Shown here one piece after another: positions 1-64,000 of a DNA stretch of 64,000 nt. Position 1 is the first letter of the stretch. Every line of letters begins with the position of its first letter. The position numbers were made by a program, and so were the translations under genes. The stretch comes from Periplaneta americana. Taxonomy: Eukaryota; Arthropoda; Insecta; Blattodea; Blattidae. The notes below the pieces were generated by a model, which was not told where the DNA came from, ran no database searches, and saw only the letters and a program-made list of their open reading frames with translations. The stretch lies in assembly GCF_040183065.1 (NCBI RefSeq), contig NC_091120.1, positions 170,498,488 through 170,562,487 of the forward strand, given 5' to 3'.

Positions 1-7
1 AAATAAA

Positions 8-9
<2 letters not shown>

Positions 10-73
<64 letters not shown>
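10..73. repeat. (ATT)n microsatellite
   Basis: About 21 uninterrupted trinucleotide units directly beside the 3' end of a Helitron-like element. Confidence 0.95.
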
Positions 74-74
<1 letters not shown>

Positions 75-669
75 GCAGGCGAAAGCGGGATATAAATGCA
101 CTAGTGGCTTGTGCAGCAAATGCTGCAAATTTAGTTGATTAGAAGTTCATATTTATTTTCCAGAAAAATTACCAGACATTTTGAAAGATATTTGCTTCCA
201 TCATAATGCAGATGTAACATTTAAAGCAACGTAATATCTCAATGAAGTGTAATCCTGTCAAAAATATCTGTTTTAAAAAGCTTCCCTCTTAATGTTTTCA
301 TGCCAAATACTTTTTTTTGAATACATGCATCTTCAGTTCTTTGAGTTCTCTCTACAACAAAATGTATGCTTGGTAGCGATCACAGATCTAATCGATTAAA
401 CCAAAGGAATAATATTAAATTAATTTGATGTAGTTTAAAGACGCAACTAAAATAGGAAGCATGACTTAATTACTTATGCATTTTCCATATTACTGCATTA
501 ATCCTAGAAAAATGAGAGAATCACACATGTAAGTATCTACACCGCTCGTCATTAAATATCTGAAAAAGATCCACACCACATCATTAATTTAATAACTGTA
601 AAAATATTTCATTTTTAATAACAATACTGTTATCTTATGTAAGTTCTGTAGTTTTCAGTTACATATATA

Positions 670-1347
670 CGAGGCGTGTTCTTAAAGTAAGTTCCATTTT
701 CAATTATAGCTGTCGCATCGCTGCAATCGTTATTTTGCGCATGCATGTTTTCTTCTTCAGTCCTCAGGCAAGCTGTGCATGCAGTTTCAGAGCTTCAGTC
801 CGTATGTGTGGTTAGTTGTGATCAGTTGAAATGTTTAAAGTGATAGAGCACCCTGCCGACTGTGAGATGCGGTCTGTTATCCGTTTTTTGAATGCGAGAA
901 ACATCAAACCAGCTGACATTCATCATCAACTTTGTGAGGTGTATGGTGATGATGCCATTAGTGATGGAATGGTCAGGAGATGGGTTAGAAAGTTCAACGA
1001 GGGCCTCATCTCTGTGCATGACGAGCAGCATACCGGTCGGCCATCTTTGATCAATGACGATTTGGTGCGTGCTGTCGATGAAAAAATTCATGAGGACAGG
1101 AGGTTCACAATTTCTTCGCTTTCCTTGAATTTTCCACAAATGTTGCGGAGTGGTTCGCAGGCGGGTGAATTCTACAATGAGGGGATAGAAAGACTTGTGC
1201 CACGACTCGATAAATGCCTCAATAATGGCGGAGATTATGGTGAGAAGTAATTGAAGTGTGGGGAATACAATGCTACAAAAATGGTTTGTAAATATTTTCC
1301 CGTTTACTTTCTACACCTTTTGGAACTTACTTTAAGAACACGTCTCG
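670..1347 (+). mobile_element. Internally deleted mariner element
   Basis: Terminal inverted repeats of about 28 bp (CGAGGCGTGTTCTTAAAGTA at the left, its near-perfect complement at the right) are flanked by TA on both sides (668-669 and 1348-1349). The element is about 680 bp, roughly half a full-length mariner. It sits inside a Helitron-like element and so is younger than it. Confidence 0.9.
831..1250 (+). CDS. Mariner transposase with catalytic core deleted in frame
   Basis: 139 codons, open from start to stop. Residues 1-105 resemble the mariner DNA-binding region: two helix-turn-helix motifs, with WVRKFNEG and the linker GRPS. Residues 106-139 resemble the C-terminal end, with FYNEGIERLVPRLDKCLNNG. 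The whole DDD catalytic domain is missing but the frame is kept across the deletion. Full-length mariner transposases are about 340-350 residues. The product could bind TIRs but not cut. Whether it is expressed is unknown. Confidence 0.85.
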   Translation: MFKVIEHPADCEMRSVIRFLNARNIKPADIHHQLCEVYGDDAISDGMVRRWVRKFNEGLISVHDEQHTGRPSLINDDLVRAVDEKIHEDRRFTISSLSLNFPQMLRSGSQAGEFYNEGIERLVPRLDKCLNNGGDYGEK

Positions 1348-2109
1348 TAGTATACTGTACAGCCGTTACTCAGTAAATTATAGAAATTAAGATCTAATTT
1401 AAGATATTCTCTACGTCTACTTACATAAAACCCTAAAAGATTTAACTTTCATATCAATATAGCATTAATGTGTGTAATTAGTGACAAATAGCCTACTCAC
1501 ATAATTGCATTAACTATAATAATATTTCATTTTTAATGTGTAATTATGTCATCAAACATTCTTACGTTTTGTAGTTCTTAATATCCAATACACAGGCTGT
1601 ACTCAGAAAACTACAGACCAGAGAATGAGACCTGTAAGTCTTCAAGTTTTTATACATTATCAAAAAATTACACAAATGAAGATCGACATATTGGCATTGT
1701 GTGTCAGAGAATCTGAGCCATCTGAACTCTGAATATGTCAGGTATCCTGTAGGTCATGGCCTTCATGTAATATTGTTTATTGTAGTGTGTATTGTTTTGT
1801 TTTATTCTGAAATGTCATTAAGTTAGTTCTCAAAACTGACAACAGATGGATTTTGGAAAATAAGACAATTATGTAGGAAAATTGACATTTCACTGAAAAC
1901 TACTATTTTTCTGAAAAACTTTGGATGCCAAGCTTCAAAATGACGGGTCACTCATTAACATCCGTTCAGCCGTTTTCCCATAATTTTCATTACCAGTTCA
2001 GATTATATATATAGATTTTATTTGGTCGTTCTCAGTGGTACACTGGTTACCGTGTTTTGCCGCTATCTCCATAGCTATTAAACTACGATTTGTTTGCTGC
2101 AATCATCGC

Positions 2110-2296
2110 CGGACCAAAGTCTACTATATACAGTCACGAAGCTTGAGTTGTAAGGGTGCTAGAAACAAAAGACTGTGCCGGTACTATTTCGCATTGTCTG
2201 TAATGAGGCGATATTAGCGATCCTAGTGATGAGCAACTATCTATGGATGCATATTTACTACGTATCGAGCTTCATGATTGTATCTACTAGACTGTG
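2110..2296 (+). repeat. MITE family M1, copy 1 (about 190 bp)
   Basis: Matches 7118-7306 over most of its length, including the core TGTGCCGGTACTATTTCGCA. Its ends are inverted copies of TATACAGTCACGAAGCTT, more decayed here than in copy 2. Confidence 0.7.
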
Positions 2297-2467
2297 GCCG
2301 GACGCACATCACCGGCGATTATAAACGCTGGCGATGATCGCCAGGAAGTGGTTTCAATACCTTACTATAGTAATACCGGACAGCTGTATACTAGCAGCAT
2401 TGACGTGAGTGCGAAATATCGCGGACCTGACATCTAGCGGAGCGGCGTCGAATTACGTTCACAAATA

Positions 2468-3555
2468 CAGGGACATAATTTTATTTTTACTAACATTTTT
2501 AATATTAACTTGCCTATACCTCTGCATCAACGCCGTTTGCTACACCCTTCCACGACTGGAGTTCGTTGATACTGGCGTAATATACAAACAAATCACTTTA
2601 CTAGGTATAGGAGGGAAGAAAAGTTGTTCATCCATTTACGTAAACTAGGAGATATTGTGCTTTTGAGTTTGATCATTTTCATTAGGTTTTTGTTTAATCA
2701 AAATACAGTACAGTATTAACAATGAGTGTTTTACTCACGAACTGAGCTGTTCATGTGGACGTATTCATTATGCAGTGTATATTATACTGTCTACAGCACA
2801 TTAGCGTACAATATAGAGAATGAAGTTAAATTGAAAAAATAATCATAATATGGATATTTAAACACATTTTTTTTAATGGTGGCCTTTCATTTCGATACAG
2901 GCTTCAGTTCTAATGTGCATATTATCACACTATAGACTATTGTACGTAATTCCAATTACCAGGTTCGTACTTCGTATCAGTAACTCATGTTGAAATAATT
3001 CTGTACCTACTCTATAAAAGAGTACCTTACGTACTGTAAATTCAATCTTCACTTCTGCCCGATCCGAAAAGATAAAATTACTCAGACATGCTATATACTG
3101 TCCATCCAAGTGGTTACGTCGCAGCGTCGTAGAAAGGGAGGAAATCACGTGACAGTCAATTACTTAACGAGGCCCTTTTATTTAAGTTATTTTAAACAGT
3201 TGTATAATATTACGTAGACGTCCAGTTCCTAACAGAAATTAATGTACTCAGAAAAGAGCTAAGACAGCCCAGCCATTAGCTGGCGAATAAAAGCTGGTGG
3301 GGGAAACCGGGATACGAAGTAGGCAAATGGACGACAGTACCTGTGCGAAAATGATTCAATATTGAAAGCTCTTTCGTCACTGGAAAACGCGAACATATTT
3401 TTGGAAAGTACTGTTTACTATGACCATGACTGTATATGCGGTCTTGGATCTGTGTGGAGGACGGTTGAACTTTATTAGTAGAAGGGGTGGGAGTGAAGTA
3501 CATTAAAAAACTCAGGTACAATAAAAATTGAAGTAAAAATAAAATGATGCCCCTG
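2468..3555 (+). mobile_element. 1.09 kb TIR element family E1, copy 1
   Basis: Begins CAGGGACATAATTTTATTTT and ends with the inverted complement ATAAAATGATGCCCCTG, with TA on each side. It is homologous along its length to the copies at 27134-28205 and 30365-31436 but more diverged. No transposase is recognised. The TA flanks suggest a Tc1/mariner-type non-autonomous element. Confidence 0.8.
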
Positions 3556-5718
3556 TACAAATATTAACATAGTGGGATTCGGACTATTGTTTAAAACGTG
3601 AGTTACTAATGTCGAATAATATATGAAACACTTAAGAAATGTTGAATAATATTTAATGTAAAATTGTTATCTTATATCAAATGACCAATATTGCATACTT
3701 CATATTACTTTCCTTAATTGTTACATACTTTTTCTTTGGTTTAATGAGACAAAATCAATTCTGACATTAAGAATGAATTTACAGTAATGCTTTATATACG
3801 CATTGCTGACAACTGCAAAGATAAAATTGATAGTAATCTGATGCTTGTAATAATTAGTAAAGTCATGTGGACAACAATAAAACTTAATTTCATAAAACCT
3901 TAAAATTTCCAATACATTTTAACTTCTATTCATTTAGTAGGTCTAAATAAAAAAAGCTAATTTGTATTTATTTATCAACACAAAGACGAAGCCATTAGGC
4001 CTACTAAAGAATGTTGTTGACTCACATTTTATGATCCCTCGGAAATCGAAAGTACGATTTGGTGCAGTTCGTAATGCTGTAATTGTAGCAATTATAAACA
4101 GCACATATACACCCTGAGACTTTAACACAGCACTAATTAATAAAACTAATAACTAGCCCAGCAACAATATACATTGCAGTTGATTGCAGCTTGTTTCGCG
4201 AGTATCGCCACACCGGCCGCCTAGGTAGCAGCATCAGCGTCGTTCGCGCGCAGAACTGCTAGCTGTCCGTTATTATTATACTAGGCCTAAGGTATTTGGT
4301 GGTTTTTTTATCAGCGTACATCGCTGTCAATTCTCATTTGTTTTGTTTCATCCTTTTCATCTACTACAGATGGTCATGCAAAATAGTTAACATAGGTCAA
4401 AACTTTACAGAAAAATTAATAGGAATGGATCCAAGATTCTGAAGATACGATTTATTATAGAAGGGGACGATATCTGTATTCAGCATGCCTATTATAAAGG
4501 GAAGAAGCTGTAACGGGACAGTCCTCTTTTTGGCCTAGATGTCCGATATCCCCGTAATTTTTTTTCGGGACTCGCAAAAATATCACATTTTAATCAAACT
4601 TTATTTCAGAATGTAAAAATCAATCATTTCTCTAGTTGATGTTTATTTCATGAATTAGTGTTGAAATTATTGGTTTGATATGTATAAATGTTTAAAAAGT
4701 GCAGTGCAAAGTACTGTCAAGAGACGTAAATAGTCATGAACAAACATTGTTTAAAGGCAATATAATAGTGTTCATTCTTTTGTTAATTCCCTTGATTCAA
4801 ACTTTAATAGGCCTACATTTTTCAGTAACTTCTAACTTAAATTTCCTTACAAATCGTCGATAATAAATGTGTCCCGTATTTAACTGCTACAGACTAAAAA
4901 AAAAGTCTTGATTTGTTTTGCTGCCGTAACTCGATTCAATATTTCTACATGGCCTTCTCTAAATATCGATTATTGAACATGTTTGCGGCGATGTGCTTTC
5001 TGAATTTGCTTCAGAAGCAACCTCCAGTGACCTTCGTCGCGTCCAACGATCTATGTTGGCGATCATCGTTGTAAAGAAACCGTGCGCATTCCTTTTTACT
5101 GCTATAAACTCCAGGCGACAATCGCCAGCGATGTGCGCCCGACGATGATCGCCGTAAACAAACTGCAGCTTAATAGACGTGTTTAAAATTGATTCCCGAG
5201 CATCATGTTGCCAGTTGGCTAAAACTACACTGTTTGGCTCTTTGATGCGTTTGTAGCCAATGCTTTGCGGTATATACTTGTCACTCACCTGATGCCATAA
5301 TTTCTTCCGAACTTTTTAGAAATATCTTCGGCAATCCACGTGTCAAAAACCTAACAATAATCCCCCTCCCACAACTTCACACGAATTACCGTGTTTTTGT
5401 TCATATTCTCATTTCACCTTAGTGTTCTTACGTCACAAATTTTTGAGTTGATGCTGTGTGTTTTACAGTCGTACGATCTCACTTGCTCCGAGACGTGAAA
5501 CACACTCAACGTCAAGTATTGGCTACTTGGAAATGACTAGTTTACATGGACCTCACATGAAATGGGGAATTGCATTGCAATAGGATTCATATATGTCCAC
5601 TTATATATTATAATTATAAATCACATTTTTATTAGGAACTTTCAATTGTACATTAAAATCACATAATAATTAAGGAACTTAAGAAAATGTAGGTTAAGTC
5701 TTCTTAGTTTCAGACTCA
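3556..5718. other. AT-rich sequence, nothing recognised
   Basis: No exon, transposase remnant or clear terminal repeat was found here. A short stretch near 5090-5165 (GGCGACAATCGCC type palindromes) resembles the sequence near 2290-2350 and may be a small repeat. Confidence 0.4.
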
Positions 5719-6521
5719 TGCCATTGATAAATATATAATAGGATGCGAAACTGCGGTCAGCACCATCTGACGGCAGGGGGGGTCAAATAAGATGATCAGC
5801 ACCCGACGTCGTAGGTGGCGAACATTAGAACTACGTGTTGGGTACGTTACCCAGAGGTCTCTATTTATCCGTTCGTTCGAGACGTTGCTCAAGAAGACAA
5901 CCAAAAACTTGCTAATAAGTGCAGATAAAGTGATACTATGTGTGTGTATAAGCAGTGTATGTTAAACAGTGATGTTTATGGACATTATAAAAATAGTGTT
6001 GTTGAATGTATTTTAAAGTAATAGTTATATAATAAATTGTACTATCTAAGTACTTTTCGCAGACTTTTCCATTGCTCTGTACACTAAATACCCAAAGAAT
6101 GCAATCCCAATTATCTAACCTTTTACTTTATTTTCTGTCCCTGTCTGGTTATATTTTAATTGGGTAGTGTAAAATAGATCGTCTCTTTTATCTTCCTGTT
6201 GGCTCCGGTAAGAATTTTCAGTGGAAGATGCTGTGAGGAATAAAAATGTAAATGTCTTCTTTTAAATTGGGTTAGTTGAGAATAGGGACGAGGGTGGGAA
6301 GGAGGGAGAGAATGCTTTCTGTATGGCTTAACATTTTCGTCACCAGGTGCGCTGCTAAATGCCTGGAGTAATTAGTTTTTATTTTCGCTACTTGGTGCGC
6401 TGCTAGATGTAAGTTCTCCTCCGCCCAACAGGTCGCAGCAAGATCAATTTCTACATTAGCGCCTCTAGCATGTGTTACGTGAAACTCAGTAAGTTTCGCA
6501 TCCTATTATATATTTATCTAT
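5719..6521. mobile_element. 0.8 kb TIR element, unclassified
   Basis: The ends are inverted copies about 31 bp long, sharing GATAAATATATAATAGGATG and continuing into CGAAACT. CTCATG occurs at both outer flanks and may be the core of a target duplication. The interior is non-coding. Confidence 0.65.
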
Positions 6522-7117
6522 GCTCATGAAAATGACAAACAACGAAAAAATATACAAGTAAAATGCATTTTGAAATAAGAAAATCACATAAACAATTGTC
6601 AACATAAAGAAATTTTGGTAAAATAATGTAACAAATAACTTGTAAAAATTTGTCATGCAACCTTAAAATCTGGTGGCTGTTTTCAAAATAGTAGTATCTA
6701 TGTTATGAGATATACGTATGTATATTCATAGAACACAATTTTAATTATATTAATGTTATACGAAAATCATAAAATTCATTACGCTATCTACCATGATACA
6801 TTAAGAGCACCTTTATGTTTATGATTAAATTTCATGTAGAATTTGACATAGTATCATATACCTAAGATATTTACGCAACAGACTGCGAATCTTTAAAAAA
6901 TAGTATATCAAACAAATCTTATGCTTTTCTCATCTAAGTAAAGGTATCCAAAATAAATAAAATATTACATTTTATATTACATACTATATTTAATAAAACA
7001 TTTTCGGATTAAAGGAAGTTAGAAGCTTCAGGTACTGATCTAAAGTACTTTATACAATGAGCTCCTATGCTGACCGGTCCCAGGTAGTAATGCTCCGTCG
7101 GCCTAATGACGGTACTG
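6522..7117. other. AT-rich sequence, nothing recognised
   Basis: No coding, terminal-repeat or tRNA-like signal was seen in this stretch. Confidence 0.4.
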
Positions 7118-7306
7118 CCACAGTCTAGTATAATATACAGTCACGAAGCTTGAGTTGTTGAGGTTGTTAGGAACAATAGACTGTGCCGGTACTATTTCGC
7201 ATTGTCTGTAATGAGACGATAGTAGCGATCCAAGTGGTTAGCAACTATCCATGGATGCATATTTACTACGTATTGAGCTTCGTGACTGTATATACTATAC
7301 TGTGGT
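7118..7306 (+). repeat. MITE family M1, copy 2 (189 bp)
   Basis: Has inverted ends of about 34 bp (CCACAGTCTAGTATAATATA and onward; complement at 7273-7306). The interior matches the copy at 2110-2296. Non-coding. Confidence 0.75.
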
Positions 7307-8437
7307 ATTGCGGAGTGCCTGTTCCGAAGAAGCTAAGCGGTGTAGTGGGACCGGTCTGCGTAGGGAAGTGTGCACCCACCTGTCCACATGCCGGCATGCA
7401 ACCGCTCGCCTCCCGACATCAGATTTTGTTAGGCAGAGATTTAAGTGGAACCTCTCTGCATAGGAACTCTCTGTACTTGCATATAATAGACTATTATTAC
7501 ATTACTTTATTTTAAGCTGCAAGTTCTTGGCACTAAACTGAAACTTAATACACGTGACACAGTAGGACAGTTCTGTTCGAAATTAACTCTATTTGATGAA
7601 CATGTGTATGGAATGATGGAAATCTTAAGGAGTGTACACCAAGCTTGATGAAGAACAATTTTCTACATATAAATTCATTTCCTGCAGAGTTCTTTAGCAC
7701 CATATTTATTATTAACCACTTCGTGGACTTGGTAATGATTTTACAGGTCTGAAATATCTTCTTTCCTTTGTTCATAATTTATTATTTATGCAATACTAGC
7801 ATTAAAACAGCTTGTTATGACGCTATAAATCGTACACAATTGACCAAATTCTGGCACTGGTGCCAGAAAAGGTTACCTAGCAACTAGTATTCCATGATGT
7901 CATCACCGCCTTCACTACACAATTTTATACAACATACCTGTAAGAAAAAGCTTCAAAACAACAACAAAATAACATTGTCTTAGAAACGGTTACTTAGCAA
8001 CCATGCCATATATTACATCATGTCCAGTACTCATGTCTCTACTACGTCATAACATTACATTTTGTAAATTTATTTTTAGTTTTCTTTTTTACATATTTTA
8101 ATGTTAGTAGAGTATAAAACGTTGTAGGTAACACGTGTATAATCTTCATTATAAATAATCGTGAATATTAGAACGCCTGCTTACGTTCACGTGCTAAACA
8201 TTCACTCATGCCATAATTACCAAGATTATAATACTAGTTACATAAAGTACTATTGTTATGCATAAGCTATTAGTAGATGTGTAATCGTTAGGGCTTAAGT
8301 ATTCACAAAGGCCGTAGCATCGCAGGTAGAATAGGTCAGACATTAGTTATCATAAGTTGTTCTATACAGAACCCTATGTACATTTCCCGAAGTTCTGAAT
8401 AAATCTTTGAAACGGTTCTCTAGAATTTCTCCCTATA
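7307..8437. other. AT-rich sequence, nothing recognised
   Basis: Two related phrases (GGTTACCTAGCAACTAGTAT and GGTTACTTAGCAACC) occur at about 7871 and 7988, perhaps an old short repeat. No gene was seen. Confidence 0.4.
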
Positions 8438-8559
8438 ATACAGAGTGAGTACAAAAAATAGACATTTTCAGTGTTGTATAAAACAAAAATTATGTGTGAT
8501 CTCGACATGCACTTTGCGCTGTTATGTTGAACTGCCTCAACTGCATAGGGAAGGAGGAA

Positions 8560-9050
8560 CTTCTTCTTCCAACAGGATGACTGGCACTAGGGTGTTATAA
8601 ATTATCTAGACGAAACACTTCTACAGCGCTGGATTGGCCATGCAACAAACGACAACCACGCTCTCGCACGGTGGCCACCAAGGAGCCCCGATTTCACACC
8701 GTGCGACTTTTTTCTTTGGGGATTTATGAAAAACAAGTTGAAGTCTGACTAGTGTAATATGTAGCTAGTAGGCGATGTGTGCAACGGAGGGTGGGAAGAA
8801 ACTGGCCACCCAACCCCATTATCTCCTGGTCTAGTTGCCTTACTTTCTTGTTATCACTTGTGAGGTTCAGACCTGTCTTCGGTCTGTTCACTAAACAACA
8901 ATGTTTATATCCCCTAATGATTTAGAGGATTTGAAACAACACAACACGATTGTGGCTAGTGTAGATGCAGGTATGTTACACCGGCTTTGAGATGAACTAT
9001 ACTATCTCCTTGATGTGTGCCGTATGACAGATGGAGCAAAGTTCCCAAAG
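8560..9050 (+). pseudogene. Mariner-type transposase remnant
   Basis: The last catalytic motif region is WPPRSPDFTPCDFFLWG, with an upstream LDETLLQRWIGHA block. The frame then breaks at the short repeat inserted from 8743. The C-terminal part resumes at about 8920. The N-terminal half is absent. Confidence 0.8.
8743..8900 (+). repeat. Short interspersed repeat family S1, copy 1
   Basis: About 158 bp matching the reverse complement of 24595-24765 (shared words TGTAATATGTAGCTAGT, ATTATCTCCTGGTCTAGTTG and CTAAACAACA). Both copies are inserted into other transposons. No tRNA-like promoter was seen, so the class is unknown. Confidence 0.7.
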
Positions 9051-9161
9051 TAAAGTTGAATAACTTTATAAAACAGAGTAAACTGATTCCTAATAACTTT
9101 AATAGTTTTTTATTTATAAAACATTGAAAGTGTCTATTTCTTTTGCGCTAACCCTGTATTT

Positions 9162-9629
9162 TAATTAAGGCAAATTTATATGCCTGTGAAAGTGACAGTA
9201 AAAGTAAATCGTTTTGACACTATAAAATATTACATAATTTAGGTGTACACGCTTTTAAATTTTTAAATTTATTTCGTAGTTGAAATGCGGAATTTTCTTA
9301 TAAAAACCATATATTTTCTAAAATATTGGGTTGATTTATATTCTGTAAAACTATTTTGTTGTCTCTGTAAACTAATCTACCACCTTACAAATAGTAAATA
9401 CAAACAATTTAACATAACATCAGGTACACGAATTTCACACAAATTTCTAAAAAAAAAAGCGCAAAACTTTTATGGTAAGCATTCCAATTGCTCTAAAATT
9501 GATTCAACAACTTTACAATAATACACATTAGGGAAGACTAATAATTCTACTGTCATGGTAAAATGAACACTTTATGGTGATGTATTTCGTCTTCCTGGCT
9601 GACGGTTCAGTTTTTTCTATCCATTGCAT
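9162..9629. other. 3' flank of the NRF-6-like gene, nothing else recognised
   Basis: AT-rich sequence downstream of the candidate poly(A) site. Short open frames here show no family resemblance. Confidence 0.4.
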
Positions 9630-9635
9630 TTTATT
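9630..9635 (-). promoter_or_regulatory. Candidate poly(A) signal of the NRF-6-like gene
   Basis: An AATAAA hexamer lies about 137 nt after the stop codon on the minus strand. It is the first canonical one there. In AT-rich DNA such hexamers are common, so this is only a candidate 3' end. Confidence 0.45.
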
Positions 9636-9771
9636 TGCGATGGACAATACTTGGAAAGACATTATTGCTGCAATCTCGTGGTTGCAGCGTCGTGTTGGCA
9701 ACGCTTTGCTACAATTGCCGCTAAGTACTATGCAATAGGAACATGCACCGTTGATTCCGTGTAATTACTTC

Positions 9772-9980
9772 TCACCGCTGATCCTCGAACCCGGCATTTT
9801 CGTAGCTCCTCAGCTCCATTCGGACATGAGCGCTTTCTGGCGAGTTGAGCTCCTGGATGTTCTCCGAAATGATGTACACTGTGGCCCGTGTCTCTTCAAT
9901 GCTGTCGTTCTCGCTGTTGGGAGGAGAAAGAGGTCCCTCCATGGAATATTTCCTACCTCCGTTTTCCTTGGGTTCGATGA
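9772..9980 (-). CDS. NRF-6-like gene, terminal exon K with stop codon
   Basis: Encodes a 69-residue hydrophilic tail beginning [20 protein letters not shown], rich in Ser, Glu and Asn, and ending NAGFEDQR before TGA at 9774-9772. The acceptor is TTTACATTACAG. Poorly conserved acidic tails are usual at the C-terminus of this family, so assignment rests mainly on splice phase and position. The reading frame on the same strand at 9995-9810 in another phase is a shadow of this exon. Confidence 0.85.
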
Positions 9981-12900
9981 CTGTAATGTAAACAAATTAT
10001 TTATCTTTTACAGTAGAAAATACAGAATTTTTTCTAAAAAAAATATATAAATGTAAGTGTTCGTAATTGATCTTTAATTCTCATTCTTGCTGAAAAAATC
10101 TTACTGGTTCATATAGGCCTATAGGTAAAAAATTTACCTGAAATAGCAAAGAAATCTATATCCTAGCGTTGTGTACTTTAGTGACAAAAAAAACCGGACC
10201 GACCCTTGTAGCTGATTTCAGAGCCTTGTTCACTCCAGAGCACGATAGACTGGTAACTAAGACTTTCGTGGTTCGAATCCTGCCTGGGAAGGAAAATTTT
10301 TTTTGTTCCTTATTCAAATTTATTCCCAATACTTTTCGATTGCTGGTAAAATTCATGTTCTGGGAATAATAAGTCAACTAAGTAGTAAAATATTGCTGTT
10401 TGTATGTTGTCAATGCGTGTGGCACATATCAAGGTTTTCAACTGTCCCTATAATCAAAACTTCAAAGAATGAGATCAGGTGATCGGGGAGAACATACTAC
10501 TGGACATCCTCGACCAATTCATCGGTTATTAAATGTCTGGATTAGGTATTGTACGATGAGTCGAAAATGGGCTGGTGGCCCATTGTGCATGAACCATTCT
10601 CGTTAGTACAGTAGAGAAGTAAATACACTCAACAGAAAAATGTCAGTTAGCTCAGAGAGGAAAAAAGCCTACACTGTTAGGTTCTATACATAAGATGTCT
10701 TGAAAGATAGTGTATTAAATTTAGGGCCCATGTTTACTACACTCTGTTTACTTACGTTGAGGAATACTAATCACTTTCAAAACATAAGAATCTTTGGTAT
10801 TTTTAAACAACTGACGATAAAGTCCACAATAAAAAAATGACTCATATCTCATCAGGTATTTTTTTCTGGAAATATGTTCACGGGAACTTTTTTTTATCAT
10901 GTCTTAAGCAATACAATCTACTGTGAAAATATATCATACTTTTTAAACACAAGGTACAGTAGTGGAGTGAAGATCACAGTGATTTTGTGGACGGAGCACT
11001 CCGAGCTATATGGGTTCCAGTTTATAATGTTGACTGTGAACGTTTTTTTTTTTTTTTTCACAGTTCTCGTGTGTGCTAACAAATAGAAGAACAAACCTTA
11101 CAATGACAAACTTAGAACTGTTGTCTGCGTACAACTTTGAATGTTAAATAATGGTAAATTTCCTAGAATTATTGTCAACGTAAAACTTTGAATATATAAT
11201 TATAATAATCAATTTTAACCTAAGCAATATAATAATTAATATCACTCAATAAAATAATTGTATTCCAATGGATACCATCCCATTGTGGAATCCTGGGAAA
11301 CGAGAATGTGGATGCTTTAGCAAAGAAGGGCAGCACTGCTACTTACAGACCTGTTACTAAATCTACGTATTACTCTGTGAAGAGATTTATTAAATCTACA
11401 TACTTAGACTTCAACAAATAAAATTTGATAACTCAATCCCAAGGGAAAAAATGGAACTCTCTGCATCAAAATCCACAGTTAATTCCTGATTCACCACGAA
11501 AATCTTCTGTAGCTGCATTTAGATTGGCAACAGGCCATGATTGTTTGGCCAAACACCTGCATAGAATTGGAATATATCAGTCCCCTAACTGCCCATTGTG
11601 CAACTAAAACCAAGAAATGGATTCGGAACACCTCAAAATCTGTGCTTCAGTGGCTGGTCTTGATAATATCTTTGGAAAATATTGGAGTGAAGAGGTCAAA
11701 TGACTTTATTGTCAAACGCCTGGCATTAGAAAATAACAACATAATAATTTAATAAAAAAAAACAGGGTGAAAATTCCAGGTTTACTCAAGAAATTTTCGT
11801 TTCCACTCAAGAATTTTTATCCTTTTCAACCAAGAATTTTAGCCCCTTTTATTCAAGAATTTTGACTGTCTCTAGCTATGATATACCTGATAAAAACTGT
11901 TAATGCTAACCAAAATTTGAATGCATTCACATTCAAGAAATATATCTTCCTATTTTTAAGATGAAATATTTATAATTTAATAAAAAATATAACTTTGCAT
12001 AATAATTAAATTAATTAAATAATAAGTTTTTAAATAAATATATTTTAGATACATTTGTAGACAGAATTCGGACTTGAAATTTTGGGAATATACTCTCAAC
12101 ATAAACTAAATTATGAACCTATTTTTGAAAAATCGGTTTTATGACACTTCTCCCTCCCATCTCTTAATGTTCTCGGGAATGTCACTCGAGCTACTAGTCA
12201 CTCAGAAATAATTGACTGCGGACGCGAAGAAAATACCTCACTGTGTAAGTTAAATGAAATGGAGTCGTGTGAAAGTTCCAAGACACAAAATACTAGCAAA
12301 ATGGAGACATATGGAATAGTTCGTCTGTAAAGGTTACAAATATTTTCTGAGTTTGAAATAGTGGGAAAATGTTTTCCAATCTAGCATAATAGAGAAAGCA
12401 AATGTAACAGTTTTCTGCAGCTGTCCGTCAACTTCGTTTATTCGCTCTTTCCTAAAAATCTCATTACTGCATTTATTAAAATAATAGTTAAGCTTAAAAG
12501 CTAAGGTTGTCCCCCTTTTACACAAGCAAGATGGTAGATAAAGTACTGTAGTTAGCATCACACTCCGATCGCTTTTTCCTTCGGGAAAGATCCTGTACCC
12601 CATAATGAGGAGAATGAGTGGATCCAGGGCCGTTCTGAAGTTTAGTAACGGGAAAATTTTCGCTACCCCCGGGATTTAATCAAGGACTTGCCAGTCTGAA
12701 GCCAGTTACTCTACGAACTGAGCTATTCGACCATCGGAGTCAAATTTATAGGAGAACAAAATAATTTAATGAGCTGTCCATATGTTTGCGTGCCACTTGG
12801 TGACATACTATTTTTTCTTACCTTTCCTTGTGCGCTTGACGAAGAGATTGTTCAGATTCAGAAAAGGCATCTCATAGGCGAGACAAAGAACTGTAGACAA

Positions 12901-15900
12901 CACCATGACGATCAGCAAATTGCCAGCGAATTCATGGATCTACGAAAAACAGTACACATGTAAATTAAAATGAGTTCTCTTAATGTCATCTTAGAAAAGT
13001 GGATAATGTAGGATGGGTGGGGTGGAGAAAAATTCTCTTCGGTACCGGGGCTCGAACCCGGGTTTTCAGCTCTATCTAGAGAAAATCAAAACTCGACTGG
13101 GATTTGACTATTACACGATTAGAAGAAAGTATATAGAGATTAGAAGTAACAAAGTACTCCAATACAATAAAATATTAATTGACTTACGAAAATACAAGTG
13201 TCTTCAAATGTATTATTGTACCAACTCAACATTGCAAATATTACGCTAGATGGCAGTAGTTTGTTATGATTAACTGTTTTTTATTATCAGTTGTGCCAAC
13301 TATGGAATCTTCATTGAACTCTGTGGACGGTTGCTAATCAAGAAGGCTTTGTTGATTCAGTTTCATTTTTATTAAAACAGTTGCATTCCACGTCAATTAT
13401 CCGGATCCCAGTAATCAACGCCACTTGACAGATGATCTTCAATAAATCTTAGAACTAAGCAATCTCTGATACGTGACTATCCATAATATCATATAACAGA
13501 AGCTATAACATAACCTAAATAATATAAACATGTGTTACAAAAGTTTTAATTAGGGATGATGAAATAAACAAGAAAAGTTTTAATTAACGATGATGAAATA
13601 AAAAATAAATATGAATAATTTTATAAGGAACAATTTGTTGAAAGTACAATTTTCAAATTTGAATGTTTTAGTGGTTGGTGTTTCAGTTGATGTTATACTG
13701 GACGTGTGCGTAAAAGAAGTGGAACTCGTTGAGGTACATGGTGTATTCCTCAACTTATTCAGGACTTCCGAATGGTGTTCTTCATTTATTTGTAAACTAG
13801 CCGTACCCGTGCGCTCCGCTGCACCCGTTAGAAATAAATATAAAGTAATTACGTAATTAAAATAGGACATTTAATCCAGGGAACATTCGTGTTTGATAGA
13901 AGGATAAATCGTTTAATATGTTTCTTAATTTAAATTGCATCCAAATAATTAAAATGCGATCATTTTGGTCCAGAGACACTCATTTGGTGCAATGACAATT
14001 CCTTTAACATGTTTCTTAATTTTTATTACATGCAACCATAGTTTAATGAAGATTGACATCATTTAGATTTAATGTGTATATTTTATTTTACTTGTTATAG
14101 GTTTCCATTGAATTATGGTAATAACTTAATTTTAACCCTTGTTTTCTACGTATTCAGTAAATGGCGCTTGGCCCACTATGGTTCTGAACCCTTCAAATAA
14201 CTTAAATTATATTATATTATATTATATTATATTATATTATATTATATTATATTATATTATATTATATTATATCATATCAGAAGTTACTGTAATAACATTA
14301 TAGCATTATGTCCATCTAGAGAAACTTACACTTTCCAATGGTGAAATAATAATTAATTATACAAATCGATTAATTTAGCTTTCGATATTACTTCATACAA
14401 ACACAAAAACATTCTCTGTAGGCTATCTTTCATAGCTTTCGATTGTTGCTGTCCAAGGCCCCTTATAGACGAAGTCATTTGTTTTTTAATTCATTACACG
14501 GCCTTAGATGGCAGTTATTTTAATTTTAAAACTCATTTATCCCATTAAATATCAGTCCTATCAAAATTGTTCAAGGAATAAAACTTATCGCAAATTATTT
14601 TTAAAGAAACCTTTGTTATGTAACATTTTTCACAAAAATCAATAATAAGCGAGATATTTCGATTTATTTAATTCAGGCCCCCTTATAACCCCCCTTTTAA
14701 ATAATGTATTTTGAATGCCATATAGCCTAAAATCTAAGTTACAACGAACTTAATTTATATTCCAATTTTCATCGAAATCGGTTCAGCCATTATCGCGTGA
14801 AAAGGTAACAAACATACATACAGACAGACAGACATACAAACAAAAATGTCAAAAAAGCTATTTTCGGTTTCAGGGTGGTTAATTATATATGTTAGGACCA
14901 ATTATTTTTGGAAAATCGAAAATTACCAGACAAATTTCGGCTACAGATTTATTATTAGTATAGATATGATTTCAGGGAAGATGCATAGCTATGACCAGTG
15001 ATCTTTATTAATTCTTGTTCTTGAATGCCAATGCGAGTCATATTTGAAACTGCTGTGCATCGACTGGAGTGGTTTGTAATTTTCTGCTTTTTTTTATGTC
15101 CAGACCAGTGCAGTTTGAAATGTTGTAAAATTAAACAAATGCTAGGAACGCGATAAAATTGTGCGATAAGCAACTTTCGTACCGTTTTGTTGGTCAAAGT
15201 AGCCTAGTATGACGTTGTAAAAGTGTAATAGTCAGAGGAAAACGCCTGTCCAGTGTAGCTATACTAACCCGCAGTACACAAGTGAAAGAGAAGTTGCCGT
15301 ATAGAGCCGGCGAATATCTCAGCAAATTCAACTGTACGAACAGTAACAAACTTTATCGCTGCGAAACACGTAGAATGTACCTATAATGAGAAATAAAGTG
15401 TTGTCTTCTTGGCATTCGTTTTTGTATTTCTGAACCGTTCGTTCTATGATGTATACAATCGTTTCCAGTATTTCAAGTTAAAATTTAGTACTCTGATATT
15501 AATGCCACGGTAGTCTAGTGGACTTATAATGCTGTGGATTCGGGTTCGATCCCCGGCGTACCCCCGATTTATAACTTGTGTTGGGCAAGCTGTGATTTAG
15601 ATAACACAGATGTTTTCTCCTGGAGCTCCAGTTCTCCTGTGACAACAGAACAAATCTCCATCATCATCTCAGCTCCTCGCTCGTGTAGCGTAGACCATTC
15701 TCCTATGGCGCACCTGGGCAACGATTCTGTCGATAAATTGGTCTACACAACTGGCTTCATATCAGTGAATGACGAAAAGTCAAGTACCGGCTATTATTTA
15801 AAAAAAAGTTCTATTCAAGAAATCCAATTGTTAAAAATACTTCAATTTTTTTATTAGTAGTTATAATGAGAGTTTGTAGAAAGAAACTGACAGTAATACT

Positions 15901-18900
15901 GCTGAGGAGTCATATAGCCTTTGCGCGCACCATTCCTTCTGAGAGAGGAGGATGTATTAAGAGATATTTAACGAATATATTATTTCCGACCCCATAGACA
16001 CCATTAGGATGATACAGTTCTCCAACTGTCACAGATCTACAGACCAACCTTCGGAGAAATGACTGATTATACATATAGGCGTTCGAAACGTGGTTCTAAG
16101 GCTATAATGACATTGCGATGGCATGATATTTGTACTAAGGTTTACATTTGCTATTCTGATAAGTTAAGGCTAAAATCCACAATTTTTTAACTCGAAAGTT
16201 GACATTTTTACGGAATATGCAAATCATTGTCATAATCACACATATAAATTTAAATATTTTCTCATAAACACTAAAAAAAATTAAACGTTTTTTGTTTTCT
16301 GCTTTTTGTGTGTTTTTTTAATTTCCTTAGTGAAAGTCCTGTTTCTAAAAAAAAATATCTTTTTAAACGTCTAAATTTTTCTTAAAGTAACACTGCATGT
16401 TGCGTAATGGAGCATTAGTAATGCACTACTCTAATTTATTCATGTGCAAAAAAAAATTCTTCAATGTTGAAACATTAATATAAAAATAATACTACTTTAC
16501 GTATAATTCTCTAGCAATGAAACAATGATGAATATAACCAATCAAATGCTGCATTTAACAACAGAGATAAATAAATAAGTATGCCACGTCTTATCTCACT
16601 AGCTTCAATCACTGAGAATTAAAATGAATAGACCTACTTATCGTTGAAAACGTAGAAAATTTATTTTTTGAAATACCATTAAATTTAAACTTACTAATGG
16701 AAAAAAATTCGTTCCGGCACCGGGAATCGAACCCAAGACCCTCACCTTGAAACGCGCTGAATTCTCTTAACATCTGAGTTACACCGAGATATGATCCATA
16801 TTGCCGCCCGAATTCCCCTCCTTTGTATCGTCAATGGAGGAAAGTTTGGCCGGCACTGTGGATCGGGTCTCGGCATAGCTCAGATGGTAAGAGCAGTCAA
16901 CGTGGCAAGTTAGGGTCCTGGGTTCGATTTCCGGTGTTGGAACGAATTTTTCTCCATTAATAAGTATTTACGTGATGACTACTTGAAGTCATTGATGACA
17001 CAATATTCAATAGAGAACGGAGAGGTCTTTTAATAAGAATATATAAAATTTTAAGTTTTGGTTACACGTAACTCGTGCATTAACACATCGTCTACCAAAT
17101 TATATAAAAATACACATTAAGATATTGAGATAAAATATTCACGAAAATACTTCCAATGAAACAGTACATTTTTAGCGCTAAAATAAAAAAAATAATAAAA
17201 TGTGTCAAAATTCAACTATTTTGAGTGGCGCATCGTTTTAATATATTTAGCTTGAAAAGTATTTAAGGATTTTTACCTTTGTCATTAAATTATTTATTTA
17301 CTTATTTACTTGTTTGTTTTAGGAATTAGAATTCATTAATTTTTATTATTAATTAAGGTGTAACAATTTAAGTATGAAGTTAATACAAGACTTGAACTTC
17401 TTTGTAAGCAAGAGATATTGGGTCTACTTACCACAGAGTACTGCGTGAGGTAGGCAGGCGCCCTCGTACTTCCAATGTTGACCAACAGAACGATGTAGTG
17501 GCATAGATACGCGCTGTAAGTAAGGCGGCTCAGGGGCGTAAACAGCTTCCACGACAGAAGCGAATCTACGAAACCTGTACAAACAAGATTGCATTCATTG
17601 TAATAATGACTATAGTTACTACAGAAGCTGTCGTTGTATATATATGTACATGAATACTACTTGTCAAATGGGTTTATCACAAGTAACTAAGTAACACCAT
17701 ATGGAAAGGACATTTTTCTTATTCTTTTCGATTCAATATTGTGAATTTAATTAATCTACGCAATATAGTGCCACAAGAACCAAGTGTAAATGTGCCGACA
17801 TTTGCGTGGCTATCAGGTTTCTTAAAATGGCGGCTGATATAATTTACAGTGTACAGAAGTAGATTTCAACACTTACTTGATGAGAGAGATCTCAAATTAG
17901 GAGAGGGTCTAATATTACGGTCCCTTACCCTACTGTACTATATACTGTAGTTTTTTTATATTGTGTAGTATGATCCTAAGCTTTTCTGAATAGCTCACAC
18001 TTCTTAATAGCAGACATTTTAACGTTTCCCATAGTTATAGAGAACTTTTATTGTAAGAGAATAGACTCGTCATATTTGGCTGGATTGTACTCCCACTCAG
18101 CACACTTACCACCGTAGCCCTTGATGCAAGCGAAGGCGATCCATCCGATACCAATAGCCCATACGGACCGATGTAGACCGGCGTACAGGCTGGATTCAAC
18201 GGCATTGTAAGAATGTCCATCGTCGTAGAATATAGCGGCGCTCAACACAACCGTCACACAAGAGCCCACGGCAACTATCCAGCCTAGAGTCACCCAAACC
18301 TATGGGAAAAGAAAAGAAACCATTCTTCTCATCATCAACATTAACAACAGTTACAGCTACTACCATCACCATCACTACAATTTATTTCAAACTATCTTTG
18401 TTTGTTTTTTTTTATTAATGGAGAAAAATTTGCTCCACCGGCGAGAATCGAACCCGGAACCTCAAGTTCTACGCACTGGGTGCTCTAACCCACTGAGCTG
18501 CGCCTAAGTCCAACCCACTACATCGTATCGAATCTTTCTCTTTTGGTTCTTTTTCCATTACATAGATTCTTGATCTTACTTACACTTTCTTGCGTATAGC
18601 CAGCCGAAAGACTACTGTTCTCCAATTAGGAGATTAACCGTGAAACGAATGTGTTTACTATTGCGTCATCTATTGGAACGAAGTAGATAAATAATATTAC
18701 CGTTATAACGTCAGTTTAAAAAACATGCGCTCCCCTGCATATGTTATTTGCTGTATGGAGGGATTAAAATATCAGGAGATTAACCGTGATCTAATTTTGT
18801 AACTAGGGTAGTATAAGTATGTGTGTATCAATGTTATCGCTTGTGCTTTGAGAGCTAGCCAATGGATATGCGTGTACCCACATGTGTGACCTTATGATAT

Positions 18901-21900
18901 CTTATGACATCAACATTCATTCATAGCATTACTCCGCTGCGTCTCATTCCCCTGAGACTTTCTCCTGGTGGAGTACAGTAGAGCGTCGGTTTTCCACGCG
19001 AATAATCCGGGTTCGAATTCCGGTGAATCCAAGGGGAATTTGTGGTGGACAAAAATGGTGCATGATGGGAGGATTTCGCGGTGTACTCCTGTTTCCTTTA
19101 CAGTAATTTTACAATCGTTTAATTAATAATAGGCCTATAAGTAAACACTTTCTGTGGTGCACCAAGAGCAATACTTCGGCGGAAATTCTGGAGGATGAAG
19201 CTTGAGTGTATGACGCAAAGTTATGTACCAACCATTGAAAAAAAATTGACAGGGAATTTAATGAAATCTCAATGATTGCGTCTGGGTGCCGCTGTAGGTG
19301 TTGTCTTCGGTGCACATTCAACATAGAATTTTGTCTTCATCCACCTTTATATTTAAAAAAGGTATCATTAATATGCATCGGCTGGGAAATTATAATGATT
19401 ATTATGATGATAATATGTTCCAAGTTTTATTATCTGTTATTCTGTTTGAGTTACATACCAAGTATAGAAAATAATAAAACGGACATCAAAATCTCAAAAA
19501 TATCTTATTCGAATAATTTCAAGGGAAAAATTGTTCCGGGCCGGGTATCGATCCCGGGACCTCTGGTTGAACGTACCAGCGCTCTTTCCAACTGAGCTAC
19601 TCGGGAACTCCACCCGACACTCCCGGGTAGCTCAGTTGGAAAGAGCGCTGGTACGTTCAACCAGAGGTCCCGGGATCGATACCCGGCCCCGGAACAATTT
19701 TTCCCTTAAAATTATTCAAATCTGCTTTGCAGGGAACCTTACCTGAAAGACTAGATTTGCATAATATCTTATTCATTAAATTTTTGTAGATACAGTCTAT
19801 TCGTCGCCCATCATCAAAATCACAATATCACTGTCATTCTTATCACCATCAATTCATCCTATTTCTTCCTTTAAGCCTTTCGACTAATGTGCGCTTTTTA
19901 CTAGTATTTTTCTATAAACCTTTTAAAGTGAGGATTGTCCAATGTTTTGAATGGAATATTGCAACTTATCATCATTAGACTCAAATCCTGGCAAAAGTCA
20001 TATTTCATATTTGAGGCGGAATTGGAACTTGAATCCTTATTTTCTTCTAACATACGAGCCACATTTTTCATTTGTTCCTGTGTATCACATTGATGTTCTA
20101 TCGATTGTTTTGTTATCTTTTTTAATGCACACATACATGACCGACATTTAATTGTTTCACTAACATCACTACTAAAAATGTTAACATCATATTTTTGTAT
20201 TAAAGAATACACCCTATGTTTTTAACATCTGTCTCCGGCATTATGATCACTTCACTGAACACAAATGAACAATATGTTACGTATCTCAGTGTTCTCTGTT
20301 CACGTACGGACGAGGACTGACTGAAAACAGAGTGGCAGTTGTTTTCGGTGTTCGCGTGGTGCTCTCTGCGGACGGTACCGTGTTGTAGCTACCTACTTGG
20401 GAAGCGTGCACACCTCATGCCATACTGGGTGTTCATTTCAAAGTGTGTCATGACGTCATTGTTATGAGTCAGCTATTTGAAGCGAGTTTCAGCTTTTATG
20501 TCAGAGAAGTTGCCTATATTCAAGGCGTTCAATCTGAACTTGAGAACGTGTATGGTATAACTTGAACGTCGTAGCAACAGATGGCGGTCTGTACGGTCTG
20601 TGAGCTACCATAACCTCTTTCGAACTGTGTTTTGCGCGGGCAAGTCGTACGCAGGGTATTTGTTATCATCGGTTGCGTACGGCAACATTCCACAACACAA
20701 ATCAAATGCTCCGTGTCCATGTTGACCTCGAAGTTAATGTCAGTGAATACGTAAGTAATCGTCTTGACTCTCTCCCCATATCCCGACAGTAAGAAAAAAA
20801 ACTCACCTCAGTAGACCACGTGTTTCTAAACAGTTCACATTCCTGCCACTACCGGCGTTACCGCACGTATCGGTAAGTACTCTTCGGAATGAACGCCGTA
20901 CTTGATAGGCAACTTCTCTGCCACATAGGTAATTCGCCTTTGCGGAAGTGTAGGAAGATTGAATTCTCTAGGCTCATCGGCTAGCCACATGACGGCATAC
21001 AGCGAGCCATGACACACTTTGAACTGAACACCCAGTGGTCTATGCGTACAGTACTTGTAAATCGTAAACATGACTTTTATTTGACTTTCTTTCCGCTGTC
21101 TAATCACAACCTTATTTCTTTGCTGTGGTCGTACCAAAGAAGCAGTCCTATTCCGAGCGTATGTTGGGGTTTCGTCTAAGTCATTAAATTTGCAAAGCTG
21201 TGTGGTTATGGCTGCAGCATGTATCTGCATCTTGTTCCCAATTTTCAAAGGCCTGAGTCCGGTCTAGATGACCTAATTCTCTATTTACTTTGATAGCACA
21301 GAAACAAAAACAAACGTTTCTATAAAGGCTTCCACTCTCTCGTGGGCACCACCACACCACTCGTTCGATGTCACGTGGTGCCCAGTCACCGACTTTTCCT
21401 ACAGACTAAGAACGCCGATGGCTGTGCGGGCCCCGCAATTTAACGGGATCGCTGCTAAATTAAGTTGTAGACGTTTCACCGACACTGTTAGCCAACAAAC
21501 AAAACTAGCAAGGCTTGTTCCATTAACCACATATTCATTTTATATTTTTTAACACTCGTGTTGCGAAATCTCGGGTGGGCCATCGCCTGAAGAGGCTGCT
21601 TGTTTTGCAATTAGAGCCGCTTGCAGGCAAACACTAGTGCCACTTGTCTCCCAGACGTGTCAGACGCAGAGCGACTTAAGTTCAGAGATATTGCTCAGGG
21701 ACCAAGTGATGTAGTCTAAGAAACAGCAACTATCTTCTTAGCTACTTTTTTACTACCTCTGTTCCCTATTCTGTCTTTCCCTGCCTCTTTCTTCCATCTT
21801 TTATTCCTCCATTCCCTTTTTCCTTTCCTACTTTTTATTCTTTGCCCCGTCTCTTTCCTATTTTCTCTCTTTCGTTTCGTTTCATTTGTTTCTTTCATCA

Positions 21901-24900
21901 ATAAATCAAACTAATAAACAAAAAATTAATTTAAAAATTGCAACAAAATAACATAATCTATAGCCTATCTATACTAATAACAAATCTGTAGCCGAAATTT
22001 TTCTGGTAATTTTCGATTTTCCAAAAATAATTGGTGTTAACATGTATAATTAACCATCCTGAAACCGAAAATCGCTTTTTTGACATTTTTGTTTGTATGT
22101 CTGTCTGTCTTTCTGGATGTTTGTTATCCTTTCACGCGATAATGGCTGAACCGATTTATATGAAAATTGGAATGTAAATTAAGTTCGTTGTAACTTAAAT
22201 TTTAGGCTATATGGCATTCACAATACGTTATTTAAAAGGAGGGTTATAAGGGGGCTTGAATTAAATAAATCGAAATATCTCCCTTATTATTAATATTCAT
22301 GAAAAATGTTGCATAAGAAAAGTTTCTTTAAAAATAATTTCCGATAAGTTTTATTCTATACAAAATTTAATGATATTTAACGAGATAAATGAGTTTTAAA
22401 ATTACAACGCCTTTTTTTTTAAATATAAATCCCTAATTTACAAAATAAATGCTTTTTTTGCCTTTATTTGATTATTTATCTATTATTTATTAATTTATTT
22501 CTATAACCGCTACAATGAAAGTGACTTCACCGAATGTATATTATTGTCTTTCAGTCAGTTCATATTCTCTTTGCAACAATGAGTGCCGCCGTGCAAAAAA
22601 GTATGACAGTAAGCGTTTTAATTATCGCTTGTGTTTATTTGACAAGGCAACAATGAATGCGGGTCTATCGTTATTTTTAACGGTTATTTTTCAATGGTTT
22701 GCTGAATTTAGGCATTCTAGGTAACCGATCTTATACCTTCTGTCACCCGACAATAACTGACTGTTCCTCACTCAAATTTCTTTCTCCTACAATAATAAAC
22801 ACGTGTAGCACAAAATTGTAACAGTAAAATTTGAAAATATGAAAGCAAACAATTGGAAATGCTACGTGACAACTTCTATGAGAACGAGCTTAATATTTAA
22901 AATTATAAAGCTGATTGTTGGTACCGTGAAGGCATGACATTATACTTGTAACTGAGGATTATCGATCATTATTCATAATTATTACTCCAATAGTATTAAA
23001 GCAGTATTATTAGCAGATTAAGCACCGAAATAAATTACTTTTATTTACTATTGTTAATAAAGTAAGTCATTTTTTCATTTCATACACATTACATTACAAT
23101 TAATTAGAAAATTCAAATAAACAAGAAATATTGCTTTAAAACGACAAAAAAGGCATTTATTATTGAATTAGTAAGAAATACCGTAAAAAAGGCAAAATAA
23201 AAATCGGCCCTATCACTTTGATTTACCCCAAATCACGTTTATATCAATGAAAATAATGATTTACTTCCACCCAGTAAAAAAGACATTTTGCCAAACATCC
23301 GGGCTCTAGTAATGACTTTGCAACTATTTATCACGTGAGCCTCTTACGTGTTTCAAGGTCCTTACGGGCTACGCAAAGAATTATACTACCAATTGTAATT
23401 AAAGCCACAAATATTGTAGTCGATGAGCAGACTTCCGTAGTTTGAAGTGCCGTATTTAATTTAAAAATTAGCTGTGAGTCAGGAGCTAGGTGCATGTCAA
23501 TAAGCAAATGTGTTTTAGTTCTTATGGTTATAAACCAGATGTCATAAGAGCGAAATTCGTCTTAAACATCTACTTTGATGAACAGGGTATTTGCCACATT
23601 AATAAATGAATTTCTATTACTTATATATACTCAGCAATTGGATGTAGGCCTACTGTTATGCAACAGCTACATTTGTTTTAAATTTGCTGTTTTCAGAAAC
23701 TGGGTTTTACATTTTTATTTTTAGAAAGTAGGTGTAGATCTATTAATAGTTAAAATTATTTTGAAATTGTTCCTTTTAAAAACCAGGCGTTACATTTTTA
23801 TTTTCAGAAGATGTATTAAAAGATAAATTCATGTTTAAATTTGTTCATTTTATTTTCTGTGTGTAACACTGTTATTTTTAGAAACTAGTTTTATTGAAAG
23901 TCTTTATTTATATGAATTTTTATTCTTAATTAATAATGTACAGGATTAGTAGCTAAATTTATTTAAAATTTGATCTCTTTAGAAACTATGTTAATTGTGT
24001 AAGTGTATATACAATTAAGTTCGTTTGTTTGTTTGAGTTTTTAGAAACTAGGTAGCCTATTACAATTTTTATTTTTATACAGAATATGTAGTAAGAGCTA
24101 TATTTATGCACAATTTTCTTTACAAACGAGCTCTGTGTTTACATCTAAATTTCTTTCAAACTTCTATTTCTATGGACTAGATGTATGTTAACAACCCAAA
24201 TTCTCTAAGGAACTATTTGTATATTTATAGTTATATTTATTTGAAATGTTTGTTTGTGATCTAGATGTGTATTGATAGCTAAATTTCCCTAAATATTTAT
24301 TTTAGGAACGAGATGAATGCACTAACAGCTTCTATAATAACTATAGGCCTACTTTTATTTTTATTTTGGGAACTAGATGTGTGTTAATAGAACTCGGTGT
24401 TATGACTTTATTCTTAGAAACTATACGTTAAGCGTTAAAAGCACAATATCATAGGCTCAGAAAGACAGATGGATTTCTGGCGGAGGTCTGCAAGAGTATC
24501 AAGAAAGGACAGATTTAGAAATACTGTTATAAGAGAAAAAATGAAAGTGCAAAGATCACTGTCTTGTAGACTATATCAAAACAAAATAATTAGATGGTGG
24601 TTGTTTAGTCAACTGTCCGAAGACAGATCTAAACCTCGCAAGTGATACCAAGAAGGCATCACTTATGAGGCAACTAGACCAGGAGATAATGGGTAGGATG
24701 GCCAGTTTCCCTCTCTATTGCATACATCGCCGACTAGCTACATATTACACTAGTCTGACTTTAGATGCATACAAACAATTATTGTTCTTCCTCTGACACA
24801 TATCGTCAAGTGAAATGTACTGCCTTTTAGTAGATATGCATATCACACAGAACCTCAATCAGAGGTTAAATTAGATGATTTGATCATATAAAGGAGATGG

Positions 24901-27900
24901 CAGAAGATAAATTATCAAAGAAGGTGTATGAATGCAAATGAATTCCAACGGGAAAAAGGAAGAGAGGAAGATCAAAACTGACATGAACACAAGGAATAAT
25001 TAGAACTAGGAGAGAAAGTGTATTGGAAGGTGGGCATGGGAGGATAGAGAAGAATGGACAAAGGCTATAGAATCCTGAAAATGGCTAGAGGAAGATGTCT
25101 TACGACATTGTGTGTGTCTAATGCCTGCCACTTCACTTTGCGTGATTCAGGTTCCGCATACTGCGGATAGATGGCAGAATTGTGACCTATTTTCCTGCCA
25201 TTTTCAAGTTACACACCATTTCGGCGGGCCACGTTATGCATGATTTGTGTATGTGAAGAGTTAATGTCGTGTACTAGGGTGAGTGTATGTTAAGTGTTCG
25301 TGTAAGTGTATTATAGGGAATGGGTGAGAATGAGGATGGTGAGGAAGGGAGAAGGGGAAATCCGGTGCCGGCACGTAGCCTACTCCTGTCGAATAGCACC
25401 AAGGGGGCCGCCAGGCTTAACGTCCCCATCCGACGAACCAATCACTATCAACAGTGACATATGCCTTCCCTTCATATGCACTGCGAAAAGATTTGGGATT
25501 TAACCCAGGCATATTGGTGCACAATTTAGTGATTAGAAGTTGTGCACCGTCATCTCTCCTAGTACTGATTTCTGACCCCGCCAGGAATAGAACCCGGGCC
25601 GGCTAATCTGAAGGCAGACACGCTACCACAGAGCTAACTCGGTGGACTTCTTACGACATTGTAAAACCTGATAATAATAAAAAAAAAGTCTACATGCTAA
25701 ATGACACAAGTTGTATAGTGAATGTGTGTTTCGTTTTATATTAACAAAATAATAATTATGTCTGTCATATTTATATATATAATTTGAACTGGTAATGGAA
25801 ATTACGGGAAAACGGCTGAACGGATTTTAATAAATGGCCCCTCATTTTGAAGCTTGGAACTCAAAGTTTTTCGGAAAATAGTAGTTTTCAGTGAAATGTG
25901 AATTTTCCTACATAATTTTCCTATTTTCCAAAATCCATCTGTCGTCAGTTTTGAAAAACTAGCTAATTGCATTCAGGAGAAGCGAAGCGAGCATCAAGTC
26001 GGCCGTGTTGCATTTCAGAATAAAACAAAACACACACTACAGTAAACAATATTACACGAAGGTCATGATCTGCAAGAATGCTGACATATTTAGAGCTCAA
26101 ATTAAATTGGTTATTAAAAACTTAACTTACTAAAAATAATTTAGAGGTTCGATTCTGTAGTGTATAATTTTCTGGGTACAGCTGTGTATTGGATATTAAA
26201 AACTACAAAAGTTGAGGTGATTTGATGACATTATTACTATTAGAAATGAAATATTATTGTAATTAATGCCGTGATGTGACTATTTTTCATTAATTATACA
26301 TATTAATGCTATACTGATGTTATGAAAGTGAAACGTTTTGGGGTTATATAAGTAGATGTAGAGAATAACTTAAATTAGATTTTGATTTCTATATTTTACT
26401 GAGTGGCGGTTATATAGTATATGTTACTGAAAGCTATAAATCTTACGTAAGATAATATTATTAAAAATAAAATATTTTTATAGTTATTAATCAAGTGGGG
26501 TTGGGTATTTTTCATATATTTAATGGCGATGTGGTGTAGATATTTATATGCGTGGTTCTCTTCAGTATTGGCTCGAGAGAAAGTATCTTTCATTATTATG
26601 GAAGCGAATAACTTTCCGAATGTCTGGTATTCTTCATTGAAAATGAATCTGAAAAATGTTTATTTGAACGTCTAATGAACTTAATTTGCAACATTTGCTG
26701 CACAAGCCAATAGTTCTTATATAAAACGAAATGTACTATCCGTGAAAACCAAATAACTCATGAGGTGAATTCGGACTGCCACTCCAACTTCCTCACCTTC
26801 TATATAAAAAGGAAGAAGATCATGTCTTCGACCACCAGAAATGTCATAGAAATTTTCCAAAATTTGATACGGTCTACGGCGTGAAAGGACAGCGTTATTA
26901 GGATGAATTTCACTGAATGTATCTGTTAAGACATTAGATAACGTGAGAATAAAACAAGTGAAGTTACTAAAGAAATAAAAATGTTATGACGCAGTAAAAT
27001 TTGTAATACGTGTAACTAAATCAAACAAAATCCATCCCATTCTATCCAGCGAAAATGATATTCAGTTCATTAAGTTGTGATATGAAAAATGTTTCTGAAA
27101 ACCAGGCAAAACATTCCCACCGGACATGTTGTACAGGGACATCATTTTATTTTTACTTCAATTTTTATTGTACCTGAGTTTTTGAATGTACTTCACTCCC
27201 ACCCCTTCTACTAAGGAAGTTCCAACTCCACACAGAACCAAGACCGCAGATAGTAAGCACTACTGAGTTACTGAGTATAGTACGTTCCAGAAATATGTTC
27301 GCGTTTTCCAGTGAAGAAAGAGCTTTCAATATTGAATCATATTTTCGCACAGGTACTGTCCGTTTGCCTACGTCGCATCCCGATTTCCCCCACCTGCTTC
27401 TGCTCGCCCCTCTGTAATAGCTGGGCTGTCTTAGCTCTTTTCTGAAAACATTAATTTCTCTTAGGAATTGGAAGTTTACGTAATATTATACAGCTGTTTA
27501 ATTTAACTTAAATAAAAGGGCCTCGTTAAGTAATTAACTGTCACGTGATTTCCTCCCTTTCTACAATCCTGCGGCATAACCACTTGGACGGACAGTAGAT
27601 AGCATGTCTGAGTAATTTTATATTTTCGGGTCGGGCAGAAGAGAAGATTGAATTTACAGTACGTAGAGTAGGTACAGAATTATTTCAACATGAGTTACTA
27701 GTACGAAGGACGAAACTGGCAATTGGAATTAGATGCAATAGTCTACAGTGCGATAATATGTACAAAAGAACTGAAGCCTGTATCGAAATGAACGGCCACC
27801 ATTTTCAAAATTGTGTTTAAATATTCATAATATTATGATTATTTTTCAATTTAACTTCTTTCTCTATATTGTACGCTAATGTGCTGTAGACAGTATAATA

Positions 27901-30900
27901 TACACTGCATAATGAATGCGTTCGCATGGATAACTCACTTCGTGAGTAAAAACACTTATTCTTAATACAGAACTGTAAAGAAAAACCTAATGAAAATTAT
28001 CAAATTAAAAATCGCGATATTTCCTACTTTACGTAAATGGATGAACTACTTTTCTTCCTTCTTATACCTAGTAGAGTGATTTGTGTTTTACGCCAGTATC
28101 ATCGAACTCCAGTCTTGGAGGGGGGAGCAAGCGGTGTTTCCGGTTCTCTAAAGGTATAGACAGGTTAATATTAAAAATGTTAGTAAAAATAAAATGATGT
28201 CCCTGTATAACGAATAAGGTCAACAGAACAGGGTAGAGATGTGTTCCAGGAACTGTTCTCTTCTTGAAACGGGATTTTCTTTTCCAGTCTCGGACACTTG
28301 TGTCAGTCTTCCTCTAAGACAATCTTGTTTACATATTAGTGTAGTGATGGCACTCTCACTTTTACGTACTACTCACTGTACGTTTCCTATACGATTCTGA
28401 ACTTGAATGACAATCATTTTACAGACGGAGATTCTTTCTGTCGACCGTGGAACAGCAAGTAGGCCTAGCCGTTTTACATATAAACTTAATCCTTTTTTTT
28501 TTAAGATGGAACTTCAAAACAATGAATTGGGCACGTTAACTGTACAGTCCATGCCCGATACACCAAATGGAATTCGCTGAAAATAACATACGAGAGTGGG
28601 TTTCCTGGAAGTATTATTCTTTCCATGTCATCACTCTATCCATTCATCATCATCATAATCATCGTCGTCGTCTTCGTCGTCGTATTAATTTTGATCATAA
28701 TAGCAAACACCTCGTCATTATGTGTAGGCTAAGGTTGCCTAATTCCGTGACATATTTAATAAAGTCTATATTTATGCCAAATTTGTACTAAAATTTTTCA
28801 AATAACACCTAAATGACGTTATTTGGACCTTTAGCTACAGTTTTTACAACATTCAGTGTCAACAATTTCACAAGTTTGATGTATAATATATGATTCTTCA
28901 TTGTTATACAGTGGCTCCTAAATCCGTGACAGGGATCCAAATTCCGTGATAGTGATATCCTAATTCCGTGATATTAAAATAATCCTCATTAACTGCTCAG
29001 AAAACAAGCGTGTATTTGGAAAAACGCTTTAAAGTCATGGTATATTGTTTTAATATGTATTAAGCAAGAAATTACAACATAAAAAAGGGTCTAAGTGACA
29101 GATTTCATAGAAAATACTTATATAACTACAGGAATACATATTACATATTAATATATTATAAACAAAATAAACTGAAAGTTAAATTCAATACAAGATTGAA
29201 TTTGAATAAATTGAATTATAACAATTATTTCTCATTATTTATATTCCTAACAACAGCAGTAATTAAGTTAAATATATACCTTATTATTTTATTATAATTA
29301 TAATTGATGTTTTCTATAACTTATTTCTATTATTATTTCCAAGAACTATTTTCTTTCATAGACATTAATTTTCACAATTTAGCGTTGACACCACTGGTCG
29401 AGTGAGTCAGGAAGGAGAAATATGAAAATAAATCCGAAAATGGGAAAGCTCCTTTAGCATTGTTATTGTCTCATAATGTTTAAATAATCATACACATTGA
29501 TTCAGCTTACTATAATCTACAGTAATATATCATTTTTATAACACTATATTAATTCTTACCTCAAATATAAAATGTTTCTTCAAGAGCGGTCACAAGAGAA
29601 AGAAGAAACACTTACTGGTCAATCACCTTTCACTGAACAAAAGCTTCTGCAGTCGACTGTTTCTATTCAAAAGGCGGGTAGTCAATAGAATTGAAAAGAA
29701 GACAACTCCATGGCAGCCAATTGAAATCTTATCACTTTGATTAGGGGTATCACGGAATTAGGCATCTTTACCCTACAACAACTATCACAACTAGTACAAT
29801 ACATTCAAATAAAATTATTTAAAGCAAAATAATTTGTAGGTTGGCTTCGATTGGCTTTTCCAGGATCTGATTAGAGACGGATGCACTAGATTTTCTTTGA
29901 CATATAATACCCTTTAAAAATTCCAACTTTCAGTTTTTTTTTTTTTTAACCAAAGTGGATGGCAAAAGCTTCTCAATCGAATAATAGCAGGCATTTCCCA
30001 CATTTATTTTGCGTTTAATTTCCTCTCAAAATCTGGATAACAATATTCACTGTTGAAGAGCTGAAAGCTTTGAAATTAACTCAAGTGCTGCATGCTCCAG
30101 CGAATTCCAAAACAGAAGGCGATGTAAGGGAGTTATTCCAATTTCTCGATGATAGACCCTACAGTGTTTCATGGACTGAAGATACTGTATCTTTGATTAA
30201 AGTCATGAGGGTGTTGATTAGAAAACTAAGTAACGATGATTGGTACATTATTTAGTGATCCATAAAGTAATATTGTTGCGCTGCTGTGTCAACGTCACAT
30301 ATTCATTGCCATTTATCACTTTTAATAAGTAAATGATTTACTAAATTGCCTGTTTTTTAATATACAGGGACATCATTTTATTTTTACTAACATTTTTAAT
30401 ATTAACCTGTCTATACCTTTAGAGAACCGGAAACACCGCTTGCTCCCCCCTCCAAGACTGGAGTTCGATGATACTGGCGTAAAACACAAATCACTCTACT
30501 AGGTATAGGAAGGAAGAAAAGTAGTTCATCCATTTACGTAAAGTAGGAAATATCGCGATTTTTAATTTGATAATTTTCATTAGGTTTTTCTTTACAGTAC
30601 TGTATTAAGAATACGTGTTTTTACTCACGAAGTGAGTTATCCATGCGAACGTATTCATTATGCAGTGTATATTATACTGTCTACAGCACATTAGCGTACA
30701 ATATAGAGAAAGAAGTTAAATTGAAAAATAATCATAATATTATGAATATTTAAACACAATTTTGAAAATGGTGGCCGTTCATTTCGATACAGGCTTCAGT
30801 TCTTTTGTGCATATTATCGCACTATAGACTATTGCATCTAATTCCAATTGCCAGTTTCGTCCTTCGTACTAGTAACTCATGTTGAAATAATTCTGTACCT

Positions 30901-33900
30901 ACTCTACGTACTGTAAATTCAATCTTCACTTCTGCCCGACCCGAAAATATAAAATTACTCAGACATGCTATCTACTGTCCGTCCAAGTGGTTATGCCGCA
31001 GGATTGTAGAAAGGGAGGAAATCACGTGACAGTTAATTACTTAACGAGGCCCTTTTATTTAAGTTAAATTAAACAGCTGTATAATATTACGTAAACTTCC
31101 AATTCCTAAGGGAAATTAATGTTTTCAGAAAAGAGCTAAGACAGCCTAGATATTACAGAGGAGCGAGCAGAAGCAGGTGGGGGAAATCGGGATGCGACGT
31201 AGGCAAACGGACAGTACCTGTGCGAAAATATGATTCAATATTGAAAGCTCTTTCGTCACTGGAAAACGCGAACATATTTCTGGAACGTACTATACTCAGT
31301 AACTCAGTAGTGCTTACTATCTGCGGTCTTGGTTCTGTGTGGAGTTGGAACTTCCTTAGTAGAAGGGGTGGGAGTGAAGTACATTCAAAAACTCAGGTAC
31401 AATAAAAATTGAAGTAAAAATAAAATTATGTCCCTGTATATGAACACCCAGAGCCCAAGGACCCTTCCTGTGAACATGTACAAGACGAAGCCTGGCTGGT
31501 TACCGAGCTCGTCGCTCAGCTGGTCTCTGGGTAGAAAGTCAGGGTGATCAAAATGAAGCTTGTTTGTATTTGTCAGCCAATGTAGCTGAACTCACTCTGC
31601 TCTTCAAAATTGTTTTTAAAAACAATAACAATTTGTAAAAGTGCCAGAAAGAACTGTATTTATCTCCAAGATCTTCTGAATGTACTTTAGATATATTCTT
31701 TTCTGGAAAGCGTCTTCTATCATAATAAAACTCTTTCATTAAATTCCATATAGTTCATTCTAATGCAAATATAACATTGTTAAAATAATATATATTAATT
31801 ACCAAAAGGTCAGTACCGATAATCATCTCAAGTTTCTAAAATCGTCACTTATTGCAAACATTAATTTTCTATTTAGAAATTTACTTGTCATCGGTATCCA
31901 TTTCACACCTCCTCATTCTAGTGCAGAGGTCAAGAAAGCATGGGACTATCTCTATGCTCCCAAGAGCCTTTATGATATGTGCAGGGTTACCTTTATCTTT
32001 ATTGGTATCCATTTCAACTCCTACTTCATCTCACAATTTCACAATAAGATAATAGGCTTTGGTGGTTGGAATGAGTCTGATTCCAAATATTGTAAATATT
32101 TGAAATTAATCTTTCACAGTTCATTATACGTGTCGAAATGAACAGCAGTAGGCGTTTAGCACGTGGGGTAGTGTGTACAGACTCTCAGAACGCATGCGCT
32201 GTAAAGGCATTTAGGTCACTGGTAGCTGAAGGGTTCCATTCTACCAGCTACAAGCGAGCTAACAGGCTAGGTAGCAATCGACCGAACAATCTTCGTCTTG
32301 CACGACTCCATTGTGTAACGTTTAGGAATTCCTTCCAGCAAGGTAACCAACTAGTCAAGCTACCAGCAAGGCTTCGTATTTTACGTACCCTATATCAGCA
32401 ACGGAAACCCGTAGGCTACTATCCTCAAAAAATCACTCCAGCCTTATCTTAACTACTGCAGATGATAGATGAAATGAGGACAATATGGAGGGTGCTGGTG
32501 AAATGATAGAGAGAAGCAGGAATACCCCGAGAAAGACCCTCTGCAACGTGTGCTTTGTCCACCAAAATTCCATCATGACTCGGCCGGGTATCGAACCCAG
32601 GCTGTCTGGGTTGAAGACCGGTGCGCTAGAGTTTGAGCCACAGACGCGACAAATTTTATGTTAGAGGTCCACGTCTAAATAAAGAAATGGTTATTTTATT
32701 TTGAACTTTATGAGCAGTATACTGATAACTTACCGCGTGTATCTTGATGGACTTGTTCTTCAGCTTGTACAGCAGATATCCCAGCGCTATGCCGATCAAG
32801 TAGGGACCTGCTCTGGCGTAAGTCCTTGTATACACTTGGACATACACAACGCCCACAATTATCGGGCTGAAAGAAAGGACGATGATTACAGTTTAAGTAA
32901 ATTTTATGGCAAGTGAAATAACAATTAATTAAATAAGTAACTAGCTTGAGACAGATAGTATTATAGGCATCCGACAAGGAAAACTCAGTGCGCAGACACC
33001 AACGAGCGTGATTGTCTCGCGCAGATGACGTATGCTCCCGTTTCCAGCATGCTCTCGAGCCTACTGCAGGGGAGTAAGAGGGGTATAGCATGCGCGCCGC
33101 GAAGAGTCCCAGCTGAGTTTTGCTTGTAGGATACCTATAGTGAGAAAGACGGTGTATGTGATATTTATACAGGTTAGATGGTAACCTCTGCACCAAAATG
33201 AAACTGGCAACAGATCATGAGGAGAGATTTGAAAATCTAAATAAGTTTTTTCTCTAACATTCACCGTTTTAGAGGAAATAGTTACGTTCCTGTGAAAACA
33301 TCACAGCTGCTGCAATAACTCTACCAAGTGCGACCTGCACTCCTTAGCTTCCCCTCCCTTCTGTTGTACTCAGTCAGTGACGCGCAACAGTGCGATGCGT
33401 TGCAAATTTTTTGTTAACGATTTTCGCAATTATTGGAAGGAAGGAGAGGAGAAGATGTAGGGGGATGGAAGAAAGGGAAGGAGGGAGATAGAGAGAAGTA
33501 AGTCCCATTCGCTCTGTGGATTGCGAATATACTTCCCATTAAAGGGATCTGTGGTTCGATTCCAGTGTGAGCAGTGGAAGAGATTTGTCTTCCGTCCATG
33601 GGACTGAGGGTTTGTCCCTTGTCATGTGTTGTCTCAGCGGTGGCCCTGTGCCTTACTGATCACACAACCAGAAACGCCCGCAATGTGTGCTTGTCTAGTG
33701 TTGGTCCATAGATGTATACTCTTCACTACATCGCGTAAACAGTCAAATAGATTAGATATGCAGCCAGTCATTGATGGGCGGAATGGCAAGGCTGCAATAT
33801 GGATGGATGGATGACTGGATGGATGGATGGATGGATGGATGGATGGATGGATGGATGGATGGATGGATGGATGGATGGATGGATGGATGGATGGATGGAT

Positions 33901-36900
33901 TGATTGATTGATTTGGTCGGTAGGTGGAAAGTGCGTGGGCAGTGTACAAATGGATAGATGCTCATTAACGGAATTAACTGAAAATCAAGGTACATATAAA
34001 TAACTTACTCTTTAGTGTACAACATCGCCGCTGTTAGGTTTTGTGCGAAAGTGATGGCGAACGGGATGACCACCGAAACGAATGTGAGCGTTGCTAGGAG
34101 ACCTTTTCCAAAGCGTGGCCATCTAGCCAAGGGATACAGGATCAATGGTGACACCCAGAAGAGTTGCATGTCCACCGCCAGGTACCACGTCTGATTCAAA
34201 CACTGTAACAGTAAATCTGCAATGTTACAAATGACTAGGAGGCGGATGTTGATAAAAAGTCATTTTTTTTTATTTTTTACATTAGCACGATGCCTATTAA
34301 TATAGAAATCCTTTCTGTGTTAATATCAACGTAAAAAAGTAATTTCTTATATTGCATTTGTTTACGTTTCTGAACTAATAAGTCATTTTTATATTTTTTT
34401 TCGGTATTTTTTGGTCATTTTTAATACTTTTTGAAGAACTTTTAGGTCATTTAGAATGCTTTTTACTTTCTTCTTTACCGATAGGTCTGTTAAATCATTT
34501 TCTAACCAAATAGGTCAGTAGTAATTACCTACTGAATAAGTGAATAACAGTGAAGTTTGAGTTTTATAGTTTGGAACAGACTCTAAAGTCCATCCCTCAT
34601 TCCACTGAAGGCTTCACTTCACACAACGGAAGTAATATAAAATGCTTGACAGCAGCTTAGTCCTCACTTTGACCGCTACTGTTCTTTTGTCGGTACGAGG
34701 ATGTCTTTAGAATTTATGTTTGGAAGGGGAAAAACTTTCACCGTGATCTGGACAGAACGTTGTGTCCTCAACATGGTTCGGAAGAGATATCTATTGTATT
34801 AAAGAGAATTGCAAGAATGCACGCTGCGCCCACAATTTGTTTTGTCATTCACACTCCCTCATCTGGAAGATCTGGTAACAAAAGTGAAGCGCGGAAGGAG
34901 GAGGAGACGGAGAATGGAGGCACTGACATGGACCACCCCTGATTGAAACACATTGTAAACCCTCATTAAAATCTATAGTTTTCCCTTTAAATCTTCATCT
35001 TTTTGCATGTTCTTTTCCTTTATCTTAGTCAAATTCCAGGAAGTTGCCTCCTCTCTACGAGATTTGCAGGGCAGTCACTGAAACAAGGTGACTAATTTTT
35101 AAGAAGTTGTGGTGCGAGTACGGTAAATAATATTTAAATGTCATTTTCTTTTAATCTCATGTCATTTTTCCATTAGTTTAAGGACATTTTAATGATCATT
35201 TTAAGTAGATTTTTAGGTCTTCAACATCCGCCCCTACAAATGACTATTTACGCCCTCTAGGCAAAGAACTTTTTAACTCTTTCAATGAACTTTAAATTCG
35301 TAGATCGATGATTGGAACTATGAATTACATTTCAAATTAAAAATAGTAAAGAGGTCAGTTTACCAACCGACCAGAGTATGTAGCCTACCTGACAACTTTA
35401 TGATTACCTATAGATCATTCGTTATCTCGTGAAACCGTAGCTTATAGTAAGAATCTTCTGGTGGGGGTAAGCGAGCTAGCTAGCTACAAGTAGAAGCGTA
35501 GCGTGGAAGGGAAATTCCTTTGTACACTTTTCCTTCCCCTGACGCACAGATAGGTTTCACGAGATAACAAATGGCCTATACAGGCGTAAGTCCTTAACTT
35601 CTTTCCAACTTAAATGAGCGGAACGATGTCATTTATAAAACTCTAGGCAACAATTTACTGATAAATAGCTTTAATTTTAACACATTGCCAAATTTCCACA
35701 AAGACTATATCAGACTGCATTAAAAGTATCTGCCAATGTCTCACAAAACAACAATCAGACCCATATGTGTGATCTAACAAAAGATACCACAGTGCTAAGT
35801 AATTCAAGAAGGGAGGTCATGCAAGAAATCAAGAACTTGGCCAATTTCTTGTAGCGGTCCTTACCATTTCCCCCACGTTGACGTAGTTGTTGATGTAGAG
35901 CAGGTTTGTCCACCAGTTGGCCAAACAGTAGTCTCGGTTCACGCCCACCCATTGGTTCCACATGGGGCCGGATCCCAGGTGATACATCAGCGAGGCGTAG
36001 AAGAAGATGACGAAGGCGTACGGTGGTGTCAGTCTGATAACATTAAACATAATAATTGCGAATGTGTCATTACTAAGCAACAGATTTCTAATTCCGTACC
36101 TGTTTTGTTTCTTACGTCCTATGCGTATAATGTTCAGATATCTCTACGTTTCATGTACAAAGGATCTCCCTATTAAAATTCTATAGGACCTAAAACGTCT
36201 AAAATGAACCATAAACTCCTACAAATGCCTAAAAGCCATGTTTGTGCCTGAAAAGCTTCTTTTTATTATTTTGTGTATATTTAAGAAAAAATACCGGTAC
36301 TGAAACTTAAAAATACCCTAAAAATTCTACAACAATAATTTTCCAATTCATTTTGAATAATTTTTCAGAAAAGTCTATGATATACGATACAAAGATTTAT
36401 TTTCAGGCAATGACTTTACTTTATATATGTGTAAGGTACAAGTCCTCATATTACATAATTTAATACTGTATTAACGTTTTCGTCAGTCATGCCGACATCA
36501 TCAGATACAACTTTTTATGCTGCAATATCATCCCTTAAATAAATACATGTGCCTCTGTGATCAAAAATACAATATACATTGATAAACATAAAACATATTA
36601 AAATCAACATGGTCTGGGAACATCAATATTTTTTTTTCTCATGTAAATGTGCCCTTATTGTCGATTTGTTAAAAACACAAATGTGTAATTACAATACATA
36701 TACTCGTATATAAAATTTTGCAGGTCTTCACTAAATAGAAATCTAAAACTGAAGAAATTCATGTAAAATACTATGTGAAGAGATATTTACAATTGTAGTA
36801 TTTTACATGACTTTCTTCAGTTTTAGGTTTTTATATAGTGAAGACCTGCACAATTTTATATATTTTCTACTTTATTTTATGGATGATAATGCTTTAAGAA

Positions 36901-38668
36901 ATGCGGCATGATGGAAAGCAGAAAGAGAAATTCTGAGAAACTCTTTACTTACTTACTTACTGGCTTTTAAGGAACCTGGAAGTTCATTGCCGCCCTCACA
37001 TAAACCCGCCATTGGTCCCTATACTGAGCAAGATTAATCCAGTCCCTATCATCATATCCCACCTCCCTCAAATCCATTTTAATATTATCTTCCCATCTAC
37101 GTCTCGGCCTCCCAACTAACACTCTATATGCATTTCAGGATTCGCCCATACGTGCTACATACCCTCCCCATCTCAAACGTCTGGATTTAATGTTCCTAAT
37201 TATGTCAGGTGAAGAATACAATGTGTGCAGTTCTGTGTTGTGTAACTTTTTCCATTCTCCTGTAACTTCATCTCAAATATTTTCCTAAGCACCTTATCCT
37301 CAAACACCCTTAACCTATGTTGCCCTCTCAAAGTGAGAGTCCACGTTTCACAACTATAAAGAACAACCGGTAATATAACTGTTTTATAAATTCTAATTTT
37401 CAGATTTTTGACAGCAGACTGGATAATAAAAGATTCTCAACCGAATAATAACAGGCATTTCCCATATTTATTGTGTGTTTAATTTCCTCCCGAGTGTCAT
37501 TTATATTTGTTACTGTTGCTCCCAGGTATTTGAATTTTTCCACCTCTTCGAAGGATAAATTTCCAGTTTTTATATTTCCATTTCGTACAATATTCTGGTC
37601 ACGAGACATAATCATATACTTTGTCTTTTCGGGATTTACTTCCAAACCTATCTCTTTACTTTCTTCAAGTAAAATTCTTCTCAGAAACTCTTTATTCACA
37701 TAAATTTAATTTCAATCGAATTATCCACAATGTGATTTAGGTTTCTGGCATCAAAAGCTAGGAATCTAGCCGTTTAGCTGAAGATGTGCATTTTGATAAC
37801 AGCTAAAACTAAAAATTATAGCATATCCATTTACTTCATATTGAAGGCAGCAGAGCGGAACTCACCTGATGTATCTCTGGAGGTAGAATGAGATGGCATT
37901 GAATGAAGGGTTCTTCTCCCAGTAACGCATAAAAGTGTAGCACAGTAACAATCCTCCGAGTAGAAAGAACGTGTCAGTTGTCAACGTGCCGTTCATGATC
38001 AGCATCATGCTCACGTTCTGGTCGTACTGCAAGATTAGTTCAAAATACATTCTTGGGGTTATCTTGTTACCATTTACAATGTAAATATTCAAATCACATG
38101 GTTAAATATTGAACAAATTAATTTTTGGTAAAGCACACAGATAAATTAAACAATTAATATATACTGCATTATAAAGAAGAAGTTATATCTCTGAACTAAC
38201 AGCTCCCATACACTCTAGAATAAACGTGCTCACGGCGGGCATTTCGCCCAGTGGGCGCCCAGAACAGTAGCGGGCGGGCGCATGAAACCTGTTGTAAATG
38301 TAAACAGGCAATGTCGTGCACTCAAATCTATCGTAATCAAGCAGTAACATTGCTGGCGGTTTGTAACATGGATACTTCTCTGATATTTTGGAATAAAATA
38401 TTGTAAATACTGCGGATAGGTACTGATATGGTAGAGAACAGAACAAGTACCGGCACTACGTTTAAAGTGACTCAAAATTCCTAATGGGAGAGACAGTTCC
38501 TTATTGTTCGAACTGGCGAACGTGCCAAAAGCTTAATATGTGGACACACTGTTATAGATAAAAATACAACGTTGATCGAGATTGCAAGCTCAAACATATA
38601 GATCCCCTAATGGAGATGAGCGCATGCAACTAATAGAACATTAAAAGCAATCCGTCGTCAATGAGGTA

Positions 38669-38723
<55 letters not shown>

Positions 38724-41700
38724 AAGTGAAGTATTTACTGATCACACACGTTGCCGTTTTCTCCTTTTTTTTTTCTTACCGCGTCATCTAAATTTACGAA
38801 ACCGCCCACAGTCGCCACTATCGTTTGGAGATCCATCACGAGGTGAGAAACGTGAGGAAGAGATTCAAACGAATGTGGTCTGGACGTGCATGAGGACCGA
38901 GCTTGCTTGGTTTAATATTGGGTTCGAGATACAGTCAACTCTGGATATAGTGAACTCGGGTATAGTGAACATTCGGCTACACTGAACCTAAATCGTTGGT
39001 CTCGACCCGCATACATTAAAAGTACATTAATATTTCCGTTTATAGTGAACCCTCGCTTCGATTATAGTGAACCTTAAAAATTGAAGTTACAGGAGTTGTT
39101 ATCCTGACAAATTCTTATTTGAAGTCATACCCTCTTGTATAAACTTGAAAGAATGTGTTGAGAACAACATTCTAAGTTTCTTACTCCTTTAGTCAAAGGA
39201 CAAAAGTAGGATTAATGATTCCTAGACAATGAACTGTACTGTAAATCCAGGCAACGCGTGACACTTTCCTCACTCCACCGTCGAAGGGTTGCCATTCTGT
39301 TCTCAGGCACACTACTCTACTGTTATTTCTAATCCTCCACCATCAAAGGATTGCCTTTTGTTCTCAGAAACATTTCTATTATGAAGGATAGCATCGAAAC
39401 AACGAAAAATGAAATTGTCTTCTTCTATTAAAAGGGGATGGCCATTATGTCCAGAGCATAAATGAAGGTAAGATTCCGATTACTTTCAAACTCCATCAAC
39501 CCCCTCCAGTTTCCATTAAGTGACACGGGAAATTCCAAGGCTGAGTATGCTGTCACACTATAACAGCGTTTGTCATTTTTACTTGATCAGTCTGTTTTTA
39601 GTGTTCGAACAGTGAATGTACTGTATAAAAATGTCGAAGCGTAAAGTGTTTTCTTTGGAAGATAAGGCGAATATTATAAGTGACATTGAATGTGATCTTT
39701 CGCAAGCGGATGTGGATCGACATCATAGTTTAAGTAAATCAACTATGAGTAACAGTATACAGCATACAGTGTAATCCATTAAAAAAATAAATAGTTTAAT
39801 CACTGTATAGTATTTTATTTTCTTCATTCCTGTCGTTTAAGGTTAGGAGAGAGAGACTTCGGATTCAGTGAACCTCGGATATAGTGAACAAAATATGCAA
39901 AGTCCGCAGAGGTTCACTATAACCAGAGTTGACAGTACTTTCTCCCGAGGCGAGTATACTCGAGCGTGTATGGTGGCTCTAAGTAGCCTATCGAACTACT
40001 TGCAACTTCCGCCAACAGGACCAGCTCCAATAATGCAACTGACTACCGTTCTAGGTAGGTACGTTAATATAAACACCGTGTCTGTGTACTTACGTCCTTC
40101 ACGGCGATCTGGTTGACGGAGGGGCTGATAGACTTCATGTAGAAGGTGTGTCCGAGCATGATCCAGAAGATGGAGAGGAAGCGCAGTCCGTTCAGGCAAT
40201 GCATCGTGTCTCCTCCAGACGCAGTGCTGAACAGTTTCCTGCAGTTCTCACGCACAGAGAAGCTCATCAGCACCTCGTGCCTCGTACCTGTTCAGAAGCA
40301 CTCGCTCAATGAAGGGTAGTAAAACAACTTTCTTTGTCCTATCATCAGTTTTGTTGTCTTCTGATGCCCCCAGAAATAGTTAACCAAGATCTTTCTGTAA
40401 TTTTACTGATCTGACATAATTAAATGCTGAAGAACGAGGAAATTCTAATTCGTAATTCGTTATTCCAAATGGTTACTCTATTTGTTTTTGTTTTCTGTTG
40501 CCTTCATAAATGATTAACTAAGATATTTCTGGGATTTTCCTACCCAGACACTGCTAAAATGTTGAAGAGGGGGAAATTATAATAATGCATTTAGAGCCCG
40601 GATGTTAGGCAAAATGCCTTTTTTAATCTGAGTGTATGTATGAAAGATCTATTAGAAATAAACACGTTTCCACACATTTGGGGTTGACAGGCCCAATTTT
40701 TATTTTGCCTTCATTGCCTATTTTATCTCCCGTTGCCTATTTTAAGGTTAAATGCCTTTCTTAACCTTTTTACGTTGATACTGTACATTTTCTATATTTT
40801 TAATGCATTTAAAATAAACCACACATAAATTATATCAAAAAACAAAAAAGAACGGTTGTACAAATTAAAAAAATATATTTCACCTCACACAAATATTTGC
40901 TGAGAATCTTATTTTCCAGCAATACATATGTTTCCAAAAAGTTGTAAACTTTTCTCCCCTACCGATTCCATCTTTTATGTCACTTAACAAAGATGTTTGA
41001 ACAGTATAACCCTCAGTGCTCAGGTCACTTCGGGGTTTACCAGCGAAAGAATAGGGTTGAGGGAAGTATGTATATAAGTATATGTAATACGCTTTGTCAA
41101 ACATGGCAACCTTTTCATAAGGGAAGCTTAATTTATTATTATATAATCTAGTCTCCAGGTCCCGTTACTGTTGTCGCTTGCACGCACAAGTCATGCGTAC
41201 TTTAAAGTCTCTAATTCCTTCTCATACCCCTCTTTTTGAGACAATACACAGTCGGTTTTTCCCGATCTCTGAAAGAAAGTAGAGACAGTCCTTCTGAAAT
41301 AAGTTGTTTTAAGTTTCCTCCAATCGCTTCAGTAGAAGTAGAAAGTTCTTTTCCACCATGAAGAACGTTCTCTCTGACAGACGGCTCACTATGACAGTTG
41401 ACAACTTAAAAAAGCATCTTGTGACATGTAACCAAGGAAAGTGAGTTCCGTAATGGATAGTTTATTAAGTACAATATTTGTTTATTTTTTTTGTCTGTTT
41501 CCATGAATAATAAATGCCTATTTCACTGCCTATTTCTACTATTTTAGTGCCTATATGCCTACCTATTTTAACCAAAATAAATGCCTAAACATCCGGGCTC
41601 TATTCATTACCTTTTACTCAGATTATTATATTACTCATTCTGTTCTGCAATGCTTCCATAGTCAACTAAAATCTTTCTGAAATTTTATTATTCTGGAAGA

Positions 41701-44700
41701 GTTACATTATGAGAAGAACGCTGTAAGACATATTCATTAGGCCTACTATTAACTCTAGTGATTACTCTCACCTCTTTTGTAATCCCTCCGTAAAGTAGTA
41801 GAGGGCTTCAGGCAAATGTTACCGGCAAGTTTTCGCCCAAGCACAAATTTGAAGGTATAACAACTCAGACTCGTATCAGTGCTTAAATACACATTGTCTT
41901 GTTTCACCCACCATTGCTAATGTAAACATACAATACCGTACTAAAGAACATAGTTTCATGTGCCGAACTTACTTTTTTTCTTGGTTTCCGGCTTGTTCCA
42001 GTGTACGATTATATCGTAACACGTGCTACCTATGAGCAGTACAGCGGTCACAGCTAGCAGAATTCTGAAAAAACGAAAGTGAAACAAAGTTAGATTTACA
42101 CACTTCGTATTTTATACTTGCATAATAGTTAAAAATAATTTATTAACTTCGAAATACTGTATGTCTTGTACTTTCCGCGGTCAAAAATTTAAATAGGATC
42201 GTTTCAGTAATTATCATTTTCACAATCTATGAATTAAATAATTTGAAGTAAAATTATTTTATATTAAATCTTAAACTGATCTCGTAACATTTCTAAGCTC
42301 CCAATAGGATTCGAGGAAATCCCTCCGATTGAGTGTAATGTCTACATAGGAATTACTGTAATGGAATTGATAAATACAATATTCTACAAAATTTAAGTGT
42401 GTCTAATGAAGTGAATACATCTACATGGGATTAGGCCTATTACAAGCTTATACTTATTAACTTTCTATAATTACGTATAAAAAAGGTAAAGGTAAAGGTA
42501 TCCCCGTAACATGCCATGAAGGCACTTGGGGGAGCATGGAGGTAGAGCCCCATGCTTTTCATGACCTCGGCACTAGAATGAGGTGGTGTGGTCGGCACTA
42601 CGCTCTGACCGCCTTTTACCTCCAGGAAAGACCCGGTAGAGCCCGGACGAGAAGTTATGGCACCAGCGCGAGGGACGAATTTTAGTTCGTATGCTTGGAC
42701 TCTCCCTCACACTCAACTGAAGGGGTGTTGGGTTAGTTGGTTACTAGCATTCCGAGTGTTCAGATCGTTCTGCTACTACCGCTATTGCTAATACTGAAAA
42801 CATTGTCCTTCTGAGCGCCCTCATTATGGCATTGTCTAAGGTGTGAAATCATAGAGTAGTTCATAGTCAAGGACATGAAATAGCAAACAATGTATGGAAA
42901 TTCATGTCAGAAGAGGTTATAAATGGAATATCAATTCCATTGAAAAGCGTGTGGTGTATGCAAGAATACTGGCTGCCACTGGTATTTCAAAGCGAACCTT
43001 GGAAAGAATCAGGAAATAAGGGAAAAATATTGATGCTGGAACAGCAGGTTTTTTCTCCAGTCCGGAAAAATCACAGCCGAAGAAGAAGATTGTTGCAGCT
43101 GTAGACAGTTTTGATGAGGAAGTCATAAGACTCATTTATAATTTCTACGCTACGCATAAGCGGAGGCCAACTCTGCAATCGCTTCTTCCAAGAATGGAAT
43201 ATTAGTAGGTTATTTTACGACGCTTTATCAACAGCTTTGGTTATTTAGCGTCTGAATGAGATGAAGGTGATAATGCCGGTGAAATGAGTCCGGGGTCCAA
43301 CACCGAAAGTTACCCAGCATTTGCTCATATTGGGTTGAGGGAAAACCCCGGAAAAAACCTCAACCAGGTAACTTGCCCCGACCGGGAATCGAACCCGGGC
43401 CACCTGGTTTCGCGGCTAGACGTGATAACCGTTACTCCACAGGTGTGGACCCAAGAATGGATATCAGTGTATGATTATGTGAAGAAAGTAGAGAACAATT
43501 ACATTGAAAGTGAGCACATGATGGACAGTATTTTGGAGAACATCTCCATAAACTGAGGGATATCGGATTCCAGCACAGATCAAGCGTCTGATTCAGACTG
43601 AGAATAAGAATATAAAAATGGAATAGCGGGCGTAATTCCATTAGGTATCTTCGGACTCTTGAGTAGGAAAGTGGTGATACTAAGGTAATACGAATGTTTT
43701 TAGAAAGAGATTAAACGGATATGCCTGCCGTTCTGAGCTTGATAACCATAACCCAAACAACCCCCACTCCTCTTCCCTGCTGGGCGGCAATTTAAAACTT
43801 GGCGCAGGTTGATGCCATAACATCTCGTCTCAGCTCTACTCAATTTTATAGGAGGCTGAGTGAACCTCGGGGCCGTTCTCAAAGTTTGGCAACGAGAAAA
43901 AATCCTGTCACCACCTGGGATCGAACCCCAGACCTTCCAGTCCGTGGCCATCTGCTCTACCAACTGAGCTACTCGGCCGCCTCTATAGTTACGTATACCG
44001 GGTGGAAGTGAAATAATCCTGCAGATTGAAAGGGACGATAGAGTACACTTAAATGAATAGAAAACCTATATTACGTTTTGTGATTAAATGCAGGGTTAAT
44101 TAGTAAATTAAATTGAATTTTCAGCAGTCCGGCAACATCGCCGCTAATACACTCTACTCGTGAGACAGATGTAAGAGGTCAACGAACTCTGTAACTCGGT
44201 GTTTCTCGCTAGATAAGCTGTTCTCTGGCGCTGTGTTGCAACCAAATCGCTTCGTTTCCATACCTGTGGAGTAACGGCTAGCGCGTCTGGCCTCGAAACG
44301 AGGTGGCCCGGGTTCGATTTCCGGTTGGGACAAGTTACCGGGTTGAGGTTTTTTCCGGGGTTTTCCCTCAACCCAATATGAGCAAATGCTGGGCAATTTT
44401 TGGTGCTGGACCCCGGACTCATTTCACCGTCATTATCACCTTCATATCATTCAGACGCTAAATAACCTGAGATGTTGATACAGCGTCGTAAAATAACTCA
44501 ATAAAATCCATTATAAAATAGCCATGTCTACAGTGTGTTCAAGTGAGAGCGTAACTACCTTCTTCTCTTTCTAAAATCTGGTAATTCGATTACAATAGGG
44601 GCCAGTCTTCTGTTTCGACCGCTATACTTTTGCAGTTGCAGTTTCTGCCCTGAGTTTATACACGTATATGAACGTTGTGTGTTTAGTTTGATAAAGAAAA

Positions 44701-47700
44701 AAAAATCAGTTTTCTGTGGTTTGTGGAAACTTCATTATGTCACATGAGAATTTGAGAGGTAAACTCGGTGAAACGTTTGGATTCAAATTGAACGATCGTG
44801 GAGAAGCACTTGACAGAAAAAACGTTTTTTCGTGCTTAGTGATGCAAGAAAAATTGTTACTAAACGTAGAGCGGCACCTAATTCGGAGCATGTAAATGCA
44901 CTCACATGTTTAAAATCGTGGATGAAGCAGTATTAACTAGGTGAGTCTTCATTCTTTTCGTTATTAATGTTTGTCTCAAAAATCCCCGGAAAAATTGACA
45001 CAATAAATTATAAGCCTCATAATAAATATGTTATTAGGTAATTAAAATAGTTGTTTTGTAATATAAGGATACAATATGTACAGATATACAACACGTAATA
45101 CTTATGCTTATCACCGAACACAAGTTAAATTTAAAAATAATTGTGTATTACAGTATATTAAAACCTTTTTTTAACTCTATCAAAACTCGATTAATCTATC
45201 GATTAATCGATTAATTATTTTGATCGGTCAACAAAATAACTTATTTATCTTTTAATTCTTTTGTTTGGCAGTAAGATACGTGAAGACCTAAATATTTTAG
45301 ATTTGATATCTGTTGTGATATCTTGCTGTTTAACATTATAATAAGCTGAAGCGATGTTTTGCTGTAAAGGCCATTGCCTTTGTTTTTATTCGATTTTTTA
45401 GGTTATCTTTCATTATTTTCTTGAGATAAAAAGTCATCTACCTGAACCTTATCTTTTGAGTGATAAAGACAGCCGGTTTATCCACAATATTATTGTAGTC
45501 AGCTTAACTTATTATTGTGTCGATGAAGACGTTTCAGAGGGTCTTTCTCTGGGTACTCCCGTTTCCTTCCATCATTACACCAACGCTCTCCGCCTTCTCC
45601 TTATTTTATCTCTCATCCGCACTAGTCAAAATAGGCAGGAAGACAGTCTTGGAGGTAGTACGGGTTTCCGATGCTCATAAAGGAAGAGCTTGGGGCTCCG
45701 GGCTCGTGGGGCTCATCAGGTTATTCGTATGCGAACAGGATCCGATTGAAAAATCGAACTGAAACCCTGACCGAGTTACTACGTGAGCGCTGGCTGTCTT
45801 GGGGAGGAGCAAGTGAGAAAGCGCGGGGGGGGGGGATAGAGCATTATGCACTATGTACTTGCAGGTCCACTCACAGTTTGTCAAACCTGCTAACAAAAGC
45901 ATTAAAAGGTTGACTAGTTGCCTGCAATGCTAGCATAATGGAACCTTCCCAGCCGACAGTCGAGGCAAAAATGAAGAATCCGTTATTGTGGTAATACTGG
46001 AGAGTGGTTCTTCTATTGGTCGCGATGCCCACACACACCCTCTCAGATATTTACGTGGTGATTGGTGACTGAATGACGAGGAACGAGGGAGAGAGAAGGA
46101 AGAAAGAGAGAGATTGCAGAAGTTGTCAAACTATAGCTGTATCAGGGGCTGAGGCAGGATGGCCCACCTGTCACCGGATTCACGAATGCTACCCAGGTCA
46201 CCTGTCGGATTTGGACAATCATCGCATGTAAGATGCACAATGGGCTAAAAGCATGGCTACAGACCCGTCCCGGATCCAGTCCACGTAAAAATCAGGCCAA
46301 GTGAAGCCAACGGTAGTGATGACACGCTATTAGCTCGGACTCACTGGAGGAGCTCGACCTTGATGACGTGCGCATAGCGTATGCAGTACATAGCGTCCCA
46401 ACGTAGTCATCAGAGATGTACGTATACAGGGTGTTAAAAAAAGTATTCAATATTTTAAGTGGTGATAGTATGCATAAAAACAAAAAAAAAATGTCTAATA
46501 AAAATGGATCCTATAACGCATACTTTCTGAGATCTGAACACTTGTTCACAGGAGGCCAGGTGGCCCGGGTTCGAATCCCGGTCGGGACGAGTTACCTGGT
46601 TGAGGTTTTTTCCGGGGTTTTCCCTCAACCCAGTACGAGCAAATGCTGGGTAACTTTCGGTCCTGGACTCCGGACTCATTTCACCGGCATTATCACCTTC
46701 ATTTCATTCAGACGCTAAATAACCTAGATGTTGATGCAGCGTCGTAAAATAACCCAATAAAATAAAAATCATAGGAGGTGCTCAATGTGACGTCCATTCA
46801 TGGCAATGCATTTCTCTGCCTTACAATACAGCGCACTCCAGATAATCATACTGTAGCTGACACCCCTGGCATGGAATAATGATACGTCGCAAGGAATACT
46901 GAAAACAAAAGTTTGGTAGCGGATACGAGCGGGGGTTAAGCAGAGATGGTGTTGTGAATTTCGTAATCAGCATGTGTAGGCTGATGAAAATTGCCATGCA
47001 GTCGAAGAAACAAGGCATCAGCACCGATTTTCAATCAACGTATGGGCAGGCGTTCTTGGCGATAGATTAATAGGGCCATACGTGCTACACAGAGATTAAC
47101 TGGGGCTCGTAATCAGGACTTTCTTATTAACGTATTAACAACAAATTTCAAAGAGTGCGTGATTCCTTACTGCCAAAGGGCAGAGGAATGCATTGCCAAG
47201 AATGGACGTGAAATTGAGCACCTCCTATGAACAAGTGTTCAGATCTCAGAAGGTATGTATTGTAGAACCCATGTTTATTAGGCATTATTTTCTTGTTTTG
47301 ATACATATTAGCACCTCTTAAAACATTAGATACTTTTTCTTAACTCTCTGTATACAACATATTAGCACCTCTTAAAACATTAGATACCTTTTCTTAACTC
47401 TCTGTGTACATACATACATCGAATAAAGGCAGTAATAAATTACTATTATTGTTATTGTTATACAATAATTTTAGTTATTAAATTTCTGAATATATATACT
47501 AACTCTTTAATATGCAAATACATGTAAACAGATAGCAAATATAACATAATAGTTATAATATAAAAGTTAATTATGTGTAAACTAATTATTTTTTCATTAA
47601 AAATAAACTTTCTTTTCATATACTGTAGATACAATAAGCATAAAATTAATATCTATTACATCACAACTTTGATACTTTCACGTATCCCTCCAAGAAAACT

Positions 47701-49126
47701 CAGAACACCTAATGCAAAAAAGAAAATCTTTAAATTGAAAGGTCCAGAGCCATAGTGGGCCAAGCGCCATTTATTAAAAACGGGGAAATCAAGGGTTAAA
47801 GTTAAGTGAATACCATAGTTTAATGAAGATTGACATATCATTTAGTTTTAATGTATACTTTATATTATTACTTGCTATATATTTCCATTGAATTATGGTA
47901 ATAACTTCATTTTAACCCTGGTTTTCTATGGTTTTAGTAAATGGCGCTTGGCCCACTATGGTTCTGAACCCTTCAATAGTGTGCCGCAAATGATCAGTTG
48001 ATGTGCCGCTGGAAAATGAAAATATTAAAGGTTGTCGTAGCAAAAATTTGGAAAATAAAGGTGAAAAAAATAGTAACGTAAGTCAACATTCAGCGAACGG
48101 AGAACAAGTCAACATTCCCTCCTAAAACCCTAAAAACCCTAAAAATTCCCCACTAGTTGGGAAACACTAGTTTAGACTATATGAATGTGCCGCGCTATTT
48201 TAAATTACACCTTTAGTGTGCCACGTGTTGATAAAGGTTGAAAAACGCTGCTTTAGAAACACCATCGCCAGAATTTTTTTTTATTTTCGTCGAAACTATT
48301 TTTTCAATATTCGGAATTATTGCATTCGTATTCAAGTCTCAAAACTGAAGTCAAATTGCCATCCGACAGTCATTTTCTCGGCCTGTACCAACGAAGAAAT
48401 TTTCGAAACTGTATGAGCTGCTAAACATTGAAACTTAAACTTCATTAAATGTGGATAATTCGACAGATATAATATATTATAGAATGATACTATATCTACT
48501 TTATTATACACTTGTTTTAGTCACCAGTTACTCGTATTTTATGTTAAAGTTGAAAATGTACTGATCTCAAATTCTGAACTGTACCTACCATTTTAAATAT
48601 AAGTTTAAATTATAAATTATTGAAAAGAAGAAATATAATTCATACAGTAATTTAAATTGTACCTGGGAAGTCTAGTTTGAGATGAATTGATTTCCCCTCC
48701 TTCCCGAATAATATATACAGGGTGTCTCAGAAGGAATGCAAAATACGTCAGAATAATGTAGTTTGGATTAATCTGCATCGATTTAACCTGATATACCTAT
48801 GTCCGAAATGTAACGGTTGGGAAGTTATTGATGAGCGAACTTTTAAATGGAGAGAGGCATTATAGACGTATTTCTACGTTTTTATGATACATTATTTGCC
48901 TAACGAATACTCACATCATACCAATGTCGACGCCTGTGATCTCTGCCGAGGTCTCGCCGTGGCAGTCTGCGTCCCCCACGTTCACCATGACTTCGATGCG
49001 ATCCGGCTGGTTGAGCGGTGCGAGGGCGTTGTTCAGGGCGCTCTCTACGTCAGACGCCGAGCAGCTGGATGGTACGCAAAATGCCCAGGTGTAGAGGGCG
49101 CTGCGAGGACTGGTCCACGACACTCC
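9772..49126 (-). CDS. NRF-6-like membrane acyltransferase gene, 11 exons recognised, 5' end missing
   Basis: This is the span of the only host gene I can support. The spliced exons give 604 residues in one uninterrupted frame. Order of parts: the C-terminal half of the NRF extracellular domain (residues 1-70, cysteine motif CVPSSC); a first membrane helix (about 72-88); a loop; then an acyltransferase-3 core (about 115-530) with roughly ten hydrophobic segments; then a hydrophilic acidic tail (536-604). Family landmarks include [49 protein letters not shown] and [13 protein letters not shown]. Family members are usually about 650-800 residues, so the N-terminus is incomplete. NRF-6 and its relatives are known from C. 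elegans and insects as membrane proteins implicated in lipid or drug transport and yolk uptake; the acyl acceptor is unknown. Introns range from 0.5 to 14.4 kb and hold most of the repeats listed here. The family call is firm; orthology to a named gene is not. Confidence 0.92.
10226..10308 (+). repeat. Solo tRNA-like module
   Basis: A degenerate A-box region lies at CCAGAGCACGATAGACTGG and a B box at GGTTCGAATCC. The module ends with GGAAGGAAAATTTTTTTT, a T-run like a Pol III terminator. It has no long tail. It resembles the modules at 12.6, 13.0, 16.7-17.0, 18.4 and 19.5-19.7 kb. Confidence 0.6.
11265..11752 (+). pseudogene. Non-LTR retrotransposon RNase H remnant
   Basis: Reads [20 protein letters not shown], the RNase H signature of Jockey/R1-type pol proteins, then [10 protein letters not shown]. 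After a stop comes a region with [20 protein letters not shown] and the cysteine motif PNCPLCN. Stops and frameshifts are present, so it is a dead 3' piece. Confidence 0.85.
11757..11885 (+). repeat. Degenerate short tandem repeat (CAAGAATTTT)
   Basis: The word CAAGAAATTTT or CAAGAATTTT recurs four times at 22-28 bp spacing between 11787 and 11870. Confidence 0.6.
12636..12742 (-). repeat. Solo tRNA-like module
   Basis: On the minus strand the A-box region is ATAGCTCAGTTCGTAGAG, followed by a degenerate B box (TTAAATCCCGG), then GCGAAAATTTTCCCG. The layout is like the other short modules in this region. Confidence 0.6.
12822..12939 (-). CDS. NRF-6-like gene, exon J (last membrane helix)
   Basis: Encodes [20 protein letters not shown] and then [19 protein letters not shown]. 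It is a final hydrophobic helix followed by the conserved E-P/E-MPF...L segment and a basic stretch. The acceptor is TTTTTCGTAG and the donor GTAAGA. One base of a valine codon is carried to the terminal exon. Confidence 0.92.
13015..13075 (-). repeat. Partial tRNA-like module
   Basis: On the minus strand a perfect T-arm, CCCGGGTTCGAGCCCCGG, is followed by the signature GAGAATTTTTCTCC. The 5' half is degraded. Confidence 0.6.
14030..14196 (+). repeat. MITE family M2, partial copy
   Basis: Matches the right two-thirds of the element at 47735-47976, ending with ATGGCGCTTGGCCCACTATG and GTTCTGAACCCTTCAA. It lies within the Helitron-like element. Confidence 0.7.
14204..14274. repeat. (ATATT)n microsatellite
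   Basis: About fourteen pentamer units, nearly perfect. Confidence 0.95.
14958..15197 (-). pseudogene. Tyrosine recombinase C-terminal fragment
   Basis: The frame contains [20 protein letters not shown] and then [18 protein letters not shown]. This is the H-x-x-R box, the GH-S box and the C-terminal tyrosine region of tyrosine recombinases of Crypton, DIRS or Ngaro type transposons. The N-terminal half is not visible. The family level (Crypton versus DIRS) cannot be settled by eye. Confidence 0.7.
15198..16685. other. Intronic AT-rich sequence; weak tRNA-like trace at 15503-15567
   Basis: Nothing coding was seen. Around 15503-15567 there is an A-box-like GGTAGTCTAGTGGAC and a T-arm CGGGTTCGATCCCCGG, but the anticodon arm is missing, so it is a tRNA-derived fragment, not a gene. 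Confidence 0.5.
16698..16968. repeat. Head-to-head pair of tRNA-like modules
   Basis: The minus-strand arm (about 16800-16698) carries A-box and B-box regions (GGGTTCGATTCCCGG) and then GGAACGAATTTTTTTCC. The plus-strand arm (about 16867-16968) carries GCATAGCTCAGATGGTAAGA, GGGTTCGATTTCCGG and GGAACGAATTTTTCTCC. About 60 bp of spacer separates them. Both 5' ends face the centre and each 3' end has a T-run. ATTAATGGAG-like sequence occurs at the outer edges. Confidence 0.75.
17432..17574 (-). CDS. NRF-6-like gene, exon I ([13 protein letters not shown] motif)
   Basis: A 143-nt exon read as [20 protein letters not shown] and then [17 protein letters not shown]. The [11 protein letters not shown].H motif with its conserved His is typical of the C-terminal part of the acyltransferase-3 core. 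The acceptor is GTACAG and the donor GTAAGT. The phase fits both neighbours. It was found by reading the genomic strand between exons H and J. Confidence 0.92.
18110..18299 (-). CDS. NRF-6-like gene, exon H (two membrane helices)
   Basis: Reads [20 protein letters not shown], then [12 protein letters not shown], a short luminal loop, and [20 protein letters not shown] followed by KGYGG. This matches the family's '..lgW......y......y......R..Wa....wi..aC..G.GG' arrangement. The acceptor is TTCCCATAG and the donor GTAAGT. One base is carried to exon I. Confidence 0.92.
18408..18505 (-). repeat. Solo tRNA-like module
   Basis: The minus strand reads GCGCAGCTCAGTGGGTTAGA, then CCGGGTTCGATTCTCGCCGG, then GGAGCAAATTTTTCTCC and ATTAATAAA. 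It has A box, B box and T-run terminator, ending in the same signature as the paired modules. It lies 109 bp upstream of exon H. Confidence 0.75.
18950..19097 (+). mobile_element. tRNA-derived SINE family SE, copy 1
   Basis: The tRNA-like head has GTGGAGTACAGTAGAGCG and the B box GGGTTCGAATTCC. It is followed by GGTGGACAAA and TGTACTCCTGTTTCC, also seen on the minus strand at 32455-32652. Confidence 0.65.
19511..19717. repeat. Near-perfect palindrome of two tRNA-like modules
   Basis: The arms are 19511-19606 and 19621-19717, almost exact reverse complements, with a 14-bp spacer. The right arm folds as a cloverleaf from 19621: acceptor 5' strand TCCCGGG against CCCCGGA, D arm GCTCAGTTGGAAAGAGC, anticodon-like stem CTGGT/ACCAG, and T arm CCGGG/CCCGG. 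It ends GGAACAATTTTTCCC with a T-run. The anticodon loop ACGTTCA lacks U33, so a working tRNA is unlikely. The left arm is the same on the minus strand. Confidence 0.85.
19901..20212 (-). pseudogene. hAT-type transposase N-terminal fragment
   Basis: 103 codons with a C-x-x-C...H...C pattern (CRSCMCAL and HQCDTQ) and the block [21 protein letters not shown] associate that block with hAT-like or CGGBP1-like transposases in insects. It ends at a stop right after this block, so the catalytic part is missing. Confidence 0.65.
20427..21034. mobile_element. 0.6 kb long-TIR element
   Basis: The ends are inverted copies (CTGGGTGTTCATTTCAAAGT, and its complement near 21034). Similarity continues inward for about 110 bp through GAGAAGTTGCCTAT. 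No transposase remains. Confidence 0.75.
21035..21967. other. Intronic sequence, nothing recognised
   Basis: A pyrimidine-rich stretch at 21770-21900 gives a lysine-rich open frame on the minus strand, which is composition only. The rest shows no feature. Confidence 0.4.
21969..22440 (+). mobile_element. Helitron-like family H2, copy 2 (5' part)
   Basis: Begins A|TCTATACTAATAACAAATC and matches the 5' part of the element at 13797-14964, including GCGATAATGGCTGAACCGAT and TATAGCCTAA-like blocks. The 3' end was not found. Confidence 0.65.
22441..23317. mobile_element. Partial E4-type element
   Basis: The right end, AAACATCCGGGCTCTAGTA near 23296-23315, is the inverted terminus of the family at 40593-41601. 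The interior carries repeated AAAGGCA words. A matching left terminus was not located. Confidence 0.5.
23690..24440 (+). repeat. Degenerate tandem array with AGAAACTAG core
   Basis: A phrase of the type TTTTAGAAACTAGATGTGTG followed by TTAATAG recurs about thirteen times between 23690 and 24440 at irregular spacing of about 27-95 bp. The units are strongly diverged, with AT-rich text between cores. It reads as an old minisatellite. Confidence 0.6.
24595..24765 (-). repeat. Short interspersed repeat family S1, copy 2
   Basis: Reverse complement of the repeat at 8743-8900, inserted into the non-LTR remnant. Confidence 0.7.
25112..25649 (-). mobile_element. tRNA-derived SINE family SC, 538 bp, with 14-bp target duplication
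   Basis: Flanked by TCTTACGACATTGT on both sides (25098-25111 and 25649-25662; the edge base is ambiguous). The tRNA-like head on the minus strand starts at the high-coordinate end, with CGAGTTAGCTCTGTGGTAGC and a degenerate B box GGGTTCTATTCC. The body contains a small inverted word pair, GTGCACAAC / TTGTGCACC. Confidence 0.85.
25768..26713 (+). mobile_element. Helitron-like element, family H1, copy 2
   Basis: Starts near TATATATATAATTTGAACTG, contains ACGGGAAAACGGCTGAACGG, and ends near GCACAAGCCAATAG. These three zones match the minus-strand copy at 101-2015. The 5' TC and 3' CTAG are mutated here. Confidence 0.6.
26714..27133. other. Unrecognised sequence
   Basis: A minus-strand frame at about 26905-26720 is open for roughly 60 codons (it includes [18 protein letters not shown]). 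I do not recognise it. Confidence 0.3.
27134..28205 (-). mobile_element. TIR element family E1, copy 2 (1072 bp)
   Basis: Has TIRs CAGGGACATCATTTTATTTT / complement, with TA at both edges. It is nearly identical to the inverted copy at 30365-31436: equal length, and a shared 61-codon open frame (27350-27165) that is identical at the protein level. The frame does not resemble a known protein. Confidence 0.88.
28732..29768 (+). mobile_element. TIR element family E2 with repeated CCTAATTCCGTGA words
   Basis: Ends AGGTTGCCTAATTCCGTGA and, inverted, AAGATGCCTAATTCCGTGA, with TA at both edges (28730-28731 and 29769-29770). Three further copies of a CCTAAATCCGTGA-type word lie at about 28916-28973. 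The interior is AT-rich and non-coding. Probably a TA-inserting non-autonomous element. Confidence 0.75.
29940..30050 (-). pseudogene. RTE-like retrotransposon fragment
   Basis: About 110 bp closely matches the RTE-like copy around 37420-37500 (AATAATAGCAGGCATTTCCC; TTTAATTTCCTC). No frame is intact. Confidence 0.65.
30052..30255 (+). CDS. Unrecognised open frame
   Basis: About 67 codons open from a GTT at 30052 ([20 protein letters not shown] onward), with an ATG at 30070 and ending LSNDDWYII before a stop. The composition is protein-like (Lys, Glu, Leu mixed) and unlike the surrounding AT-rich intron. I do not recognise the family. It may be a transposon fragment. Confidence 0.3.
   Translation, partial: VEELKALKLTQVLHAPANSKTEGDVRELFQFLDDRPYSVSWTEDTVSLIKVMRVLIRKLSNDDWYII
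30365..31436 (+). mobile_element. TIR element family E1, copy 3 (1072 bp)
   Basis: Same termini and length as 27134-28205, in opposite orientation, 2159 bp away. TA at both edges. The same 61-codon open frame is intact at 31220-31405. Confidence 0.88.
31437..31901. other. Intronic sequence, nothing recognised
   Basis: No terminal repeats, tRNA-like boxes or family-like peptides seen. Confidence 0.4.
31902..32005 (+). mobile_element. SINE family SB, 3' fragment
   Basis: Matches the 3' part of the copies at 49533-49725 and 42484-42750 (CCTCATTCTAGTGCAGAGGT; CTCCCAAGAGCCTTTATGAT) and ends in ACCTTTATCTTTA, a worn form of the CTTTAC tail. Confidence 0.7.
32138..32452 (+). CDS. Unrecognised 104-codon open frame
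   Basis: An intact frame rich in Arg, Leu and Asn (contains [20 protein letters not shown]). It ends beside a SINE. No family was recognised. The GC content is higher than its surroundings. It may be part of an unrecognised repeat rather than a host gene. Confidence 0.25.
   Translation: MNSSRRLARGVVCTDSQNACAVKAFRSLVAEGFHSTSYKRANRLGSNRPNNLRLARLHCVTFRNSFQQGNQLVKLPARLRILRTLYQQRKPVGYYPQKITPALS
32455..32652 (-). mobile_element. tRNA-derived SINE family SE, copy 2
   Basis: On the minus strand the head has GTGGCTCAAACTCTAGCGCA and the B box GGGTTCGATACC. The body has GGTGGACAAAGC and GGGGTATTCCTGCTTC, as in 18950-19097. Confidence 0.7.
32734..32866 (-). CDS. NRF-6-like gene, exon G (conserved R-PYLIG segment)
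   Basis: Encodes [20 protein letters not shown] followed by [19 protein letters not shown]. The Y.R..PYLIG..LGY pattern is standard for acyltransferase-3 proteins of the NRF group. The acceptor is TTTCTTTCAG and the donor GTAAGT. It is followed by the largest intron of the gene, 14.4 kb. Confidence 0.93.
32966..33135 (+). repeat. MITE family M3, copy 1 (170 bp)
   Basis: Inverted ends GGCATCCGACAAGGAAAACT / complement of GGTATCCTACAAGCAAAACT, flanked by TATA on both sides. Inverted homologue of 54147-54312. Confidence 0.85.
33165..33435 (+). repeat. Interspersed repeat family R1, copy 1
   Basis: Matches 54655-54730 plus 55322-55520 (GATGGTAACCTCTGCACCAA; CATTCACCGTTTTAGAGGAA; GATTTTCGC). Here it is uninterrupted; the second copy is split by an insertion. 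Unknown class. Confidence 0.7.
33490..33800 (+). mobile_element. SINE-like repeat with (GGAT)n tail
   Basis: A B-box-like GGTTCGATTCC lies at about 33553, followed by about 240 bp of higher-GC body and a pure GGAT array. The A box is unclear, so the tRNA origin is tentative. Confidence 0.45.
33800..33900. repeat. (GGAT)n microsatellite
   Basis: About 24 units with one interruption. It creates the repetitive Ile-His-Pro-Ser frames on the minus strand. Confidence 0.95.
34009..34202 (-). CDS. NRF-6-like gene, exon F (WYLAVDMQ motif)
   Basis: Opens with [16 protein letters not shown], the most diagnostic motif of the family. Hydrophobic helices follow around [12 protein letters not shown] and [17 protein letters not shown]. 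The acceptor is CTGTTACAG and the donor GTAAGT. It starts in phase 0 and leaves two bases. The neighbouring intron on the 5' side holds a transposon with a 12-bp target duplication starting 24 bp from the acceptor. Confidence 0.93.
34238..35235. mobile_element. TIR element family E3 with 12-bp flanking repeat
   Basis: Inverted ends GGAGGCGGATGTTG and CAACATCCGCCCC are flanked by the perfect direct repeat TACAAATGACTA (34226-34237 and 35235-35246). The word AGGTCATTT or AAGTCATTT recurs several times near both ends. A duplication of 9-12 bp fits MULE-like transposition better than Tc1/mariner or hAT. No transposase. Confidence 0.8.
35411..35578. repeat. MITE, 168 bp
   Basis: Inverted ends of about 26 bp sharing GTTATCTCGTGAAACC (left TAGATCATTC, right complement TAGGCCATTT), with TATA-like edges. 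It lies in the intron between exons E and F. Confidence 0.8.
35865..36033 (-). CDS. NRF-6-like gene, exon E (membrane segment and luminal loop)
   Basis: Continues [20 protein letters not shown], a hydrophobic helix after the conserved R-L-TP-Y start. It then has a tryptophan-rich loop containing [15 protein letters not shown] and [13 protein letters not shown], which matches the family pattern W..C...WW.nlLyinN. The acceptor is TTATCAG and the donor GTAAGG. It ends in phase 0. Confidence 0.93.
36180..36310. repeat. Reiterated CCTAAAA words, possible element end
   Basis: CTAAAACG, CTAAAATG, CCTAAAAGCC, CCTGAAAAGC and CCTAAAAATTC recur over 130 bp, the same style as the ends of E3 and E4. Boundaries unknown. 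Confidence 0.4.
36475..36504 (-). other. Hammerhead-like core motif
   Basis: The minus strand reads CTGATGA, then T, then a hairpin GTCGG-CATGA-CTGAC, then GAAA. Stem II would have four Watson-Crick pairs and one wobble with a 5-nt loop. One extra base follows CTGATGA. Such motifs are known in Penelope-like element ends. Stems I and III were not established. Confidence 0.35.
36711..36860. repeat. Long hairpin (about 60-bp arms)
   Basis: AAAATTTTGCAGGTCTTCAC at the left pairs with GTGAAGACCTGCACAATTTT at the right. The arms continue through AAACTGAAGAAA / TTTCTTCAGTTT and ATGTAAAATAC / GTATTTTACAT with few mismatches. The loop is about 28 nt. It lies in an intron of the NRF-6-like gene. Confidence 0.85.
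36945..37703 (-). pseudogene. RTE-like non-LTR retrotransposon 3' part
   Basis: The minus frame 37699-37400 reads [20 protein letters not shown] and then [19 protein letters not shown]. That is the C-terminal side of an RTE-type reverse transcriptase, with the 'FKYLG' motif. Further text (complement of CATACGTGCTACATACCCTC) continues the pol C-terminus in shifted frames. It ends with a GTAA-repeat tail near 36945-36960, as RTE elements do. Confidence 0.85.
37866..38026 (-). CDS. NRF-6-like gene, exon D (membrane segment)
   Basis: Encodes [20 protein letters not shown] and then [15 protein letters not shown]. This corresponds to the conserved 'TD(T/S)FF-L-G' segment of acyltransferase-3 proteins, followed by a hydrophilic loop ending FYLQRYIR. 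The acceptor is TTGCAG and the donor GTGAGT. It leaves two bases of an arginine codon, which exon E completes. Confidence 0.92.
38671..38719. repeat. Poly(T) tract, 49 bp
   Basis: An uninterrupted T run in an intron. On the minus strand it is poly(A) and might be the tail of a lost retrocopy, but no body was recognised. Confidence 0.95.
38932..39935 (+). mobile_element. Pogo/Tigger-like element, 1004 bp
   Basis: TIRs CAGTCAACTCTGGATATAGT / complement of CTGTCAACTCTGGTTATAGT with TA duplication (38930-38931 and 39936-39937). Extra GTTCACTATA words lie inside both ends. It carries only the first part of a pogo transposase. Confidence 0.92.
39631..39774 (+). pseudogene. Pogo-type transposase, N-terminal helix-turn-helix only
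   Basis: 47 codons starting [20 protein letters not shown], the CENP-B-type N-terminal DNA-binding helix-turn-helix of pogo/Tigger transposases. It stops after SIQHTV. Full transposases are about 450-600 residues, so catalytic and second DNA-binding parts are gone. Confidence 0.85.
40094..40287 (-). CDS. NRF-6-like gene, exon C (start of acyltransferase-3 core)
   Basis: Encodes a linker with [14 protein letters not shown] followed by the strongly conserved opening of the acyltransferase-3 domain. The core reads [20 protein letters not shown] and then [16 protein letters not shown]. The LRFLSIFW and LGHT motifs, with the conserved Arg and His, are typical of this family and near the proposed active site. 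The acceptor is TTCAG and the donor GTAAGT. The exon enters with one base carried from exon B and leaves in phase 0. Confidence 0.92.
40593..41601. mobile_element. TIR element family E4 (1009 bp)
   Basis: Inverted ends AGAGCCCGGATGTTAGGC and GCCTAAACATCCGGGCTCT. Many copies of TGCCTATTT or AATGCCT lie near both ends. The right terminus of another copy is at about 23296-23315. No transposase and no clear target duplication. Confidence 0.75.
41973..42064 (-). CDS. NRF-6-like gene, exon B (first membrane helix)
   Basis: A 92-nt exon read as [20 protein letters not shown] and then [10 protein letters not shown]. It is one hydrophobic helix followed by a basic cytoplasmic stretch, as expected for the helix joining the NRF domain to the acyltransferase core. 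It is bounded by TTTTTTCAG and GTAAGT. The phase fits exon A (two bases carried in) and exon C (one base carried out). It is too short to be found as a stand-alone reading frame and was recognised from the splice sites. Confidence 0.88.
42484..42750 (-). mobile_element. SINE family SB, copy with (CTTTAC)n tail
   Basis: The minus strand ends GGGGATACCTTTACCTTTAC. The body (GCCGACCACACCACCTCATT) matches 49533-49725. The 5' half differs from the copy at 43712-43985, so the family appears modular. No tRNA head visible here. Confidence 0.7.
42850..43640 (+). pseudogene. DDE-type transposase remnant split by a SINE
   Basis: Left of the SINE, pieces in shifting frames read [33 protein letters not shown] and [16 protein letters not shown], a helix-turn-helix DNA-binding region. 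Right of it comes [20 protein letters not shown] and a stop, a transposase C-terminus. The DDE core is missing. The superfamily is uncertain. Confidence 0.55.
43199..43450 (-). mobile_element. tRNA-derived SINE family SA, copy 1, 11-bp target duplication
   Basis: Flanked by CCAAGAATGGA (43188-43198 and 43451-43461). On the minus strand the A-box region is CTGTGGAGTAACGGTTATCA, the B box GGGTTCGATTCC, then a conserved body with GTTTTTTCCGGGGTTTTCCC and a 3' end TACGACGC...TAACC. Full length, about 250 bp. Confidence 0.93.
43712..43985 (-). mobile_element. tRNA-derived SINE family SB, with tRNA head
   Basis: The minus strand starts with GGCCGAGTAGCTCAGTTGGT and the B box GGGTTCGATCCC, forming a recognisable tRNA-like head. 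The body (GGTTCACTCAGCCTCCTATA) is shared with 49533-49725. Confidence 0.8.
44260..44508 (+). mobile_element. tRNA-derived SINE family SA, copy 2
   Basis: Full-length copy from ACCTGTGGAGTAACGGCTAG through the B box GGGTTCGATTTCC to the AATAAAAT tail. Same body as 43199-43450. Confidence 0.92.
44515..45245 (+). mobile_element. hAT-like element family E5, 3' part
   Basis: Matches the right two-thirds of 50022-51151 (AATTTGAGAGGTAAACTCGG; CGATTAATCGATTA near the end). A broken frame [20 protein letters not shown] has the look of the start of a BED-zinc-finger transposase. A SINE SA copy abuts its left edge. Confidence 0.7.
45246..46426. other. Intronic sequence, nothing recognised
   Basis: Open frames at 45456-45913 overlap on both strands and show no family resemblance. 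A GA-rich patch lies at 46080-46115. Confidence 0.4.
46427..47350. mobile_element. Palindromic transposon derivative with SINE in its left arm
   Basis: The arms begin CAGGGTGTTAAAAAAAGTAT (left) and the complement of CAGAGAGTTAAGAAAAAGTA (right). They continue inward through CTGAGATCTGAACACTTGTT and CATAGGAGGTGCTCAAT. Each arm includes an inverted copy of a transposase C-terminus ([14 protein letters not shown] on the minus strand, [14 protein letters not shown] on the plus). So the terminal arms are duplicated 3' ends. A SINE SA copy splits the left arm. Confidence 0.75.
46553..46768 (+). mobile_element. tRNA-derived SINE family SA, copy 3 (5' truncated)
   Basis: Starts within the head at CCAGGTGGCCCGGGTTCGAA and runs to the AATAAAATAAAAA tail. 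The flanks (CACAGGAGG and CATAGGAGG) look like a mutated target duplication. Confidence 0.88.
47298..47405 (+). repeat. Tandem duplication, two units of about 54 bp
   Basis: ACATATTAGCACCTCTTAAA... through CTCTCTGTATAC repeats once with three differences. It covers the right end of the element at 46427-47350, so the terminal sequence is doubled. Confidence 0.88.
47735..47976. repeat. MITE family M2, full copy (242 bp)
   Basis: Inverted ends of about 40 bp (TTGAAAGGTCCAGAGCCATA and complement of ATGGTTCTGAACCCTTCAA), sharing GTGGGCCAAGCGCCATTTA. A partial copy lies at 14030-14196. Confidence 0.85.
47977..48717. other. Intronic sequence, nothing recognised
   Basis: No exon-like or repeat signal identified. 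Confidence 0.4.
48718..48908 (+). repeat. Transposon terminus CAGGGTGTCTCAG
   Basis: TATACAGGGTGTCTCAGAAG resembles the ends of the mariner-like elements in this window. The partner end was not found. It runs up to the donor site of exon A. Confidence 0.4.
48915..49126 (-). CDS. NRF-6-like gene, exon A (NRF N-terminal domain, C-terminal half)
   Basis: This exon encodes about 70 residues, reading [19 protein letters not shown] and continuing through [16 protein letters not shown]. It has the cysteine pattern of the extracellular NRF domain, and a further cysteine follows in GDADCHGE. The acceptor is a pyrimidine-rich tract ending in CAG just before position 49126. The donor is a consensus GTGAGT directly after 48915. 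The exon starts in phase 0 and ends with two bases of a codon, completed by exon B. An ATG-started reading frame extends further upstream to 49189, but that part reads through the acceptor and is probably intron. The preceding exon was not found. Confidence 0.9.
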
Positions 49127-49532
49127 CTGGAGAACAAACCAGGCTTGAGTCACAAGTGCAATATAAATCCACGTCGCGAAACTGGGCATGAGTAGAACTC
49201 TTCAGACCGCCCAATTTCAAGTTAAGTGTGGAATGAGACCTCTGCCATTGGTTGAATAGCAATTATACTGCTCTCCTCTTCTGTCGGTAATATTTACAGT
49301 ACATCTTCTGTCAGACATTACAGACATTATGGAACGAAGTATAGTAGCTGGTACCACGTCTTTAAATACGGCGACTAAAGATATAAAAGTCTACAAAGAA
49401 TGAGTAAGGGCAGGTTTAAATAATTCGCATGCATTTATAGATCTCGGGATGGGGCATATTCTGGAAGGCAAAAAACTGATTGTCAAACAGGAGCAGGAAA
49501 ATAAATTTACTGTGCCAAGTTGATATTTTATT

Positions 49533-49724
49533 ATTAAACGGCCCCGAGGTTCACTCAGCCTCCTATAAAATTGAGTACCGGGGGTAAAGGCGGTCAGAGC
49601 GTGGTGCCGACCACACCACCTCATTCTAGTGCCGAGGTCATGGAAAGCGTGGAGCTCTACCTCCATGTCCCCCCAAGTGCCTTCATGGCATGTTACGGGG
49701 ATACCTTTACCTTACCTTTTTTTC

Positions 49725-49725
<1 letters not shown>
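49533..49725 (+). mobile_element. SINE family SB, 3' two-thirds
   Basis: Starts GGCCCCGAGGTTCACTCAGC, shares GCCGACCACACCACCTCATT with 42484-42750, and ends GGGGATACCTTTACCTTACC next to an (ATT)n array. Confidence 0.8.

Positions 49726-49729
<4 letters not shown>

Positions 49730-49798
<69 letters not shown>
49730..49798. repeat. (ATT)n microsatellite
   Basis: About 22 units. Source of the poly-Leu and poly-Asn open frames. Confidence 0.95.
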
Positions 49799-49799
<1 letters not shown>

Positions 49800-50021
49800 G
49801 GGGGCGGTTTCTATGACATGCCATATTTTTTCCTATGGGATTGTTAGGGTTTTGAGACTGATTTAAACTTAATTCCAAGCATTCTGAAGAAAATGGAAGG
49901 GTTTTTATTGGACATACATGCTCCAAATGCATATTTTTGGACTGTTTTTAATTTTGTAGCATATTTTGTACCAAACTGCATATTAAGGTTTTATTTTGGG
50001 AATAACTGTATATATATTTAG

Positions 50022-51151
50022 TAGTGTTGTGGGGTTTGATCGATTAATTTTTGTTGTAAGATTAATCGATCAAAAATATTTAATCGAATAATCGAGTCGA
50101 TTAAAATTAATCGGTTGTAGTTGATATTAATTATTATTTTGTTAATACAAACTCATACTAAAAATTCCGACAATATTTCTCTCTCGGAAATTGCTTACCT
50201 AAAAGCACAATAGTACTGTTATTTTCTAACTGTAAACTAGGTAGAGTAGGGAAAATCTTTGCACAAACACTTCAGAAAGAGATGGAGATATGAGGACAGT
50301 GACCTCGTCTACCTCTATTGAAAGTTGAAACACAATGCGAAATCCTTATTAAGCTTTATGGTTTTCCAAGAAAACTTCCACCTTGTTGTCAACTCACCTT
50401 CCTAGCATATGAAATACATACTTTTCTGGGATTCGTCCCCCTCATCCAATATAAAATAGCCATGTCTACACTGTGTGCAAGTGATCGTAACAAGTGATCT
50501 CTTTCTTAAATCTGGTAATTCGATTACAATAGGGGCCAGTCTTCTGTTTCGACCGCTGTACTTTGCAGTTGCAGTTTCTGTACTGAATTTGTAGTTGTGT
50601 CTTTAGTTTGATAAAGAAAAAGAATCAGTTTTCTGTGGTTTGTGAAAAGTGTAAACTTCATTATGTCGTATGAGAATTTGAGAGGTAAACTCGGTGAAAC
50701 GTTTGAATTTAAATTGAACGATCGTGGAGAAGTGCCTGACAGAAAAAAAGTTTTTCGTGTTTAGTAATGCAGGAAACATTATTACTAAACGTAGAGCGGC
50801 ACTTAATTCGGAGCATGTGAATGCACATTAACTTGGTGAGTCTTCATACTTTTTGTTATTTATGTTTGTCTCAAAATTTCCGAAGAAATTGACACAAATT
50901 ATAAACCTCACAATAAATATGTTGGTAAGTAATTAAAATAATTGTTTTGTAATATAACGATACAATATAATAAATATACAACATTTAATACTTATGCTTA
51001 TCACCGAACACAAGTTAAATTTAACTCTAATTTTGTGTTACAGTATATTAAAACATTTTTTCAAATCAATCAAAACTCGATTACTGTATCGATTAATCGA
51101 TTAAATTCAAATAGTTAATCGATTAAATATTTTGATCGATCGACAAAACTA
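50022..51151 (+). mobile_element. hAT element family E5, 1130 bp, 8-bp target duplication
   Basis: Flanked by ATATTTAG (50014-50021 and 51152-51159), the 8-bp duplication typical of hAT. The ends TAGTGTTGTGGGGTTTGATC and complement TAGTTTTGTCGATCGATC are imperfect inverted repeats with many ATCGATTAAT words. A broken [20 protein letters not shown] frame sits at about 50670. The catalytic part is gone. Confidence 0.85.
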
Positions 51152-51341
51152 ATATTTAGACATGTTTTAAGTTTTATAGCATATTTAGTAAAAATTCGCG
51201 TCATAATGTTATATTTTGTGCATTTCTCATATTTAATGCATTCATTCAAACCATAACGAGCCGTGGTAAAATGTAATACTATGAAAGTTTTTCAGAATAG
51301 CTCTAAAATACCTACATATATTTTCGGAGAAATGTAAAACT

Positions 51342-51509
51342 AAGAAAGTTGATGTGGAAAGAAGTTTCTCTCGCTATAAGACAATATTCAGTGTCAACAG
51401 GAGAGGGTTTTCATTTGACAACCTTAAAATGCATGTTGCCATCAATTGCAACAATCCAGCTGGTTATGCACAATGTCGTATAATTTTGAAAATACTTTCG
51501 TATGCTTAA
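51342..51509 (+). pseudogene. hAT-type transposase C-terminal (dimerisation) fragment
   Basis: Reads KKVDVERSFSRYKTIFSVNR and then RGFSFDNLKMHVAINCN to a stop. The VERSFS-YK...R..L...NL pattern is the C-terminal dimerisation region of hAT-like transposases. No upstream catalytic region is joined to it. Confidence 0.75.
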
Positions 51510-51751
51510 TGTAAATTAATTCTTAAATGTCTGCGAGGCCGTGTTTTCAGCAAATGGAATAATTAAAATGTCCCCCTTTTACAGGGTCCATGCTATTTTG
51601 CAGAATCCTGTTGAAGAAACTGAAAGTTGTATTGTGTTCCTATTCTATAGACAGGGGACATTTGAAGTAATTTGCTTAAATATAACATCCAATTGGTTGG
51701 AAATTGTATTTTAATCAATGTATAATGCAGAGAATTAAAAAAAATCTAACA

Positions 51752-52903
51752 TACGGGCTATTCCAAATGAAATCGATCAGTAAAAAACCTCGCATTTTTT
51801 AATACCCTAATTTTTTCCCTATTTGCACATGGTGATGAGGAGAGTGCATTTGCAAAAATATACTATCGAAAGTCAAACGGTTTTCGTATTGTTGAGCGGC
51901 AAATTTAGCGTATTTTATAAAAACAAGCCTCTTTCAGCGCTCAGAACTCTGGAACCATTTACTGCAGAACATTGAACGAGAGCTCATTTTGAAGCTGACA
52001 TTTGGTAGGTTATGATAAGAAGTAATCCTTATTTTTATTGTATACAGAGAGAGAGATAATCTGATTTTACTTACTTTTAGATTTTTTGCCCATTTGTAAA
52101 AATGTAAAAAAATATTGAGAAAAAAACCTTGCATTATTAAGAGGGATTCGGCATTGTTTGCTTAGTGGCTCGGCAATAAGTTTCGAAGGTATTGAATAAA
52201 TTATTTTCACACGCCTGGACTTTAACGACTCAGTACCGCACGCACTGGCCGAGAGTGAAGATAAGCGAGCATTGGGCGTCATTTTACTCCTGTGTTTATG
52301 AAAACATGTGATAAAGCTAGCCTAGCTATGCGCTACTAGACGCAACATCACGTGTTTATGTCTCCTGGGCTTGCATCCCTCGGCTAGCTCCCGCCTCACA
52401 GTCAGCTGGTTAGCTCACGCGCGTACTATTTATTTTCTTTATTTGATATTTTCAATACTTTCTTATCAACGTTGCACCAGTAAAAAATATGTGTTTATTT
52501 GTACTTTCAATGCGGAATCTAACCATATATTTTAAAAATATTTTTTTCGTGGGCAAAGACGTCTAAGTGAAGAAAAATATAAATTTCTTCATTTCCATAA
52601 AAAGTAAGAAAAACTGTTTATATGTCAATATAAACTTTAACTTTTCAGCATCAAAATAAACCATGATTTTGGTCATTGTGTGAAAGGGTTTCGGAGCCAC
52701 AACAGTTTAAAGTTGCTAATTTTATGAAAATACGATACATTTAAATATTTTAAATTTAAACACTATGAAGTTCTGATGCCTCAAACTTTGCACAAAGCAT
52801 TGTATCACAGTTGTCTACAGACAGAAAAAGTTTCATTGTATTTAAAAATTGCAAGGTCAATTTTCTCTATATTTTGGTCGATTTGAGATGGAACAGCCCA
52901 TAC
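51752..52903. mobile_element. 1.15 kb TIR element, unclassified
   Basis: Inverted ends of about 30 bp (CGGGCTATTCCAAATGAAAT and complement TGGGCTGTTCCATCTCAAAT), with TA on both edges. The interior open frames are not recognised. Confidence 0.65.
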
Positions 52904-52914
52904 ATGTATTACTG

Positions 52915-53000
52915 ATAAAGTCATATTTCGAATTTTATTGGTCATATTTTTATGTTTTTAGGTCATAAATCCATGCATATATCTTATTATTTTAGGTCAT
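52915..53000. repeat. Reiterated TTTAGGTCATA words
   Basis: TTGGTCATATTTT, TTTAGGTCATAAA and TTTAGGTCATAGA recur within 80 bp, like the ends of E3. Confidence 0.45.
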
Positions 53001-53151
53001 AGAAATCTGCCACCTAATTATCATCATCATCACCAACATAATAATAGAATAACCTTCTCAATTATCTGTAAGGTAACTGTACCGTACGTTTTTTAAATTA
53101 TGTACACATAATTTAAATATACAGCTTAGTACAGAAAGACTTGCCGATGAG

Positions 53152-53623
53152 CCATTCCACGTAAAATCGCACAAAATTATACAAATTTTGACCTTCATAT
53201 TTCTGATTGCGTTTATATATTTTTTTTACCAACTCTAGGGTCTAATAAACCAACAAGTGTATTTTTATTTCCTCCTAAGTCCACATGTTTTTAAAATATT
53301 GCATGTTAAAATTCGTTAAAAATGTCGCACAATGCAACATTTAAAGCGTCATATTTCTGAGGATATTGATGTTCGAATTTTTTTGAAAAAATGCATTTAA
53401 AAGCTTAAAGTACCGTCTTTTGTTAAATATTTACTAACTAATTTTAATATAATTATTACACATATTATTTTATGATTCAGTTCTTAAAAGTCAGATATCA
53501 ATGTGAAATAGCCCTATTAAAAATCTAAAAAAATGCATACTAGGTGCACTGAAGTATTCTTAATAATTCCAGAAAAAATCAGAATGGGATCTCCAATAGT
53601 TTAATGGAAATTTAATTACTTAC
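53152..53623. other. AT-rich sequence; possible element end at 53152
   Basis: GATGAGCCATTCCACGTAAA at the left resembles other 'CCATTCCA' element ends. No partner was found and nothing else recognised. Confidence 0.35.
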
Positions 53624-53724
53624 GACGCAATGTGTAGCGGTCGGTGCAGCAGCAGTGGACGGGAAGCGTTGAAGCGCGCTGGGAGGTTTATCGGCGCTGG
53701 ATGATCGAGTGAACGTTGCAACAT
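53624..53724 (-). other. Candidate 5' exon in a small GC-rich island
   Basis: A GC-rich patch of about 90 bp in AT-rich sequence ends on the minus strand at a strong donor, CGTC|GTAAGT. From an ATG at 53724 the frame is open to the donor (about 33 codons, starting MLQRSLDHPAPINL and ending in phase 2). I do not recognise the peptide. It could be a noncoding or coding first exon of the NRF-6-like gene, an exon of another gene, or chance. It is not directly phase-compatible with exon A, so at least one further exon would be required if coding. Confidence 0.2.
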
Positions 53725-54146
53725 TTACATCCAGTACGGATCAGGTCACTCGAGGAAACACTGCTAATTTACTTATTATGATATCTTCAAATATTTGTAC
53801 ATTATGCTTTTTAAACGTTTGTTATCATTCACACTACACTTTAAATTTTCATTCTTTCTCGAAAGAAAACTGTTTTACTAAATCTTCAGTTTTTGACAAC
53901 GGAATGAAAGAATGTAATTTTAATGTACCACTTATTGGTTTTCGATTGTGGTATCTGGCCTGCAAATTTTCTGTGTGGTTTTTGTGCTTATTCAATGGAC
54001 AAAATATAATTGACACGTTAGAAATGTTTTTTGTGACCAATTAAACAGTTTTTTTTTTGTGTGTGGTTGTAGGATTTTGTATCGATGGAACAAATTTTAT
54101 CTTGTAATCGGAATATTTCTGCTAGGTAAGCATGATTCACATTATA

Positions 54147-54312
54147 GGTACCCTACAAGGAAAACTCAACTCGGTCTCCTCGCGCATGCTATACCCCCTC
54201 TTACCCGCCTGCAGTAAGCGTGAGATCATGCTGGAAACGGCAGCATACGTCATCTGCGCGAGACAGTCACGCTCGCTGGTTTCTGCATACTGAGTTTTCC
54301 TTGTCGGATGCA
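54147..54312 (-). repeat. MITE family M3, copy 2
   Basis: Inverted relative to 32966-33135, ending in GTTTTCCTTGTCGGATGC. TATA occurs at both edges. Confidence 0.85.
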
Positions 54313-54730
54313 TATAGTCATCTGCTTTTACCGTACCGGAATACATAATGTATGTCTAACGAGAACAGATAAAATGTACTCGTGACAGCAATTTTACAAC
54401 TATTCACATGGCGCAAGTGATTAGAAAACCGATGTGATAGTTAACATGAAACAAAACGTGAAGTGTTCGAATCTCAGCAGCTCCTCTCTGTCCCTCCTTC
54501 TCTCTCATCTCCTTAATAAAAACGGCAAATATGACCTTGTTTTAAATAATTTTTAAAATATCGTGAAAATACTTCGTGACTATCTTGGGGTTTATATCTT
54601 TATTTAAAAACGGGAAATATTACCCTATTTTAATTTGTTTCTAATACACAAATTGGATGGTAACCTATGCACCAAAATGAAACTTGTAATAGATCATGAC
54701 GTGAGATTTGTAAAATCTAAATAAGTTTAT

Positions 54731-55243
54731 GCTCGACCATGCCGAAATGTAGTAATTATACACCTGGTAGTAGCCCTTTAATGCACCTCATTAAAGTACA
54801 CCTATTCATTATAATTCAGTTGTTCAGCCAATGAGAAATAATCATTGTACCATTATGAAACCGCAAGTATCGATTATTCTCGGATATGCAATCGAAAGAC
54901 AATTAGCGAAAAGTCACGGAGGCTGGAAATCCAATACTGTCGCAGAAGGTTATGTTCTGTTACTATAATAATTAGCGTTAATTGTAAATAATATTCAAAA
55001 AAATTCAATTTGTCATCTCGTTTTTCAATTCTAAATCAATTTCCAGGTTATATCAAGCCTAATGTTCATGTTATTCTCTATATTATATCAAGGTCAATGA
55101 CATTCGTGCCTCGGAAAAAATCAAGACTTTCGCGTCTGCGCACATCTCACAATTCAGGTCAGTTCCGCTCCTCACTTACATAACCATAACATGAGTACTT
55201 ATGAATAATTTCAAGTTAGAAATATGGTCGAGCATAAAAAGTC
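54731..55243 (+). mobile_element. Insertion with inverted ends and a tyrosine-recombinase trace
   Basis: ATGCTCGACCAT at the left and its complement ATGGTCGAGCAT near 55226-55237 bracket about 500 bp. Inside, a short frame at about 54907-54948 reads QLAKSHGGWKSNTVAEGY, the C-terminal box of tyrosine-recombinase transposons (active-site His and Tyr positions). The rest is decayed. Confidence 0.5.
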
Positions 55244-55256
55244 GTATGAAACTTGC

Positions 55257-55300
55257 CTATAATGGTAATTAAGACGCTCTTAATTACTACCATTATAGGC
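55257..55300. repeat. Short perfect hairpin
   Basis: CCTATAATGGTAATTAAGA pairs with TCTTAATTACTACCATTATAGG (one bulged CTA-type offset). It lies between the insertion and the resumed R1 repeat. Confidence 0.75.
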
Positions 55301-56039
55301 TCGTTACATAATATACTATTTTTCTCTACCATTCACCGTTTTAGAGGAAATCGTTATGTTTCTATGAAGCATTTGGCAATATCACGGCTACAGCAAATAA
55401 CTATAACAAACGCGGCCTGCATTCCATACCTTCCCCTTCCCCTCTGCTGTAATCGGTCGATGACGCGGAACAATGCACTGCGTTGTAAGATTAAATTTAT
55501 TTAAATGATTTTCGCCATTATTCAATTTAAATTTATGGCTAAACGGTTTGATATGCAAAAAAAAAAAAAAAAAATATTCGAGACATTAACGGCCAGATTA
55601 TTTTTCCCTATCAGCTTGTATAGCAATCAGTCATTTCTCTCGGACCATTACCGCAATAGAGCGCTGCAAACATTGGCCAAAGACTATTTTTTTTTTTTCC
55701 TGCCTAACGGTGCTTCATTGAAGAAAAAGTGTAATAAAAGTTTTGTTAGGTATACTGAACATGTAGAATCACCTATTAAATGTAGGTGCATCGGTCCCAT
55801 TCCACTCTGTATCTTCTTATAAATGTATGGTGTCTACTCTTTTCACGAAATCAATACATCGAAGTATTAAATCGCCTGCTTTATGGGACAAAATACGACG
55901 AGATAAGGACATAATGTCTTGTTTTTGCAAGTTACAGTACGATAATGTTATAATATTGAGTTATGCGTATTACTCGTATATTTCAGAAATGAATGACCAA
56001 AGGCTACATAATTAACGTATTAGAAAAGAAGAGTAAACC

Positions 56040-56072
<33 letters not shown>

Positions 56073-56195
56073 GAATAATACATGAATGAATAGCCTAAAT
56101 AAATAAATTAATTAATTCATTAATTAATTTTATAAATGAATGAATGAATGAATAAATAAATAAATTAATTAATTAATTAATTAATTAATTAATAC
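56040..56195. repeat. (AAAT)n and (TTAA)n low-complexity arrays
   Basis: Several short 4-bp arrays (AAAT, GAAT, TTAA) beside the 3' end of an RTE-like copy, probably grown from its tail. Confidence 0.9.
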
Positions 56196-56592
56196 CAATA
56201 GCTTTTAGAGAACCCGGAGATTCAATGCCTCCCTCACATAAGCCCACCATCGATTCCTATCCTGAGCAAGATTAATCCAGACCCTACCATCATATCACAC
56301 ATCCTTCAAAACTATTTTAATTCAATTATTATCCTCCCATCTAAGTCTCGGCCTTCCCCAAAGCCTTTTTTCCTTCCGGCCTCCCAATTAACACTCTATA
56401 TGCCTTTCTGGATTCACCCATACGTGCTACATGTCCTGCCCATCTTAAACATCTGCATTTAATGTTCCTAACGGAGAATAAAATGCTTGCAGTTCTACGT
56501 TGAGTAACTTACTCCATTCTCCTGTAACTTCATTCCTCTTAGCCCCAAATATTTTCCTAAGCATCTTATTCCCAAACACCCTTAACCTATAA
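56195..56592 (-). pseudogene. RTE-like retrotransposon 3' end, second copy
   Basis: Matches 36960-37320 (AGCAAGATTAATCCAG; CATACGTGCTACATG; CCTTAACCTAT). Frames are broken, and the 3' end abuts a TTAA array. Confidence 0.8.
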
Positions 56593-57648
56593 ATAAACAA
56601 ATAAATAAATAAGTAAGTAAATATATAAATAAATAGTGGTTAGTCATTAGGATTCGAACCATTATCAGTAGCCTATTACCTTGAACGTTGAAAGCTTTCA
56701 ACTTCCATGTTTAGCTTTTTTGTTATGAGCTACGGCAATGTTTATGGCAACTGCCTCATTGAGTGATACAGTACTAAAAAAAAAAAAAAGGTAACGGTAA
56801 GAGTAACATATTAGTCCAAGAGATGAGACCAATTTTCCCACGGAAACGCTCACATGTAAACCCGCTGGAAACGAAGTGAGCAGAAGTTGGTGATTGACAA
56901 CTTTCTCAAGTACAAGACAGCAGCAAGTTTTTTTTTTTTGTCCTAAGCTGTACAATCAATTAGAATGACATGGCTAAGGTTTGAGCGTATTCCGAACCTC
57001 AGCGCTGAGCAATCTGATGGCATCACAGTGTTCCGAATTTCAACGATGACGTCACTGATGCTCCACCGGTGTCGCACCGGTTTCATCAGCTTGCAGAGGT
57101 GGTGGAAATCTGAATCAGCCGCCATCAGTGAATCTGATTGGTTCTTATATAGGGCGGGAATTAGCAGACGAATGACATCGTTCATTGTTGTGTCATGGCG
57201 GTGTGTTCTGCTTTGGTTCTGCTGTAGCCTATTATTTGTAATGAGCACAACGTAAAAACAATATGTTAATGGCTCATGAGCGAACATGTCAACGGACCAG
57301 TTACTGTCTTCCTCCGACGAGTTTAGTGCTGGGACCTGAGGTATTCTTGCCATCGGTGCGGGGTTGGATTGCAGGTAGATTCTTTTGTTGCTACAGCCAA
57401 GCCGAGCCGAGCGGAGTGGGAAGTATTAATCGTCCAAAAATATGCAGTCTTCACTTTGTAGTAGTGTGTGAATATTTCATATACCGGTACATATTGTTTA
57501 CCTAGGCCTATGTGATCTTGTTATAAATATATTAAATATATTTGCAATTTTTGCTCAAACATCTCCCTGATGTTAGCTATGTTAATATTATATGAATGAC
57601 TCATATTAAATATTTCACCGTTACAAGTCATTTTTAAGGAAACATGCT

Positions 57649-58002
57649 GTGAAAAATGGGTCAACGAGACGAGTAGATATTTTAGCGTACAATGCTGACA
57701 CTAAACAGGGCATCATTGTGGACCCCACGATACGTTTTGAAGTAGAATGTCATCAGTTAGTCGAGGTCCACCTTGAGAAGAAGTCAATCTATGAGCCTAC
57801 AATCAACTATTTCAAGCTGAAATATGCCTTAATTCACGTTGAGGTATGCGGCTTGCTCATAGGTGCTCGAGGGACTACACCAGCTTTTTTCGAAGAATTT
57901 CGACGGCAGTTTGCTCTGCCAACATCTCTGAGGGATGACATTATGATAATTGTGTTAAAAAAATCCTGCCAAATCCTAATTAATCACATGGTGCCACAAT
58001 AA
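57649..58002 (+). CDS. C-terminal part of a non-LTR retrotransposon protein
   Basis: 117 codons, intact to the stop. Reads STRRVDILAYNADTKQGIIV and then DPTIRFEVECHQLVEV, with EKKSIYEPTINYFKLKYAL and VCGLLIGARGTTPAFFEEF. I recall similar ends in insect retrotransposon-type proteins, possibly an R2-like restriction endonuclease region, but the nuclease motif is not proven by eye. The element is 5' truncated, so it is not a functional gene. Confidence 0.55.
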   Translation: MKNGSTRRVDILAYNADTKQGIIVDPTIRFEVECHQLVEVHLEKKSIYEPTINYFKLKYALIHVEVCGLLIGARGTTPAFFEEFRRQFALPTSLRDDIMIIVLKKSCQILINHMVPQ

Positions 58003-58323
58003 TAGTAATTGTAATTTTTCACGCCCTTTTCTTTGTTTCCCTTTTTTTTAAACTTAATATCTATGTTTACATATGTATAATAATTTTTTGAGGATATAGG
58101 CCTACTGTGTCCGTAAGGGTTACCATCAATGGGGTGCAGTTTAATATTATTATTATTTTTTTTTAAATTGATTACTTTACAAATTTAATTCAATTCTACT
58201 AATCACTAAATTTTATAGTATGATTCTTCTTTTAATTTATATTATTGTAGTTTTATTATGATTTTTATGTTTATTTATTTTATTGTATTTGTATTTCTGA
58301 TGGTGTGATGGCCTTAACTTCAC

Positions 58324-58378
58324 CATAATAAATAAATAATAGACTAAATAAATAAATAAGTAAATAAATAAATAAAAT
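58324..58378. repeat. (AAAT)n tail array
   Basis: AATAAATAAATAATAG and more AAAT units to the edge of the retrotransposon copy. Confidence 0.9.
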
Positions 58379-58719
58379 ATTCTACAATACTTTCCTTCTC
58401 TGAACACGTAAGTACGAATGGTTGTATCTCTATCTCGCCAAAAATACGTTAGAAAACTAATAGGCATACTGCTCTCGTAAATTGGGCGAATGTTTTCAGT
58501 ACGATTGTACTTTCTTCCAGACTGCCGCTGTCACTGTTCCCTCCCACTCCAGTACCGCGCTAGACTAGTCGGAACCGCATTCCTCTCAGCACTAAACTCC
58601 TCAGAGGATGACAGTATTACTACTGGTTCGAGAAATAAATTGTTTATGCTCTCTTTTCTTTGAACGAGAGTACGGAAATTTCGCAAAATCTTGCTAGCGT
58701 AGAACAGACAACAACCGTG

Positions 58720-58850
58720 CATCGGAAACTGCACACCAAAATTTTCTACCTGGATTTCGGTCATATAGGAACTGCACACCAACATTTTCTACCTGGATTA
58801 CGGCCATATAGAAACTGCACTCCAAAATATTTTCTACCTGCTTTGCCAAT
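58720..58850. repeat. Tandem repeat, three units of about 44 bp
   Basis: GAAACTGCACACCAAAATTT...GGTCATATAG occurs three times with slight change. The GAAACTGCAC word is the complement of GTGCAGTTTC in the array at 59738-59832. Confidence 0.85.
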
Positions 58851-58887
58851 ACTGTAGATAGTTTTAATTTACCAAACTGTTTAAATT

Positions 58888-59690
58888 TTGTTCGAAATGG
58901 AGCGTCTGTTTACATCTGAAAGTGAACGGGGTAATTTAGTACTGGTATATGACGACTGTAAATTTGATAAAACCAAGGAATTGAAAAACTATGAAGTAAT
59001 GTGGAGGTGTTGTGTTAGAAAACGCAATGCGAAAATTTATAGCTTGCTGAAAAATGTGGAAGTTATTAGATAACGCGGTAGGCATAACATGTGGTGGGCA
59101 TTAGTATATTAAATCGCCAAATAATTAATGCAGCTATGAAAAGAAAAGCCATCGATATTGTTGAAGTCACCAAAAATATTTCACGCTGTTTGTCAAATCT
59201 TGCCTACAGAAAACCTAAAAGTGCGTGACATATCTCGAATAAAAGATAACATGAAAATCGTGGAGGGACCTTCAACCTATTCTACCTAAATCGCAACCCG
59301 AAGTTCATGACAGACTGAGTCATTTAAACTTTATTACTCAACGAAGCGAAGATTTCGTTCTTTTCAATAACAAGAAGTGGGGATTTCTTCGCTGTGGAAC
59401 TGGTTGAGGTAAAACCGATAGGTACTAGACTTGAGAAATTTGCAGATTGTTTAGCCTACTAGAAACGTACATCTCCGAAGATAAAATTTTCTCTCCTACT
59501 GTATGTGTAGCCCTGACTGCATCGACCTCTCGCACAACAAATGGCTGTGAATCATTTCACAAGCATTTTAATTTCTGTTTTTACAGTAGTAATCTTTCAT
59601 TGTATAAATTCGTGAATCAACTTTTGGACATACAAACTGAGACTTATATTATTAAACTGGAAAGCACTGAAGGAAGTAACTGAAGTTTAA
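58888..59690 (+). pseudogene. FLYWCH/MULE-type transposase remnant
   Basis: Starts MERLFTSESERGNLVLVYDD and continues LKNYEVMWRC, a FLYWCH-like zinc-finger start with part of its Cys/His pattern. After many stops and shifts come NLKVRDISRIKDNM and, at 59447-59683, TYISEDKIFSPTVCVALTAS, then TTNGCESFHKHFN. I associate this combination with MULE-type transposases of insects. Dead copy. Confidence 0.65.
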
Positions 59691-59737
59691 ATGTAAAGTC
59701 AGCCAAATGCAAAAGAAACATATTTTGTAAATTGTGC

Positions 59738-59832
59738 AGTTTCCGGGTAAGATTAGTAAAACCCTCGTGAATCAGTGTGCAGTATCCGGGTAGGATTAGT
59801 GGGTCCCTCGAAAAGCGGTGTGCAGTTTCCAC
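59738..59832. repeat. Tandem repeat with GTGCAGTTTCCGGGTA core
   Basis: GTGCAGTTTCCGGGTAAGAT, GTGCAGTATCCGGGTAGGAT and GTGCAGTTTCC recur at about 45-bp spacing. They are inverted relative to the array at 58720-58850. Together they bracket the MULE-type remnant like repeated terminal arms. Confidence 0.75.
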
Positions 59833-59989
59833 TTACCCGACAACAACTTGTACAGCCGCCATGTGACCTATTGAACCTTCCAGCAGTTTTGTTCCTATTT
59901 TGCTGCAGCATGACGTCATTGTTGTCCACCGGTCCGGTGAGATTCGGAATACGCCGTAAGGCTTACAATGCAACAGTCTGACGCTCTTA

Positions 59990-60277
59990 CAGACAAAGCA
60001 CATTATCTGTTTTCTTAATATGGAACAGGTACCGATAAATCATCATTCCTCGGTTATAAGTATATTATCGTTTGACATCACATGCCTGTTGTAATTAATA
60101 TTTTGTAAACATACTGAATTCCTTGGTTCGGGTTACGTTAGACCTTTAAATAGTTCTTAATGTTTTTATGCACGTTTTATTTGAACCCGGATGTGGTCAT
60201 ACTTGTGTTTCGGTATTTATACGTCATTCACTCCGCATATCGAAAATAGACATTAATGAAATGCATTACAAATACAT

Positions 60278-60340
<63 letters not shown>

Positions 60341-61200
60341 TACATTTTCGCTATTTTTCGCGTAACTTTCCTCACAAAAACGAAATTACAAGGCTAACCT
60401 AACCTAGTTATGTTTCAGTTTGATGAGAAAGTGCGCCCTTTTTCTTGAAAATTAACCTAATGTTATTGTTGGTAGGCTTTTTGATATTTCGTTAGTCCTC
60501 AGTACTGACACATTTTAAAAATAAAGTCGCCGGATTATTATGTTTATTGTTAGAACAGTTTTACATGAATTGTTTTGAACTACACAATGAAATGAGATTA
60601 GCCGTCACGTTAACAATATAATATTTATAAGAAGAGTAATAATTTTACGTTTGAACAAACAGATATTTTATGGTTTATCGGTAAGTAATTACAGTGTGAT
60701 TTTTCTTTATTTATGTTATTTTTTTAAACACATTTCTTTCAGTTATTTTTGGAAATATAACATAATGTTTCTACATGTTTATATACAGTATTACTTAACA
60801 TGACAATACAGACAATATTCGTTAGTACTTACTTGTATGGACAATCAAAATATTTCAAATAGAAACGCACTGTAAATTTAAAATACAGTACGGGTAACTC
60901 TGTATCGCGAAGCTGGCAGCAACAGCAGTCAATCGTGATCTTTCTTATCAGAGACTTCCTAAAGAAACACCAACACTGTTACAGTGATAAAGAACAAATG
61001 CCTACTGTGGCAGTGGTTCGTGTACTGGGCACTAGGTTTTTCTTCGTAGGTTAATGACTCTGCCACGCATGAGGTATGAATGATCATGAACAGGTTTTGA
61101 GCAAATCGTGGTATGAGGAAAGTGCACCATGCATTTCTTGAAGTCATGGCCGTGGGTTGAATTTCCTCCTATGACAAATTATCATATTTTATACATCTGC
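59990..61200. other. AT-rich sequence with (AAT)n at 60279-60341; no gene seen
   Basis: Apart from the microsatellite of about 21 units, no coding or element signature was recognised. Confidence 0.45.
60279..60341. repeat. (AAT)n microsatellite
   Basis: About 21 uninterrupted units. Confidence 0.95.
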
Positions 61201-61229
61201 AGACCGGAGAGAGAGATTTAGAATTTCTA

Positions 61230-62127
61230 TTGTAAAACATTTTATAAAATCTTAAACCCTTAGAAGGAATACGAAGACTGATATTGCTTAGGAAAGATTC
61301 ACAATCAATATCACCCTTAAGGCTTTACAAAAAAATAAATAATCAAGATCTTGACGTCTGGCAAATAAACTACAGCAATTAAAATATTTGCAGTTAACCT
61401 TATATTTATAATCATCAGAATTAGGTAAAAATCTATAAGAACACAAGGAAATAAATTTTCTTTGAATATTCTCCGTCCCGCGCCGTGGCGTCGCGGTCTA
61501 AGGCATCCTGCCTAGGACTCGCGTTACGGAATGCGCGCTGGTTCGAGTCCTCATGGGGGAAGAAATTTTCTCATGAAATTTCGGCCAGTGTATGGGACCG
61601 GTGCCCACCCAGTATCGTGATGCACTTGGGGAGCTACGATAGGTAGCAAAATCCGGTTGCGAATACCAGCTATAACGGCTGGGGGGATCATCGTGCTAAC
61701 CACACGATACCTCCATTCTGGTTGGATGATCGTCCACCTCTGCTTCGACATGTGGGCGTGAGGCCAGCAGGAGTTCCATACAACAGATGCATATTCAAGC
61801 TTGGATCTGACCAATGTATAGTGAAAAAATTAATAAACACATAGGAAAAGAAATAGAATAAGTTATAGATCTAATTAGACCAAGCATTCTTAATGAATGG
61901 GTATAAATATATTGCACATGATCATGGAAATATAATTTAGAATCAAGTAAGACACCAAGATCTCTAATACTATCTTTCCTAGTAATTATGACATTACTAA
62001 GAGAATAATTAAATTTTTGGGAGGTAGTTTTTCGTGAGAAGAAAATAGCTAAAGTTTTGGACTGATTAATTTTCATTCCATTTTCAATTGAATTAATGTC
62101 ATTTTGAAGAATTTGACAATCAGCCAA
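61230..62127 (-). pseudogene. Jockey-like non-LTR reverse transcriptase 3' part, split by a SINE
   Basis: The minus strand reads KTLAIFFSRKTTSQKFNYSL, then DSIRDLGVLLDSKLYFHDHV and VRSKLEYASVVWNS. These are the C-terminal RT/thumb motifs of Jockey/CR1-type pol proteins. The frame breaks at a SINE (61484-61765) and resumes with IQRKFISLCSYRFLPNSDD. Frameshifts are present. Confidence 0.85.
61484..61765 (+). mobile_element. tRNA-derived SINE family SD
   Basis: The tRNA-like head has an A-box region CGTGGCGTCGCGGTCTAAGG and the B box GGTTCGAGTCC. A body of about 190 bp follows. It is inserted in the Jockey-like remnant. End points are approximate. Confidence 0.8.
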
Positions 62128-62214
62128 ACTACTACAGCACTACGCAATATATAAAATAACTACTGTGTATTAATATTAATATTGATTTTAATTAATTATT
62201 AGTATCTTCAATTT

Positions 62215-62790
62215 TCACTAACTTCCAGTAATCGGCTAATAAATCTAGAACAACTAGGCAACTATGGTATCAACTAGACGGTGCTTCAGCATATTTCAGA
62301 CTTCCAGTACGCCAATGGTTAGATCATAATTTTCCAGGTAGATGAATTGGAAGGGGCGGTCCCATTGCCTGGCCAGCCTGGTCCCCAGACCTAACACCAT
62401 TTAACTTCTTTCTCTGGGGCTGCATGAAGGAGAAAGTATATCAAACGGAGATAGCAAGGGGAGAAGAGCTCGTTGCAAAGATTAACACGGCTGCAATGGA
62501 GATACACCAGCACGGATTGGATAATGTGCAGCGAGAGGTCAGACGGCGTGCTGAAGCGGGTGTTCGTGCGAGAGGGGGACATTTTGAACATCTGCTCTAG
62601 GCAACTGACAATTAGCCTACCTTCTCTCAAGCAGACAGGTCCATTAGGTGTGGAATCAAACGGGGATAGATACGGTACGTGATTTTCGTGTATGAATGAT
62701 GAATATTGAAAAAGTGTATTAGGACTTTTTGTTGCAAATAAGGTCCTGAATCACCTCCTTAAGGTTTGACCTGATCTTTTGATGCACCCC
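62215..62790 (+). pseudogene. Mariner-like transposase C-terminal remnant
   Basis: Reads GPIAWPAWSPDLTPFNFFLW and then GCMKEKVYQTEIARGEELVA, ending with RGGHFEHLL and a stop. This is the last DDE motif region and C-terminus of a mariner-like transposase. The element end is probably at GATGCACCCCGTATA, near 62780-62794. Confidence 0.8.
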
Positions 62791-63119
62791 GTATATAGTA
62801 TACAGAGTGTCCCATTTATCTTGTGCACCTATTATAACTTTTTTGTTTGGATAGGTATTGGAATTTTTGTTTTTGAGCGTTATGTTAGAACGAGGGGCTA
62901 ATATGAGTGTGGAAAATTGGTGTGTGTAACTACATTATGGTACAAGATACACGTGACGTCATCAATTTTAAAATAGCACTACATACTTTAATCATGTTAC
63001 ATTGATTACACACATTAAGACGAGTTCAAAAATGTATCACAATGTCACCATCCTAATCAATAACAGCAACAAAACGAAAAAAAATGTACTTCCAATGTGA
63101 TAATGTTATGCTTTGAGAG

Positions 63120-63350
63120 TCACAGAACATGTTCCAAATGGTGATCGTTCACATTAATGCACATTCGAAGGCGTTCCCCGAAAGACCGTATGACTGCCCG
63201 GGATGTTGCTAGCTGAATGGACACACAAGCTTGTCGAATTCGTTGCTGAATGTCATCTGGTGTTGTCAGAATGTTCTGGTACACACTGTCCTTTACATTT
63301 CCCCACAGGAAGAAGTCGAGTGGCGACAGGTCCGGAGAACATGCAGGCCA
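63120..63350 (-). pseudogene. Mariner-like transposase C-terminal fragment
   Basis: The minus frame reads WPACSPDLSPLDFFLWGNVK, then DDIQQRIRQACVSIQ and ERLRMCINVNDHHLEHVL before a stop. This is the last catalytic region and C-terminus of a DDE/mariner-like transposase. The rest of the 134-codon frame (to 63524) does not look like transposase, and the 5' two-thirds are deleted. Confidence 0.8.
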
Positions 63351-63610
63351 CTGTAAGTGGATTGTCGCGTCGACAGTCGTTGTGGTTTGTTTACATGTTA
63401 GACAGCAAACACACAACACACAACGTGTACGGACGTCAGTTGTCTTTAGTTTTGTGTAAGTTAATGCACAAGTTGAATGAGGCACCACAACAAACGGCAC
63501 ATTCTGATGGCATTCATTTTGCATTTTGTTGTTGTTATTGGGAAGGCGACATTGTGATACATTTTTGAACCCGTCTTAATGTGTGTAATCAATGTAACAT
63601 GATTAAAGTA

Positions 63611-63862
63611 GTCCACACCTGTGGAGTAGCGGTCAGCGCGTCTGGCCGCGAAACCAGGTGGCCCGGGTTCGAATCCCTGTCGGGGCAAGTTACCTGGTCG
63701 AGGTTTTTTCCGGGGTTTTCCCTCAACCCAATACGAGCAAATGCTGGGTAACTTTCGGTGCTGGATGCCGGACTCATATCATCGGCGTTATCACCTTCAT
63801 GTCATTCAGACGCTAAATAACCTAGATGTTGATACAGCGTCGTAAAATAACCCAATAAAAAA
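63611..63862 (+). mobile_element. tRNA-derived SINE family SA, copy 4, 9-bp target duplication
   Basis: Flanked by ATTAAAGTA (63602-63610 and 63863-63871). Full-length, with A-box region CTGTGGAGTAGCGGTCAGCG, B box GGGTTCGAATCC and an AATAAAAAA tail. Confidence 0.93.
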
Positions 63863-64000
63863 ATTAAAGTATGTAGTGCTATTGAAAAAATTGATGACGT
63901 CACGTGTATCTTGTACCATAATGTAGTTACATGCACCAAATCTCTACACTCATGTTAGCCCCTCGTTCTAACATAACTCTCAAAAACAAAAATTCCAATA

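What the first reader, a model, noticed from the sequence alone, without database searches (positions are those of the whole stretch)
16698..19717. Head-to-head tRNA-like modules with their own terminators
Two loci (16698-16968 and 19511-19717) hold a pair of tRNA-like units in divergent orientation. Each unit has an A box, B box and a T-run just past the would-be 3' end, with a shared signature of the type GGAACnAATTTTTnTCC. At 19.5 kb the arms are 97 nt and almost exact complements around a 14-bp spacer. Single modules with the same ending lie at 10.2, 12.6, 13.0 and 18.4 kb, all within one gene. Known dimeric SINEs such as the mosquito Twin family are tandem, not inverted, as I recall. The units lack a SINE body and tail, so a DNA-level or palindromic spreading mode is possible.
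Basis: partly seen in the sequence, partly recalled or inferred. Interest (0 to 1): 0.75.

Follow-up and report, generated by a model that had tools for sequence, protein, structure and literature searches.

The report
tRNA-headed elements inserted Penelope-style
The paired tRNA-like units are copies of abundant mobile elements that look as if they were inserted by the enzymes of Penelope-like retrotransposons, which seem to start copying the RNA from both ends of the cut site and so leave a head-to-head pair.

Summary
The inverted pairs are real and are not random tRNA pseudogenes. The 19.5-kb copy is one insertion (19511-19762) with a perfect 12-bp target duplication. It belongs to a 290-bp unit (tRNA region plus body) with 35,968 T-arm matches in a 3.23-Gb genome.

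In a position-ordered sample, 45 of 63 insertions are head-to-head. Of these, 44 have one end at the tail tip (A) and the other about 47 nt upstream (B); none is A/A or B/B. Target duplications are mostly 10-15 bp. Inner breakpoints are random, show microhomology, and tested junctions are nearly unique in the genome: the palindromes are made afresh, not by tight fold-back. The 16.7-kb copy is an older second family, tail on one side in 22 of 22 palindromic places, though one separate copy (L112) has it on both.

This is the published insertion signature of Penelope-like elements (PLEs). GIY-YIG places, the PLE endonuclease type, abound here. Best reading: SINE-like, tRNA-carrying elements mobilised by PLE machinery. 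No hammerhead was recognised and no PLE sharing a tail was found, so the partner is inferred.

The parts
19499..19510 (.). left target-site duplication AATATCTTATTC
   Evidence: identical to 19763-19774
19511..19620 (-). left arm of the 19.5-kb insertion; outer end B
   Evidence: BLAST to the unit, unit 4>182 with overlap into the duplication
19533..19606 (-). tRNA-like sequence, left arm
   Evidence: ARAGORN; Rfam tRNA 37 bits, cut-off 29
19621..19762 (+). right arm of the 19.5-kb insertion; outer end A
   Evidence: unit 196>50 with overlap into the duplication
19621..19695 (+). tRNA-like sequence, right arm
   Evidence: ARAGORN; Rfam tRNA 46.5 bits
19718..19762 (+). one-sided tail, unit 1-45
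   Evidence: unit 1-50 matches 19718-19767 at 90%
19763..19774 (.). right target-site duplication AATATCTTATTC
16689..16825 (-). left arm of the 16.7-kb insertion (family 2); outer end B
   Evidence: 78% to the right arm over 137 nt
16832..16965 (+). right arm of the 16.7-kb insertion (family 2)
16869..16943 (+). tRNA-like sequence, right arm
   Evidence: ARAGORN; Rfam 25.6 bits, below the cut-off of 29
16966..17045 (+). one-sided tail of family 2; outer end A near 17042-17045
   Evidence: 90% over 105 nt in L117, 84% over 101 in L112, 83% over 88 in L115; relatives match to query 366 on one strand only
18412..18499 (-). single related tRNA-like module, signature with 1 mismatch
   Evidence: 75% over 89 nt to family 2

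Best explanation
These are non-autonomous, tRNA-carrying (SINE-like) retroelements that use the machinery of Penelope-like elements (PLEs). A multimeric or circular RNA of the 290-nt unit is bound by a PLE protein. The target is cut with a 10-15-bp stagger and both DNA ends prime reverse transcription: one at the outer edge of the tail (site A), the other about 47 nt upstream (site B). The two cDNAs run toward each other, stop at scattered places and are joined with the help of microhomology, which leaves a head-to-head pair with the tail on one side. Shown from sequence: architecture, the A/B asymmetry, target duplications, random and nearly unique junctions, allele sharing of the arms, presence of PLEs in the genome. 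Inferred: PLE as the enzyme, priming from both strands, the form of the RNA.
For: Family 1: 44 of 45 inverted insertions in the first sample and 17 of 21 in a second set have one A and one B end, none A/A or B/B; 47 of 63 have a duplication score of at least 7.5 against 1.3% of shuffled flanks, 42 of those 47 being 10-15 bp long. Family 2: 22 of 22 palindromic places have the tail on one side only. Inner ends of the two arms are unrelated: 9 of 45 within 30 nt, 9.5 expected; microhomology of 2 nt or more in 22 of 29 junctions without filler against 16% by chance. Junction 34-mers: window copy 1 place, L066 and L034 1 exact and 1 with 2 mismatches each. Arms share alleles, 93.2% of 117 cells against 67.7%. 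Published PLE traits: both strands cut and extended, two adjacent internal start sites, tail between them (PMC11167929, parts 1-2 of 4); inverted pLTRs, 31-bp tail on one of them, 8-10-bp duplications, trans-mobilisation (PMC3846280, passages and Discussion). In this genome 150 of 150 scored GIY-YIG places pass the cut-off (7,669 first-look candidates); the 11 neighbouring pairs within 6 kb among these 150 are all head-to-head; one ORF has RVT_1 and GIY-YIG and repeated flanks like pLTRs.
Against: No PLE with either tail was found: ten 3' stretches and two ORF starts show no similarity to the family-1 unit, nor to the family-2 tail at E 0.01, and the tail with non-element flanks gave only 68 places that look like element junctions. 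No hammerhead recognised. One family-2 copy, L112, has the tail on both sides, against a strict rule. The in-vitro study saw no difference of start site between strands. 18 of 63 insertions are not head-to-head. 16 of 45 junctions show filler or trimmed ends instead of microhomology. Whole-arm identity barely exceeds that between insertions (0.961 against 0.954). L032 and L035 probably descend from one palindrome.
Confidence: 0.78

Rival explanations
1. tRNA SINEs moved by an unidentified LINE, with unusually frequent twin priming giving the inversions.
For: tRNA-like head and target duplications fit SINEs; twin priming makes inversions in L1 (recalled); no PLE partner with the tail was found.
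Against: Both outer ends are fixed RNA positions, 47 nt apart, in 61 of 66 inverted copies examined, whereas twin priming fixes one (recalled). No poly(A) or microsatellite 3' end. No LINE with the tail was found either, but none was sought by protein.
Confidence: 0.13
2. Fold-back: one cDNA or RNA snaps back and copies itself, as proposed for PLE palindromes.
For: Arms share alleles; proposed for rotifer PLEs (PMC3846280, Discussion).
Against: Inner ends of the arms are unrelated, 9 of 45 within 30 nt against 9.5 expected; in L048 one arm is 57 nt and the other 1,467 nt, so neither can be a copy of the other.
Confidence: 0.04
3. A retrozyme: small circular RNA processed by a hammerhead, moved by PLEs, which happens to carry a tRNA.
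For: Tandem units; successive units within an arm agree at 116 of 129 polymorphic cells against 61% by chance; PLEs are candidate partners of animal retrozymes (PMC7761336, passages). Compatible with the best explanation except for the ribozyme.
Against: No hammerhead family among 30 Rfam matches at E up to 10 on the unit; one CTGANGA motif on the minus strand without a stem II. A tandem genomic source would give the same agreement of units.
Confidence: 0.03
4. A DNA-level palindrome or MITE-like element that spreads as a palindrome.
For: L032 and L035 share a junction and variants with different duplications; family-2 palindromes stand in a 343-bp tandem array on C16.
Against: Junctions nearly unique; ends asymmetric, duplications of variable length.
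Confidence: 0.02

Closest known systems
Penelope-like elements with GIY-YIG endonuclease (Poseidon of Anolis, Pen2a of Adineta vaga)
   Same: Head-to-head arrangement, tail on one side, tandem units, target duplications of about 8-15 bp, two adjacent start sites.
   Different: No ORF, no recognised hammerhead, a tRNA-like region instead; unit of 290 bp; tail about 47 nt, not 30-40.
Metazoan retrozymes
   Same: Non-coding, tandem units of a few hundred bp, PLE suspected as supplier of enzymes (PMC7761336, PMC7229834, passages).
   Different: Retrozymes are defined by a type I hammerhead; none recognised here. Inverted pairs with a one-sided tail are not mentioned in the passages seen (the word 'inverted' does not occur in PMC7229834).
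SMalpha SINE-like family of Schistosoma
   Same: SINE-like, about 335-bp repeats (PMC8490949, passages); Pol III promoter recalled.
   Different: Carries a hammerhead; PLE-type insertion structure not seen in the passages.
tRNA SINEs of the German cockroach, Sbg1-Sbg9
   Same: tRNA promoter region, non-coding, target duplications (PMC9191728, abstract and passages).
   Different: End in poly(A) or short tandem repeats; the one dimer is a fusion of two SINEs; no palindromic pairs in the passages seen. Mosquito Twin (recalled) is tandem.

Membership tests
Penelope-like element (as non-autonomous user) | head-to-head inverted insertion with tail on one side only | tested here: met
   44 of 45 and 17 of 21; family 2 22 of 22; one exception, L112
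Penelope-like element (as non-autonomous user) | variable target duplication around 8-15 bp | tested here: met
   42 of the 47 well-scored duplications are 10-15 bp
Penelope-like element (as non-autonomous user) | tandem or partial-tandem units | tested here: met
   44 of 110 arms exceed one unit
Penelope-like element (as non-autonomous user) | AT-rich target | tested here: inconclusive
   30-bp flanks 71% A+T, background 64%; no motif test
Penelope-like element (as non-autonomous user) | hammerhead ribozyme in the repeat | tested here: not met
   none at E up to 10; one motif without stem II
Penelope-like element (as non-autonomous user) | autonomous partner sharing the tail | tested here: inconclusive
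   not found in 12 PLE stretches and one pattern search; most PLE families of the genome were not read
Penelope-like element (autonomous) | ORF with RT and GIY-YIG | tested here: not met
   the 290-bp unit has no long ORF
tRNA SINE | tRNA-derived Pol III promoter region | tested here: met
   tRNA called in both 19.5-kb arms and in 6 of 7 loci scanned, L073's being of another type; sequence only, transcription not tested
tRNA SINE | 3' end shared with a LINE or simple tail | tested here: inconclusive
   ends in the tail, not poly(A) or microsatellite; no LINE search by protein was made
Retrozyme | hammerhead and circular RNA | tested here: not met
   hammerhead not recognised; circular RNA not testable here
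Dimeric SINE of the Twin type | two tRNA heads in tandem | tested here: not met
   pairs are inverted; tandem units are whole 290-bp repeats
MITE or foldback DNA transposon | symmetric terminal inverted repeats and fixed-length duplication | tested here: not met
   ends asymmetric, duplications variable

The most novel reading that the evidence does not exclude
A class of SINEs mobilised by Penelope-like elements instead of LINEs, in which a tRNA stands in the place of the hammerhead, and whose insertions are typically made by two-ended target-primed reverse transcription with start site A on one DNA strand and start site B on the other.
Probability: 0.6. Interest if true: 0.82.

Novelty: new variant of a known kind. 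Interest (0 to 1): 0.72.

Why it matters
SINEs are textbook parasites of LINEs. A tRNA-carrying element with tens of thousands of unit copies and a PLE insertion signature would add a second supplier of enzymes. How PLEs integrate is open: a rotifer study proposed self-priming (PMC3846280), an in-vitro study showed extension on both strands (PMC11167929). These copies are a large natural record. They argue for two separate cDNAs joined by microhomology, against tight fold-back, and suggest a rule not stated in the passages read (nearly always one A and one B end) that purified protein can test.

Tried and rejected
Rejected: random tRNA pseudogenes (thousands of matches, controls 0). Assembly artefact of the 19.5-kb palindrome as the general cause: it has its own target duplication and independent relatives with theirs; no reads were seen. 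Tight fold-back. Spread as a palindrome (the exception is). Hammerhead.

Led nowhere: Rfam on the window gave, above a cut-off, only the two 19.5-kb tRNAs; the sub-threshold miRNA models fit many hairpins. Search for the partner by PLE 3' stretches, ORF starts and a flank-exclusion pattern. Target duplication of the 16.7-kb copy: best score 6, the 90th percentile of 200 random pairs. The junction of L032 gave 1 place with up to 3 mismatches; L035 differs from it by an indel and so is not counted there. Nine literature searches listed no paper whose title or shown abstract describes a tRNA SINE moved by PLEs or inverted tRNA SINEs in a cockroach; the lists are capped and the library holds open-licence papers only.

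Limits of the counts: the 63 insertions lie in the first 47.6 Mb of C1 and were chosen by an exact B-to-tail pattern, so A/A is not selected against but B/B partly is; the second set does not need the tail but takes 20 places from the list plus the window, which favours palindromes like the window's. Of 70 loci L029-L098, 7 were dropped as overlapping duplicates. L083 and L084 proved to be one duplicated locus and were counted twice. From the listing I did not fetch the long array at C1:13.807-13.814 Mb or the places after 47.51 Mb. One search used 66 of the 106 rows (the first 65 and one more); none of the other 40 is full-length. Three of its 22 places stand in one tandem array. L118 is cut by the fetched stretch, so its left end is unknown.
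Full report
What is there. The window lies in a 3.23-Gb genome of 91 contigs. Contig numbering and the lengths seen suggest 17 long ones, which with the size fits the American cockroach; this is my inference and was not tested. The 19.5-kb palindrome is a single insertion: target duplication AATATCTTATTC (19499-19510 and 19763-19774), a minus-strand arm 19511-19620, a plus-strand arm from 19621, and a 45-nt tail 19718-19762 on the right side only. Both arms hold a tRNA-like sequence followed by GGAACAATTTTTCCC. The 16.7-kb pair is an older, more diverged member of a second family, with arms of 137 nt at 78% and its own longer tail on the right, to about 17045.

The unit. A tandem copy elsewhere (L048) gives the full unit: 290 bp made of a 45-47-nt tail, a body, a TATA-like stretch at 160, a leader, the tRNA region and TTTTTCCCTTGAAATTATTC, then the next tail. 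I number it from the first base of the tail; by my hand-numbering the tRNA lies at about 196-267. The T-arm pattern has 35,968 matches with up to 2 mismatches and the tail junction 11,076; reversed controls give 0. The family-2 ending has 2,319, control 0. These are unit copies, not insertions.

How the copies are built. I dissected 63 insertions from a position-ordered sample (limits under Tried and rejected). 45 are head-to-head. 44 of the 45 have one outer end at unit 38-56 (end A, the tip of the tail) and the other at unit 280-14 (end B, the base of the tail); the other one, L081, lacks a recognisable B end. None has two A or two B ends. 13 single-orientation copies end at A, 4 at B (two of these are one duplicated locus), and one, L078, is irregular. 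47 of 63 duplications score at least 7.5 against 1.3% of shuffled flanks; 42 of the 47 are 10-15 bp long. In a second set, found with the palindrome and not with the tail (L009-L028 and the window copy), 17 of 21 are clear A/B, four are partial, and none is A/A or B/B. For family 2, 23 places match the pair plus tail full-length; 22 have the opposite-strand match, and in all 22 the tail is on one side only. Against this, of ten family-2 copies read directly, L112 carries the tail on both sides. So the asymmetry is a strong rule, not an absolute one, at least in the old family.

What the junctions say. The inner ends of the two arms are unrelated: 9 of 45 lie within 30 nt of each other in the unit, 9.5 expected. 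Microhomology of at least 2 nt is seen in 22 of 29 junctions without filler against 16% by chance; 16 of 45 show filler or trimmed ends. BLAST end-trimming blurs single bases here. So the arms are not a tight fold-back. They nevertheless share alleles: 93.2% of 117 cells at 9 polymorphic sites against 67.7% shuffled, 0 of 2000 shuffles reaching it; D-arm types agree in 10 of 15 pairs against 3.7 expected. A coarser whole-arm identity test was weak: 0.961 against 0.954, own arm above the mean of others in 24 of 37, best of all in 4. Shared alleles could mean one RNA, sister RNAs of one locus, or one dominant source at the time. Arms longer than one unit are common (44 of 110), and successive units agree at 116 of 129 polymorphic cells against 61% by chance (65 of 72 without L048 and L078), so the template was a multimer or a circle.

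Are palindromes inherited? The 34-mer across the window copy's junction occurs once in the genome with up to 2 mismatches. Those of L066 and L034 occur once exactly and once more with 2 mismatches. That of L032 occurs once with up to 3 mismatches, yet L035 shares its breakpoints and several variants, differs by an indel there, and has a different duplication. Copying of a finished palindrome can thus happen but is not the rule in the four junctions tested.

Why Penelope. In what I read of Frangieh et al. 2024 (PMC11167929, parts 1-2 of 4), a PLE protein cuts and extends both strands, starts reverse transcription at two adjacent internal sites, and the optional 30-40-bp tail of genomic copies is the segment between them. 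In the 2013 rotifer paper (PMC3846280, passages and Discussion), PLE copies have direct and inverted pLTRs, a 31-bp tail on one of the inverted pLTRs, duplications of 8-10 bp in the examples, and can mobilise unrelated sequence in trans. The elements here show these traits but have no ORF and no recognised hammerhead. The genome offers candidates: 7,669 first-look GIY-YIG places, 150 of 150 scored over the cut-off. Among those 150, the 11 neighbouring pairs within 6 kb are all head-to-head. The one ORF read in part has RVT_1 (48.6 bits) and GIY-YIG (26.8 bits); its upstream flank repeats its downstream flank at 99.5% over 200 bp, with a 22-nt inverted piece, as pLTRs do.

What is missing. I found no PLE with either tail in ten 3' stretches and two ORF starts, and the tail base with non-element flanks gave 68 places whose flanks look like element junctions. 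The enzyme is therefore inferred from the footprint. The one-A-one-B asymmetry goes beyond the in-vitro paper, which saw no strand difference in start site.

A side result. Inner ends are not evenly spread: 12 of 108 fall at unit 251-254 (1.5 expected; 0 of 20,000 simulations had such a 4-nt window), or 11 of 107 without the duplicated locus. In the tRNA fold this is the T-loop around A58 (unit 252 by my numbering), where methylated tRNAs block reverse transcriptases (recalled). Smaller heaps at 84-88, 173 and 229-233 have no such explanation, so this is a lead only. Ends do not pile up at the tRNA start (4 of 107 at 191-200) and many arms run into the upstream body, so the template is not a simple Pol III transcript ending in the T-run.

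Verdict. The recurrent inverted pairing is best explained by two-ended, Penelope-type retrotransposition of tRNA-carrying elements, not by DNA-level palindrome spread. I rate it a new variant of a known kind: PLEs are suspected suppliers for animal retrozymes (PMC7761336, passages), but I saw no description of tRNA-headed users without a hammerhead in my searches.

Noticed in passing
G000 C1:13807590-13814052: Long same-strand array of the unit at about 291-bp steps, satellite-like.
   Followed up: no
G000 C16:18547981-18549161: Family-2 palindromes in tandem at 343-bp steps.
   Followed up: no
L032 and L035 (C1, about 0.6 Mb apart): Two insertions with the same inverted junction and shared variants but different duplications; probably one palindrome copied as a unit.
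   Followed up: partly
L112 (C1:78159915-78160415): Family-2 copy with the tail on both sides, a possible A/A insertion.
   Followed up: partly
unit 251-254, also 84-88, 173, 229-233: Heaps of inner cDNA ends; the largest lies at the T-loop A58 of the tRNA fold.
   Followed up: partly
L035, L044, L075, L095: Duplications made of ATT, TAA or AAAT repeats: insertions into simple AT repeats.
   Followed up: no
L099, L109, L121 (C11:107298261-107301793): PLE with RT and GIY-YIG, pLTR-like repeats over 1 kb from the ORF and a short inverted piece.
   Followed up: partly
window 10190-10310 (+) and 12600-12735 (-): Other tRNA-like modules with endings different from both families, seen by eye.
   Followed up: no
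window 11260-11700 (+): By eye, looks like a decayed RNase H-type fragment of a retrotransposon; no family search was made.
   Followed up: no
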